Source: Halichondria panicea (Eukaryota > Porifera > Demospongiae > Suberitida > Halichondriidae). From it: a DNA stretch of 64,000 nucleotides. Both the position numbers and the translations under genes were made by a program. The stretch is from assembly GCF_963675165.1 (NCBI RefSeq), contig NC_087386.1, forward strand, positions 4,656,169 to 4,720,168, read 5' to 3'. The notes under the pieces were generated by a model, which was not told the DNA's origin, did no database searches, and saw only the letters and a list, made by a program, of their open reading frames with translations. How positions within the stretch are numbered: the stretch's first letter is position 1; every line of letters begins with the position of its first letter. Shown piece by piece: positions 1 through 64,000 of the stretch.

Positions 1-1185
1 CTAACGTTACAGTATCATGACGGTTCGAGCTGTGGAACAAAGATGTCAACGAGTCTTCATTATTAATTTTGATACGTATCAACGTGTACAGCATTCAAAA
101 TGCAGTGACTTGACATATCCTTGGATGTTATAAGATAATTTCTATCAGCATTTCAAGTTCTATAATTATGGTTTCTTCTTTTTTCAATGTCACAGACAAT
201 GAACTATTACTGTTATGAAATGAACGAAAGTTGAATGAATATACCAAATTCCGGTACACGTTTGACAGTTTCTAGCAGATATAGTTTTCACTGTCATAAT
301 AGGTTAATAGACTCAATGGTGCTGCTAGACAGTGATAGTGACTGTACAATGGAAGTCATCTATGACAAAGGTCAATGGCTTTATTTTTTTGCTTAGGCAT
401 AATTATGAGTTCACAGAGAAGAACATCACAATCCATTAAAAGTTGTTGGTCAATATGCGAATAGACTCCACTTCATCAGTAACAAGCATTTTCAAGCAAT
501 CAACAGAAATGAAGGAGTTCCATAAGTTTCGTGAAACGATAAGTAATAAATCTTCATTTGGCTTATAATCTTCTTCCAGTCAGTAATAGCGAATCAAGAG
601 AACATTAATTTTAACAGTTAGTATATGAGGTCTGATTTGCTCCCCGCAAGTTTGGATAGATGAATTTCTAGTATCAGGATCAGATTTGAAATGTAGTCCG
701 GAACAAGGAAAGTTTCATATGAGGATACTCCAAACTGTCATCATGACCATACTTTAGAATAATTGTTTGTTTTTATTCTTGATATGAAAATCCACCTATC
801 TTGGTCGTTTCTATTTGGCGCAATGGCAAAGCTACACCGGAATCAAGGTGATTTCCAATACTGTTGAGATTATCAAGAGAAACAATACTATTTGACAGCA
901 TAGGAGGTTGTCGATGACAAATCACAGAAGGAGACTAATACTCTTCTATTAAATTGCATAAGCATTGGATGGCGATAACTGATGGGGTCACACTTGTCAC
1001 AGCTTGTAAAGATTTGTGGAAGGTTTGGAATTGAAAGCTCTGATAATGTGCTGATAATGTGCTGGTGTCAACAAATCCAACCAAACCTTTTTCAACAGTC
1101 GGTCTTAATGATTAGCAGGAGTAAGGAAATAGTAGTTGTAGCATCAGAATTTTGTTATATAATACGATATATGTGCGCACATTGA
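1..1185 (-). pseudogene. Decayed NLR LRR fragment (copy A)
   Basis: On the minus strand this is recognisable as LRR-region coding sequence of the neighbouring NLR genes, broken by stops, frameshifts and missing segments. It is nearly identical to 18549-19725, where translated pieces such as LLGFVDTSTLS-like and GNHLDSGVALPLRQIET can be aligned with intact NLR-B. The fragment is cut by the window edge. No intact reading frame remains, so it is a relic that was duplicated together with the gene beside it. Confidence 0.8.
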
Positions 1186-1419
1186 ACATACGAGCGATCG
1201 AGGCAATTCAAGTGTGAGGGGTTTGAAGTCTGGTCTCTCCTAGCTGCAACAATTTATCCACACCAGAAATTATGTGTAGTATATCAATTAGTCTACGTAG
1301 ATGCAGTCAACAAATCCTAAGTAACATAAAATTGTATATAATTATAAGTGTACAATGTAGTGTAAAACTGCTTACTGATGAATTAGCTAAGAGACAAATA
1401 TTGGTTTCCTTTTGACTAT
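1186..1419. other. Spacer between pseudogene and NLR-A 3' end
   Basis: AT-rich sequence nearly identical to 19726-19959. It should contain the NLR-A 3' UTR; no clear polyadenylation signal could be fixed. Confidence 0.5.
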
Positions 1420-4400
1420 TTAAAAGTGACTATGAAGACGATCTTCAATGTGTCTTGTATTTCTGATGTTGTGTAAAGATGCAGGATAAGGTGTATTGTG
1501 TATCAGCTTCCCTTTTGGCTGAAGTATAGTGCGTAATTCTTGAATCTGACAGGGAGAAAATTGGCACTGACAAGTGTACAGATTGATAATTGGTCCACTT
1601 TGAAGTAGTTCCTTCAATGCATCGAAGGCTTCTTTGGAAATTGCATTCGTAGAAATACTGAGGGTTTGAAGGGAATTATTTTGGTTAAGAATTGTGAAGA
1701 CTTTCCTCCAATCAACTGATTGTATTGTAGGCCTGAAATTAGACATTCTGAAATATCCAGTTGTAACTTTGAAACCATCAAGTACTAGGTCCTTTAGAGT
1801 GAAATTACTACCTAAACCTGTAGCTATGTGCTCATAAACTGAGTCGTGAATGTCACTAAATGATATACCCAGAGTATGCAAGCATCTATTTTCTTTCACC
1901 ATAAATTCAATAGCTGGACCAACACTTTCATTCAAAGTTTTAAGTAAACTCAGGTGTAATACTTTAAGTTTGCTGTTTTTCGAGAGCCCTTTCATTAATT
2001 GGCATAATACAGTAGCGTCGATATCGCACGCGTTTAGAGTTAACTCTTGCAGATGTTGATTTTCCTCAAGCATAATTTGAAATGTTCCACCAAGATCTTC
2101 ACTGGTACAATCTACTTTCAAATTTATGAATGATATTTCTAGAACTACCAGGAAAGAATTGTGGTTCAGAGTTTTGAAAAATTGTAACCCTAGAGATTCT
2201 TTGGAGGTGGTCGATGTCGAAAAAAATGTTAATACTTCAAACGTTCTACCAGAAACTAGAAGATGTGGTGTTGCAAATGAACACTTCAAAATATGGAATG
2301 TTGTAATGGAGCTATTGGCAAGTTGAGTGAGCTGTTTGATTTGCAATTCAGTAAGATTGGCATCAGCCATTATCAGCTCCGTGTGTTGATTTGCTTGAAG
2401 CAAATGCTTTACAAGCGAAGCAATAAGCATAGAAGAGTTTTCGGTGCTCGTTTTCCAACAATATTTTATTGCTTTATCTAATATGATGATAAGTGAAAAC
2501 TCAAGAAATTTCATTTCCTTCAGATTAGTTGTTAGCAAGATCGTGAGGGATTCTTCATCACAGCTGGTCCCTGATACATCTAGTTTCTGAACTTGGGGCA
2601 AATCTCTTAGTGTGTATGACAGTTTTTGTAATTGCTTTTTGTTGAGATCACAATCCGTTAGCTTGATGGAATTTAAAGTTTTGCTTTGGGAAAGTAAATC
2701 ACACAATGCTTGTATCGCTGTTTCCCCTTTACTTCCACAATTTGAACAATCTTTAAATGCTCTTCTCTGGCCAGAAAAATTGCAGTATTCAAGGTACTGT
2801 GGTTCAGGTAACTGTGTGAAAAAACTAAATGCATTGGGGCAGATACAGAGATCTGTGTGATACTTAGCTAGGAGGTCAAATTGATGTCCCCGAATGAATA
2901 TACTATCAGGATTTCCGCTGGATGTTATCCTTATAGTATATAGTTTTTTCTGCTTGACAAGAGATTCAGCCAACGTAGCAGTATCGTAACAAGATCCTTT
3001 AACCTGTGAAAAACATACACTTGATATATGAGGATTGTTCGAGACAAATTGTGATATTGACTGAGCATTCAAGTAGCAGTGATTTGAAATAGATATGTTT
3101 GAGGTTTTAGGGGAAAGTTTGATAGTTTCTATAAGCATTTGAGCGTCTGTCACATCTTCATTCAACACAATGGCAGACAACGAATTCAAATTCAAAACAT
3201 TATATATATCGTATGATTTAATTGTGAATGTGTATCCACCAATCTCAATTTGTACACGGTCTACAAACATTGAGATTAGATCGCAGATGGTGTTTACTTC
3301 CATATAAATTTCTTCAAAGTTAACAGACTCAACATTGCTGCTAGACTGCAGTAGTGACTGTACAATGGAATGTGATACTTTCTTCGTGAGGTTACAATTT
3401 AAGAGCTCAATGGATCTTAACTTTTTACTGGAGTAAATCAGTTTACAGAGGTTATCGACTAGTATATCACATTTATTAAAAAGTTCTATACCTCTTATGC
3501 AAAAAGTTTCCATCTCGAAAGTTACAAATCCAAAAAGAGTTTTCAAGGATTCAATAGAAAAAGGTAAACTGTTGGAGTACTGATTAGATATAGATATAGA
3601 GCTTCGCGTAAGCGCTACAGCATAACTTGAATGTGCTTCCATCTTATGATCTGCTACTTCCAGATTTCTTAATAGTGAATTAAGTTTATACATATCCACA
3701 ATTACTACAAAATTATTGAGGTGTTGATTTGCTTTCCATAGCATTGCAACTCTGTATACAACAGTTTCTAGCTTGGTAGCCTCAATATGATTTGTTATCA
3801 GGATCACATTGGAAATGTAGTCTGGAAGAAGGAAAGTTTCATGAGGATACTCCAAGTTCTTTAAACCATAGTAGTTGCAGGGATAACAATCAGGAAGATA
3901 CTTTAGAGTAATTGTTTTGCTGTAGCTAGCACACAAAAAACCACCTACCTCAGTTATTTTTGTTTTGCACAGCGGCAAAGCTACATCAGAATCGAGATGA
4001 TTTCCATGAATACGAAGATTATTTAGAAAGCCAGCTGTCATAATAGGGGAGGGAGGGGGAGGGGGGGCAGGGGGGGCAGGGGGGGCAGGGGGGAAGAAAC
4101 AGCGGGAAGATCGTTGAAGAGAGTGGAGGAGAGTGGGGGAGAGTGAAGGAAAGTGGGAGAAAGTGGGGGAGAGTGAAGGAGAGTGGGGGAGAGTGGGGGA
4201 GAGTGAAGGAGAGTGGGAGAGAGTGGGGGAGAGTGAAGGAGAGTGGGAGAGAGTGGGAGAGAGTGAAGGAGAGTGAAGGAGAGTGGGGGAGAGTGGGGGA
4301 GAGTGAAGGAGAGTGGGAGAAAGTGAAGGAGAGTGAGGGAGAGTGAAGGAGAGTGGGGGAGTGTGATTACTACTAACAGCAGATAGTAGGCAATCCATGG

Positions 4401-7400
4401 AATCAGTTGATAGATTACAAAAGGAGACATCAACATCTTGCAAACTGCTACTGTTCTCTATAATGTCACAGAAGCTGGTGAGGGTATTGGATGATGACTG
4501 GTCACACGTTTCACAGTTTGTAAAAATTTGGGAGCAGTATCGTAGTGACAGTTGTGATACATTTTGGATGTCAATGAACCCTAGTAGTTTGTTGAAAGAG
4601 TGGGTGCATATGCTCATCTCTTTACGATTAATTACTATGCTCTTCTTCGAAATTATTGATGAAGAAACACATACGCTTATTAATTTCTTGCTGTTTGTAA
4701 TGGCTGAACACAGTGTCTTTACCATGTCATGGCTCATTGCCTCAGTAACTGCAAATGATATTTCTTCAACAGTGTCAAACACAGGTAATAGCGTAGCAAC
4801 GTTAACATGTCTTAACGACAAAATTTTACACATTCCAATTGCATTTGCCTCAACGTTTCTTGAATGCATTGCTGTAAAAACCATGCTTTCGAGAGGTAAA
4901 TGGCAGCCTTTGAAGTCAATAAGTTCCCAATAATGATGAGCAGGTGTAAAGGAAATAAATCTCGTAATAATAAATGCGTCAAATCGAGTCAGAGCTTTAT
5001 TGGATAAATCAAGAATGTTGGATTTGATAGGAATCACTTGTGAAGAAGCCTGTAGCTGGCTTTCATACACAAGATGTGCTAGCAGTAGAAATTTCTCTTG
5101 AGCAGACTTTTTATGTTCATCAATGCTGCTGGTTAAATCCAATACACTATCTCCTAAAAGACGTTCATTTGGTGGTAAAAATTTTAATTTTGACAGGCCA
5201 GCCAGAAAAAGAATGACCATTCGAAACCTGGAATTATCCAAATGTGATCTGAGAAAGTCCAGCTTGTTTTCTGAAGACAATACTAAGTGTCTAGCAGCTA
5301 GAAACTCTTGAATGGTTAAATGAAGAAACTGGTAGTTACACTTCATGCTTGTTGCTGTAATGCCATGATGTGAGGTCAGTAGTCCAAGACGTAAAACCTC
5401 CTTATTATTCACATCCTCATATTGGAAAGAAAGCTTATCTTGTAGCATACCAGTGTATGCTATATTGCTAAGCTGGTCAAGATTGCGTAGAATGTGTGGT
5501 GGAAGATTGCTCAAACTATCTAAGGAACGGATGTCGTCTATCTCCCCCAAATTTTCTTTGCATTTTTCAATGTGGTGCTTTATAGTATGTAAAACAAATA
5601 TCTCATATAGCTCTGTGATGGTAGCTGGTAGGTTATACTGGAGACATTGGAATACAAAGAGCACTATTCTGCAGTTGAGCGGAATGTAGCACAATGAAAG
5701 TATGTCAAGACGATCTTTAAGCATTTGAATCAGTGTCTCTGCATGTACCTTGTTGATCAAATTTTTATCCACATAGTTTATTATTTGTTGCTTCGAGAAT
5801 CCTAGAACTTCAACACGCCGATTGACACGCGTTAGCGTTTTCAAAACCCCTGAAGCATACGGCCGAGATGTAATTAATATTGAACAATTTTGAAGCATAT
5901 TTCCATCAATAATTTTTAAACATAAGGAGGGTTTGGACCTACAATTTTCGCTTAGCTCATCAAAGCCGTCTAATACTAACAAAACCTGCTCACCCAAAAT
6001 ATCTGGGTTTTCGAGGTATTCAGCCACCTCACTCACCTGACTTAAAGTCGCAGAAGGTAAAAGATGAACAACTTTAGTTTCTTCGTGAAATTGAATCTCC
6101 CTTAGCTTAACCAGAATGACTAGATGATACTCCTTGAGAATTTCACCATTAGCCCAATCAATGCATAATTTTCTAGTGATGGTAGTTTTACCAACTCCTG
6201 GAGCACCATCCATTAATATTGTTAGGCGACTTTTTTGTGTTAATGAGTTTATGATAGGATAAAACACTTCATTCATTTCAATCTCTTCCTTTTTAGCAAT
6301 AATATTGTCTACTTTGCCATGAATATAGTCATGTTCCATTGTAGATGATTCTTTATAATAACCTGAAGCGTGAATAAGTGCTAGCTTAGTGTATTGTTGT
6401 TTATTATCTCTTTCCACAGGCCAATCATTTGGCATTACAGGCATTTGCTTGTAAACAGTTTTTAGGTACCTAGCGTAATTCGTAACATATTCAGGAGGAT
6501 CAGGAAACAAGTGATTTGCGGCAATGAAATCATCTAGCTTTAATTCTGCAAGACGAACATATAATTATGTTGAGTCAAATAGGTTACGTGCTCGATAGGC
6601 CCTGATAAGTATTCTCTGTGTAGTTAAGGCTTGGGTCAGGCACTGATTACCAACATTTAATGTAGATGATGTAGTGTTAAGGAGATTCATAACCATTATT
6701 AATGTTATTCATTGCAATTGATGTCAGTGTCAAGAAGAAGTCAAGGTAGATCTACTTGCTTAGCTAGCTGCTGGAACTATTGTACAGAATCTTTAGCAAC
6801 AAATGCGGTGGACTTGCACAAGGTAAGACTAGTTGTTTAGGCCCTCAAAAGATAGAGTAGGTTGTCATGATTATATTTCAAGCGGGGAAGTCAATATGTA
6901 CAAAACTGCCTTAGCTATACTGGCTTCTTTAGCTCTGACAGCCACTCTAGAGGTAGGCTATGCTGTGTATCTCAAGAATACAGTAACTCCTACTCTTCCC
7001 CCGCCGGATATTAGTACCTAGCAATGATAAGTTCATCTAGCCTTGTGAAGCTTGACTTAGCATCTTCATGGCCGTATTTGTAGTTCATAGTGGCATGACG
7101 TCATCACCATTTTTGGGGCTAATTAGAATTAAGCTAATTAGTTTTTTGGAAAAAGAAAACATTGAGCTTCATTTTGGATCATTTTGATGCAGCATACACT
7201 GTATATTGCAAATAATACAGCAGTATGAACATAGTGTTAAATTTTGGTATTTACAGCCAGACCTGGGCCTTAACTACGCAGAGTTATTTTTCGCCAGCAT
7301 GATTCTATTCTTGAAAAATGTGCCTGTATTATTATTCTTAAGCAAAAAGTAGAATTACAATGTCTATACAATGTCTATATAAACAAAACGCACACAACTG

Positions 7401-8972
7401 ACACAGCACGAGATTGAGTCATACAATTATGTTGTGTCAGTTGTGTGCGTTTTGTTTATGCCTATACACATTGTACGTCTTTTAATTATGTCAACTTTTG
7501 GGGAATAATCTAAAATTATATATACAGGCACATTTTTCAAACTGCGGGGGAATAATAATAATCATGACTCTCAACGTATCTACATAGCTGACTTGATATC
7601 CACGTTCAGCCATTTTTTGCATTTTAGCCACGAATGGGAGGGATATATACCGTTAGGGCTAGTAAGTTATGCAACACTTAATGAAAATTAATGATATTTA
7701 CCAAAAATGGACATTCCCTGGGGTTTATATAGACACCTATAATGCTAACATTAATTCCAAGCATTATCAAGGGCTAGTGCTCAAAGTATCGTTCTCACCA
7801 TGTGATGAGCAGAATTTCTCTGCTTCATTTGTCAAGTTTGCTCTGATAAGTGCTGCAAGAACATTTTTCTTCATATCACGTCTGTTTTCTTGCTGCTTTT
7901 GAAGTATAGTTTCCAATATAGATCTAGATGCATTATCTCCTAATTTTAGCTTTATTTCTTCTAATTTGACAACTTGTGTTGAATACTCTTCACTGAAAAA
8001 ATCGTCCACATCATGCTGTAACTCAAAAGACAGTTGCATAGAAAAGTGCATGTATTGTTCTGTTTTGTATGACGTTTCTAGGTACTTTTTAAACATAGCA
8101 TTTTTCAGCATAATAAATTTTTCTGAGACAGATATGTCATATAAAATATAATAATATTTGTAGTCCTCCTTTATCAGACTTAATATTGTATCCTCAAGTC
8201 CAAGCCAGAGACCTACTATATACCAATCTGCTCCGAGATAAATTTCACACAACTCCTCTAGTGTTGGTGCTCCTATCAAAGCCAATTCTTCATATTTGGC
8301 TTCTGAAAATAATTATGAATAAAATTAATATATAATTACTATTGCAATAGACTTATTACTTACCTGAAATTTGTTCGGGCAGTCCAACTGCTTTTCGCTC
8401 CTCTCCACGTAGTGATTGTATCGTTCTGACAATATCTGAGCGGCCAATAACTCTACTATCTAATGCTTTGAACAGATCGTAAATGGTTGCTTTGCCAGTC
8501 TGCATCCACTGCACCAATACTTCATTCAGGCATTCGCTAATATTATGCTCACTTTCTTTAATTGCATGTATATCACCATCTTTTAAGCCTAACTTACGCC
8601 CAATGTCCTTCCACTGTGATCGTGCATCCCAAATCTCCTCTTTTAGTGGCATCAAATGAGTGTCCACTCTGAGAACTGCATTTAATATATTGCAACTATA
8701 GCGTTTATTGAGTTACACAATCAACTACAACACGTCTATAGTGGCCTAACTAATGCTTTTCACCATCCTGTATGTTAGAGATAATTATAAGAGCAGCTAT
8801 GCAAGGGGAGTCTAGATATATCTACATGTAGCTATATCTATATATTATTACATTTGTATTATTATATGCATGCATGGACAAGGATTTTATATAACCTACT
8901 TTTAAAAACAAATCACATGCACAAGTCGATTATAGACTCACGGATTCTTGAGTCAGGTTCAGGTCCAGCCAT
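1420..8972 (-). CDS. NLR-A: Death-NACHT-LRR receptor, four exons, about 1990 aa
   Basis: Predicted intracellular innate-immune sensor. Minus-strand exons: 8972-8942, 8675-8364, 8302-7799, 6545-1420; phases close. The ATG at 8972 begins MAGPEPDSRI and is conserved in NLR-B. Exon 2 is a Death domain (DARSQWKDIGRKLGL). Exon 3 opens with a second Death-like helical module (TLEELCEIYLGADWY). Exon 4 has NACHT with Walker A GAPGVGKTT near residue 400, Walker B LLVLDGFDEL near 475, sensor SILITSRPY and a winged-helix segment with FLHLTIQEFLAA, then long ribonuclease-inhibitor-type LRRs. NACHT proteins are STAND ATPases that oligomerise on sensing a ligand; the ligand here is unknown. Oddities: a Pro/Ser minisatellite inside the LRRs, and a 1253-nt third intron that is 48 nt in NLR-B. 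Confidence 0.9.
4035..4360. repeat. Coding minisatellite within the NLR-A LRRs
   Basis: Positions 4121-4360 are 24 copies of a 10-bp unit, gagtgaagga or gagtggggga with variants. Positions about 4035-4095 are G-runs with a CAG every nine or so bases. Read on the minus strand they encode a ten-residue repeat (HSPSLSPTLL type) followed by PAPPAPPPPP. The stretch stays in frame with the LRR exon and is absent from the matching site of NLR-B near 22550. Confidence 0.95.
6546..7798 (-). other. NLR-A intron 3, expanded by inserted repeat DNA
   Basis: Donor G|GTGAGAAC (intron starts 7798) and acceptor CTTGCAG (intron ends 6546) are shared with a 48-nt counterpart in NLR-B (24770-24723). The extra 1.2 kb is AT-rich and non-coding. 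It contains nested inverted repeats: an outer pair around 7312-7327 and 7523-7540 (aaaatgtgcctg type), and a long inner stem at about 7378-7404 and 7433-7459 (aacaaaacgcacacaactga). Confidence 0.75.
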
Positions 8973-9067
8973 GTTATAATAAGATCTATAAAGCTGAATA
9001 TCTTGTGACCTCTTCTGTTTACGTGCCCCTCCCCTCTTTGTGAGCAATGGGGGAGGGTGTGACACAC

Positions 9068-9077
9068 GCGCATGCGC
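9068..9077. promoter_or_regulatory. NRF1-like palindrome upstream of NLR-A
   Basis: The palindrome GCGCATGCGC lies about 96 bp upstream of the NLR-A ATG on the minus strand. It matches the core of the nuclear respiratory factor 1 site and is conserved at 28591-28600 upstream of NLR-B, in a GC-rich patch within AT-rich flanks. Function is inferred from motif and position only. Confidence 0.4.
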
Positions 9078-9189
9078 TATTGGTTGCGGACTAATCAGAG
9101 ATTACATCTACATGTACATGTACATTGTATCATAAAAACAGAACTGAGTGTCCTACACCAAAAAACTATAATAATGGAAGTCTTTCTGT

Positions 9190-9870
9190 TCAATTTTCCT
9201 GCCTCCTCTCTTCAGCCCATTGCCTCAAGACTTTGTAGGCAGCTTTCAGGGTCTCATCTTGCTGTGAGGGGGGTGGGGCCGGGGGTGGGTGTACATTAGC
9301 TGGGCATGGCCTGGCCAACCGTTCTGACCGGTGGCCGGGGGACATGCTTATATATTGTTGTGTTTATATGCAATATATTGCTCTGTATTATGATTATAAA
9401 CCACTGTACAACTGACACTTCGTCTTCTTGCACTACATTAGCTAGTTTTATATTAACGTACAAGCCTACCATACTACTCAACTTAGTAGTTAGCTCTGCA
9501 CTAGAACGCTAGCTAGTGGTAGCTGCAAGAGTCTGCAAAGCTGTTTCATGCAGCAGCCATTAATATGCACTTTGAACTTTTAAACAATCATGGCCCACTT
9601 TTTTCAGCGATGTACTAAATTTAATAACTATAGCTTCATGTCATAAATTAAGCTTTGGTGCCTCCACCGAGGCATCAGTATATACCCATTATTATACTAA
9701 ATTCATGATCAACCATTATGGTACACAATGTAGGTCTGTGTATAATTATAGTATGATACAGGTTACAGATAGGGTTGCTAGGTGCTTACTTTACAGAAGC
9801 AAAATCTGACAAGGTTTGCTCCCATGTCCTTATGATCGGGGAATGCACTCGGGGGAATAGACGCTATGCC
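9190..9870 (-). pseudogene. Duplicated 3' end of the aminotransferase gene (two exons)
   Basis: Two minus-strand exons are present: 9870-9790 and 9261-9190. They correspond to exons 13 and 14 of the kynurenine aminotransferase gene at 28713-36136, with donor and acceptor sites intact and the final stop at 9190-9192. The first lacks six in-frame bases (residues after SAF). No other aminotransferase exons precede it, because the duplicated block ends at 10057. It is therefore a truncated passenger copy and cannot encode an enzyme on its own. Confidence 0.88.
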
Positions 9871-9871
9871 C

Positions 9872-9887
9872 TGTGTGTGTGTGTGTG
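9872..9887. repeat. (TG)8 at a splice acceptor of the pseudogene copy
   Basis: On the minus strand this CA run forms the tract just before the acceptor CAG of the first duplicated aminotransferase exon. The functional copy carries 27 repeats at the same place. Confidence 0.9.
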
Positions 9888-10327
9888 AAATAAATAGTTG
9901 GCTGACTACATTAGCAGCTGTATGTACATCACATAATTATGGCGTAGGCAAGAGGACAAGGCAAGGAAAAAATGACCCAAATTGTATGATCTAAGGTAGA
10001 TCTACTGCAGTTATAATGTAGAAACAGGTGGCAGTGCTTCTGTCGTGCGATACACAGTATAATAGAAAAATCAGTAGCTGTTAATTACTCAGTGTTACTG
10101 CTCACCCCAAGGAGAATATGTCCATGCCATGAGTGAGGACCTGAGACCTCCCACTGAGTTCCCCCCCGTGGTGGCCAGCTCCTGAAATGGCTGGAACCTC
10201 TCAGGAGCAATGTAGCATGTCCGCTGACGAGAGGTGTCAAAAAAGAAAGAAAAATCTGCTGGATTGTTCTGAAGAGAAAAGAAATCACAATTACGAGCAG
10301 GAAAAAAACTCTATAGGAACGAACAAA

Positions 10328-10400
10328 TGGAGAATCCGGGTATCGATCCCAGTACCTCTTGCATGCAAAGCGAGCGCTTTACCACTTGAGCTAATCCCCA
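10328..10400 (-). tRNA. tRNA-Ala (UGC), array unit 1, probably degenerate
   Basis: Minus-strand 73-nt cloverleaf: TGGGGAT acceptor side, GCTC D-stem, anticodon loop TTTGCAT and T-loop ATCGATA. The first base is T instead of G and the anticodon stem has one C-A mismatch (CTCGC/GCAAG), so function is doubtful. Confidence 0.65.
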
Positions 10401-10465
10401 CACATTAGACTAAAGGTTCGCTAGTAACCTGGAAATTAAAGTTCAATTTACAGGCAGGCAAAAAA

Positions 10466-10538
10466 TGGAGAATCCAGGCATCAATCCTGGTACCTCTCGC
10501 ATGCAAAGCGAGCGTTCTACCACTTGAGCTAATCCCCC
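10466..10538 (-). tRNA. tRNA-Ala (UGC), array unit 2, probably degenerate
   Basis: Acceptor GGGGGAT pairs with ATTCTCC and the anticodon stem CTCGC/GCGAG is perfect. One D-stem pair is lost (GAAC instead of GAGC) and the T-loop reads ATTGATG instead of ATCGATG, damaging box B. Likely a pseudo-tRNA or weak gene. Confidence 0.65.
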
Positions 10539-10604
10539 ACACATTAGACTAAAGGTTCACTAGTAACCTGGAAATCAAAGTTCAATTAATAGGCAGACAA
10601 AAAC

Positions 10605-10627
10605 TGGAGAATCTGAGTATCGATCCC
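10605..10627 (-). pseudogene. tRNA-Ala fragment, array unit 3
   Basis: Only the 3' 23 nt of a tRNA-Ala (T-arm and acceptor side) remain. The rest of the unit is deleted, which shortens this repeat relative to its neighbours. Confidence 0.75.
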
Positions 10628-10672
10628 TAAAAGGTTACGGAACAGTTCAATTTGCTATAGGCAGACAAAAAA

Positions 10673-10745
10673 TGGAGAATCCGGGTATCGATCCAGGTAC
10701 CTCTCGCATGCTAAGCGAGCGCTCTACCACTTGAGCTAATCCCCC
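10673..10745 (-). tRNA. tRNA-Ala (AGC), array unit 4
   Basis: Minus-strand 73-nt cloverleaf with acceptor GGGGGAT/ATTCTCC, D-stem GCTC/GAGC, anticodon stem CTCGC/GCGAG and loop TTAGCAT (anticodon AGC). The T-stem CCTGG/CCCGG has one mismatch; T-loop ATCGATA. One of the two best-preserved units and a plausible functional gene. Confidence 0.75.
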
Positions 10746-10810
10746 ACACATTAGACTAAAGTTTGCTAATAACCTGGAAATTAAAGTTCAATTTACAGGC
10801 AGGCAAAAAA

Positions 10811-10883
10811 TAGAGAATCCAGGCATCGATCCCGGTACCTCTCGCATGCAAAGCGAGCGCTCTACCACTTGAGCTAATCCCCC
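10811..10883 (-). tRNA. tRNA-Ala (UGC), array unit 5
   Basis: All four stems can form: acceptor GGGGGAT/ATTCTCT with several G-U pairs, GCTC/GAGC, CTCGC/GCGAG and CCGGG/CCTGG. Anticodon loop TTTGCAT, T-loop ATCGATG. The spacer on either side repeats the motif cacattagactaaaggttcg shared with the other units. Confidence 0.78.
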
Positions 10884-10923
10884 ACACATCAGACTAAAGG
10901 TTCGCTAATAATTACAGGCAGAC

Positions 10924-10979
10924 GGAGAACCCAGGTAAAAGGGGAAACACTGCGAAACACCTCTCGCATGCTAAGCCAA
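10924..10979 (-). pseudogene. tRNA-Ala relic, array unit 6
   Basis: Starts like a unit (cggagaaccc) and ends with ctctcgcatgctaag, but the T-arm is replaced by unrelated sequence. A decayed end member of the array. Confidence 0.6.
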
Positions 10980-13280
10980 GAAACCACACCTACCAATAGC
11001 TTTGCATGTGAAATACCGGTGCGTGGGAGTTTATCCCAGTTTTAATTTTCACATTAACTGTCTGCCCTCGAAAAAACGCAATTTTGCACCTCACGAAAAT
11101 CAAGTTCCCGCCGTACAGTAACTGTCACTTGAAGTACATGACTGAATTAGAGTACAATACAAAGCAATTGTGTTTTACACGCTGCCAAAATAGTCGTGCG
11201 TCATATATAGGTTTTCAATAGCAGCCAATGACAACAGGACAAGCGTACATGTAGCCTCGATCCCAGGCCGAGTTTTCGCTTTGAGTTTTTGTTCAAGTTT
11301 TCCCGTTACTATTCTACAGCATGTCAAAATTGCATCAGTAGCTAGAAAGAATGTGTATATTTAAATAATCAACTAAATGCATTCGCTAGAACAAAAGCAT
11401 GGTCAACACAATCATTTTCCTATCTCTAAGTCTCGAGGTGTGTTCCAAGGAGACACCATGATATGTCAGCCTCAGTCCCTCATTTTCCTGTTGTCATTGA
11501 TTCAACCAGTGTCCTAATTTCTTTTCAAGATCCCAGCTGATTTTAAACTCCTGGTAAACAGTATAACCAGGAGTACATGAAGGAAAGTAAGCAACTTCTA
11601 TACACGCCATAATTACATGTACTTTAATTGTTGTCTTAGTACATCACAAACACTTGTAGTAATGTAAACTGTGTGGCTACTTCTCTGTATGTAATTATGA
11701 TGCATGACTATTTTGGCAGTGTGTACTTGTAAAACACAATTGCACTCTAATTCACACATACATGCTCAAATGTTATTGGCTGCTACTTGGAAACGTATGA
11801 CACAGGACTATTTTGATTATATGATGACTCTCTACTCAGCAATCTATCACCATACAGTTATTCCATATTGGACTGCAGGGGAGAGGGTGTATAGGGGATA
11901 AGGCATGATGTTCATTAAACAGGAACGGATCACCAAACCGGCCAACCTTTAGAATATGCGCTGTTTTAGGCTGGGGATTCACAGTTATCTTCTACAGTAG
12001 GAGGGGGAATATCTTTCATTGAAATAGTATACATGTTACAGTTTTTGTTAGTGTCAGATACATAAATGTTTATGTACCTAGGACTCATAAAACACACAAA
12101 ACCGTAACAAAAATTTAATGGTTTTGCAATGTATGTTCAATGGCATAATTACGCAAATTACATAACCGTTTATGATCGTTCCCGAGTAAACATTTGCTAA
12201 ACATAATTATTATAGATCTAGATCTTGAGCATAACATTGCAGTTTTACCTGCCAACAGCTAGAACAATTTCTCTAGCTTTAGTAGTTGCTGTGTATTGTT
12301 CCTTATCCCTGCTTGTATAATTGTTTTTATCGCATTAATCGTTTCTTGTTGTCCTAGTGAACCAATTTCAACAGTATTGTAAGTTACTGACCAACCACTA
12401 TTTGATGTTATCTTCAAAGAGACTCGGGTATACTCTGTTTTCTTTGTCTATTATAGCCTGTTTTAAATTATCTAGTGTATTGTTTGCTCTAACACCTGAA
12501 TCACATCAGATACGATACTAAGTCTGGTCTTAAAGAGTGATCAGATGGTTATTGAGGATGGTATTGTAGCTTGAGGTGAATCAGTGTACATGATTGCTGA
12601 TAGTACCAAAAGACTCTTCACAAGCTTTTCAAAACTGAATCATGTTGCCAGGTGTATCTACTTTTTGTTGAGTGCTTTTGTGAAACTACTTAGTATGTGA
12701 GCTGTTATAGGTTTGGTTTTTTATAGTTAACACCTACTATCACACTGTATTTTTGTCCTTCTCTTTAACGTTCATAGCTGCAACTAAGTTATAGGAAGAG
12801 TGTCAGAACCCGCCTTAAAAGGAAAGATAGTCGATTCTGAGGTAAGCCCATACAGACATTCTCAGTGTACTCTCCAATGACGCCAAAATTTGTTTTGAAC
12901 TGTTAGTGTTAGTTGGCATTTTAGAGATGGTATTGTTGACCGCACCATGGATAGAGGATTACTTTGTTGCATTTCTAGGTAGTGTTAGATAATTTAATTT
13001 TCGTACTTCAGTATAGTAAACTGTCACTCGTGCCTTGCAGGCACTCGTCCAGTTACAGGCACAGACTTGTTATAGACAGACAGTTATAGACAGTTATAGA
13101 CTCGTTATATATAGACAGTTATATTGCATGGCAGAGATTCATCATGCAATACAAATATACATGACTGTCACCCTGTATTACTTTAATTAGCACCAATTAA
13201 GTGACCATTTCATTCATTTTCGTACTTCAGTAGTAAACTGTCACTCGTGCAGTTACGGCACCAGACTCGGGATAATCCTC
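10980..13280. other. Intergenic region with dispersed repeat fragments
   Basis: No credible gene is seen. Around 11186 and 11704-11820 lie copies, in both orientations, of a repeat whose core reads ccaaaatagtcgtgcgtcat followed by a stretch like tggtttccaagtagcagcca. The same repeat is dense at 13620-14140. A left end of the 60-bp tagcctcgat element occurs at 11252. Positions 13000-13110 repeat sequence also found at 13218-13270 (ttttcgtacttcagta, tgtcactcgtgc). Confidence 0.5.
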
Positions 13281-13508
13281 ATGCAGTATCCATTATCCAT
13301 AGGATTACCGATATTATGCGTTATCAGCCGCACATGTACAGAGAATTTAGCACATTGCAAACAAGGAAATGTTGGTTACACGATATTGAGTCCGCAATAC
13401 TGTGCTCCTGGTAATATAACATTGACCAAGGCATGTATTGGATTGGGTGATATTGATATTACCCATGCAGACATGCACTGTATTTACAACAATAGTACAA
13501 TCCTTTGA
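13281..13508 (+). CDS. Possible small cysteine-rich ORF, 75 aa
   Basis: An ATG-initiated frame runs to a TGA at 13506-13508. The product starts with a short hydrophobic stretch (IGLPILCVI) and has six cysteines. It is not recognised, and no splice partners were found. It sits 0.9 kb upstream of the fibrinogen-related gene on the same strand. It may be one exon of a secreted protein or chance; the repeat-rich surroundings argue for caution. Confidence 0.2.
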   Translation: MQYPLSIGLPILCVISRTCTENLAHCKQGNVGYTILSPQYCAPGNITLTKACIGLGDIDITHADMHCIYNNSTIL

Positions 13509-13619
13509 TGTCTGACCATGCACAATGAGCAATAAAGTGAGTCACTTTATCTCCTATACATGCACCCTCTCCCCTGCAGTCCAATATGGATGCATGGTGA
13601 TAGATCGCTGAGTAGAGAG

Positions 13620-14140
13620 GCATCATCAATTAGACGCTGCCAACATGCATATCCTGTGTCATATATGCTGGTTTCCAAGTAGCAGCAGCCAATGCCATTT
13701 GATCATCTACGTGTCGTAAAAGGGAGTACACCAACTAGAGTACAATACATGGTATACACACTTCCAAAATAGTCGTACGTCATATATATGTTGGTTTACA
13801 AATATACACACTGTCAAAATAGTTGTGGTCATATGCTGGTTTCCAAGTAGCCAATGACAGTTATGTGTCATAACAGGACTACATTGAACCGGAGTACAAT
13901 GACTTCTGCATGTTATGACACATATAAACATGAATTAGAGTACAATACAAAGGAAGCATCTTACACTTTGGCAGTGTGTACATATTATAGTATATATACA
14001 CACTGCCAAAGTAGTCCTTCGTCATATATACTGGTTTCCAAGCAGCAGCCAATGACATTTGAGCATAGTACATGAATTATAAAGATTTTGTGTTTTACAA
14101 ATACACACTGCCAACATAGTTGTGCGTCATTTCCAGTCAT
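13620..14140. repeat. Cluster of a dispersed repeat
   Basis: At least four partial copies of the same repeat lie here. They share strings such as cacactgccaaaatagt, gtcatatatgctggtttcca and agtagcagccaatgaca, some inverted relative to others. Additional copies sit near 11186 and 11704. No coding capacity is seen. Confidence 0.7.
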
Positions 14141-14443
14141 CAGAAGTACATGAAGGGGAGCAGCGATACATGGTCATGTCAACCCACACATTTTACATTA
14201 CTACAAGTGTTTGTGACGTATACTCATGCAAAACAAGTATTTATATGGCGTGTATATATAGAAGTTGCTTATACTTTCCTTCATGTATACTCCTGGTTGC
14301 CAGCCATAATGACATCCAAGGGATTGGAATGAGATTCATCATACAATAGAACCTACATTTCACCGTGTGAGCGATTAGTATATAAAACCCTCAACTAAGT
14401 GACCATTATATTTTCGTAAATTGGTATAGTAAGTCTCATCAAA

Positions 14444-15713
14444 ATGGCACTGAAAGCTGTTCTCTTCATAATTGTGACTCTGGCAATAGTCGGCAAAGCT
14501 ACCTCGGAGAGCTGTGGTGCTCAGTTCAGAAGTTTAGTTCACAAAACAATCAGTCTAAAGGAGAGCTGTGATGATGCTGTGTTTAATGACTGTTGTCAGG
14601 TATACTGCATGTATTATTTATGATACTGCTGTTACACTGCATGCATACGTTATATAGCCTTGTTCTAAGGTGAATTTGTCTCTATTATAACGCTATAGAC
14701 TTATATACACCGTATACTAGCTGTTCAATGCATGCCAATGCATGAGTGATATAGAATGTATATCATAATAATTATGTATTGCAAACTAACCCCAAGCAGA
14801 CTATATAGTTACTAGCATACAATGTATATATAATTTTAGTCAATAGATCTAGCATAATTATAACAATAATAATTATTGCAATTGCTCATGTAAGTATATA
14901 TATTACCACAGAGATATATATTGCTTTCATGCAACTATATACATAGGCTGGAAGTCATAATTATATTGTTAGGCTATAATAATACATAATTATACAAAAA
15001 TGCCAAACATTTTGTGTGTGCATATAAACTTTTTTTATTCCAATGCTTAGATTGCAAAGGTTTCCAGAATATACACCAGCAAGCCGTTGGAGTCAGGAAT
15101 TTACGACATAAGTCCCAACAAAACCATGCCCGTCATGTTCACCTATTCTTCAAAAATGAAAGCTAGGTGCAATATGGAAAGCAATGACGGAGGTTGGACT
15201 GTGCTTGTTCGAAGAGTTCTAGGCGGCAACCTTACATTTGGAAGGGGGTGGACTGAATACGAAAACGGATTCGGTGATTTGAATACTGAGTTTTGGTATG
15301 GCCTTAAAAACATGTATTATCTTACGAATCTTGAGCCAATGGAAGTAGAAGTAGAATTTAAACAAGTCGGAAGTGCTAAAATCGTTCTAGGTTATGGTCA
15401 TTTCTTAATTGACGGTCTGGATACAAAATACACGCTCCACGTGTCTCAGCCAAAACAGACAGGAGGATTTGATTCGTTCGCTCATCACAACGGCAGAAAA
15501 TTCTCAACAAATGACAGTGAAAATGACGATCACGGTTCTAATTGTGTTCAGAGCTATGGTGGCGGTGGGGGGTGGTGGTTTGGAGCCTGCTGGGATCTAA
15601 CACTAACAAACACAAAACCAAGCATGCATGTTGGGGGAGACAGGTATGTAAATTATGATTTTGCAGAGCTAAGGATTCGACCAAAGACCTGTGTGGAGAA
15701 AACCTGTGTTTAG
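14444..15713 (+). CDS. Secreted fibrinogen-related domain (FReD) protein, two exons, 272 aa
   Basis: Exon 1 (14444-14599) encodes a signal peptide (MALKAVLFIIVTLAIVGKAT) and a short cysteine-bearing N-terminus. Exon 2 (15051-15713) encodes one fibrinogen C-terminal-like domain: CNMESNDGGWTVLVRR, then EYENGFGDLNTEFWYGL, and near the end GGWWFGACWDLTLT, all family hallmarks. The intron is 451 nt with GTATAC donor and TTAG acceptor, phase 0. FReD proteins act as extracellular lectin-like recognition molecules (ficolins, tachylectins), usually binding acetylated sugars through a pocket near the C-terminus. No collagen or coiled-coil stalk is visible, so this is a minimal form. It lies on the opposite strand to the NLR genes. 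The ligand is unknown. Confidence 0.9.
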
Positions 15714-17859
15714 CTCGAGATCTATACAGATGAGAGATAATTTAAACTGACATGCAGAGACAGATTAATACTTACAGCTAGTGTATAGTCGCATGCAATG
15801 GTTGGTAGCAGTATAGTATAGAACTGTAGCAGTAGCTATGTATATAAATATTATGATTGTAATTTCATTATGAATGAGTTTATAATTATATAATTAGATC
15901 ACAATACTATTCACGCTCAATGCATCATATACTTGTTAGAACCTGGCCGATTTTACCAGCCTAGATTCGAGGCTAAAATTCAGGGACACTGCGCATGTGC
16001 GAGTGACTTAGCTTATTAGCACTTTAATGTTACGTAATATTCACTACTAAACTTAATGTTTGATGTTGATATCATACTCCACTTCTTCTGTTTGTTGTTG
16101 TGCTAGCCTCTAGGCGACCGCTCCACATAGAATTTGTTCGCCTTTTTACATCACTTCACTTTACTTGTCAGTTGACGTTTTTCACGATCTAAGAATTTGG
16201 TTAAAGCTACACTGTGTCAGTGAAGTCAATTTGTCTGTAAAAGTTGTTGTTGCCTATATAGCTATAGCTATAGCTATAGGAGCCTAATTTGTCTCGCCTA
16301 TCTAGAATCCTTCTACACCGGTACCAAGTTAAGAGCTCAACAACATTTACATGCATATACATGTATAAATAATTATTATGTAGGTACATGTAAAACAGGT
16401 TTGTAGGAGCTCAATCTAAGCACCTGTCCACCAATACCTCTATACACTGATAATATCCAGCCCATTAACTCCACAATAAACTCTCACATGCAAGACAGGA
16501 GTGTCAATGAAATCAACTCCTGCACACAGCCTCACGGTAACCATGCACTCCAAGACCATGCAAACTGCTCTCAATAAGCCGCTCTCGACATGCACGATTC
16601 CCAGTCGATATAAATGTAAACAACCGTTCCATCTCCTTGAGTCCATGACTCTAACTATCAACAATGGCCTTAAATGGTCATGTTACACCAGAAACACCAG
16701 TTCTACAAGAAGGCTAAACTATACATCTTGGTTTCATCCACCGCAAGCTCCATCAATCACACCATGCACTTCAGATTCGGAACCAGATCTACTGCACTGC
16801 TGTTCTATCCATAAAGTTGTGGTAGACTAAGAGTCTGGGATCCTCATCACCACTCAGATATACAATAAAAATGTGCAAGCAAAGTGGTAACAAAGCGGTG
16901 GAAGGCCGAAATACGCAACCTGCATGCTTGTGTCCTTGAACTGGCAACCTCTATATCGTCTCGAAGAAAGAACCAAACTGAAAGTTTGACATACTTCTAT
17001 TATAAATTATAATGAAAACATCGGGTCAGATAATTATAGTATATTTATCTCACCCGATGTTTTCACCCTCCACCTTTATAATTATATCCTTCTCCCCATC
17101 ACCATCATAATCAAACTATACCCTGCCCATATACATGTAATCATTCCTTTTTCCCCTCTATATAATTATTATGTAACTATAGTCCGTCCACCTTCAACTG
17201 CAAAGCATCTTTCAACATAATTATAGAATCCCCCATTATCTGTATCAAAATCAATCTTTCGGTTGTAGTAACTATAGATATTGTCCTGTAATGCACAGAA
17301 AACTGGAATGCATTACCCTGATACGCCCACTCATTTACTCTTTATTTAGCTCATGTGATGAGTGCGCTTGTGTGTTTATGCATAGCGTAAATGTGTCCTG
17401 GCTATAGACCTTTATCTTATACTATTATACCCTTATAATTATAAGCCTCTATAGTCTTACAAACTAAAATGCAATGTCTGATAGCACTGGCATAACTTGA
17501 ATGACCTGTGTGTGCAAAATGCATGTATACGTACATCCAGATCAGGCAAAATGTGTAAACTGCATGAACACACTGTGAGCCTCCTAATTATAATTACTGA
17601 CACATGCATGCAATAGAACAAATTTGTACTGGTCATAAATTTGTGTACACATAAAATAATTGTATTGTGAGATGAATTTCTCTTTGAATATTGCATGGCT
17701 ATAATTATACAGAACAGTACTATAAAAAAGCAACACAAGATTTATCATTGGTTCGTATACTATACACAGTGCTACAATAGGTATATTATAGATCTAAAAA
17801 GCAATAAAGCGGCTTGAGTACAAGGTAACACTAGTGCTATAGTCGACTGCTATATAAAG
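15714..17859. other. Intergenic, AT-rich, no supported gene
   Basis: No gene is supported. An open frame of 109 codons at 16501-16830 (plus) lacks recognisable features. A small hairpin (17013-17026 with 17052-17065, tgaaaacatcgggt) is the only clear structure. A partial tagcctcga-like string occurs near 15955. Confidence 0.5.
17013..17065. repeat. Short inverted repeat
   Basis: A 14-bp perfect stem (tgaaaacatcgggt with its complement) surrounds an AT-rich 25-nt loop in intergenic DNA. Confidence 0.7.
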
Positions 17860-19725
17860 CTAGAACAGCAAAAATTCGTTTTGAAGTATTGACAATCCAT
17901 AAATATAATCAAGGGTGTATCGACTAATTAAGTCCCTTGTTTTTTTGTAAGTGTATTGTGTATCAGCTGCCAAGTTTAGTGCGTATAGTTGTTGAATGTG
18001 AGAGTCATCATGCATGGCATTTGCAAACGTATTTAGAACCACACAGAAGTAGTTCGTTTAATGTGCTGAAGGCGTCTTCAGCACATTCAAATTAGATGTT
18101 AGAAGGATCTTGAGGGATTCTGCATTACAGCTAGTCCCTGAAACATTTAGTTCGTGAATTTGGGGCAAATCTTTTAGTGCGTTCAATAGTTTTTGCAACT
18201 GTTTTCGTTTAGATAACAATCTTCTAGCTGAATAGACTATAGATTTTTGCTTTGGGAAAGTAGGTCACACATGCTTGTACTGCTGTTTCCCCTTTCACAA
18301 TTTGGACAATCTTCAAATGCTTTTCTCTGGCCAGATAAGTTGCAGGATTTGAGGTATTCGTGGTTGCAATGAGGTAACCGTGTGTGAAGAATTGAAGTGC
18401 ATAATTAGCGCAGATACACAAGTTCTCGCTGTACATGGCTGGTAAATTAACTTCCTTCCTGGAAATGGTGAAGTAAAAAAGTAAAAAAGATTTGTTCGAC
18501 ATTGATTTTAGTTTAACTGTTTTTCCTGCCAGTCAACAAGGCATTTAGCTAACGTTACAGTATCATGACGGTTCGAGCTGTGGAACAAAGATGTCAACGA
18601 GTCTTCATTATTAATTTTGATACATATCAACGTGCACAGCATTCAAAATGCAGTGACTTGACATATCCTTGGATGTTATAAGATAATTTCTATCAGCATT
18701 TCAAGTTCTATATGGTTTCTTCTTTTTTCAATGTCACAGACAATGAACTATTACTGTTATGAAATGAACGAAAGTTGAATGAATATACCAAATTCCGGTA
18801 CACGTTTGACAGTTTCTAGCAGATATAGTTTTCACTGTCATAATAGGTTAATAGACTCAATGGTGCTGCTAGACAGTGATAGTGACTGTACAATGGAAGT
18901 CATCTATGACAAAGGTCAATGGCTTTATTTTTTTGCTTAGGCATAATTATGAGTTCACAGAGAAGAACATCACAATCCATTAAAAGTTGTTGGTCAATAT
19001 GCGAATAGACTCCACTTCATCAGTAACAAGCATTTTCAAGCAATCAACAGAAATGAAGGAGTTCCATAAGTTTCGTGAAACGATAAGTAATAAATCTTCA
19101 TTTGGCTTATAATCTTCTTCCAGTCAGTAATAGCGAATCAAGAGAACATTAATTTTAACAGTTAGTATATGAGGTCTGATTTGCTCCCCGCAAGTTTGGA
19201 TAGATGAATTTCTAGTATCAGGATCAGATTTGAAATGTAGTCCGGAACAAGGAAAGTTTCATATGAGGATACTCCAAACTGTCATCATGACCATACTTTA
19301 GAATAATTGTTTGTTTTTATTCTTGATATGAAAATCCACCTATCTTGGTCGTTTCTATTTGGCGCAATGGCAAAGCTACACCGGAATCAAGGTGATTTCC
19401 AATACTGTTGAGATTATCAAGAGAAACAATACTATTTGACAGCATAGGAGGTTGTCGATGACAAATCCCAGAAGGAGACTTATACTCTTCTATTAAATTG
19501 CATAAGCATTGGATGGCGATAACTGATGGGGTCACACTTGTCACAGCTTGTAAAGATTTGTGGAAGGTTTGGAATTGAAAGCTCTGATAATGTGCTGATA
19601 ATGTGCTGGTGTCAACAAATCCAACCAAACCTTTTTCAACAGTCGGTCTTAATGATTAGCAGGAGTAAGGAAATAGTAGTTGTAGCATCAGAATTTTGTT
19701 ATATAATACGATATATGTGCGCACA
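17860..19725 (-). pseudogene. Decayed NLR LRR pseudogene (copy B)
   Basis: Minus-strand relic of an NLR LRR exon. Positions 18060-18540 follow NLR-B 21040-21490, and 18549-19725 follow 21500-22745, but with frameshifts, stops and missing blocks. A part near 17900-18050 resembles the protein C-terminus, implying internal deletion. The longest remaining frame (19628-19317) still reads GNHLDSGVALPLRQIET as in NLR-B. It lies 235 bp from the NLR-B stop and is repeated beside NLR-A, so it was present before the duplication. Confidence 0.85.
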
Positions 19726-19959
19726 TTGAACATACGAGCGATCGAGGCAATTCAAGTGTGAGGGGTTTGAAGTCTGGTCTCTCCTAGCTGCAACAATTTA
19801 TCCACACCAGAAATTATGTGTAGTATATCAATTAGTCTACGTAGATGCAGTCAACAAATCCTAAGTAACATAAAATTGTATATATAAGTGTACAATGTAG
19901 TGTAAAACTGCTTACTGATGAATTAGCTAAGAGACAAATATTGGTTTCCTTTTGACTAT

Positions 19960-22900
19960 TTAAAAGTGACTATGAAGACGATCTTCAATGTGTCTTGTAT
20001 TTCTGATGTTGTGTAAAGATGCAGGATAAGGTGTATTGTGTATCAGCTTCCCTTTTGGCTGAAGTATAGTGCGTAATTCTTGAATCTGACAGGGAGAAAA
20101 TTGGCACTGACAAGTGTACAGATTGATAATTGGTCCACTTTGAAGTAGTTCCTTCAATGCATCGAAGGCTTCTTTGGAAATTGCATTCGTAGAAATACTG
20201 AGGGTTTGAAGGGAATTATTTTGGTTAAGAATTGTGAAGACTTTCCTCCAATCAACTGATTGTATTGTAGGCCTGAAATTAGACATTCTGAAATATCCAG
20301 TTGTAACTTTGAAACCATCAAGTACTAGGTCCTTTAGAGTGAAATTACTACCTAAACCTGTAGCTATGTGCTCATAAACTGAGTCGTGAATGTCACTAAA
20401 TGATATACCCAGAGTATGCAAGCATCTATTTTCTTTCACCATAAATTCAATAGCTGGACCAACACTTTCATTCAAAGTTTTAAGTAAACTCAGGTGTAAT
20501 ACTTTAAGTTTGCTGTTTTTCGAGAGCCCTTTCATTAATTGGCATAATACAGTAGCGTCGATATCGCACGCATTTAGAGTTAACTCTTGCAGATGTTGAT
20601 TTTCCTCAAGCATAATTTGAAATGTTCCACCAAGATCTTCACTGGTACAATCTACTTTCAAATTTATGAATGATATTTCTAGAACTACCAGGAAAGAATT
20701 GTGGTTCAGAGTTTTGAAAAATTGTAACCCTAGAGATTCTTTGGAGGTGGTCGATGTCGAAAAAAATGTTAATACTTCAAACGTTCTACCAGAAACTAGA
20801 AGATGTGGTGTTGCAAATGAACACTTCAAAATATGGAATGTTGTAATGGAGCTATTGGCAAGTTGAGTGAGCTGTTTGATTTGCAATTCAGTAAGATTGG
20901 CATCAGCCATTATCAGCTCCGTGTGTTGATTTGCTTGAAGCAAATGCTTTACAAGCGAAGCAATAAGCATAGAAGAGTTTTCGGTGCTTGTTTTCCAAGA
21001 ATATTTTATTGCCTTATCTAATATGATGATAAGTGAAAACTCAAGAAATGTCATTTCCTTCAGATTAGTTGTTAGCAGGACCGTGAGAGATTCTGCATCA
21101 CAGCTGGTCCCTGATACATCTAGTTTCTGAACTTGGGGCAAATCTCTTAGTGTGTACGACAGTTTTTGTAATTGCTTTTTATTGAGATAACAATCCGTTA
21201 GCTCGATGAAATTTAAAGTTTTGCTTTGGGCAAGTAGATCACACAATGCTTGTACTGCTGTTTCCCCTTTACTTCCACAATTTGGACAATCTTCAAATGC
21301 TTTTCTCTGGCCAGAGAAGTTGCAGGATTTGAGGTATTGTGGTTGAGGTAACTGTATGAATAATTGAAGTGCATTAGGGCAGATACACAAGTTCTCGCTG
21401 TACATGGCTGGTAAATTGAGTTCCTTCCTGGAAATATTGAAGTAAAAACCAGATTTGTTCGACACTGATTTTAGTTCAACTATTTTTTCCTGCCCAACAA
21501 GGGATTTAGCTAACGTTGCAGTATCATGACATGATCCTTCGAGCTGTGGAATAAAGATGTCAACTAAGTTGGGAGTCTTTATTATCAATTTTGATATCAA
21601 CACAGCATTCAAAATGCAGTGACTTGACGTTGTAAAATGTATCCTTTGGATGTTAGAAGGGAACTTCATAATTTCTATCAGCATTTCAAGTTCTATGGTT
21701 TCTGCTTTCTTCAATGTCACAGACAATGAACTATAACCGTCGTGAAATGTACGAAAGTTAAATGTGTACCCAACAATTTCAATTTTTACAATTGCCGGTA
21801 CACGTTCGACAGTTTCTAGCATCGAGACCAGGTTACAGATAGTTTTCACTTCCATAATCTCATTTCCTTCGAGGTTAATAGACTCAATGGTGCTGCTAGA
21901 CTGTGATAGTGACTGTACAATGGAATGTAATGTTTCTTTTGTGAGATTACAATTAAAAAGGTCAATGGCTTTTATCTTTTTGCTCAGGCATATGAGTTTA
22001 CAGAGAAGAACATCACAACCCATTAAAAGTGTTTGGTCAATTATGTGAATAGACTCCACTTCATCAGTAACAAATCTGAAAAGCATTTTCAAGCATTCAA
22101 TAGTAATGGAACTTTTACAAAGTTCCATAATAGATACAGAGTTCCGTGTAAGTGCAGATCCGGTAAGTAAGGAATCTTCATTTGGTTTATAATCTTCTTT
22201 TTCCAAGTTAAGTAATTGCCAATCAAGATTATATTTAATAGTCATTATAAAGTTTTTGAGGTGCTGGTTTGCTCGCCATAGCACTGCAAGTTTGGATACA
22301 GGAATTTCTAGCTTGGTTATTTCATTCAGTATCAGGATCACATTTGAAATGTAATCCGGAACAAGGAAAGTTTCATGAGGATACTCCAAACTGTCATCAT
22401 GACCATACCTCAAATGCTCTAGAATAATTGTTTTGTTTTTACTCTTGCATGAAAATCCACCTATCTCGGTCGTTTCTATTTGGCGCAATGGCAAAGCTAC
22501 ACCGGAATCAAGGTGATTTCCAATAATATTGAGAGAAACAATACTATTTTTTACAGCAGATAGAAGGGCACCGATAGATTCGCTTGATAAATCACAGAAG
22601 GAGACATTAACATATTTCAAGCTACTACTCCTTTCTATTAATTTGCATAAGCTGGTGAGGGTATTGGATGGCAACTGGTCACACTTGTCACAGCTTGTAA
22701 AAATGTGTGGAAGGTATGGAATTGAAAGCTCTGATAATGTGCTGGTGTCGACAAATCCTAGTAGTTGGTTGAAAGAGTCCGTACACATGCCATCGTACAT
22801 ATCTCTAGAGCTTAACGTTAAGCTTTTCTTTGAAATTTCTGATGAAGGTAAATTAATTTTTGTCAACGTCTGGCTACTTGTAATGGCCATACACATTTCT

Positions 22901-25900
22901 TTCATCATGTCGTGGCTAATCGTCTCTATCAAGAAGAATGACAACTCAGTAACAGCATTCATTATAGGTAATACTGTAGCAAAAGTAACACATCCTAATG
23001 ATAGAATCTTAGACATTCCTATTGCAATCATTTTAGAATTTATTGAGTGCATTGCTGTATAAATACTGCTTTCATCTGGTAATTGACAGTCTTTTAAGTC
23101 AATAACTTCCCACTTATGATTAGCAGGGGTAGCAGAAATGTATTTAGCAATGATAGTAGCATCAAATCGAGTTAGATGCCTACCAGATAAATCAAGAATG
23201 TTGGATTTGATAGGAATCACTTGTGAAGAGTCCAGTAGCTGGCTTTCATAAACAATATGTGCAAGTAGAAGAAATTTATCTTGAGCAGATATTTTATGTT
23301 CATCAATGCTGCTGGTTAAATCCAATACAGTATCTCCTAAAAGAGGCTCATTTGGTGGTAAAAACTTTAACTTTGACAGACCAGCCAGAAAAAGACAAAC
23401 CATTCGAAACCGGACTTTCTCCAAATGTGATCTGAAAAAATCCAGTTTGTTTTCTGAAGATAACATTAGGTGCCTAGCAGCTAGAAACTCTTGAATTGTT
23501 AAGTGAAGAAACTGGTAGTTACACTTCATGCTTTTTACTGTAATACCATGATGTGAGGTCAGTAACCCAAGACGCAAAACATTTTTATTATCATTTTGGA
23601 AAGAAAGCTTATCTTGTAGCATACCAGTGTATGCTATATTGCTAAGCTGGTCAAGATTGCGTAGAATGTGTGGTGGAAGATTGCTCAAACTATCTGTGGA
23701 ACGGATGTCGTCTATCTCATCCAAATTTTCTTCACATTTTTCGATGTGGTGCTTTATAGTATGTAAAATAAATGTCTCATATAGCTCTGTGATGGTAGCT
23801 GGTAGGTTGTGCTGGAGATATTGGAATACAAAGAGCACTATTCTACAGTTGAGGGGAATGTAGCACAATGAAAGTATGTCAAGACGATCTTTAAGCATTT
23901 GAATCAGTGTGTCTGCATGTGCCTTATTGACCAAATTTTTCTCCACATAGTTGATTATTTGTTGCTTTGAGAATCCTAGAACTTCAACACGCCGATTTAC
24001 ACGTTGTAGTGTTTTCAAATACCCTGAAGCATACGGCCGAGATGTAATTAATATAGAGCAATTTTGAAGCTTTTTTCCAGCAATGATTTTGGAAAAGAGG
24101 GATTGCTTGGATCTATTCTTCGCACTTAGTTCATCAAAGCCATCAAATATTAATAAAACATGTGCACCTAAACTATCGGGATTTTCAAGGTGTTTAACTA
24201 CCTCTTTCACTTGATCTAAACTCTCAAAAAGCAAAATATCCACAATTTCATTTTTTTCATTAAGTTCAAATTCTCTTAGCTCAACTAGAATGACTAAATG
24301 ATATTCTTTGAGAATTTCACCCTTGGCCCAATCAATGCATAGTTTTCTAGTGATGGTTGTCTTACCAACTCCAGGAGCACCGTCCATTAATATTGTTAGG
24401 CGACTCTTTTGTGTCACCAAGTTTATGATAGGATAAAACACTTCGTTCATTTCAATCTCTTCTTTTTCAGCAACAATATTGTCGACTTTTCCATGAATAT
24501 AGTCATGTTCCATTGTAGATGATTCTTTATAATAACCAGAAACATGAATAAGTGCTAGCTTAGTGTATTGTTGCTCAATATCTATTTCCGGAGGCCAATC
24601 ATTTGGCATTACAGGCATTTGCTTGTAAGCTCCTTTTAGGTAGCTAGCATAACTTACAACACATTCAAGAGGATCAGGAAATAATAAGTGATTTTCGGCC
24701 ATGAAATCATCTAGTTTCATCCCTGCAGCAAAAACATATAAAGCATGGCTCACAAAGCGTTCCTTCTCACCTTGTGTTGAGCAGAATTTCTCAGCTTCTT
24801 CTATGAAATGTGCTCTGAGAAGTGCTATAAGCATATTTTTCTTCATTCCATGTCTGTTTTCCTGCTGTGTTTGAAATAGTTTTTGAAATGTAGCTACTTT
24901 ATGACTATCTCCTAATTTTTGCTCTATTTCTTCTAATTTGTTAACTTGTGTCGAATACTTTTTGCTGAAAAAATCGTCTACATCATACTTTACTACCAAA
25001 GACAGTTGCGAAGAAAAGTGCCTGTAATGTTCTGTTTTGTAAGACTTTTCCATGTATTTTTTAAACATCACATTTTTCAGCACAAGTAAATTTTCTGAGA
25101 GAGATAAGACATCAGAATATTCGTAGTACTTTATGATGCTTAATGTTGTATCCTCAAGTCCGAGCCAGAGACCTAGTAGATACCAATCTGCTCCAAGAGA
25201 AATTTCACACAACTCTTCTAGTGTTGGTGCTCCTATCAAAGCTAATTCTTCACATTTGGTTTCTGAAAATAAGCTTCAATAATAATAATTATTCAATGAA
25301 ATAAACTTACTTACCTGAAATTTCTTTAGGCAGTCCTACATTTTCCCGCATCTCTCCTTCCAGTGATTGTATTTTACTGACAATATCTGAGCGGTCAATA
25401 TCTTTACTCTTTAATGCTTTTAACAGATCATAAATGGTTGCCTTGCCAGTCTGCATCCATTGAACCAGTACCTTAGTCAAGCATTGGCTGGTATCATGCT
25501 CACTTTCCGCTTTAATTGCGCGGGTATCACCATCTGTTAAACCTAACTTACACCCAATCTCCTTCCACTGTGACCGTGCATCCCAAATCAGCTCAAACAG
25601 CGGCGTCAGATGAGTGTCCACTCCAAGAACTGCATTATAATTATTGCAACTATAATTATAGCGTTTATTGAGTTACACAATCAACTACAACACGTCTATA
25701 GTGGCCTAACTAATGCTTTTCACTATCCTGTATGTTAGAGATAATTATAGGAGCAGCTAATAACGAGTGTTGCAAGCGTGCACTTGCTAATGCCTCTTGC
25801 CATGTTTTTGCTTTCGCTCAAAAGTATTAGAGTGTTATAGAAGAGGTAAATAATTTGCAATGTGCTTTGATTGTTTCACAAGAAAGGGGTGTCCACAGTT

Positions 25901-28492
25901 AATAGTGTATACTGTGAGTTTATCAAAGGCACAGAGTAAGAGAGGATTTAAGCACAGACAGTAGTATAGCACAGACAGTATAGTCAAGCAGAAAGTGTGT
26001 ATCTATCTATATTAGATCCCACTTGTGTGTGTTTAGCAGGGAATTATGAGCCATAATCTCATAGTTTCCCAGGGAATTATAAGCTTGAGGGTATAAAGTA
26101 CAAGTATAATTTTTTTGAATGCACAGAAATGATAATAAAGCTGTAGCTAGCTGCATGATAATTAGCTATGGCTGTTAAGTTTTTTCACTACCAGTTTCTA
26201 TAGCGTTTGCTGGGTTGATGGTAGGGTTCACCAGTATCTTTTCTTGTCTCTACGAGGAACACTAAGAGCCAATGATTATATCAGTTCTGGGTCCATTGTC
26301 ACAAGCATGAAAGCATGTCTTCAACTTGTAGCATTTGTCAACTTTGTCCTCCTGACTTCTGTTTCTATCCTGCAGCCATGTTTCAAACAGTAGACTCCTG
26401 TGTCTTTTTGGGAACGATAGTGCACTGTAGCATTGCTGCAAGCTGTTCCTTGCTAGCTAGCCCTACATATCAGAACAGTTTACTGAGCTGGGGGTGGGGC
26501 TTGAGTGCAGAGAAAAGAGGAGGCTGGGCTCATTTGTTGCAGAGTGCTTCCTGCACAAGGTGGAGTCACTAGTTTTCCATTCCAATGTTGAAGCAAGGCC
26601 AATGAAAGGTTATTTAGCAGAGAAGCAGAAATCATCTAGCTTGTCAAAACAGGACATTTTCAAAAATAAAGCTGTTGCTAAGGCTTGCTGCTTTTATAGA
26701 TACACTTCTTGCCTGAGGCAGCCAATGAAAAGTGGGATCTAAATCAGTTAGCACATGTGCATTCGGTATCTATGGTTATAGTGTCCCTCATCCCTCGGGC
26801 AAAGCCCTCGTGATATGGGACACTATAACACATAGATACCTCATGCCCATGTACTATCTATAACTTAATACTGAGAAGAAAAGACTTGTATACAGTCATG
26901 TATCTATTGGTACCAGACTTGCTGTACATGAATCTATTGTTATCTAGTCTATAATTATTGTATCATTTGTTTTGTGGCTTACCGCTATACCAGGACCTCA
27001 ACAGCTAGAGCCTCCAAGTAGAAACTTTTCTTTTCAGTATTAATCAGCTCAGTTTTTCTTATTTTAGTAATGATGAGTTTCAGTATACAACAATTGGAAA
27101 TGAGATGAAATGCTGTTTAATAGTGGCTTTGTAATTGCCCCGCCCCTTTATTGAAGGGGCGTGGCAAACGAGACTTGGCTTTACAAGATAAATTTAGCTG
27201 TCTTTCAGTATCACACATCAGACTCACTACCAGCATAGGGCATAGAGCTACTACAGCTGTAGGGATGCTACTAGACCCTTCACTGTCAACTATAAGTTAT
27301 TCTGTAAGCTGACAAAAGGTCACTTCTAGTCTTCTAGATCTACCGTATTTTTGAAGTTAATTCCGTATAACCGTATTAGAAGACGGAAATCCGTATAAAT
27401 CCGGAAAACACCATATACTAGGAGGCTCTGCCTCAAGAAAAAGAACATAATGAAGTACTAGTAAGTTGATTCTAGATTCTCCAACATGTGGGGAGGAGCT
27501 AGTTGGGCATGGCCCCACCCTGGACGCGAACGTAGAGTTGGGCACCACTGCAATGTCAGGTTTGTTCCTGCTGCAAAAAATTTGCAGCCCAATCAGATTG
27601 CAGAGTTCAAGTGTGAAGGCGTGGCTCATTAATGAACGAGTCAGTAACTAGTAATTCTCTTTAGTTAAATCAAAATGCAACAATAGTAGACAAGCCAGCT
27701 TGATCCAGGAACACTCCAGGTCAGTTAGAGCTAGTGGTATGCAAGAATGACTCCTGCAGTAGCATTCTAACTGAGCTTTGTGGTTACCGCCCACTTGGAA
27801 TTAATCATATTCATGCTTAGCCACACCCTAAAGCTAAGTACCGGTGGAACAAACCTGACATTGCAGTGGTGCCAACCCTACGTTCGCGTCCAGGGTGGGG
27901 CCACGCCCAACTAGGGAGGAGCGCGCATGCACATTGCATCCACAGGAATAATTAAAGGGTGTGTCCAAAGAGATCAAGTTCACAATGGCTACTATAGCTA
28001 GCTGTTTTAACAGATCTTTTCTGACTCTTGTAGCTAATAAAAAGCTAGTGCTTTAGTGCAAGGCTAACTCATGTGTTGAATAGAAAGTTTGTGCGAATAG
28101 ATAATGCTATGAAAGATTCTGAAGAGACTGCAACAGCCTTCAATGTGAGTCAAACTAGCCATAACTCGAGAAAGAAGCTTTAGTTTGCTAATCCACGAAT
28201 CAAAATCCAAGAGAACGTGGCTAGAAGCCTATAGAAGCTGTTATTTTTCGTCGCATTGCAACCGTTGAGCAGTTACAGTTGGAATAGACACACAGACAGC
28301 CTTGAGGCATAATAATATACAAGGGGAGTCTACATGTAGCTATATCTATAATAATAATTATATTATTATTATTATTACATGCATGCATGGACAGTGAAAC
28401 AGGATTTTATATAACCTACTTTTAAAAACAAATCACATGCACAAGTCTATTATAGACTCACGGATTCTTGAGTCAGGTTCAGGTCCAGCCAT
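19960..28492 (-). CDS. NLR-B: Death-NACHT-LRR receptor, about 1866-1882 aa
   Basis: Paralogue of NLR-A. Minus-strand exons: 28492-28462 (MAGPEPDSRI), 25629-25315 (Death domain), 25262-24771, 24722-19960. The last two can also be read through, because the 48-nt segment between them is in frame and free of stops. Domains follow NLR-A: Death, a second Death-like module (TLEELCEISLGADWY), NACHT with Walker A GAPGVGKTT and Walker B LLIFDGFDEL, FLHLTIQEFLAA, then LRRs without the Pro/Ser insert. The last roughly 470 residues are almost identical to NLR-A, whereas the NACHT and N-terminal parts differ at many positions. Intron 1 is about 2.8 kb because of a mobile-element insertion (about 270 nt in NLR-A). 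The ATG lies 220 bp downstream of the aminotransferase stop on the same strand. Confidence 0.9.
24723..24770 (-). other. 48-nt in-frame putative intron in NLR-B
   Basis: Bounded by G|GTGAGAAGG and TTTGCTGCAG| at the positions of the NLR-A intron 3 splice sites. It is 48 nt long, divisible by three and has no stop. Retention adds 16 residues. Confidence 0.65.
26765..26840. repeat. Palindromic element within the insertion
   Basis: Arms ggtatctatggttatagtgtccc and its near-complement surround ctcgggcaaagccctcg, itself a small hairpin. It looks like a foldback miniature element. Confidence 0.75.
27499..27914. repeat. Foldback element with about 69-bp arms
   Basis: Left arm 27499-27567 (ctagttgggcatggcccc start) and right arm 27846-27914 are near-perfect complements, separated by about 280 nt without coding potential. 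It is nested in the larger insertion. Confidence 0.85.
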
Positions 28493-28590
28493 GTTATAAT
28501 AAGGTCTTTTTATAAAGCTGAATATCTTGTGACCTCTTCTGTTTACGTGCCCCTCCCCTCTTTGTGAGCAATGGGGAGGGTGTGACACAC

Positions 28591-28600
28591 GCGCATGCGC
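28591..28600. promoter_or_regulatory. NRF1-like palindrome upstream of NLR-B
   Basis: GCGCATGCGC, 99-108 bp upstream of the NLR-B ATG on the minus strand, at the position matching 9068-9077. It lies in the 220-bp gap between the aminotransferase stop and the NLR start. Confidence 0.4.
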
Positions 28601-28712
28601 TATTGCTTGTGGACTTAATCAGAGATTACATCTACATGTACATGTACATTGTATCATAAAAACAGAACTGAGTGTCCCACACTAAAAACTATTATAATGG
28701 AAGTCTTTCTGT

Positions 28713-29380
28713 TCAATTTTCCTGCCTCCTCTCTTCAGCCCATTGCCTCAAGACTTTGTAGGCAGCTTGCAGGGTCTCATCTTGCTGTGAGGGGGTGGGG
28801 GTGGGTGTACATTAGCTGGGCGTGGCCTGGCCAACCGTTCTGACGGGTGGCCGGGGGACATGTTTATATAGGATTTGTATAGGATTTGTACTGTTATGAT
28901 TATAAACCACTGTACAGCTAACACTTCGTCTTCTTGCACTACATTATTTATATTAACGTACAAGCCTACCATACTACTCAACTTAGTAGTTAGCTCTGCA
29001 CTAGAACGCTAGCTAGTGGTAGCTGCAAGAGTCTGCAAAGCTGTTTCATGCAGCAGCCATTAATATGCACTTTGAACTTTTTGTAAACGATCATGGCCCA
29101 CTTTTTTCAGCGATGTAAATTTAATAGCTAGCTTCATGTCATAAATTAAGCTTTGGTGCCTACATCGAGGCATCAGTACCCGCGGTGCTTTCAATATTAT
29201 ACTAAATTCATGATCAACCATTATGGTACACAATGTAGGTCTGTGTATAATTATAGTATGATACAGGTTACAGATAGGGTTGCTAGGTGCTTACTTTACA
29301 GAAGCAAAATCTGACAAGGTTTGCTCCCATGTCCTTATGATCGGGACCGTAGAATGCACTCGGGGGAATAGACGCTATTC

Positions 29381-29439
<59 letters not shown>

Positions 29440-32400
29440 TAAATAGTTGGCTGACTACATTAGCAGCTGTATGTACATCACATAATTATGGCGTAGGCAA
29501 GAGGACAAGGCAATGAAAAAAGGACCCAAATTGTATGATCTAAGGTACTGCACATACAATTATAATGTACGAAACAGGTGGCAGTGCTTCTGTCGTGCGA
29601 TACACAGAGCACAATTTATACAACCTTACTACAATGGAAATTAAAATAGCACCAAGGACATGTCTATTTTCCCCTAAAGTGTCATCCAGTGTATGGATGA
29701 CAATATTCCTAAACTCGCCACAAATTCTAGTGCTAAAATGTATTAACTCACCTTCTCTCTCATCATCCACTTTGTGAACTGGAAGTCGTAGGACTCCGCC
29801 CCGCCCTCAAACTTCTTACCAATGGAGGTGATGTCCGCCATTACGAAATATCCTCCCTCAGGCACAATTGGGCTGAGCCCTGTATGGGAAGTGTGTATTG
29901 ATGACAAGTCTGGTCAGTGAAAGAGGACGACTAAATTGAAGTACAGAATTTTATACGTGTGTATAATTCAACAAGCAGCCCCCCCCCCCCCCCGGGACAC
30001 TGTATTCAATAATTAAGGACATAACTAACTTATGCCAGGAAAGTTTACATACATATGTACGTGTATCCGGCCGTTATACGTGTAAATACAGGCAGCAAAA
30101 TGTATGGTTTGACTCAATGTGTTGAATATAGGCCCAGTGTACAGTAACATTGAAACAACAGTGAAACGTACAATTTAGGACACTTTGACCGACTTGTACA
30201 CTATATTAATTAACCTTTATACATGTCGTATGGAAAGCTATATTCACCACGACATACCTGTTTCCCTGAGTACTGCCACAACTTCGTCTCTCTTCCTCAT
30301 TAGATTCTGAACAGTCTGTGAGAAGAAGCTGTCTGGCTCTCCGAAGCACTTGAGCTCATGTTCCAAACCAACTGCCAGAGCCTCTTGGATAGGGGTCACC
30401 ATTGTGTAGGCGGTGTTGTTCTGACAGACGGACATTGGTTTGAGGAGGTTGGCAGGTCCGATAGACCACCCGGTCTAGAAGGAACAGGGAAATAGCATCT
30501 TAGTGAATATCATAGGAGGAAGAAGTTCATTTACAATAATTATGGTTAGAATTTGTTTTGGATACAGCAAAATCTAGACATTGTACAATATTTGTGCCTG
30601 ACAAAGGGTCTGACAAGCTAGCTTGCTCGGATGTAGCTGGTACCAACAATGGTTAGTAAATTGTTTAACAGAGGCCAGTAATTACATTACGTTTTGTTCA
30701 TTAATTTCTCACCTTCCATCCCGTGGCGTGGAAGGTCTTTCCAGCACTGCCAATGGTGATAGTCCTCTCCCACATTCCAGGGAGGGTGGCTGTGTAGTGT
30801 GTGTGTGTGGGGGGGAGGTACAAATCAAAAAACGCAAAACATAGTCTATTATTGGTTCTTGTTACCCGATTCAAGTGGGCAGCCACGGGTATAGTAGTTC
30901 GTTTTTGTGTGTGACATCTGAGTCTACTCACATAAAAGCGAGCAAAAGCTAAGCGCTTGAACTTGCACGTTGGCTGCATGGCCTCTAGCTACAGGCGTCC
31001 TTTATTCGAGGTAGGTATTTACAGCTGAAGTGATCCTGTACCAAGAACAATGGGAAGGGTTACTAAGGTAGAAAGCTAGAATTATGATAAGGGTTGTCTT
31101 AGACTCCAGGCTTCTTTGCTGACTGACTTATATTTGCTACTTACCAGCTTCCATGCTTCATACATACTACTGCATTTATTGTATTCATGTAAATAGCTGA
31201 GGATTAGCACTTCAGTGCTCTAGTTCTATATACACACATCATACATGTGTGGAAATAGCATACTACTCTGTAAATGCTAATACACCCCATAAATACGATC
31301 AACCTTACCTATTTTGATGTGCTGACTACCTGGGTAGACCAGCCACTCATAGACCTCGTCACTGACACAGAGCAGGTCATGACGTCGGCACACATCAGCC
31401 AACTCTTCAAGCTCCTCACGAGAAAATACCTACACAGTTGGAGTGCATGTGTTGTAAAGTGCTCAATTGTGGTAACGTATAGATGGAGCTCATTTAGACC
31501 CTAAAGGTATACTTGCAGCGTTTTGTGAGAATCCGTTAAATTATTACAGGTATTATTACAGGTATTCTCCATGGCGACCATTTCGGACAAGCCACAGGTG
31601 CACAAATGTACAATCATGTACAGTACAGAGTAGTACGTATGCTTGAGAAACACCAAACTGTTAATATTCACACATGCAGCTTACTAAATCAGTGGAAAAC
31701 AACAAGCAATATAGAAATATACACAATGATATAATTATAAACTTGCTTATCTGCAGTGTTTGTAACTAACTGTGTATACAGTTATCCCTTTGAGCTTTCG
31801 ATTCACTCACACATGCAGTCTAGAGCAACACACCAACATTACGAGTCTAATACAGTCAATTCCCCCAAAAAATTGTGAACAGCAAGCACTTGATAGAGAC
31901 ACAGAAATCTTTGCAGAATATGGGGGTAAGTCTATACTACTACAAGTATATTATTTATCTAAATAACTCGTGTGTATGCACATCCATGTAGCTGTCAGAG
32001 GTCCCAGAGAGTAAGTCACTGCTAGTGGTGGTTCTACTAGCTGACATGGCCATTTCCGTTCTTCGAGAGAGCAGTGCTATTGCTAACGGCAACAAAAACA
32101 CAGAGGCCAGTGCAGCTATTGGTATAGCGACGTACGTTATTGTTGTGCTCATATTTTGTGGCTTTTACTCTGTTATGGCCATCATTTCATTGGTCAGTCT
32201 CTACAAGAAACTAGATCATGTGAATCGCAAGAAAAAGATTACGTTTAAATCGATCACCTTCTCTATCCAAATAGTTGCAGCCATTTTTTATTTGTACGGG
32301 GACAACATTTTCCACCTTGTGAGAAATGCGAGAGTACTAAACTGTGATGAAACTTGCGTGTCAGACAACGAGACCTTTGCCTTCCTCTGTCTTGGAGTGG

Positions 32401-35400
32401 CACTGATAATCTTCCATATTGCTCCTCCCATGTTTGAGAAATGTTACAAGCTGATCATCAACGAAGAAAATGTGGAGGTAAAGAGCCCCTGGGTTCTCGC
32501 AGTCAGTATGATTGCAGTGATAGCTAGAATTGACATGCTCTATTCTGTAGTCTTCGAGAAAGCTCACCTACAACAAGACTCTTGCCTTGTGGCAGACGTT
32601 GTTTCAAGTTGGATTTTTGTTGTGATTAGTGTTACCTTTGGAAGTGTAGCTATAACAGTTCACTGTGTACATGCACTACGTGCCGATAGAGGGAAGAGCC
32701 CATACTTAAAACCGTTGGCTATTTTTAGTCTAGTGACCATCTTACTAAGCTTCCCCCTGTACATACTAGCTGACAACACCCAACCACTCAACCATGTGTT
32801 CAAGTGCACAAACGTTACTGATGAAGACAACACTAAATATATTGAAAATGTTGTAAGGCTGGGATGTAATACGCTCACTCTTATCGTGATTGCTTCAATA
32901 ACGATTATCTTCAGCTGTTTCTCGTATCGTGCAAAGAAAAGCAAGGCGGCTCAGGCCATTGAGATGTGATTAAGTTACCCAACAAACAGAAGAGATACGT
33001 GTTCTATTAGGATAGCTAAGAGACTGCATGTTAGACATAAAAATGTTTTTGGGTGCGTCCTTGATGTATATTTACATAATTGTGTAGCTCATTTTTAGAA
33101 GATTTTCAGTGACAGTATAACTTTTTTGCTCATCAAAGAGATGACCCACCAACACAGTGAGTTGACATACCTATCGCTGTCCTATAGCGGGTATAAACTA
33201 ATAGACAGGTTTTAAATTACTGAACAGCAACAAATAACTTCCACAAGCCACCACAGTGATTATAATGTCTCGAGGCATGTTGAGCTTTTGTCAGAGTACG
33301 TGTTATGGAAGTTAATGGAAACAGGAGTCCGATGGCTAGAGATGATTTTGAGTTTAGTACTGTAACAGTAGAACCTTGATTATCTGGACGCCTTGGTTCC
33401 AGAGGCAGGCCAGATAACCGAATGGATAAACCATGCCTTGATTCTGAGTGCACGCGGGCATCTGCGCATGGCAACAGGTGTTAATTGCACATTTAAGGAT
33501 TATTATTCGACCTTTGACCCTATCATAGAAAATTGCCAAGCCTGATAATAGAGGTTCTACTGTACATGAACATGTAATACTGCATCCATAGAGCATTTCA
33601 ATGAACAATCAATAAAAGGCGTTGATCTGCAAAGAGCTCAGAATTCACTACAAAATTAATGGCTGCAGCTTGTATGGCTGTACAGCTTTGCAGCTAACAA
33701 ATAGCAAGCAGCAAAGCAAACTCATAAGTTGATTGTGCAGACGGACGATGCTACACACGATATTGAGGAGATTTATAGTGTACAGTAACCACACCTTTCC
33801 AAACGGGTTGTTGGGGGTGTTGATCACGAGCATCTTGGTGTTCTTGCTGACTGCCGCCTCCAACTCTTGTATGTCCACTGCCCAGTCCTTGGACATGCCG
33901 GGGTACTTACCTCTCTGTAGGGGAGGGTAAACAAGATCATGTGACTACAACTCTGTGGGTGGTCATTAAAAAATTGGGTTGGTATAATATAAGACTCAAG
34001 TTGACATACACAAAGGATAAGTCAGCTGTTACAGTAACAGATCAGATTATCATAATTATTAAATCGTATTTTCTGTATAAGCTACTGTAACGATGTATTT
34101 TAAAGAACACTATGTACATTCGCTCTTAAATGCACTGCACCGTTTAATTAAGCTTGAATAATGGACGAGGCTTCTAACTGCCTTTTTTCAAAACGAGTCC
34201 AGTACGTTACATGTATACGTAAAGTTCTACATAGAAAAGGCATCTATTCGAGGTGACAGTACCTATTACAAATGATAATATACCGACAGTAATGTAATGT
34301 ACACACTTACTGGCCTGAGAGGGACGTACTTCACTGTGGCTCCATTTTGCTTGGCCATGGGATAGTAGCAATCGAAAAACGGCTCAATAAGAATCACCTA
34401 GACACAATAATTAAACACATAAGTTAATGTGCATGTATATATGTCAAGCAAGAATTGTTCTATTAGTTAGTGCGTAAGAACATCCATAGACCCACCTCAT
34501 CCCCCTCTTGTAGGAATCCTTGTATAGCAAAGGAGAGGCTGGAGTATGCACCGCAAGAGATAAGTACCTGCACAGAGAACACTCGAGTAAAAAAAGGAGA
34601 GAAGAAATTGCGGTGGTCCACCTCACCTCAGTCATGGGGTCAATTTCCTTGCCGTAGATAGGACCATAAATATTGGCTAGTGCCTTCACCAGTCGGGGAT
34701 GACCCTGTGAAGAAGTGCATATTGAGACAAGCTACATGTATAAAATACACACTCTTCTACAGTATTATATACACGTAACGGTATTGTCACACTAAAAAAA
34801 GCAAAGTTCTTACAATTACACGTACGTATTACGTAGACTAAATGGCCCAAAGTAAAGCTATTGACACAGATTACAGCCGCTAGTTAAATTAGTCCATTCA
34901 TCTCGGATAAGCGATATACTGGACCAAACGTACTGGACCTCTGGTGTACTGCTGTAGCATGGGCTGTTGGCTGGCCTCAGAGAGAGCATCCATCACAAAC
35001 TTGGGTGGAGAGTAGTCAGGGAAACCCTGCATGAATACAACAGATGACATCTCTTATGATTGAGTATAGTGAAGAGATGGACCAGACCATCCAAAAAATT
35101 ATATTATTTTGAGCAATACAGAATTGTCTAAAAAGATAGGTTCCAAAGTAAGGATGGCACAATGCGATAACAATGGTCAGTTAATACTTCTCACCTGACC
35201 AAGGTTGATGGCTTTGGTTTGCACAGCCAGGGCAGAGTACTCTACCCTGTATAGTGCAACAAGGTTGTCATAGCGTACAGTGAAACCAGGACAGCCCCAT
35301 AATTAACGCCTCAAACGCATACTACGTACGTACGCGTAGGTATAGGCCACCCCCTATTACAAACCTAGCCGCCTATGCTGGTTGTCATAGCGTACACCAG

Positions 35401-36136
35401 GACAACCCTAACCCTAACCCATAATTAACGCCTCAAACGCATACTACCTACCTACGTACATGTAGGTATAGGCCACCCCCTATTACAAGCCTAGCCGCCT
35501 ATGCTGGCTAAGCCTATCCATAGCTAGTCCTGCAAATCTTTTACACAGAAGGAACTAGCAACCACTCACCATATATTGTTGTCGAGGCCATCAAGTCGCT
35601 TGGCAGGCTGGAAGGGGGGGCGTGGCAGGGGTATGTGATGTGAGTTGTAAAATGCACTTTGCTAAAGGTAATCAACATTTCTACAGCCGCCCAAGTTTTA
35701 TCTGAGCATACACCTTTATATACGTACCTACCCAACCTACATGTAGATTACACTCTGCTGTTCAACAGCTTTAATTAACTATAGCTGACGACATTGCTTT
35801 TGCTTTTAATTTAGTAAAAGCAATGTCCAGCACACTAGTACACGTACTGACAAAATGGAGAAATCTAACTAAAGCAGGCTGAGCTAGCTAGTTAGAATTG
35901 ATAATAACCACATGCACACTCACAGTATAGTAATATTAGACACATGCACACTCACTCACAGTAATATTAGACATGTCTTGATTTCTAGCGACTGAGGTGG
36001 ATAGCTGACGAGTAACTGGGTTCAAACTGCTGCTCTTTCCAGCTACGGCACCACACTTAAATCGCTTCAGAAACCTGCTGGTAAACACAAACTCCGGTGC
36101 AAACTTCAATTGTACAGAAGCTAGCCTTGAAAGCAT
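28713..36136 (-). CDS. KYAT3: Kynurenine aminotransferase 3-like, 14 exons, 472 aa
   Basis: PLP-dependent fold-type I aminotransferase, expected to convert kynurenine to kynurenic acid and to act as a cysteine-S-conjugate beta-lyase. Exons: 36136-35960, 35607-35570, 35246-35195, 35026-34934, 34704-34627, 34567-34496, 34397-34311, 33914-33795, 31429-31309, 30789-30713, 30474-30258, 29879-29752, 29381-29295, 28784-28713; every phase closes. Hallmarks: [42 protein letters not shown], and [11 protein letters not shown] with the PLP lysine near residue 297. The first 50 residues ([12 protein letters not shown], rich in Arg and Ser) look like a mitochondrial leader. A second ATG at MSNIT could give a cytosolic form. 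Human KYAT3 is about 454 aa. Intron 7 hosts another gene and a pogo-like element. Confidence 0.94.
29383..29436. repeat. (TG)27 microsatellite at a splice acceptor
   Basis: On the minus strand it is a 54-nt CA run ending directly in the acceptor CAG of aminotransferase exon 13. It replaces a normal polypyrimidine tract. The duplicated copy has eight repeats (9872-9887). Confidence 0.95.
32046..32969 (+). CDS. Intronless seven-helix membrane protein nested in aminotransferase intron 7
   Basis: A single open frame from ATG 32046 ([10 protein letters not shown]) to TGA gives 307 aa. Seven hydrophobic segments are visible: about [99 protein letters not shown] and [17 protein letters not shown]. 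Basic residues follow helix 1 ([12 protein letters not shown]) and the last helix (YRAKKSK). Cysteines and N-glycosylation sequons (NET, NVT) lie in loops predicted outside. No GPCR motifs such as DRY or NPxxY are seen, so the family is not recognised. The in-frame codon at 32025 is GTG and is not taken as the start. It is transcribed against its host gene. Confidence 0.78.
   Translation: MAISVLRESSAIANGNKNTEASAAIGIATYVIVVLIFCGFYSVMAIISLVSLYKKLDHVNRKKKITFKSITFSIQIVAAIFYLYGDNIFHLVRNARVLNCDETCVSDNETFAFLCLGVALIIFHIAPPMFEKCYKLIINEENVEVKSPWVLAVSMIAVIARIDMLYSVVFEKAHLQQDSCLVADVVSSWIFVVISVTFGSVAITVHCVHALRADRGKSPYLKPLAIFSLVTILLSFPLYILADNTQPLNHVFKCTNVTDEDNTKYIENVVRLGCNTLTLIVIASITIIFSCFSYRAKKSKAAQAIEM
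33366..33562. mobile_element. Pogo/Tigger-like miniature element
   Basis: Terminal inverted repeats begin CAGTAGAACCTTGATTATC on the left and end GATAATAGAGGTTCTACTG on the right, about 197 bp apart. The CAGTAGAACCT start resembles pogo/Tigger ends. It lies in aminotransferase intron 7, 3' of the nested gene. No coding sequence. Confidence 0.7.
35263..35506. repeat. Tandem duplication of about 120 bp in aminotransferase intron 2
   Basis: Two adjacent copies begin gttgtcatagcgtaca and end cctagccgcctatgctgg. The second contains ccctaaccctaaccc, a short telomere-like run absent from the first. Confidence 0.9.
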
Positions 36137-36250
36137 CTTGTGACACTGTACTGATCGAGAGAGTGATTGTGGGGTTTTCCCTGTAACAAGGGCTGCGGTC
36201 AAGGGCTGAATAGGGAAAACCCCTTAAGAGTCACATGGTGTAACAAAATT

Positions 36251-39200
36251 CTACAAATCTCTTACTACACTGACACACCTCTCACACAAACAGTTCTCAG
36301 TTCTACTAGTGTACTTCCAGCATCTAGGACACTTGAAGTTTGTTGAGTCGGTACATACGGCTGTCGCTTGAACTTCGCACTCTTCTCCGTTGAAGTCCAC
36401 AGTTTCAGTAAGCGAATAACTTTGAGTAGCGTCTGTAATCTGATTGGTTGATAGAGTCATTCCGGAGACAATGAGAAGGTCTCTAAGAGTGAATTCCACA
36501 CTCTTGTTTGAAGACACCTCTTCGGCCTCATGTTCTGATAGCAGTGAGAAGAGAGAGGGCGAGTCGGTGGTAATATGCACACTCGCTTCCAATGAACTTC
36601 GAATGGCTTTCTCGCTTCTAGCAATGCCTAGTGCTTTGTTGCAAATGGCTCGAACTGATCGGATGACCTCGAACTCAGCAGCTAGGCGGGGTTGATTCCA
36701 CTCTGCGGGGGGTTCCGGCCACACACATTTGAACACACTCCCTGGGGGGGGGGTTAAGAAGGCACGAAAATATGAAGAGCACGTGCATGGAGAGGGCAAA
36801 CATGCACTGCATAGCTACAAGTGCTAAACACTTAGCACTACAGGAGCCTAAAGTACACGTAAGAGCCAACTGGTTTTAACAATACAGTAGGTTTTTAAAA
36901 GCATAATCAGCTTGTATTAACCTCACAAACGAAACTTGATATACGGAATTGCCATCTAGAAATGGGTATTATGCACAGACTCACCTTGCTCAAATGGGTA
37001 ATGTTGTGCCACCTCCTCGGCCAGATGGGGTACTATAGGAGCAATAGATGTCACCAGACCAGTCACTAGATGGTGGAGGGTGGTCAACACAGAGCGTCTC
37101 TTAATCATATCACGAGCATCACAGTATATTGTGTCTTTGATGATGTCATAGTAGAAAGCCGATAAGTCAGTCGTGATAAAATTTCCAAGAGTGTGATAAA
37201 TACGGGAAAAATTGAGAGATTCAAACGATTCCGTCGCAAGGCTGCAATGATTGGATAAAAGATGGAGAATATATTGATTCAGCCTTGCCAGTTGATCATA
37301 TGGTACAAGGTCACATTTAGGGTCAAATTCAGACAAATTTCCAAGCATAAATCGAACGCTGTTTCGTATCCTTTGAAGGGAGTCGCTCGTTTGTTGCAGT
37401 ATTTCATCACTGATGTTCACACCAGAGATATTAGAATAGTTGGTCGAAGCCACCCACAATCGAATCACATCTGCTCCAAATTGCTTTTTGTGCAGAATGT
37501 CCTCAGGGCTAACCACATTTCCGAGCGATTTTGACATTTTATTTCCTTTTCCATCGAGCACAAATCCGTGCGTAACAACCGATCGATAAGGGGCTTTGCA
37601 TTGAGCTGCAACGCTGGTGAGCAAGGAGGACTGGAACCACCCTCTGTGCTGATCAGACCCCTCTAAGTACATATCTGCCACACAATCTGTGTCTTTGAGT
37701 ACTGCGGCCCAGGACGATCCACTGTCAAACCAAACATCCATGGTATCAGACCCCTTGACAAAATCTTCAGCTTGAGAGCTAAACGAAGATGGGAGCAAGT
37801 CAGATATTGGCAGTCGCCACCAGCAATCGGAACCTTTTGCTCGAAACAGTTTCTCAATGTGTAGGATAGTTTCGTTGTTTAGCAATGTCTCTCCAGTGTG
37901 TTTGTGGTAGAAAATTGGCAGGGGCACTCCCCATACACGTTGTCGGGATATACACCAGTCATCTCTTGATTCTAGCATTGGTAGGAGGCGATTCTTCGAT
38001 GACTCAGGATGCATTTTGACTCCATCTACAGCAGATACAGCGTCTTCTTTGAGCTGTTTCACACTTGCAAACCACTGCTCAGTTGATCGAATAATAATAG
38101 GCTTTTTCGAACGCCAATCGTAAGGATATCGATGACTGTAGCTGTGCTTGTGTAAGAGGACGTCTTTGTCTGCAAGCTTCTCCAAAATCACTTTGTTGCC
38201 ATCTTCCAACACAAAAAGACCTTCAAAGTCAACACCAAGTTCAGAGGTATAATTGCCATGGTGGTCCACGTAGCAATCCAGGTTAAGACCATTTTGCACT
38301 CCTATCTGATAGTCTTCAAATCCATGTGCTGGTGCAGTGTGTACAAATCCAGTTCCCTCCGTTTCGGTCACATGAGCCCCAGGAAGAAATGGATGTGTTT
38401 TTCCACTCGACTCCAAAGGGTTGGTGTACTCAAGTCCTTGTAAATCTTTCCCCGAGACATTGGCAACAATTTCAGCTCCTTCCAAACTGGAACTTAATCG
38501 AGCCAGTGATGTTTTTCCCAGTAGGATACTTCTCTGATCTAGTGTATGCACAAGAGTGTAGGTGTGTTCTGGGTGATAACAGATTGCTTTATTTGCCAAT
38601 AGAGTCCAAGGGGTGGTGGTCCACACAGCTGCATACACAGCGGAATCGTCAGGAGCAATACCATCCACTACACTATTAAAGTTGGTCAGAGGAAAGAGGA
38701 CATAAACGGCTTGGCTAGTGTGTTCTTTGTATTCTAATTCGGCCTCGGCGAGGGCTGTTCCAGTTGAGGGAGACCAGTAGACAGGCTTGAACCCACGATA
38801 GATACATCCTCGCTTGTACATCTCATGAAATACCTGGAAAGAAAATTAACATAGATCTTACATGTGAACTAGAATCAAATTCTCACACAATAAAAATACA
38901 CCAAGACCCATACACATACTGTTAGAGTGTATACTCTTTCAATTAGAGTACAAAACGTGGATATGAAACTGTACCTTGATTTGGTCAGCTTCGTACTCGG
39001 GATCCATTGTAATGTAGGGGTTTTCCCAATCTCCAAGACAACCCCAGCGCTTGAACGCTTCTCTCTGAATGTTAATCGTCTTTTTGGCGAACTGAGCAGC
39101 TTTTGTGCGTATCTTAAGAGGAGAGAGCTCCTTCACGTCCAGATCTTTACAAGCTTTCAGTTCTATGGGCAGACCGTGGCAATCCCAACCTGGACGATAG

Positions 39201-39484
39201 TTGACTCTGTAACCTCGCATTAGTTTGTATCGGTTAATGAAGTCCTTGAGCACCTTGTTCAGTACATGACCCATGTGGGGATCACCATTTGCATAGGGTG
39301 GTCCATCATGCAGAGTGAATGTTCTATTAGAGTTTTCATGCCTTTCTTGCTGCCATTTGTAAAGATGATCAAATTTTGCAAGTCTTTGGATGGCAGGCTC
39401 TTGAGTGATGGGATTTGTTCGCAATGAGAACTTTGTCTTGGGCAGCAGGACTCGAAACTTATTCGCTTGTACTTGACTAGCCAT
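36251..39484 (-). CDS. IARS2: Mitochondrial isoleucyl-tRNA synthetase, three exons, 949 aa
   Basis: Class I aminoacyl-tRNA synthetase charging tRNA-Ile for organellar translation. Exons: 39484-38975, 38833-36985, 36741-36251; phases close. The Rossmann core has the HIGH-type motif in PYANGDPHMGH (residues about 70-73) and KMSKS near 602-606 (GNKMSKSLGNV). The CP1 editing domain shows GTGFVHTAPAHG near 331-342, and the class signature WFDSGSSW is present. The C-terminus has the zinc-ribbon pattern CPRCWKY and CERC. Architecture and length match the bacterial/mitochondrial type (human IARS2 about 1012 aa) rather than the cytosolic enzyme. The start is the ATG at 39484; the basic first 23 residues may be a weak mitochondrial signal. 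The exon 3 acceptor follows a run of about ten C. Its stop lies 114 bp from the aminotransferase ATG, same strand. Confidence 0.95.
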
Positions 39485-39652
39485 TTTGGAGACCACGTGG
39501 GTACAGAGGTCAAGGCCAAAGGCAAAGGTCGTTCTTTCTAATTAACCGTGTTTCACAGACCATAACAATCTCTGTAAAGCTCTGAGAATCTGAATCTTCA
39601 GTTTGACCGTAAGTTTGTGGAGTCTCTTTCTCTTTGTACAGTGAGTTTTGGT
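39485..39652. promoter_or_regulatory. Bidirectional promoter between IARS2 and YPEL5
   Basis: Only 168 bp separate the two divergent start codons. The gap contains a CACGTG E-box at 39494-39499, close to the IARS2 ATG. No TATA box is evident. The promoter role is inferred from head-to-head spacing. Confidence 0.6.
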
Positions 39653-41560
39653 ATGGGGAGGATATTTATTGATCACCCTGGCGGAACCAGAGTATATTCA
39701 TGCACCAACTGTGACACAGCCCTAACCAACCGCTCTGAACTAGTCTCAACGGTGAGTGTCAGTCATATCTACGGTGGCCCTGAGCGTTACTCTAAGTTGA
39801 CAGTTCACACTTGATAGTTCACGTTCGCAGTTGGTAGTTCGCAGTTGATAGTTGATAGTTCACGTTCGCAGTTGGTAGTTCGCAGTTGATAGTTGATAGT
39901 TCACGTTCGCAGTTGGTAGTTCGCAGTTGATAGTTGATAGTTCGCGTTCGCAGTTGGTAGTTCATACTTGGTAGTTCGTACTTGGCAGTTCATACTTGGT
40001 AGTTCGTACTTGGTAGTTCATGACCTTTGAACTTTAACGTTGCACTTCACTCTGAGTTAAAGATTCTTAACTGCCTCCATGATCCACTGCACCTAGCTAT
40101 TAAATGACGCGTACCCCTGTTCATGTTACTGACAGTGAGTAACCTGTTCATGTTACTGACAGTGAGTTTACTTGTTTTTTGTTTTTATGGTCGTGATGAG
40201 TTTACTCACTGTCAGTAACATGAACAGGGGTACGGGTAGCGGTAGTCATTTAATAGCTAGGTGCAGTGGATCATGGAGGCAGTTAAGAATCTTTAATAAG
40301 AATTAACTCGGAGTGAAGTGCAACGTTAAAGTTCAAAGGTCATGAACTACAAAGTACGAATTACCAAGTATGAACTGCCAAGTACGAACTACCAAGTATG
40401 AACTACCAACTGCGAACGCGAACTATCAACTATCAACTGCAAACTACCAACTGCGAACGTGAACTATCAAGTGTGAACTGTCAACTTAGAGTAACGCTCA
40501 GGGCCACCGTACATATCAGACGTTTAGTGAGTCAGCACATACCATTACGTGTTCTTGATTGTTACAGAGATTCACTGGAGCCACAGGACGGGCATTTCTA
40601 TTCAACAGAGTGTAAGAAATAGTCTAGACTTGTGTGTACGTGTAAACCCTCTGTAGTGCAGTGACGACCATGAAATTCATTTCTTACAGAGTTAACCTTC
40701 TCTTCAGTGAAGTAGAAAACAGGATAATGGTTAGTATATGAAAATTACAACTATTGTAAGCAGGGCTGCATTGAGGGGGGTAATTCGCCTCCCCTGGGAC
40801 AGTTTTCCTCCCTTAGGATATGGCAGATTCATTTGTACTGCTATAATTCTGATGTCTTCGCCCCTCCTACATTTTTAAATTGCCCAATTCTCCCCCCCCC
40901 CCCTGATACAAATCCTGGATGCAGCCCTGGTAAGTGTTGTTTTCTTTCTTTGCAGCTGACTGGTAGACATATTGTCAGAGATGTATCGTGTAAAAACTGT
41001 ACTACAAGACTTGGGTGGATCTACGTAAGTGAAAATCCTACAGTACATAATGTAATGTAGGTGCGGTTTTGTCATGGGTCGAGTTTGAGTAACATGTATC
41101 AGTTGTAAGAATCATGATGTAATTATTGTATTGTTGTGCAATGTACTCAGGAGTTTGCAACGGAAGACTCACAGAAATATAAGGTGGGTGTCATTTTTAC
41201 TACGCATTTCCAGTAGTAATTTGTTAGTGATGCATCCTATCAATGTGTTTCCCCACTACTCGATCCCTTCCCCCCCCCCCCCCTTGACTCTGACATTTTT
41301 GGCCCCGTACTTGGGGGATTTGATTTTGCCTTGCATACATGTGCAACCCATGTTGACCAGGGGGAATTGGAAGACAGAATCTCCCCAACCATAGGGAGTT
41401 TGACCCACCCCATGTTAGCCCTACCCCTCCTGGGGGGTAGGGGGAGTAGTGGGAAAACAAATTGATAGGTGCGTTACCAAGTTATCTCTTTCAGGAAGGG
41501 AGAGTCATCCTGGAGAGAGCACTCATCACTGAAAGTGAAGGCATCGAAGATGTCGAATGA
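39653..41560 (+). CDS. YPEL5: Yippee-like protein 5, six exons, 116 aa
   Basis: Exons: 39653-39751, 40568-40611, 40690-40729, 40956-41024, 41151-41183, 41495-41560; all phases close. The product starts [20 protein letters not shown] and carries the two zinc-binding CxxC pairs (CTNC; CKNC within [13 protein letters not shown]), [19 protein letters not shown] and [20 protein letters not shown]. It is close to vertebrate YPEL5 (121 aa). YPEL5 is associated with the CTLH/GID ubiquitin ligase and with centrosome and mitotic structures; that role is transferred by homology. Three introns carry inverted-repeat elements, and intron 1 is almost filled by a 750-bp palindrome. It is divergent from IARS2. 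Confidence 0.95.
39766..40515. repeat. Giant foldback element filling YPEL5 intron 1
   Basis: The left arm starts at acggtggccctgagcgttac (39771) and the right arm ends with its complement at 40510. The arms are about 300 nt, with tracts of tandem subrepeats (agttcgcagttgatagttga type) and a second inner palindrome (ttcatgttactgacagtgag, 40120-40230). The left arm carries more subrepeat copies than the right. No coding capacity. Confidence 0.9.
40761..40929. repeat. Small foldback element in YPEL5 intron 3
   Basis: Ends cagggctgca and tgcagccctg form short inverted repeats around a sequence with G and C homopolymer runs. Miniature-transposon-like. Confidence 0.55.
41232..41472. repeat. Foldback element in YPEL5 intron 5
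   Basis: The arm gcatcctatcaatgtgtttc with following ccccactact pairs with agtagtgggaaaacaaattgataggtgc on the right. The interior has C12 and G-rich runs. Confidence 0.75.
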
Positions 41561-41828
41561 ACTTCATAGCTAGTTTTTAATCTTTCAATCATCACCATGC
41601 TTTTCAAGTTTGTGTTTTGTTCATCTGTCTATGATAATTATTGGTCTTTTGTCTAGGTCAGGGGTGGCTAGAGGGTGCGATACGAATCGTTACTACCGCA
41701 CTTTTCGAAAATAGGCCGCACATGATCATGTCTTGTACGCATGCGCTTGGCAGTCAGCATAGGGACCAGCTCCACCCTTTTATCTCCCTTTCTAGTGTGA
41801 AAAGTACCTGGGCTCTGCACAAATTAAA

Positions 41829-44800
41829 ATGGGTTTCAAGGTGACTGAAAAAAGAGAATTGATGTTCTACTTGTTCATCCTTTGCTTGTCTGGTATCAGT
41901 GAGGTCTCTAGTCAAAATGGAGGTATGATTATGGTCATAATTATTATATAAGGTCAAGGAGAGAAAGTGAGTTGATTCCTCCTTCCTATTCACAGCACCT
42001 CCTCCACCTCCTCCACCTCCACCTCCAGGAGCTACCTGTCCCAACACATGCAGCTGTCTGAATACCTCTTTTGTACTCTGTTCTGGAGAAGACAGAATTC
42101 AAGAACTGTAAGTATAACACCTCACTCAGTATTCCAATATTCATACTGTTAATGGGGTTGATTAGTACTGTGTATTGTGTTAATACTTCACACCTTATAA
42201 ACTCTTGCATATACCTAGAATGTTTTGGGAGCATCAAACGTATGTGAACTTTGCGAGGGTTGATCAATTCGCAACAATAAAATTGTAAAACACTATAGTA
42301 AAGAGGCATGATCCTTAGATCGCAAAGGGTCAATTTCTACGCTGATCATGATTTGGCTCGATACTAGTAATAACTGTGTACTAGATTTCGAATGTGTACA
42401 GCTATAAATCTCAGTGACGGAGTGCATGTGTTGACTTATGTAGTGCCTGTGTACATAAAAATGGCTGGATCTAAAAGGAGGGTGTAATTGCGAGCGCGTA
42501 GCATGAATTTTGTTGGGTGGCCACGCCCCCTTTTTGGGCCCATGTGATGTGATGTGATTAATATTTGATCATAAAAAGGTGCTGCATGGACTTGCATGTC
42601 AGGACGTAGTATACTGGGCAAAGTCATTCTTCTTGTATGTAAAATTTATGTGCAAACTTCTGTATGATTTGTCTGGATGCAACGGTTTTTCACAATATAT
42701 AGTCCCAGTGTATACTCATTAATTGCTAGCCCACTCAATTGATTTGGACTTGGCACCATTTAGCTAGCTAAACTTGTTCCCAGGGCATCCTAGTGGCTGC
42801 CATGCACTAGTTACTTACCAGTTACCCATGCAGTGACTGTCTAGGCATTGTTCATGAGGGGTATACGGGTGGAGCTGGAGCTGCAGTGCAGTGCTGGTTT
42901 TAACTTGACCACTGGATTAGGTCTGGTCTTGTAAACCCCCTCCTTGGCCTTATTGCATTCTCAGCAAAAATAAAATGCTTAGCTAGCTGCTATAAAAGTG
43001 TTGGTTGTTATGCCTCGAGGCGTAGCCGCACGAGGGATACGGTAAAGCTGACTGTGTGTGTGTCTGTCTGTGTGTGTGTGTGTGTATTCCAGCTATAACT
43101 GCTCAACGGTTACAATGCGACGAAAACTAACAGCTTCTATAGGCTTCTAGCCACGTTCTCTTGGATTTTGATTCGTGGATTAGCAAACTAAAGCTTCTTT
43201 CTCGAGTTATGGCTAGTTTGACTCACATTGAAGGCTGTTGCAGTCTCTTCAGAATCTTTCATAGCATCATCTGTCCGCACAAACTTTCTATTCAACATAT
43301 GAGTTAGCCTTGCACTAAAGCGCTAGCTTTTTGTTAGCTACAATACTCAGAAAATATCTGTTAAAACAGCTAGCTAGCAGTACAGTAGCCATTTGTAAAA
43401 TTGATCTCTTTGGACACACCCTTTAATTATTCCTGTGGATGTAATGCGCATGCGCGCTCATTCCCCATGTGTGAGAAAATAATATCCAAGATCCAGATCC
43501 AGATCCTCCTGGCAGAATCATCTTTGTCTTGAGGGCCTGGTAAGCCACAAAACACTACCATATAACAATATAGATAACAATATGCATGTACACAGGTCTT
43601 TTCTTCTTAGATATTATATACACTGAACTACAGATCCTGGAAGAATCAATTTTCTTCTTTCTTGATGTCCTGGTAAGCCACATAATACAAAAAATAATAA
43701 CTTACAATAGATGCATGTAAATAAGTCTTTTCTTCTCAGTGACTTTATATAGATAAGCTAACTTTAGTATAAAATTCATTATAGATAACACTCTAATACT
43801 TTTGAGCGAAAGCAAAAACATGGCGAGAGGCATTAGCACAGCGCCAGCTTGAACACTAGTTTATATATAGCTAGCTTGAACATGCAGAAATGACAATATA
43901 CAAGCTTAAATTGCGGTACTCATGCAGCGTCATCAATGTGGATATTTTGTTTGTGGCTGCAAATTGGCGCTAAGTGCTAATTATTGCACTTTTCTTCCAT
44001 TCAGTTCGTTCGAGAGGATGGGATTAAATGAAGTACCAATATTCACTGGAAAATATCCTCACTTGATCACCATGTAAGGAGGAGTAAAATCGGAACATGA
44101 ATAATTCTAAAAATGGGACACTGTATGTATACATGTATATGTACATGTATATGTACATGCATATCAGCTAATTTAAACAGTCTTTTTCAAGATTCCACTG
44201 TACACTTTTGTATTTAACTAAGTAGCCATCACTGTCTTTTCTTGATTGCCATTAGTGATCTGGGTGATAATCGAATTGAGAGAATCCGTGAAAGATCACT
44301 TGGTTCAGACCAAACACCAATGCTCCGAGAAATGTAAGTACACTACAATGGAATGCTCTATCTATATTTTATGTTATCCTATACAGTATTCTCAGTAACA
44401 ACAGAATCAGCAATATTGAGAAGGACGCTTTTGCTGGTTTGCTAGTAACTATGTACGTACGTTGTAGTTAATTAATACAGTACATTATGACCTGTTTTTT
44501 TGCAGTGACTTGGCATCAAACCAACTGAATAAATTCAGTTTTTCACCATATACAAGAGTTCAACAAACTTTGGAATTATTGTGAGCATACGTACATGCAT
44601 GCATTTATATACTGCTAGAAATAAATAATGTTTAGTATTTTCCCGTTAAAAGCATTTCGGTGGTGGGGTATATTGTAATCATTTTGTGAAAAGACCACAT
44701 ATATAATTGTAGTCTCCATACAGAAACCTTAGAGAGAACAGAATACGTGAGTTCCGCTTCAACACAACATTTTTCAATGGTACAAATAACTTTCCCAATC

Positions 44801-47539
44801 TGATACTGTGAGTTATAATATGTATGCAGTTGACTCGATCATGATACCTTTAACTTAGTGTGCATCTGTATCATATTTAATATCTGTATACAGTGTGATA
44901 TTGATAGTATATACATATACATATTATACAGGATGTGATTACAAATAACAGTTAAACATGGTGGCTATAATTATAGAGATAGAACAAAATGAGAATAAAC
45001 TGGCTAACTATATATACCGGTATAAAACACTGATAGAACAATCAGGTCCATATAAATCTGTGCTTGCTAAAAAAACGAATTATACACGGACACCTGACCG
45101 TGAAACATCAAGATCCATGCACTGCTTCCTTGACTTGTACAACTCTTGCCCTTAGGAGATGCGCCCTATAGGCTCCAGTTGTAGTTGTATTAGCTGCATG
45201 TACAGCCTTCATGCATGAGTAACTATAGCCTCGATTCCAGGCCGCTGAGAAAGGCCCACTATTCAAGGGGCTGGAGTCGAGGCTAGAGTAACTATTTTAC
45301 TTCATGCCTCATAAAATTACTCATTTAGGGACATATCAGACAACCCTATTGAGTGTGAAAGCATTACACCATCTGAGTTGCCCTTCATTCCTCTTTGTGA
45401 GCCCTTTTTTGAGTCATTTCAGCAAACACAAGCAGAATGTGTGGACTCAGAATCCACACTCGCAGATATATGTTCCTGTAAGTTGTGCGGCATGCATGAG
45501 TGTGCTGCTAAGGACATATTGTGGTATATAAGTTATATACTGGTCATCTACTGTGTGTGTATGTACATTGTATATAAATAGCTGCCTTATAGAGTTGACC
45601 GAGATTGATTCATCTGTGTATTGTGTAGGGAATGTGTATTCTCGTAATTAATTCTCAATATAAGTATATTGGTGGATATCCGAGCTCGATACTGCCATGC
45701 ATGGAACTATCTGTACTATATTAGAAACAGCCTCGTCCATTGCAGTGTTCACTAATGACAATGATAATGGAGGAGAAGACACTGATGATAATACTGACAA
45801 CGACAATGATGAGGATAGAGACGACAACATGCCAGAAAGACCAACCACCCCAGATCCAAATTCAGACTCCTCTCTAGGGATTATTATTGGTTCATCTGTT
45901 GGAGTCCCAGTGGTTCTCATAGTACTGCTCGTAATGTTCCTCGTTCTCATGTTCATCTGGAGGTCCAAAACGTGGTATGTATACTCGAGGGGGGGGCTAA
46001 CAGGGGAGGTTGGTAAATTGATTGAGCATATTTTGATGCACTGCATGCTGACAGCCTCCATGGAGCCTCATGCACCTCTACAGTACTCTAGATACTTCTC
46101 TAGATACTCCTCTATTGTCTTATACCTAGGCCGCTGTACAATATACACAGTACATGAACTAGTGGAACATAGTACGTAGCTATGTATATAATGATATACA
46201 AGCTGTTATGTTTTCAGGGAGAGAAAGTTCCAAGACGTTACAGAGGCTCAAGTGGAGGCTACTTTCAGACTAAGCCACACTATGCGAGCTCAGTAAGTCT
46301 TTAATGTGAGAAATGAGAACTCTTGCATGTGCAATAGCATTGAAAGTGACTTATAGGATTTCTATATATAGAAACATCAAAAATACATGCAGCTAACCAA
46401 TTATACATGACCAATGCACTGATATATAGGTGCTGAAATAATATGCACAGCATCATAATTACGTGTATTCCCTTCTCTTAATACCTGGCCTAGGGACCCA
46501 TATTCCGCAGACCCTCGATATGCCACAAGGCCAATCAAAACCATAAAGTTTCCCCCTGATCCACTATCCCCATACTTCAATCCCCTTACCCCATTCCCCG
46601 GTCCCTCATCAACCATCTTCCTCCCTGATACTGACACGGAGGATATGTATTCGTCAATTGATACGAGGCCACTCCCTGCTGTACCACCTCAAGAGTCTGA
46701 TTATGAGGACGGATACATACTGACGGTGGCATCTGCACCACGACGAGATGTGCTGCCTGGAATTGTTATTGGTAAGCAGTCTGTTTATTAGAAGGATATA
46801 TATACATTACTGTAACAGTGAAAACTGGATGCATGCATGTTACCACAATCATGTATAATAGTCTGGTCAACATCATTATGTGATCACAGATACGTATAGC
46901 AAATTATTAAAGTATGCGTTTGTTTTGCTTATCCAAACATAATGGGGACATCCAAGTTAAGTCATGTTTCATGCTTTTGTCACCGCTGCACTTTCCTTGT
47001 TTCTTTAACTCTTGTCTTATACCCATGCACTGCTGGTCTTCCCCACGAGTTTCACAGCAATCATTGTACTAATTATGTAGACAGTGCATTATTATAATTA
47101 TAGTGCAGTGCATTTGATTACTTTTGCAGCCAAACGAAGAGAAAAGGAAGCAGAGAGACTGTCTTTGTATCCAGCACCAGTACTAAAATCAAAACAAAAA
47201 GATCTCATTCCATCTACTTCCTCTGATTCTGAAACAGAAATTGAACATGATGTTCCATTCTCCCACCAACTCAACACTGGTAGTGGCTTTGGTACTGAGA
47301 ATACACTTCCTATTTCTGAGCAGAATATTGGGGTCACTGTGAGCGAAGAAAAGGATATGCAAACGCTCGGCAAAGACCAAATTCAAGGTGATGAAGTGCA
47401 AGCCCTGAGTAGAATGGATGGCGACAGGGGTAAAGAGAATCCAACACCAAACGGGGAGTTGCTATCTGATGTGGATAATGGCAGCAGAGATGTTGTGTGT
47501 GGAGAACAAGAAGATGTATATCTGTCTATTGTTCAGTAA
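41829..47539 (+). CDS. Single-pass LRR receptor with tyrosine-motif tail, 12 exons, 599 aa
   Basis: Exons: 41829-41922, 41996-42107, 44005-44073, 44256-44333, 44387-44452, 44506-44580, 44724-44807, 45329-45477, 45665-45974, 46218-46292, 46494-46771, 47130-47539. The order is signal peptide (FYLFILCLSGISEVSS), polyproline, LRR N-cap (CPNTCSCLNTSFVLC), then one LRR per exon, mostly of type xxLxxNRIxxI, and a cysteine LRR C-cap (DNPIECESI). An acidic Asp/Asn-rich stalk leads to the transmembrane helix IIIGSSVGVPVVLIVLLVMF and a basic stop-transfer. The roughly 260-residue tail has DMYSSI, YEDGY and a C-terminal DVYLSIVQ. Probably a cell-surface recognition or adhesion receptor signalling through SH2 proteins. 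The exon 9 acceptor (45664) is the weakest junction. It is not assigned to a named orthologue. Confidence 0.85.
43013..43870 (-). mobile_element. Second copy of the NLR-B intron element, inverted
   Basis: Located in intron 2 of the LRR receptor. The right part (43790-43860) and left part (43017-43450) are reverse complements of the ends of 25760-28318, with indels. This copy retains a segment (accgtatccctcgtgcggct on the minus strand) missing from the other and lacks its nested foldbacks. The terminal string gcctcgaggc is itself palindromic. Confidence 0.8.
45226..45285. mobile_element. 60-bp foldback micro-element with 9-bp target duplication
   Basis: Starts tagcctcgattcc and ends ggagtcgaggcta as inverted termini. 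It is flanked exactly by direct repeats gagtaacta at 45217-45225 and 45286-45294. It lies in LRR receptor intron 7. Confidence 0.85.
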
Positions 47540-47798
47540 CCCTCAACAATCAACCATTTAGTGATAGAGAAACTGATGTGATGTGTACATGTAGTATCAA
47601 ACCATAAATTGTTACGTAGCCTTTACTTACGAAATCATTATGTTTCCCTGCTGTCATTTTGAAAACATTGAAGTCTCTAAAAATAAACCAGCGCGATTCC
47701 GGAGTTTGTGATCACCTTATATAATAGATACTATCTTGCGCATGCTATTACATTTCTTTAACTGAACAATCGGTCGACTGTTCCTGCATGGGGCTAGC

Positions 47799-47858
47799 TA
47801 GCCTCGATTCCAAGCCGCTGCATGAGAAAGGCTATTCAAGGGGCTGGAGTCGAGGCTA
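47799..47858. mobile_element. 60-bp foldback micro-element, second copy
   Basis: Same ends and same length as 45226-45285. Flanked by direct 9-bp repeats ggggctagc at 47790-47798 and 47859-47867. It lies just 3' of the LRR receptor. Confidence 0.85.
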
Positions 47859-47867
47859 GGGGCTAGC

Positions 47868-48910
47868 CTATAATGTAATTATGGGAACAACGGATGTGAC
47901 AGGGGAGAGAGTGAGAGGGCGCTATAGTCTGTTCACCGTTAGACAGATAACTACTCGAACATCCATTTGCATGAGACAACATCCACATGCAGAGATTAGC
48001 CAGATAATAATTATAACCCCAACTCACATGATCATCCCTATCAAACATCCATGCATGCATGCATGGTTTATAATTATGTATCACCTTGATTTATATATTT
48101 ATATCTTATGAACTAAAGTACGTAAAATATAGTATTATACTGCCACGAACAGTTTTCACCAAGGAAAATACGGTCACGTATTATGATTGTTATTTGCACT
48201 AGGAAAATGTAGGTTTTTGCTTGTCAAAAATTATATTAAGCTAAATATTAACATAATGTGATCATTTGTTTTTAAACAAAATGGGGGGCCTCCAACTATT
48301 CGTTGTGTTTACAAAAGCATGCATGGGATTGCCCGGCCGGATTCATGCATGCAGGGAATAATAATTTATTAAGTATATACCTTGTTGATTTTTCAAGTTC
48401 TTGCTTACTACTGATGACTGTACATGCATGGGTATTACTATTGGTGTAATCCCTATAGAAACATCTATACATGCACTGTGATGATTTAAGTTGCTTATTG
48501 TATATATAGCAAAGTTAACCTAGATATAATACTGAATTATAGCTATATAATATATATAATTATAGCTATTATGTACACCATTAGTCAAGCAGTGATAATT
48601 ATTTCCCCTCCCTGTATACCATGGCTATGCATTTGCATGTGGTTTGTTTTGATCAAGAGCTGTGATGATCCTGGAACTTTTAATTGAAATGAGATTCACA
48701 GCCTGACTATATTTATAGACTATAATTATTTCCAGGAAATAGCTTCTGAGTCATGTGCCTGCATGCACATGTTTCTATAAGCCTGTGGTAAAATTGTACA
48801 CAGCCTTTACTGCTCTGAAATATGTAAGTTCATTTGTCGTATATTGCTAGATCTACAATTATATTCTAAGTGATTATACAATTATGCTAGATTATTTTAG
48901 CTTTGTATAG
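47868..48910. other. Intergenic between LRR receptor and MYC-like gene
   Basis: AT-rich with many catgcatg and ataattat strings. No gene or clear repeat is identified. An upstream exon of the MYC-like gene could lie here. Confidence 0.4.
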
Positions 48911-48959
48911 ATCCTTCAGCAGTAGTTTTAAAGGAGCTGTAGACTATTTGAGCATAGAC

Positions 48960-51900
48960 ATGACTGCTGAGGATTCTCCTGCTGATGACAGGGTGTGTCT
49001 AATACTACAGGCAGCTCAAGACCTGGAGAGTCCTAATCCTGATGCAGTTTCAGGCAATAATCTAACTGCAGGCACCAGTAGAGCAGTGAAGAGGAAAAAT
49101 GGTTGCAGCAGCCAAGAAAGAGAAGCAGAAATTGATAAGGATGGTATGCTGGCCACTTTTCATCATGAGGAAATCTCAGGTATACATATAATTATAATTA
49201 TGCTGATCATAATTATTATTGCAGCAAGCAATATAGATGTGTTGTATACCATGTGCCACATGATGTGGTAAATCTTGATCACAAAGTGTTAATAGAGCTT
49301 GGGATTAGGTATAGTAGTATTTTGTGGTAGGGAACGAAGTGTCCAACATGGCTGCATGGATACCCTTTCCTTTGCAATAATCAATAATATTTATAGTACA
49401 TCTCAGTCTCAGATGGGTCCTGTTATTACTTAAGTACTTAAGAGAAGATAAGCATACATGTCAATAGAGGGTTTCTAAAGTTAATAGCGTATAATTATGT
49501 ATAGTTAATGCAAATCACCTCCATTGTCTCTTGCATGCGTGCATACACGCACGTTCACGCACACGCACACGCACACGCACACGCACACGCACACGCACAC
49601 GCACACGCACACAGATTCAGACATGGAAACGGACAGAGAAAGTGAAGAGTCTGGCCTTCCCTTATCTTCTGATTTTCATTTGATCTCACACAAAAAGGGA
49701 GGGAAAATGCGAGCCAATCTCGACTCCAAGTCGGCAGAAAGGGGGAGAAAAAGAGGTCATGGGAAGGGAAAGGTCAGTATTGAGGAGATGATTCAAAAGC
49801 AAGAGTGTGCCAGTCAGATACACAATGAGAACGAGAGGTGCAGGTGAGTGGTGGAAACAGATATCCGTTTATTAATCTAGAAAGAGTGTGTTGACTTAAT
49901 TGCTGTGATCCCCCAAATGTTGTCGACGTGATACGTATGCGTGTATGTAATAAGTGCTGATGTTTCCAACTGGGATTACAAGTGCATGGGTATAACTAGT
50001 TTTTTTGTAACAGAATATCTAGTATTGCATCTAATATATACGGGACATGTATGGTTACCCATACATGATTGGTTTACATACTATAGTTTTGCATGCGCAT
50101 GCATGGTGGCACCACTTACATGTACCCCAGTCAAGGGGCTGAGGTTATTTCAGTTTCTAAGCATCTGTTGTGATAATTTTCTTATTGCTGGACTACCATG
50201 AAGTTTCCTTGGATACAACAGACACACTGTCTGGTATTTGGAGTGAATACACATGGACTCTTTCATGTTTTCCCTGAAAAACACATGTTTTACATAGATT
50301 AAGGAAGGAGTGGGATAGGAAACGGCAGCTGATCACGTGCCAAACGTACATAGACTTGATGCTTGTGGTTAGAAGTCCTTTGATCTCAATCCGCGTTTCG
50401 CTTTTTAATTAGTTAGAGAAAAAGCGTTTAACTCAGCTACACGAAAAACTCTGCTAGAAGAGACGACCATTCAGGGAGGTTTTGTTCATATGCTGCCTTT
50501 GCCAGTGCCTTGTGCATTTTTTGGAGAAAATTTCAAGGTAAGGCGCTTTTTATAGCTGTTTTTGTCTTGATTTCATGTAATTTGACCCTTTTAACAGCCA
50601 TACTGTTCGGGTAAATGCATGCAAAAGTTTTTATGAGTATTGAATATCTTCTGATGCTTATGAGACATGGACTGGTGATACTTACTTTTGGGATTAATTC
50701 GATTGGCTGGCAGAAACATGCCATTTAACGTAAAGTAAATAAATGCTATACTTCAATGTTTTATTAGCTGGTCTCAACTTTGCCAGTAAAGTTTTTAGAG
50801 AAATACTGACATACCTTGTATAGGCTTGAAAATGCCTCTGACTCGTCGAAAGGACCGGGCCCGCAAGAAGAGACTGGAAAGAACCTCAAAAAATTAAATA
50901 ACTCACACGAGAATACCGACACAAGCCTAGACTCCGAGTCAAGCACACCTCATATTGACTCACATGAGAATACCGACACAAGTTTAGACTCTGAAACTAT
51001 TTCAAGCACACCCCAAATTGAACCAAATGTACATCTGAGTGATCTCCTACGAAATCCCCAGTTGCGTAAACCCTGAAATTTCCCCAGGGATGGTCCAATG
51101 CGACTGAGGACTCTGTCACTTCTCTTTGTATGAAGTTGTGTAAAATTAGCTCCGCTACTACCACCAGCCGCCAACCAGTAGTGATTACCCATTGCTTAAC
51201 GGTAAAGAGTGATTTGAAGTAGCTATTGTATGTCCATAACAATAAGTGTGCTGCAAATTCTTTGGCCCTAGTGTTAATATCAGAAGGAATCAGATTTACA
51301 TCCTCTATGAAGGATGTTATAGCTCCTCGAATGACTTCACAGGAGGCACTAGTAGATATACTTGTACCTGCCATTTCTACGTTTCCTATCCCTCTCCTTC
51401 CTTAATCTATATGGTTTTATTAATTGGTGTATCACACTCCTATGCCTTTTTATTGCATGCATGCATGTTCTACTCTCCAGGTGCTCAGACAATTAGACAA
51501 TGGGATATTACTATGTATAACATGATTATCATTAAACCACAAATTTACCAAATACATGTATAATAATATTATACATAATTATAGGGGAGGGGGTACTAAC
51601 TATTATCACTAAAAAGTTTTGCACTGATTATATACAGGAGGAAGGAGCTACGTGTTGCTGTACTTAGTCTTCGAAATCAGTTAACTAGACCCACCAAGCG
51701 ACCTGCCGTCAAATTGGTACTGGAAGCAGCTATTAAAGAACTGAAAGTGAGTAACAGTGTAGAGCATGCATGCAGATCGAGGTCCTGTATATAAAATAGA
51801 ATGCCGTTTTCAAGTAGGGCATGCACAGACTTAGATAGAGGATTGTATATAGAAAGTGTGACAATTGGTAAAACAAATATGCTTCTGCCGTAACCTTTTC

Positions 51901-54900
51901 GTGTGGCTCTGTACCTGAAAATGAAGAGGGTGTAGTCGTTAAAAATAACTGGCTGATGTTTCCCTTATTAATTTTTAGAATTATAATGGTATAATCATTC
52001 TTATAGGAGTATTTTGGTTATGCTAATGGTAATTTCATGTTTTCCACTATTGAATATGCTGCCCTCCCCAAATCTCTAAAAATTATATTTTAGCATTCAG
52101 GCATCTCTAATTGAGTGTTCCTTATCTGTTTTGTTTTTTTACTTTGCTCTGTTGCTGACATTGCCCTCCTACAATAATAGGTCTATGCATGCACATTCCT
52201 TTCTTTTCCTCATAATTTCACCCTGTATATAGGCCTCATACGGTTTGTATGTGAGTGCTACATGTTACCCAGTTCAAAGTTTCAACCAACACACTGGTCC
52301 TCACTTCTACTCTTGCCGTGTAGTTCAGTGTTAACCTCAGTCTGCATGACTGTACTTATCACCCGACTGTGGTAATGGTTAAGCTAGCCATAATGATAAA
52401 GTAGCTTCCCATGGAGTGCCGAGTTAAATACCACATAGAGTATCACGCAGCCATGCTTTCTGGGCCTAGTTTTGAGGTCCAGGAACTAATTCTGTAAGTA
52501 TAATATAGTGCATGCTTGCCATTATTTGCTAATTCTTTACCAGAAAACAGCCGCCACAATTCCCCCCCACTTAATTAGTACACCTTGGTCAATAAAAATC
52601 ATTTAATTCACAGGGTTTCCATCCTTGCCAGTTACAAACCTAAAACCAGAAACTTGTATCTGTCTGTGTTCATCATGTTCTCAAACAAGGAAGGTAATGT
52701 GGTTGAGCTGCTGATATACCCTTCCCTAAGCTAATTATCCAGACAATGTATAAGGATTCTCTGTAACTGTTCTATAAATAAAATCAGGTGGTATAGGTAA
52801 ATTTCATCTTATATATATACATGTACGAGCCTTAAACAAACAAGAAACCAATGCCATCAAATTGATCTACTGTATGGTTGCTATCTATACATAGAATGCT
52901 TTATATTGGTGTCTAATTGATGTAATTATGCATTGACTGGTACTATAGCTTAGCTACTTATAATTGTATTTTCCGAATGCCACCAACTATATACTCTTGT
53001 CTGGCTTCCTAGTGGATTAGCTAGACACAAGTAAATTACTTTTGGTTAGGAAATTTCCTTAGCCTATTATACATAAATAAACGTTTCTCTATGGCGTAAG
53101 TCTGTTGAGGACTTTAATTGTGTTGAGTGCATGGGGCTGAAGAATGTGTATAATGGTTCAATATTTTGCAGTCCCACGTCTACTATATCATCTACATGGT
53201 TGTCTGTATAATAGATATTCTCTGTAGGACAATGCCTACAGTTGTTGACAGTCTGTGCTAATAGCTTTTTGATTGATTAGTTCAATTACAGCTTGGATTT
53301 ATAATGAATCTAATCTAGCAGCCGCTACATTAGCTTTTAACCACTGGGTAAACTCGTATATACCTTGATTCCAATGGTCAACAAAAAACCTCAGCTATAA
53401 TCAAGTTTCAATTGTATTTCATTCAGAATACCACCTGTATAGGTGTGCCGCTATCTATATTGATTGTGTTCCTATATTCAGTTTGCCACCTGTATAGGTG
53501 GCGGCTGCTATTGTGTTGTTCTGCCTATATGGCTGTTGTGTTGTTCTGCCTATATTCAGCTTGCCAACTGCATGTGTCCCATGCAGCTGTTGCCATTAGT
53601 GGTGCTGCCATATATATATATAATTATAGGTGTTGTGTGTTAGGGAAATCTTTAATACTTATATACTCCTGCTTTAATGAGCAGATTCAGAATCACGCAC
53701 ACACACACACACATGCACACACACCAGCCGACTACTGTGACTACTGTAACCCACCCACCCGTGGCCGCCCACACGCCGCCTCGGTTAATAGCGGTAGATA
53801 CATATAATATATACATGCATGCACACTCCAATAATGCCTACAATGGTGTATGCACGCAGGAACTGTGTAGTACTATACAGGCAATTGATTGTATGGGTGA
53901 TTGATCAGCCACCTTAACCCTATACTCCCTATAATATGTATTATAGCTGTACATTCTCTGAATACTTCAAAAGTGTAACAACAACAGCCTCTATATGCCT
54001 TTATTATAGTTCATCACTGCATGGTCACTGCATGCATGTGATGCTACGTTGATTAAAGTACAGGATGTTTTTGTGTATAACTACGGATAGAACATTGAAA
54101 GAATAACAGAATCCTTTACATGTGAGATCAATTTCTAGCGATACTGTTCTGAGAAGTTGGACATTCCCTCATCGTGTTGGTTTTGTTCAAGTTTAATTGT
54201 TGTTCTGGTATATATGGTTCTGTATACTCTTGTAACCTAAATCAACTTAGTAGTATAGATACATAACTATATACATGCACACTCCAATAATGCCTGAAAT
54301 GGTGCATGCAGGAACTGCGGTAGCATGCTGCGCATGTGCAATGGTATAATAATGACTCCTAATAATTCAGTGATTGTTTACTGAACTGAAGTGTTATTTG
54401 AAAGTATAAGGACTGCATGATGTGTCTTTAGGTGGTATCAGGAGTTTAGTGGTATATGTATAATTATAGGTAACAAACTTGAAGTTAATTAAGTCACAGC
54501 TGAGGGAAATTTCAGTCATGTCGGATCCATGTATGACTTTAAAACTCGGACTCCAGGCACCAAATCTTGATTATGCGATGCTACGTATAGTATAATTAAT
54601 TAAATAGTACAAACATTAAAATGTTTTTGCTAAAACAATTAGTGTGCATAATGATTACTTGTTCCTTTCACAACACGGATAGGTTAATATAGCGAAGACC
54701 GCCTAGGTTGCACCGCTTGCATAGCATAACATACGTAGTTGCATAGCATTTTATTGCCAGCTTAATGCAAACAGATGGATGATGTGTTTGGGTTTTGTAG
54801 ACAATGGTTGTCTCCCATATTTACCACATCCATGCATTCATGCTATCTCTGAGTTCATCTCATCTCAATTCATCCATCTCCCTAGTACACTATAACCTAG

Positions 54901-56970
54901 CAACACACATGTACTCTCACGCTTTCAGGACCTTAAAAGGAAAGAGAAGGAAGACATGCGTACGCTGGAGTCTCTGAAGGACAAGGAGAAAAGGCTAACC
55001 ATAGAACTAGAGAACAAAATGTGAGTCTAAAGCATTAAAATATGATTCCTTACGTATATTTACATTTATTAATTATATGCAACACAATTCGTAGACCATA
55101 CATGCATTGGGGAAACTCCTTGCAAATGATGATACCATAATATATTAGAGCGCGGAATTGTCTAAGGCACCGTTAGCTAACATTTTGTGGAGGATTGCTA
55201 ACCCACGAAATTAAGCCCCTCGAAAATGTCGCGCTATACGGTAGAACTATATATATACAACACAAAACAAAGTTTGATAAACATATAATATGTCATCATG
55301 ATTATGTCATCATTCAGGAAGGAATACAAAAGTCGCCCCAGCTCTTCTGGGACGGTTCTTACCTCAGTCCCTCAAGTTCCTCCTCCTGGATCCTTCTTTC
55401 CCCCTCCCATCTCTGGTTCGTGGTTTCCAGCTGTGCCAGGCAATAACATACCAAGGCCTATAGGTGAGTTCTGTATAATTATACTACTATAAGTCTGGCT
55501 TCGTCCCAAAAGCTTAGATTCTAAACTTCTCATACTGATTCATGCAAAACGGTTGGCAACTGAGCTGCATGCATGCAAACAGTATAGTGTTACATCTGGA
55601 GATGGGTCATGGCTTCTTGGGGTGCTAGGCTGTAATGTGCTGAACCAGAAAACCCCTACATATGTTCACCATGGATGGAGCATGTGTGCTTTAGGGTGGA
55701 TGACTGATCGTTATCAAATGCATATGTTGTTAATTGCCGCTATAATTGAATTTTGAATAGTGGAAGGGTGGCTAACCACCGTAACCACGGGTACACACCC
55801 TGCATGAATCGTGCATATATTATATTATAGTGATTCCCGTAATTTTTTGGCATGCACAAAAAATGTGTGCAAAGTATGATCATTATTGCGAGGTATAATC
55901 ATCATTATAATTATTGGTGTTCATATCACCTCGATCAGAAACGTCATATTGTACTTTTATCTTATCTTTGTACAGAAATACCGCCAGTCTCACATATGAA
56001 CTCTCCACCAGTTATATTGTCCCCATGGCCCAGCCATTGCCGCTTTGGAGTACCCACTTACTTTCCCCCTCCGATTTCGCAATCTCCTTTTCCTTTCGGA
56101 AACTCAAGATTTACTCCCTTGATGTTCCAGTACCCCCTTCGACCAACCTCACTCTCCATGCCCCTCACACCTTCCCATCCCACATTCACTGTACACAATA
56201 GCTTCCCTATGATGCAAGGAATGGTCCCTCAACAACTACCACAAGCTGACGAATCACATCGAATGGTCACAATTGTATCTCCAAGAGCACAGGCCTATCC
56301 TCAGTCACCTGCTTACGCTAGAGAATATTCACAATCAGAGGTTCCTCTAGAGAGAGAAAGAACATGTTTTACGGAGAGCGATTTGTTTGAAGCCGAAGAC
56401 AGCAGAGAGTCTTACTCACACAACAATACCAGTTCAAAAAACGGAGGAGAATCAGCTGATACAGAATGCAGATCTTCCAGTGTACTTCATTACACTACTT
56501 CAGCTGATTCAACGAGGAAGCCTGCAACACTGACAGATCGCAATACAATTCTTTGTCAGGAGCAAGAGAGCTTTCCCCATGACTCGCCTCTAACTTTCAA
56601 TATTGTTCATCCACCTCCATCACTGCATCGGCCAATCACAATGCCCACGTATACCAACCACAACAAAGCTCAACGTGTGCAAAAAACTATGCCACCTTTG
56701 TTACGGATTGACAGCGACAGTGAACTAGGAATAATACAGAAATCCATGCAAGGTGAAAAGTCGAAAATAGAATTGAGAGCACATACGAAAGCCTCAAAGT
56801 TTTATCAGATTCACAATTCCGAGCTCGTCACAGTACAGTACTGCAAAAATCCTCACTACAATAGGATATCTTCTTTGAAAAAGATCATGCGAAAGAGAAG
56901 GAAAACTAGCACTAGTGACTCTGAGACCAGTGATGAAGAAAGTGAACTATTAACGACCGCTTATAATTAA
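48960..56970 (+). CDS. MYC-like class B bHLH-zipper transcription factor, about 596 aa
   Basis: Exons: 48960-49179 (probably beginning at acceptor 48910 if an upstream exon exists), 49615-49843, 51638-51746, 54929-55020, 55318-55463, 55976-56970; phases close. The basic region HNENERCRRKEL has the H-E-R triad (positions 5, 9, 13) of factors that bind CACGTG. Helix 1 (AVLSLRNQL), a short loop and helix 2 (KLVLEAAIKELKDL) follow, then a charged zipper-like coiled coil (DMRTLESLKDKEKRL). Upstream is an acidic stretch (DMETDRESEES). The C-terminal half is Pro/Ser-rich, unlike vertebrate MYC, which ends at the zipper. MYC proteins pair with MAX; that partner is inferred. The basic-to-helix-1 junction falls across an exon boundary. 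Orthology to MYC is likely but unproven. Confidence 0.72.
49552..49614. repeat. (CACACG)n run at a splice acceptor
   Basis: A hexanucleotide-type CA/CG run of about 60 nt ends in the acceptor ACACAG of MYC-like exon 2. It replaces a polypyrimidine tract, as the CA run does in the aminotransferase gene. Confidence 0.85.
50429..50541 (+). other. Candidate alternative exon of the MYC-like gene
   Basis: Acceptor TTAATTAGTTAG is followed by an open frame (REKAFNSATRKTLLEETT type) ending at a strong donor CAAG|GTAAGG. Its phase accepts exon 2. Inclusion would separate the basic region from helix 1. No decisive downstream partner exists, so this is a possibility only. Confidence 0.25.
50829..51076 (+). 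other. Candidate Ser/Asp-rich exon with an internal repeat
   Basis: Following the acceptor CTTGTATAG, an open frame encodes two tandem copies of SHENTDTSLDSE-type sequence and stops at 51076. It could be an alternative terminal exon of the MYC-like gene. The minus strand has an overlapping 125-codon ATG frame (51374-50997), so the coding strand is uncertain. Confidence 0.25.
51747..54928. other. Large intron of the MYC-like gene
   Basis: 3.2 kb of AT-rich sequence. Features seen are a CA-rich run near 53694-53722 and an imperfect duplication (ccacctgtataggtg, tgttgttctgcctatat) at 53440-53580. No coding exon is supported. Confidence 0.5.
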
Positions 56971-57781
56971 TTAGTGACCTCATTTCATATTCAAAGTCGT
57001 TCTAAGACTGTCTGTCACCCACCCCAGCTGAAGAAGGCACTATACCTAATCACTACCTACATAGTTATTGCAGGTTCACATCTGTTCAGAATTCAATCAC
57101 TGCTGTAACTTTTCCCAATGATTATTAAAATATATTATATATTCTGTGGTTAAATTAATGATGATAAAATATAATAAATAATTGTAGCAAAAAACAGCCA
57201 TAATTATTGCATGAATTAGTTTCCAGTAATTGCAGTTTGTTTTTTTCATCGAGGCCGACAGGGGGAGGGGTCAATAACCTGGATGTAGTAATACAGCAGT
57301 GACACGTTTTTATAGGACCAACATGCACTGGGCCATGGCTATATGCATGCACAATTATCATGGTACTGGGAAGGTTTCGGTAATTCTAATGTGGGCATAA
57401 TTATCAATCAGTTTGGCCATAATAATTATTATATAGCCTACAGAGGAAAAACATCCTTAAGTGTGTGGAGTGCAGTATAATCCTATTATACATATGGATG
57501 TAGGTATTGTGTGCATGTGCACAGAATGCTGCATGAACAAGTCATAATTACCCCGTGCGTGCGCACCAAGTGATTAGTGTGCGTGTGTGTCGGTTTGTGA
57601 ATGTGTGTGGATATAAAAATGAGCGAACTAGATACTTTCATGAACTGCTTTAACTGAGACAGTGGTTAAAAAAATACAAAATACACTGTTTGCTGTCATT
57701 CGATCCTAACGTTAAGGTCGTTACGGTGAAAAGTTATAACCTGTTTGCTGCTGTGCTCAATGCACGGGGCGAATGCTCTAT
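56971..57781. other. Intergenic 3' of the MYC-like gene
   Basis: AT-rich, with short GTGCGTGTG-type runs near 57550-57610. No gene is supported. Confidence 0.45.
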
Positions 57782-57826
57782 GAGCATCTTGTTAAGACCC
57801 TTATAAGGATCTTAACAAGATGCTTA
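57782..57826. repeat. Perfect hairpin
   Basis: agcatcttgttaaga pairs with tcttaacaagatgct across a 14-nt loop. An outer weaker pair (aatgctct / agagcatt) extends the palindrome to about 57770-57845. Confidence 0.8.
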
Positions 57827-57963
57827 TACATGTAAGAGCATTCAATGTAAGAGCACATGCAGGTTTATCTGATTACAGGAGTCATAACAAACCACCCATA
57901 AGAATTAAGCATGTACATGTACTAACTACACCATGCATATATGTATTGTAGCAAATACATGTA

Positions 57964-58092
57964 TAGCCTCGTTCCCAGGCCGAGTTGTCTCCAAAATTAC
58001 GCGCCAGTTAGCGACCTATAATTATAGCTGGGAACGAAAACTGGTGACCTATAGCGTTATTTTGGAGACAACTCGGCCTGGGAACGAGGCTA
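57964..58092. mobile_element. Longer foldback relative of the 60-bp element
   Basis: Arms of about 40 bp starting tagcctcgttcccaggccga and ending in its complement, with an internal second pair. It shares the tagcctcg terminus with the 60-bp elements. No exact target duplication is seen. Confidence 0.8.
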
Positions 58093-59097
58093 TAAACATA
58101 CATGTTGCAAAGGGAAGAACAGCAACTCCAGACCAAAAATTTCGAGGTAGCCAACCCTGCATGCGTGATAAAGATACGTTGAAGTGGACAACACTTCTGC
58201 TGGGACTTTTAAGAGAAGAACTTCAAAGAGTGTTATCAATTAAGGCATGCATAAGTCCATATTTTAGACTCACCTTTAGATTAAGATAAGAGTTATTCTA
58301 TTGAATGTGTGTGTTTGGTGTGCATACACAAGCGTGTGTATATGGTAATGCTAAACTCATGATATACTGCATAAGTATATATTGCATGTGCACACATGAT
58401 TAGGAGCTAGTCACCAGAAGTCTCATTATTTTATCAAAAATAGGAGGAGCGGCATAAAATCAGCAGTATACATTGCTATACAAAGCCAATCAAATTAAGA
58501 TTGCAGTTTACTGATGTGAAACTCGCTGTGATAAGGCGTTGTGCACTGCAAAAACACTTTTGTTAATTTAACAAATAAAAGTTTGTCCCGGTGATGAATC
58601 TCACATGACAAAATAATATTTGTTAGAATGACAAAGGTAAAACAACCTACAATGTTTTGTCATTCAAGCAAAGAAATTATGTCAAAACAACAAAGTATTA
58701 TGTCATCTGAATTTCACCAATTTATTGTACTTCTATGTCAAAATAGCAAAGTGAATGCTGAATTAACACTGCTATAAAGTGAATTTCTTTGTTAAATTAA
58801 CACTATACATTTGTCATTTAATTAGTTGTTTTCTCGCGCACGTACGCACATGCAGAAGGTCAAACGGTATTAGAACAATGAGTTTATGATAGAATAAGAT
58901 CACTGGATCACATGACACGCAGCACAATAATTTCTTCTGTCAGTAAATTGTTTTTAGTGTTCATCACTTAGCGTTTCTTGAAATTCCAGTACAGTGAACT
59001 GCAGGCGTTTCGTTTGGTTTCATGAACGCTACATCCCTCAGATCATTTTCGCCCCTACAGAACAAAAGATTGAAGTCACTATAGTTACCAACACATA

Positions 59098-60110
59098 TGT
59101 AGTGCAAAATGTAAATAGTATAAGCTATCACCCCATGGACAAAGTTGACCAGTCGAAACCAGTGTAACTGACACGTGAGGACACATACACACAAAATCGT
59201 AAATCAGTATGCTAGCTATCACCCCATGGACAAAGTTGACCAGTCGAAACCAGTGTAACTGACACATGAGGACACATACACACAAACTTGTAAATCAGTA
59301 TGCTAGCTATCACCCCATGGACGAAGTTGACCAGTCGAAACCAGTGTAACTGACACATGAGGACACATACACACAAACTCGTAAATCAGTATGCTAGCTA
59401 TCACCCCATGGACGAAGTCGACCAGTCGAAACCAGTGTAACTGACACGTGAGGACACATACACACAAACTAGTAAATTACAATGCTAGCTATCATCCCCA
59501 TGGACGAAGTTGACCAGTCGAAACCAGTGTAACTGACGCATGAGGACACATACACACAAACTGGTAAATTACAATGCTAGCTATCACCCCATGGACGAAG
59601 TTGACCAGTCGAAACCAGTGTAACTGACGCGTGAGGACACATACACACAAACTGGTAAATTACAATGCTAGCTATCACCCCATGGACGAAGTTGACCAGT
59701 CGAAACCAGTGTAACTGACACATGAGGACACATACACACAAACTGGTAAATTACAATGCTAGCTATCACCCCATGGACGAAGTTGATCAGTCGAAACCAG
59801 TGTAACTGACGCATGAGGACACATACACACAAACTGGTAAATTACAATGCTAGCTATCACCCCATGGACGAAGTTGACCAGTCGAAACCAGTGTAACTGA
59901 CACGTGAGGACACATACACACAAACTCGTAAATCAGTATGCTAGCTATCACCCCATGGACGAAGTTGACCAGTCGAAACCAGTGTAACTGACACGTGAGG
60001 ACACATATACACAAACTCGTAAATCAGTATACTAGCTATCACCCCATGGACGAAGTTGACCAGTCGAAACCAGTGCATGAAGACACGAACTCGTAAATCA
60101 GTATGCTACA
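59098..60110. repeat. Satellite array, 11 copies of about 91 bp
   Basis: Each unit contains gctatcaccccatggacgaa, gttgaccagtcgaaaccagt and gaggacacatacacacaaac. Units are highly similar; neighbouring ones share variants (cagtatgc versus tacaatgc), suggesting block-wise duplication. The last unit is truncated. Confidence 0.95.
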
Positions 60111-60877
60111 GATAAAGGTCGAAACCAGGCCAGGGACAGTTGCCCTCTAGCTAGCTATATAGTTTTATGGAATCTGACATAACTTGCAAGTCGTTTCTTT
60201 GAAGTCGATGAAGGTGGTTAAGTAGACTCCTAGCTGGTACACATTGTGGGGCCGAGGTACGGTAAAATCTGCAGCTGGAAGAAACACGAGAACACATTTA
60301 TTTAGCAATGAGCAACATAACTTAAATCCTTTTTCTTTGAAGCTGGTACATGGTGGAGTTATACGCCGATACGGTATAGCAGTGATTTGTAAACTGTGAA
60401 TTCAGAGAGTTTTGGGATCATGTACATGCCATGCGCCAACAGCATGCAATGGAACTTAACTTTTTTCTTTGAGATGGTGGTACTATCTACTCTTTAAGAA
60501 AATCTGAAAGAGAGTATTGGGCAATAAGTTGAGTTTAGCAATGAGCACTGACTAACTTGCAATTGTCTTTTCTTTCAAGCTGCAGATGCAGGTGACTCTT
60601 GACTCCTAGATCCTAGCTGGTGTACATGGAACATGGTAGCCCAGGGCCAGGGGTACAGGCATGCAGTCAGTGATGGTATAAAGCTGCATGAGCAGCTGCA
60701 GTCTGGTGCAGCTGCAAGCACCATGTGCTAAGTATGTTTGAGGCCTTGCCCTGTTATTCCTGAACGCCCCCTCATGCCACGCCTATAGTTCCAGCTTAAA
60801 ATTATAGTCTCGAGGCCAAACTCTCCTTATCAGAATCTGACCTCGAGACTAGCTAGAGTTAGAGACTAGAGAGAAGG

Positions 60878-60933
60878 TAGCCTCGATCCCAGGCCGCTCT
60901 TCAGGCCAGGCCTTGTGCATGTGAAGGAGGCTA
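60878..60933. mobile_element. 56-bp foldback micro-element, third copy
   Basis: Ends tagcctcgatccc and gaggcta. Flanked exactly by 9-bp direct repeats gagagaagg at 60869-60877 and 60934-60942. It is inserted inside the 2.9-kb element. Confidence 0.85.
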
Positions 60934-61458
60934 GAGAGAAGGCTGCCTGCACTGCACTGCACTGAAGACTCTGGAGGCTCCTGACTTCTTCACTGCCACT
61001 GTAACTTACCATGCCCAGTCACAAGTCTCCAATTGCTACATACAACACAATTGAACATGAGCATGCAAAGATATAAGCATCAGGGCAACTGAGTAATCGA
61101 GTATAGGTTGAGTAGGTTGAAATCAGCGATGCAAACTTGCACGTATCTTTTAGTAGAGTTCTAGCTGTAACTTTATAATTTGTTATTGTCACACATTAAT
61201 GTTAATTTGACAATGAACGATAACTTCCACTAAATGTGAGATCAACAACGCTTCGACAAAATGACAACACATGTGTTCAAATAACAATCTACCATTATAA
61301 TAACAAATATTAATAGTTAGATAAACTATATTAATAGTTAAATAAACTATGATTTGTCATTATAACAATAATTGCAGGAAATTGACAAACGTTTTGTCAA
61401 GATAACATTTTGTGCCGGTAGCAAACTGTGTCACAATAACAAAAGTGTTTTTGCAGTG

Positions 61459-61920
61459 TGGTAGGCCATAAAATGCCTCGAATCAAACCTGTATATGGCT
61501 AGCCTATAAAAGCTATATAGCACTTCTGTAGGTAACGTGCAAGTTCAAGCTTCTTAGCCTTTGCTCGCTTCTATTCAACAAGAAATTACTTGGCTATATA
61601 TTGATGCTGCAAACACAACCCTTCGGCATCCAGGTGAGAAGACTCAAGACACCCACCTCAGCGGACTACTATATTGGTGGCCGTCTACGCGACTCGGTTA
61701 ATAAAATGTGCACTGTATGGGTACGCAACTGGCACCCAGAGCTAAGAACTATACTGAGTGGGCCAGCAATGATTATATAGGGCAAAAGATCTATTTAGCA
61801 ATCTTTACAACCAACAGGTTAATTGGTACTACATATACACATGGGGACCTGGTGGTTGCCATAATTTTGTTTTACCACGCATGACTTTATCAGCAGGATG
61901 TGGTCAAGGTGGGTTAAGTA
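61459..61920. other. Intergenic, nothing identified
   Basis: No gene, repeat or strong structure was recognised in this stretch. Confidence 0.4.
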
Positions 61921-62114
61921 CGTATAGCGTGTAATTTTCGTGGGGCAAAATATTCGTGGTTTTCGTGGTTGGAGGTCTGACCACGAATATTTTACCCACG
62001 AATGAAGCGACCTTGCCTACCTTTACCTGCAGTGCAAGCTCCAACCACGAAAATATTACCCACGAAATGTCTGAACCACGAATATTTTCTCCCCCAAAAA
62101 TTACCCGCTATACG
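61921..62114. mobile_element. Foldback element rich in ttcgtggg motifs
   Basis: Ends cgtatagcgtgtaatttt and aaaattacccgctatacg are inverted repeats. The interior repeats gaatattttacccacgaa in both orientations. A related half-element lies at 55150-55245 in a MYC-like intron (gcgctatacggta end). Confidence 0.75.
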
Positions 62115-62283
62115 GTAAATGGGTAAGAGCTGAACACCAGTTTCTAAGCAATACATCCGCACAAATTAAGGCTCTCGGACTATATAACTGGGGCAGGGTG
62201 TAGTGTACGTGTATAGTGTGCATGGATGTGCATTGTGTAGGGTGTAGGGTTACTTTGGACATGCAGTACAAATCACTACAAGT

Positions 62284-62735
62284 TCAGTGTTCATTTCTGG
62301 TCAGGTAGTTATTTATTTTTTTTTTTAATAGGGAGTCGTAGTCCCTATTCCAAAGTTTTGTGCACATTTTAAGGGCAAACTTTGAGAATTTGTTTTTTGG
62401 TGTGGATCCCAAACAGGGGCAGCATATTCCAGTTTTGATCTCACAAGTGAGATGTAGAGTTGTCTTAAACATTCTAGTGACAAGTGGCCATAGAACTGTC
62501 AGTAAATTATACCAACCTGCTTGCAGGCATTTCTGCACATTCCTTCTATGTGTTTTGACCATGAGAGGTCATGAGAGATCCACACGCCAAGGTACTTGTA
62601 GTGGTCAACTTTAAGTAGGGGACCAGGAGATTGAATAGGATGGTAAAGAAGATCATCAGCATAGAACAAGAGACTTCCTTTATTTTGATGTAGATCAATG
62701 TCATTTATAACATGCATGCAGACACAGTACATTGA
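62284..62735 (-). pseudogene. Non-LTR retrotransposon reverse transcriptase fragment
   Basis: The minus strand encodes LLFYADDLLYH, which contains the YADD catalytic motif of reverse transcriptases, then HYKYLGVWISHDLSWSKHI and, past an in-frame TGA, residues resembling LEYAAPVWDPH. This is the C-terminal part of the RT domain typical of LINE-type elements. The frame is interrupted and both ends are missing, so it is a dead 5'-truncated or internally deleted copy. Neither a target duplication nor a poly-A tail was identified. Confidence 0.85.
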
Positions 62736-62770
62736 ACTTGTAGTGATTCGTTGTAGTGATTCGTAGCGGT

Positions 62771-63203
62771 GTCCGAACCTCCTCTGGGTGTAGTTCAGTG
62801 TATATTAGTTCAGTGTCCGAACCTCCTCTGGGTGTAGTTTAGTATATATTAGTCCGAACCTCCTCTGGGTGTAGTTCAGTATATATTAGTTCATTGTCCG
62901 AACCTCCTCTGGGTGTAGTTCAGTGTATATTAGTTCAGTGTCCGAACCTCCTCTGGGTGTAGTTCAGTGTATATTAGTTCAGTGTCCGAACCTCCTCTGG
63001 GTGTAGTTCAGTGTATATTAGTTCAGTGTCCGAACCTCCTCTGGGTGTAGTTCAATGTATATTAGTTCAGTCCGAACCTCCTCTGGGTGTAGTTCAGTGT
63101 ATATTAGTTCAGTGTCCGAACCTCCTCTGGGTGTAGTTCAGTATATATTAGTTCAGTGTCCGAACCTCCTCTGGGTGTAGTTCAGTATATATTTGAGTTC
63201 AGT
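62771..63203. repeat. Tandem array, ten copies of about 44 bp
   Basis: The unit reads gtccgaacctcctctgggtg followed by tagttcagtgtatattagttcagt. Two units are shortened by about 10 bp (near 62850 and 63070). Confidence 0.95.
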
Positions 63204-64000
63204 GTATATTTGTAACATTTCATAACGTGCAGACACAGTAAATTGAATTTGCAGTGATTCATATATACCACATGTTTGACCTTCTCTGCACATGTGTGTA
63301 GAACTGGGTGTTATAATCATGTGCAGAAGAGGTCACATGCAGTAGGAATCACTATAGTGTTTTCCAGCAGGGCTGAACTTTTAGTGATTCTTATGGCCTC
63401 AAAATACAGAAAAAGTATACAGCACATGGTGTGTGTGCAAAGGAGGTTGGACTATAGGGTTATTTGCTCAGGTTACCATACAACTTACCTCTGGCTTTAC
63501 TGAGCTTATAATATCTGGCTAGCTGTGTGGATTAGCAAGGGTTAGCAGTAATGTATCTAGCTTGCATAGGAATCTAGTAAAAAGTGTATGCACTGATAAC
63601 AGAATGGAGGGGATTGCTGGGGATCATGCGCAGGTTGGTTAATGACTACTAGTATAAGTAGCCAGAGAGTCACAGAAAGTTTGCCTCCTAGTCTCCAATG
63701 ACTATGAAAAACCAGCTAGAAGTAATCATTAATTGTCAACAAGCTCAGCTAAAAGTAGTAGTACATGGGTATAAATAACCTTCTGGTGTGTGTGTGTGTG
63801 TGTTTGTGTTGAAAGTAGATAAGGTTACCACAAAACACAGCAAATGTGCTTACTCTGCCACATCTTGCTACCACAGACAAGTGCATGGCCCTAGTCTAAC
63901 AGCCACCAGCCATGCTAGCTATTGAGCCACCACCACATGAATCTAATTCCCACCACTTCTGAGAAAGGTAAATTCTAGGAAAGCAGGCAATGAATACACC
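63204..64000. other. End of window, no gene identified
   Basis: AT-rich sequence with a short (GT)n run near 63786-63805. No supported gene. Confidence 0.4.

Follow-up and report, generated by a model that had tools for sequence, protein, structure and literature searches.

In human duplicated genes, tandem repeats lying in coding exons have been reported either to be kept as variable amino-acid repeats or to be spliced, sometimes as new introns (PMC2812944). Exitrons are described as having weaker splice sites, with about half of their lengths being multiples of three (PMC4484396), and the "mirage" minisatellites found at exon borders in amphioxus have been put forward as one way in which new introns could form (PMC3087553).

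Here we consider a 10-bp minisatellite located within the open frame of an NLR gene, NLR-A, in a stretch of 64,000 nucleotides from Halichondria panicea (hereafter the window; features are collected in Table 1). Non-LRR segments inserted within an LRR solenoid are exemplified by the TLR9 Z-loop and the BRI1 island domain; the array is likewise a probable insert in an LRR solenoid, but differs from both in being of low complexity and in occurring in one paralog only. With the human duplicated genes, as that study presents them, it shares a minisatellite that differs between recent paralogs and lies in a coding exon, although transcripts and polymorphism are known there, whereas here there is a 10-bp unit, an animal NLR and DNA alone (PMC2812944). 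The likeness to exitrons lies in a stop-free intra-exonic segment with a length divisible by three, in weak splice sites and in a probably disordered product; exitrons, however, are described as arising mostly from ancestral coding sequence, in contrast to the NLR-A segment, which comes from a repeat and for which splicing is a candidate (PMC4484396). The amphioxus repeats are also minisatellites in an invertebrate gene with a possible bearing on intron gain, but they are reported to span an existing splice border, whereas the paralog of NLR-A is without an intron at the site (PMC3087553). As for the phase-variable coding repeats of bacteria, these too are in-frame repeats in which a change of length can truncate the product; compared with them, as described, the array is an imperfect repeat in mid-gene, in an animal host, and is represented here by a single sequence (PMC3899988). 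The array fits these known kinds, and the new details are its host gene and its 10-bp unit.

Table 1. Position of the minisatellite, its host gene and related features in the window
Feature	Position	Strand	Details
NLR-A main exon frame, NACHT + LRR region	1423..6564	minus	1,714 aa open frame; contains the array
Death-domain exon frame upstream of NLR-A	8364..8712	minus	Pfam Death E 1.2e-10 on 8356-8712
NLR-B frame, paralog without insert	19963..25275	minus	Pfam NACHT E 3.7e-25
Related NLR fragment, closer to NLR-B	1..1053	minus	Covers the insert site without the array (blastn to NLR-B)
10-bp minisatellite	4119..4365	minus	24.7 copies, score 291 (Tandem Repeats Finder)
C-rich tract, polyproline part	4046..4093	minus	9-bp array, G-rich on + (Tandem Repeats Finder)
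Insert relative to NLR-B	4027..4365	minus	339 bp = 113 codons; borders uncertain by a few codons
Alternative weak intron/exitron	4035..4377	minus	Donor GT 4377, 4373 or 4370; acceptor AG ends 4035

The host gene, its relatives and the site of the insert

NLR-A and its paralog NLR-B encode proteins that are 75% identical in a global alignment. The NACHT domain of NLR-A takes up residues 115-270 (Pfam, E 1.3e-23), and we infer that the Death-domain exon upstream is joined to the main exon by splicing; with regard to Death-NACHT-LRR membership, a NACHT domain and a Death domain were both found, the latter on a separate exon frame. At E values up to 1 no Pfam LRR family was listed for NLR-A. The NLR-B sequence gave weak matches to the LRR protein 4r5d (E 5.2e-6) and to LRRC34 (E 2.2e-4), and the sequence matches of its NACHT part among solved structures included NLRP3 entries and 5irm (rabbit NOD2). 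A pair of Death-NACHT-LRR genes with short GT-AG introns would suit an invertebrate such as a sponge. In Dysidea avara, 126 genes combining NACHT and LRR regions have been reported (PMC12909245). Genes of this kind occur in other animals too. A search for relatives of 727 amino acids of NLR-B confirmed none of 15 pattern matches in prokaryotic contigs, a poor place to look, and none of 5 in viral contigs.

Comparison of the two paralogs delimits the insert to within a few codons. A tblastn match of NLR-A to NLR-B breaks off after residue 733 and starts again at 849, only 6 bases of NLR-B separating the two parts, and the global alignment places a single 113-residue gap at the array, between the conserved LLSAV and GNHLDS; the corresponding site of absence in NLR-B lies at about 22537-22542. 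The array is likewise absent from the related NLR fragment, where the site aligns at 790-1100, and from a 98% copy of this fragment within 18549-21387, where it aligns at 19330-19650. Over 622 columns of the part downstream of the site, the fragment shares 87.3% identity with NLR-B, compared with 65.1% for NLR-A. On a tree of the fragment, NLR-B and NLR-A, parsimony does not separate a gain in NLR-A from a loss in the line of NLR-B; given that the LRR pattern is interrupted by the array, a gain in NLR-A would seem the likelier of the two.

We also considered whether the array marks a point where segments of different ancestry meet. This candidate was rejected because dS against NLR-B is similar on both sides: the LRR part that precedes the array already has 0.77, and the part that follows it 0.80. 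As a separate observation, positions 1-2847 and 18549-21387 are 98.3% identical over a block that covers the C-terminal parts of NLR-A and NLR-B together with downstream NLR fragments; this block is read as recent gene conversion or duplication, the middle LRR parts standing at a dS of about 0.8.

With regard to its place in the protein, the original prediction had the repeat exposed among the LRRs, and of this the loop position appears likely from two structure models, both of low confidence and with two sequences each. In the model of the NLR-B segment the site falls between helix 191-200 and strand 207-211 (mean pLDDT 46.9), and in that of NLR-A helix 191-203 is followed by the next strand only at 320-326, the insert being coil (mean pLDDT 36.2); the models agree with a loop insertion and go no further, the probable site of the insert being the loop that leads from an LRR helix into the next strand. 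The fold matches listed for the NLR-B model include NLRP1, NLRP7, NLRP14, NOD2, ribonuclease inhibitor and tropomodulin, but also plainly unrelated enzymes, and 1 of the 927 reached E 0.001.

Repeat structure and reading frame

Both the array, with its period of 10 within the open NLR-A frame and its absence from NLR-B, and its conceptual translation as an HSPSLSPTLL repeat followed by polyproline proved to be as originally predicted. On the coding strand the units are of the type CTCTCCTTCA / CTCTCCCCCA and are imperfect, with 81% identity at lag 10; Tandem Repeats Finder also called the tract with a period of 30 (8.1 copies, 4115-4355, score 349). Read in the NLR-A frame they give HSPSLSPTLL-like decapeptides and then PPAPPAPPAPPPPPSP, the C-rich tract lying 3' of the array on the coding strand, and the 119 residues from LLSAV to LRIHGN are 26% P and 24% S. 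The pyrimidine content of the array region, 0.896, is the highest of any 250-bp stretch on the coding strand (the maximum on the other strand is 0.68), and its AG-free run of 335 bases is the longest in the window, the next on that strand being 157. The array and its composition are far beyond chance.

The frame itself is less informative than it might appear. The array is stop-free in all three frames of the coding strand and in none of the three on the opposite strand, a consequence of composition and orientation, and its openness therefore says little in favour of coding. With a unit of 10 bp, near-identical decapeptides are read in each of the three frames, and it is the frame at the exit from the array that counts; for a pyrimidine insert of this kind the prior chance of being in frame is about one in three. 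The prediction that 24 units (240 = 3 x 80) set the frame holds in that the array is in frame here, but the determinant is the whole 339-bp insert. The further claim that a change of one or two units breaks the downstream frame was borne out by computation: simulated changes brought stops after 838 (-1), 841 (-2), 851 (+1) and 848 (+2) residues, and the frame stayed open at -3, 0 and +3 units. The two off-frame stops, at 4040-4038 and 4021-4019, lie 26-33 codons past the array and within 9 codons past the C-rich tract. Off-frame lengths thus truncate the computed product, as at a phase-variable locus, and a mechanical switch is possible since one- or two-unit changes bring a stop and three-unit changes do not.

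The array is not a uniform 10-mer. Unit identity at lags 1, 2 and 3 is 0.813, 0.805 and 0.876, respectively, and in 20,000 shuffles of the unit order lag 3 alone gave p 0.071, lag 3 against lags 1 and 2 gave p 0.011, and the best of lags 2-6 reached the lag-3 value with p 0.30; lag 6 alone gave p 0.005, a value that a 3-unit pattern would yield too. The 30-bp pattern is present in units 1-15 (lag-3 identity 0.925) and broken in units 15-24 (0.814, which does not exceed the values at lags 1, 2 and 4 there). For the register to break, either the array must have changed at least once by a number of units not divisible by three, or substitutions must have followed later. As a sign of frame-keeping growth the 30-bp pattern is ambiguous and suggestive at most.

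Several other repetitive features were observed in the window. Positions 4046-4093, adjoining the minisatellite, form a dense G-quadruplex-type motif on the + strand, which is the template strand of NLR-A, and a few more motifs of this type occur elsewhere. Tandem arrays lie at 59123-60075 (91 bp x 10.5 at 96%) and 62769-63205 (44 bp x 10.1 at 93%), and 39811-40486 holds 14/41-bp repeats that are GTTCGCAGTTGGTA-like and then ATGAACTACCAAGT-like, the latter resembling, by eye, the opposite strand of the former. Three tRNA-Ala genes are found on the minus strand at 10465-10884, the first of them within a 139-bp tandem duplication (10325-10613).

Splice signals at the edges of the array

Both splice models were built from genes of the window only, in which protein continuity was used to assign 13 donors and 12 acceptors by eye. 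These comprise two introns each in NLR-A and NLR-B, which form two homologous pairs and are not independent, two in an isoleucyl-tRNA synthetase gene, and the remaining 7 donors and 6 acceptors in a gene for an aminotransferase similar to kynurenine aminotransferase. The exon order of this gene, above all at the borders K3 and K6, leans on similarity within the family, and the set leaves out the acceptor that follows donor K7. The acceptor model spans 15 bases and leans towards T.

Among the assigned donors A or G stands at +3 in 13 of 13 and G at +5 in 12 of 13, and none of the three donors at the edge of the array combines the two. In leave-one-out scoring the assigned donors range from 3.03 to 12.17 (n=13), as compared to 0.78 for the edge donor at 4377, -2.61 for 4370 and -5.41 for 4373, which rank 52, 120 and 176 among 231 GT; the acceptor AG at 4035 scores -3.68, rank 212 of 281 AG, and the assigned acceptors -0.04 to 11.34 (n=12). 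Splicing from 4377 would lead to a stop after 732 residues, and 4373 and 4370 would keep the frame. The spliced-frame test covered donors up to 4700 (donor scoring went further up), and between the array and this position no in-frame GT donor reaches the range of the assigned scores. GT 4507, at 4.41, is inside the leave-one-out range, but splicing from it gives a stop, and a GC site at 4691, which scores 4.65 with +2 left out versus 4.41 to 11.12 for the assigned donors, keeps the frame but deletes LRR sequence. The possibility that the array is an intron, which the original prediction had set against itself, is disfavoured on these signals because the edge sites score below all assigned splice sites, and retention of the array is favoured over full or partial splicing by a modest margin.

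The paralog also holds a caution here. At 24723-24770 NLR-B has a 48-bp stop-free in-frame segment with GTGAGA...GCAG ends, and its counterpart in NLR-A is a stretch of 1,253 bp (6546-7798) with 37 stops and GT...AG ends. An open frame is no proof of an exon at this locus because of this match, and the NLR-B segment is probably, to judge by the alignment, a very short intron that resembles exon.

Strong donor-like sites were also noted inside the NLR-A frame, at 6036 (CAG/GTGAGT, 13.07) and 3948 (GAG/GTAGGT, 8.65). Within the longer NLR-A intron, 7379-7459 matches its own reverse strand (84.7%) and might be a small hairpin transposon.

Competing readings and their meaning

The explanation we prefer, if with confidence only a little above even, is that of a paralog-specific, translated low-complexity loop insertion in NLR-A. 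A pyrimidine-rich minisatellite would have arisen in, or inserted into, a helix-strand loop of the NLR-A LRRs after the split from NLR-B. With splice signals this weak and a frame that is intact further downstream, the array would most likely stay in the mRNA, in frame, giving a disordered loop of about 113 residues rich in Pro, Ser, Leu and Thr, beyond which the LRRs would continue. An allele with one or two units too many or too few would then encode a receptor truncated near the middle, and such alleles would be expected as ordinary loss-of-function variants and not as a demonstrated programmed switch. The main rival to a translated loop is partial, exitron-like splicing. That the array is intronic or exitron-like, spliced wholly or partly from donor 4373 or 4370 to AG 4035, we regard as rather unlikely, though a good deal of what is observed would agree with it: the 335-base AG-free run ends at this acceptor, the 50 bases before it have a pyrimidine content of 0.88, the highest among the AG sites listed, and the array segment contains ten branch-point-like yTnAy motifs. 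Removal from 4373 to 4035 leaves six residues in LLSAV-LRIHGN, by eye the same count as in NLR-B before LNIIGN, and a DNA alignment without a gap at the site; the open segment of NLR-B and the human minisatellites that are reported as kept or spliced (PMC2812944) point the same way, as do the weaker splice sites described for exitrons (PMC4484396). Since 339 bp (4373) and 336 bp (4370) are multiples of three, neither splicing nor retention would disturb the frame, and the length of the array would be irrelevant whenever it is spliced. Against this stand edge donors and an acceptor that fall below every assigned site, the lack of an adequate in-frame GT up to 4700, the stop that follows from GT 4507 and the loss of LRR sequence that use of GC 4691 would entail.

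Alternatively, NLR-A might be a decaying copy, or the length of the array might be mis-assembled, the frame then having no functional meaning; this we think improbable. Runs of G are prone to assembly error. Tandem repeats are also reported to be so (PMC6868369), and NLR fragments lie nearby. Differences found in NLR-A only, where NLR-B equals the fragment, show no third-position excess (157 sites; 48, 50 and 59 at codon positions 1, 2 and 3; p 0.49), yet this test is not specific to NLR-A because the changes may sit on the NLR-A or on the NLR-B/fragment branch; NLR-B-only (6, 5, 8) and fragment-only differences (19, 16, 12) show no preference either. Decay is opposed by a frame that is intact over 1,714 codons and by a pairwise dN/dS between NLR-A and NLR-B of 0.30 (519 codons, 6564-5000), 0.40 (207 codons, up to the array) and 0.49 (374 codons, from the array to 2848, before the converted tract) in the three non-converted parts; the nearly identical C-terminal part gives 0.39 at a dS of only 0.048. 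In the DNA alignment of 4034-2848, moreover, 12 of the 13 gaps have lengths divisible by three; the remaining one, of 14, is the first listed in NLR-B. Finally, the original prediction had proposed that length mutation could switch the downstream LRRs on or off; on this reading, individuals or cells would differ in the length of the array, and selection would act on it. The stops that off-frame lengths meet soon past the C-rich tract and the 30-bp pattern of units 1-15 are in line with this proposal, but it did not gain support from a single sequence in which the 3-unit pattern has p 0.30 over lags 2-6 and is broken in units 15-24. The units are also imperfect, and impurities are reported to lower repeat mutability (PMC3899988). 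We therefore hold such a switch to be very improbable, and give as little credence to its fuller form, a hypermutable frame gate in which individuals or cell lineages, differing by one or two units, would make the complete receptor with its Pro/Ser loop or a form truncated near residue 840, growth by 30 bp being favoured because it preserves the frame.

Were the array truly switching, it would represent phase variation in an animal receptor, of which no case was evident in a narrow look at the titles and abstract openings of open-licence papers. If it is spliced, the repeat would have given rise to an intron whose retention also leaves the frame open. If it is translated, as we prefer, a non-triplet repeat would extend the sensing domain of an immune receptor, and NLR-A would offer a natural test of whether frame limits the length of a repeat in an animal gene.
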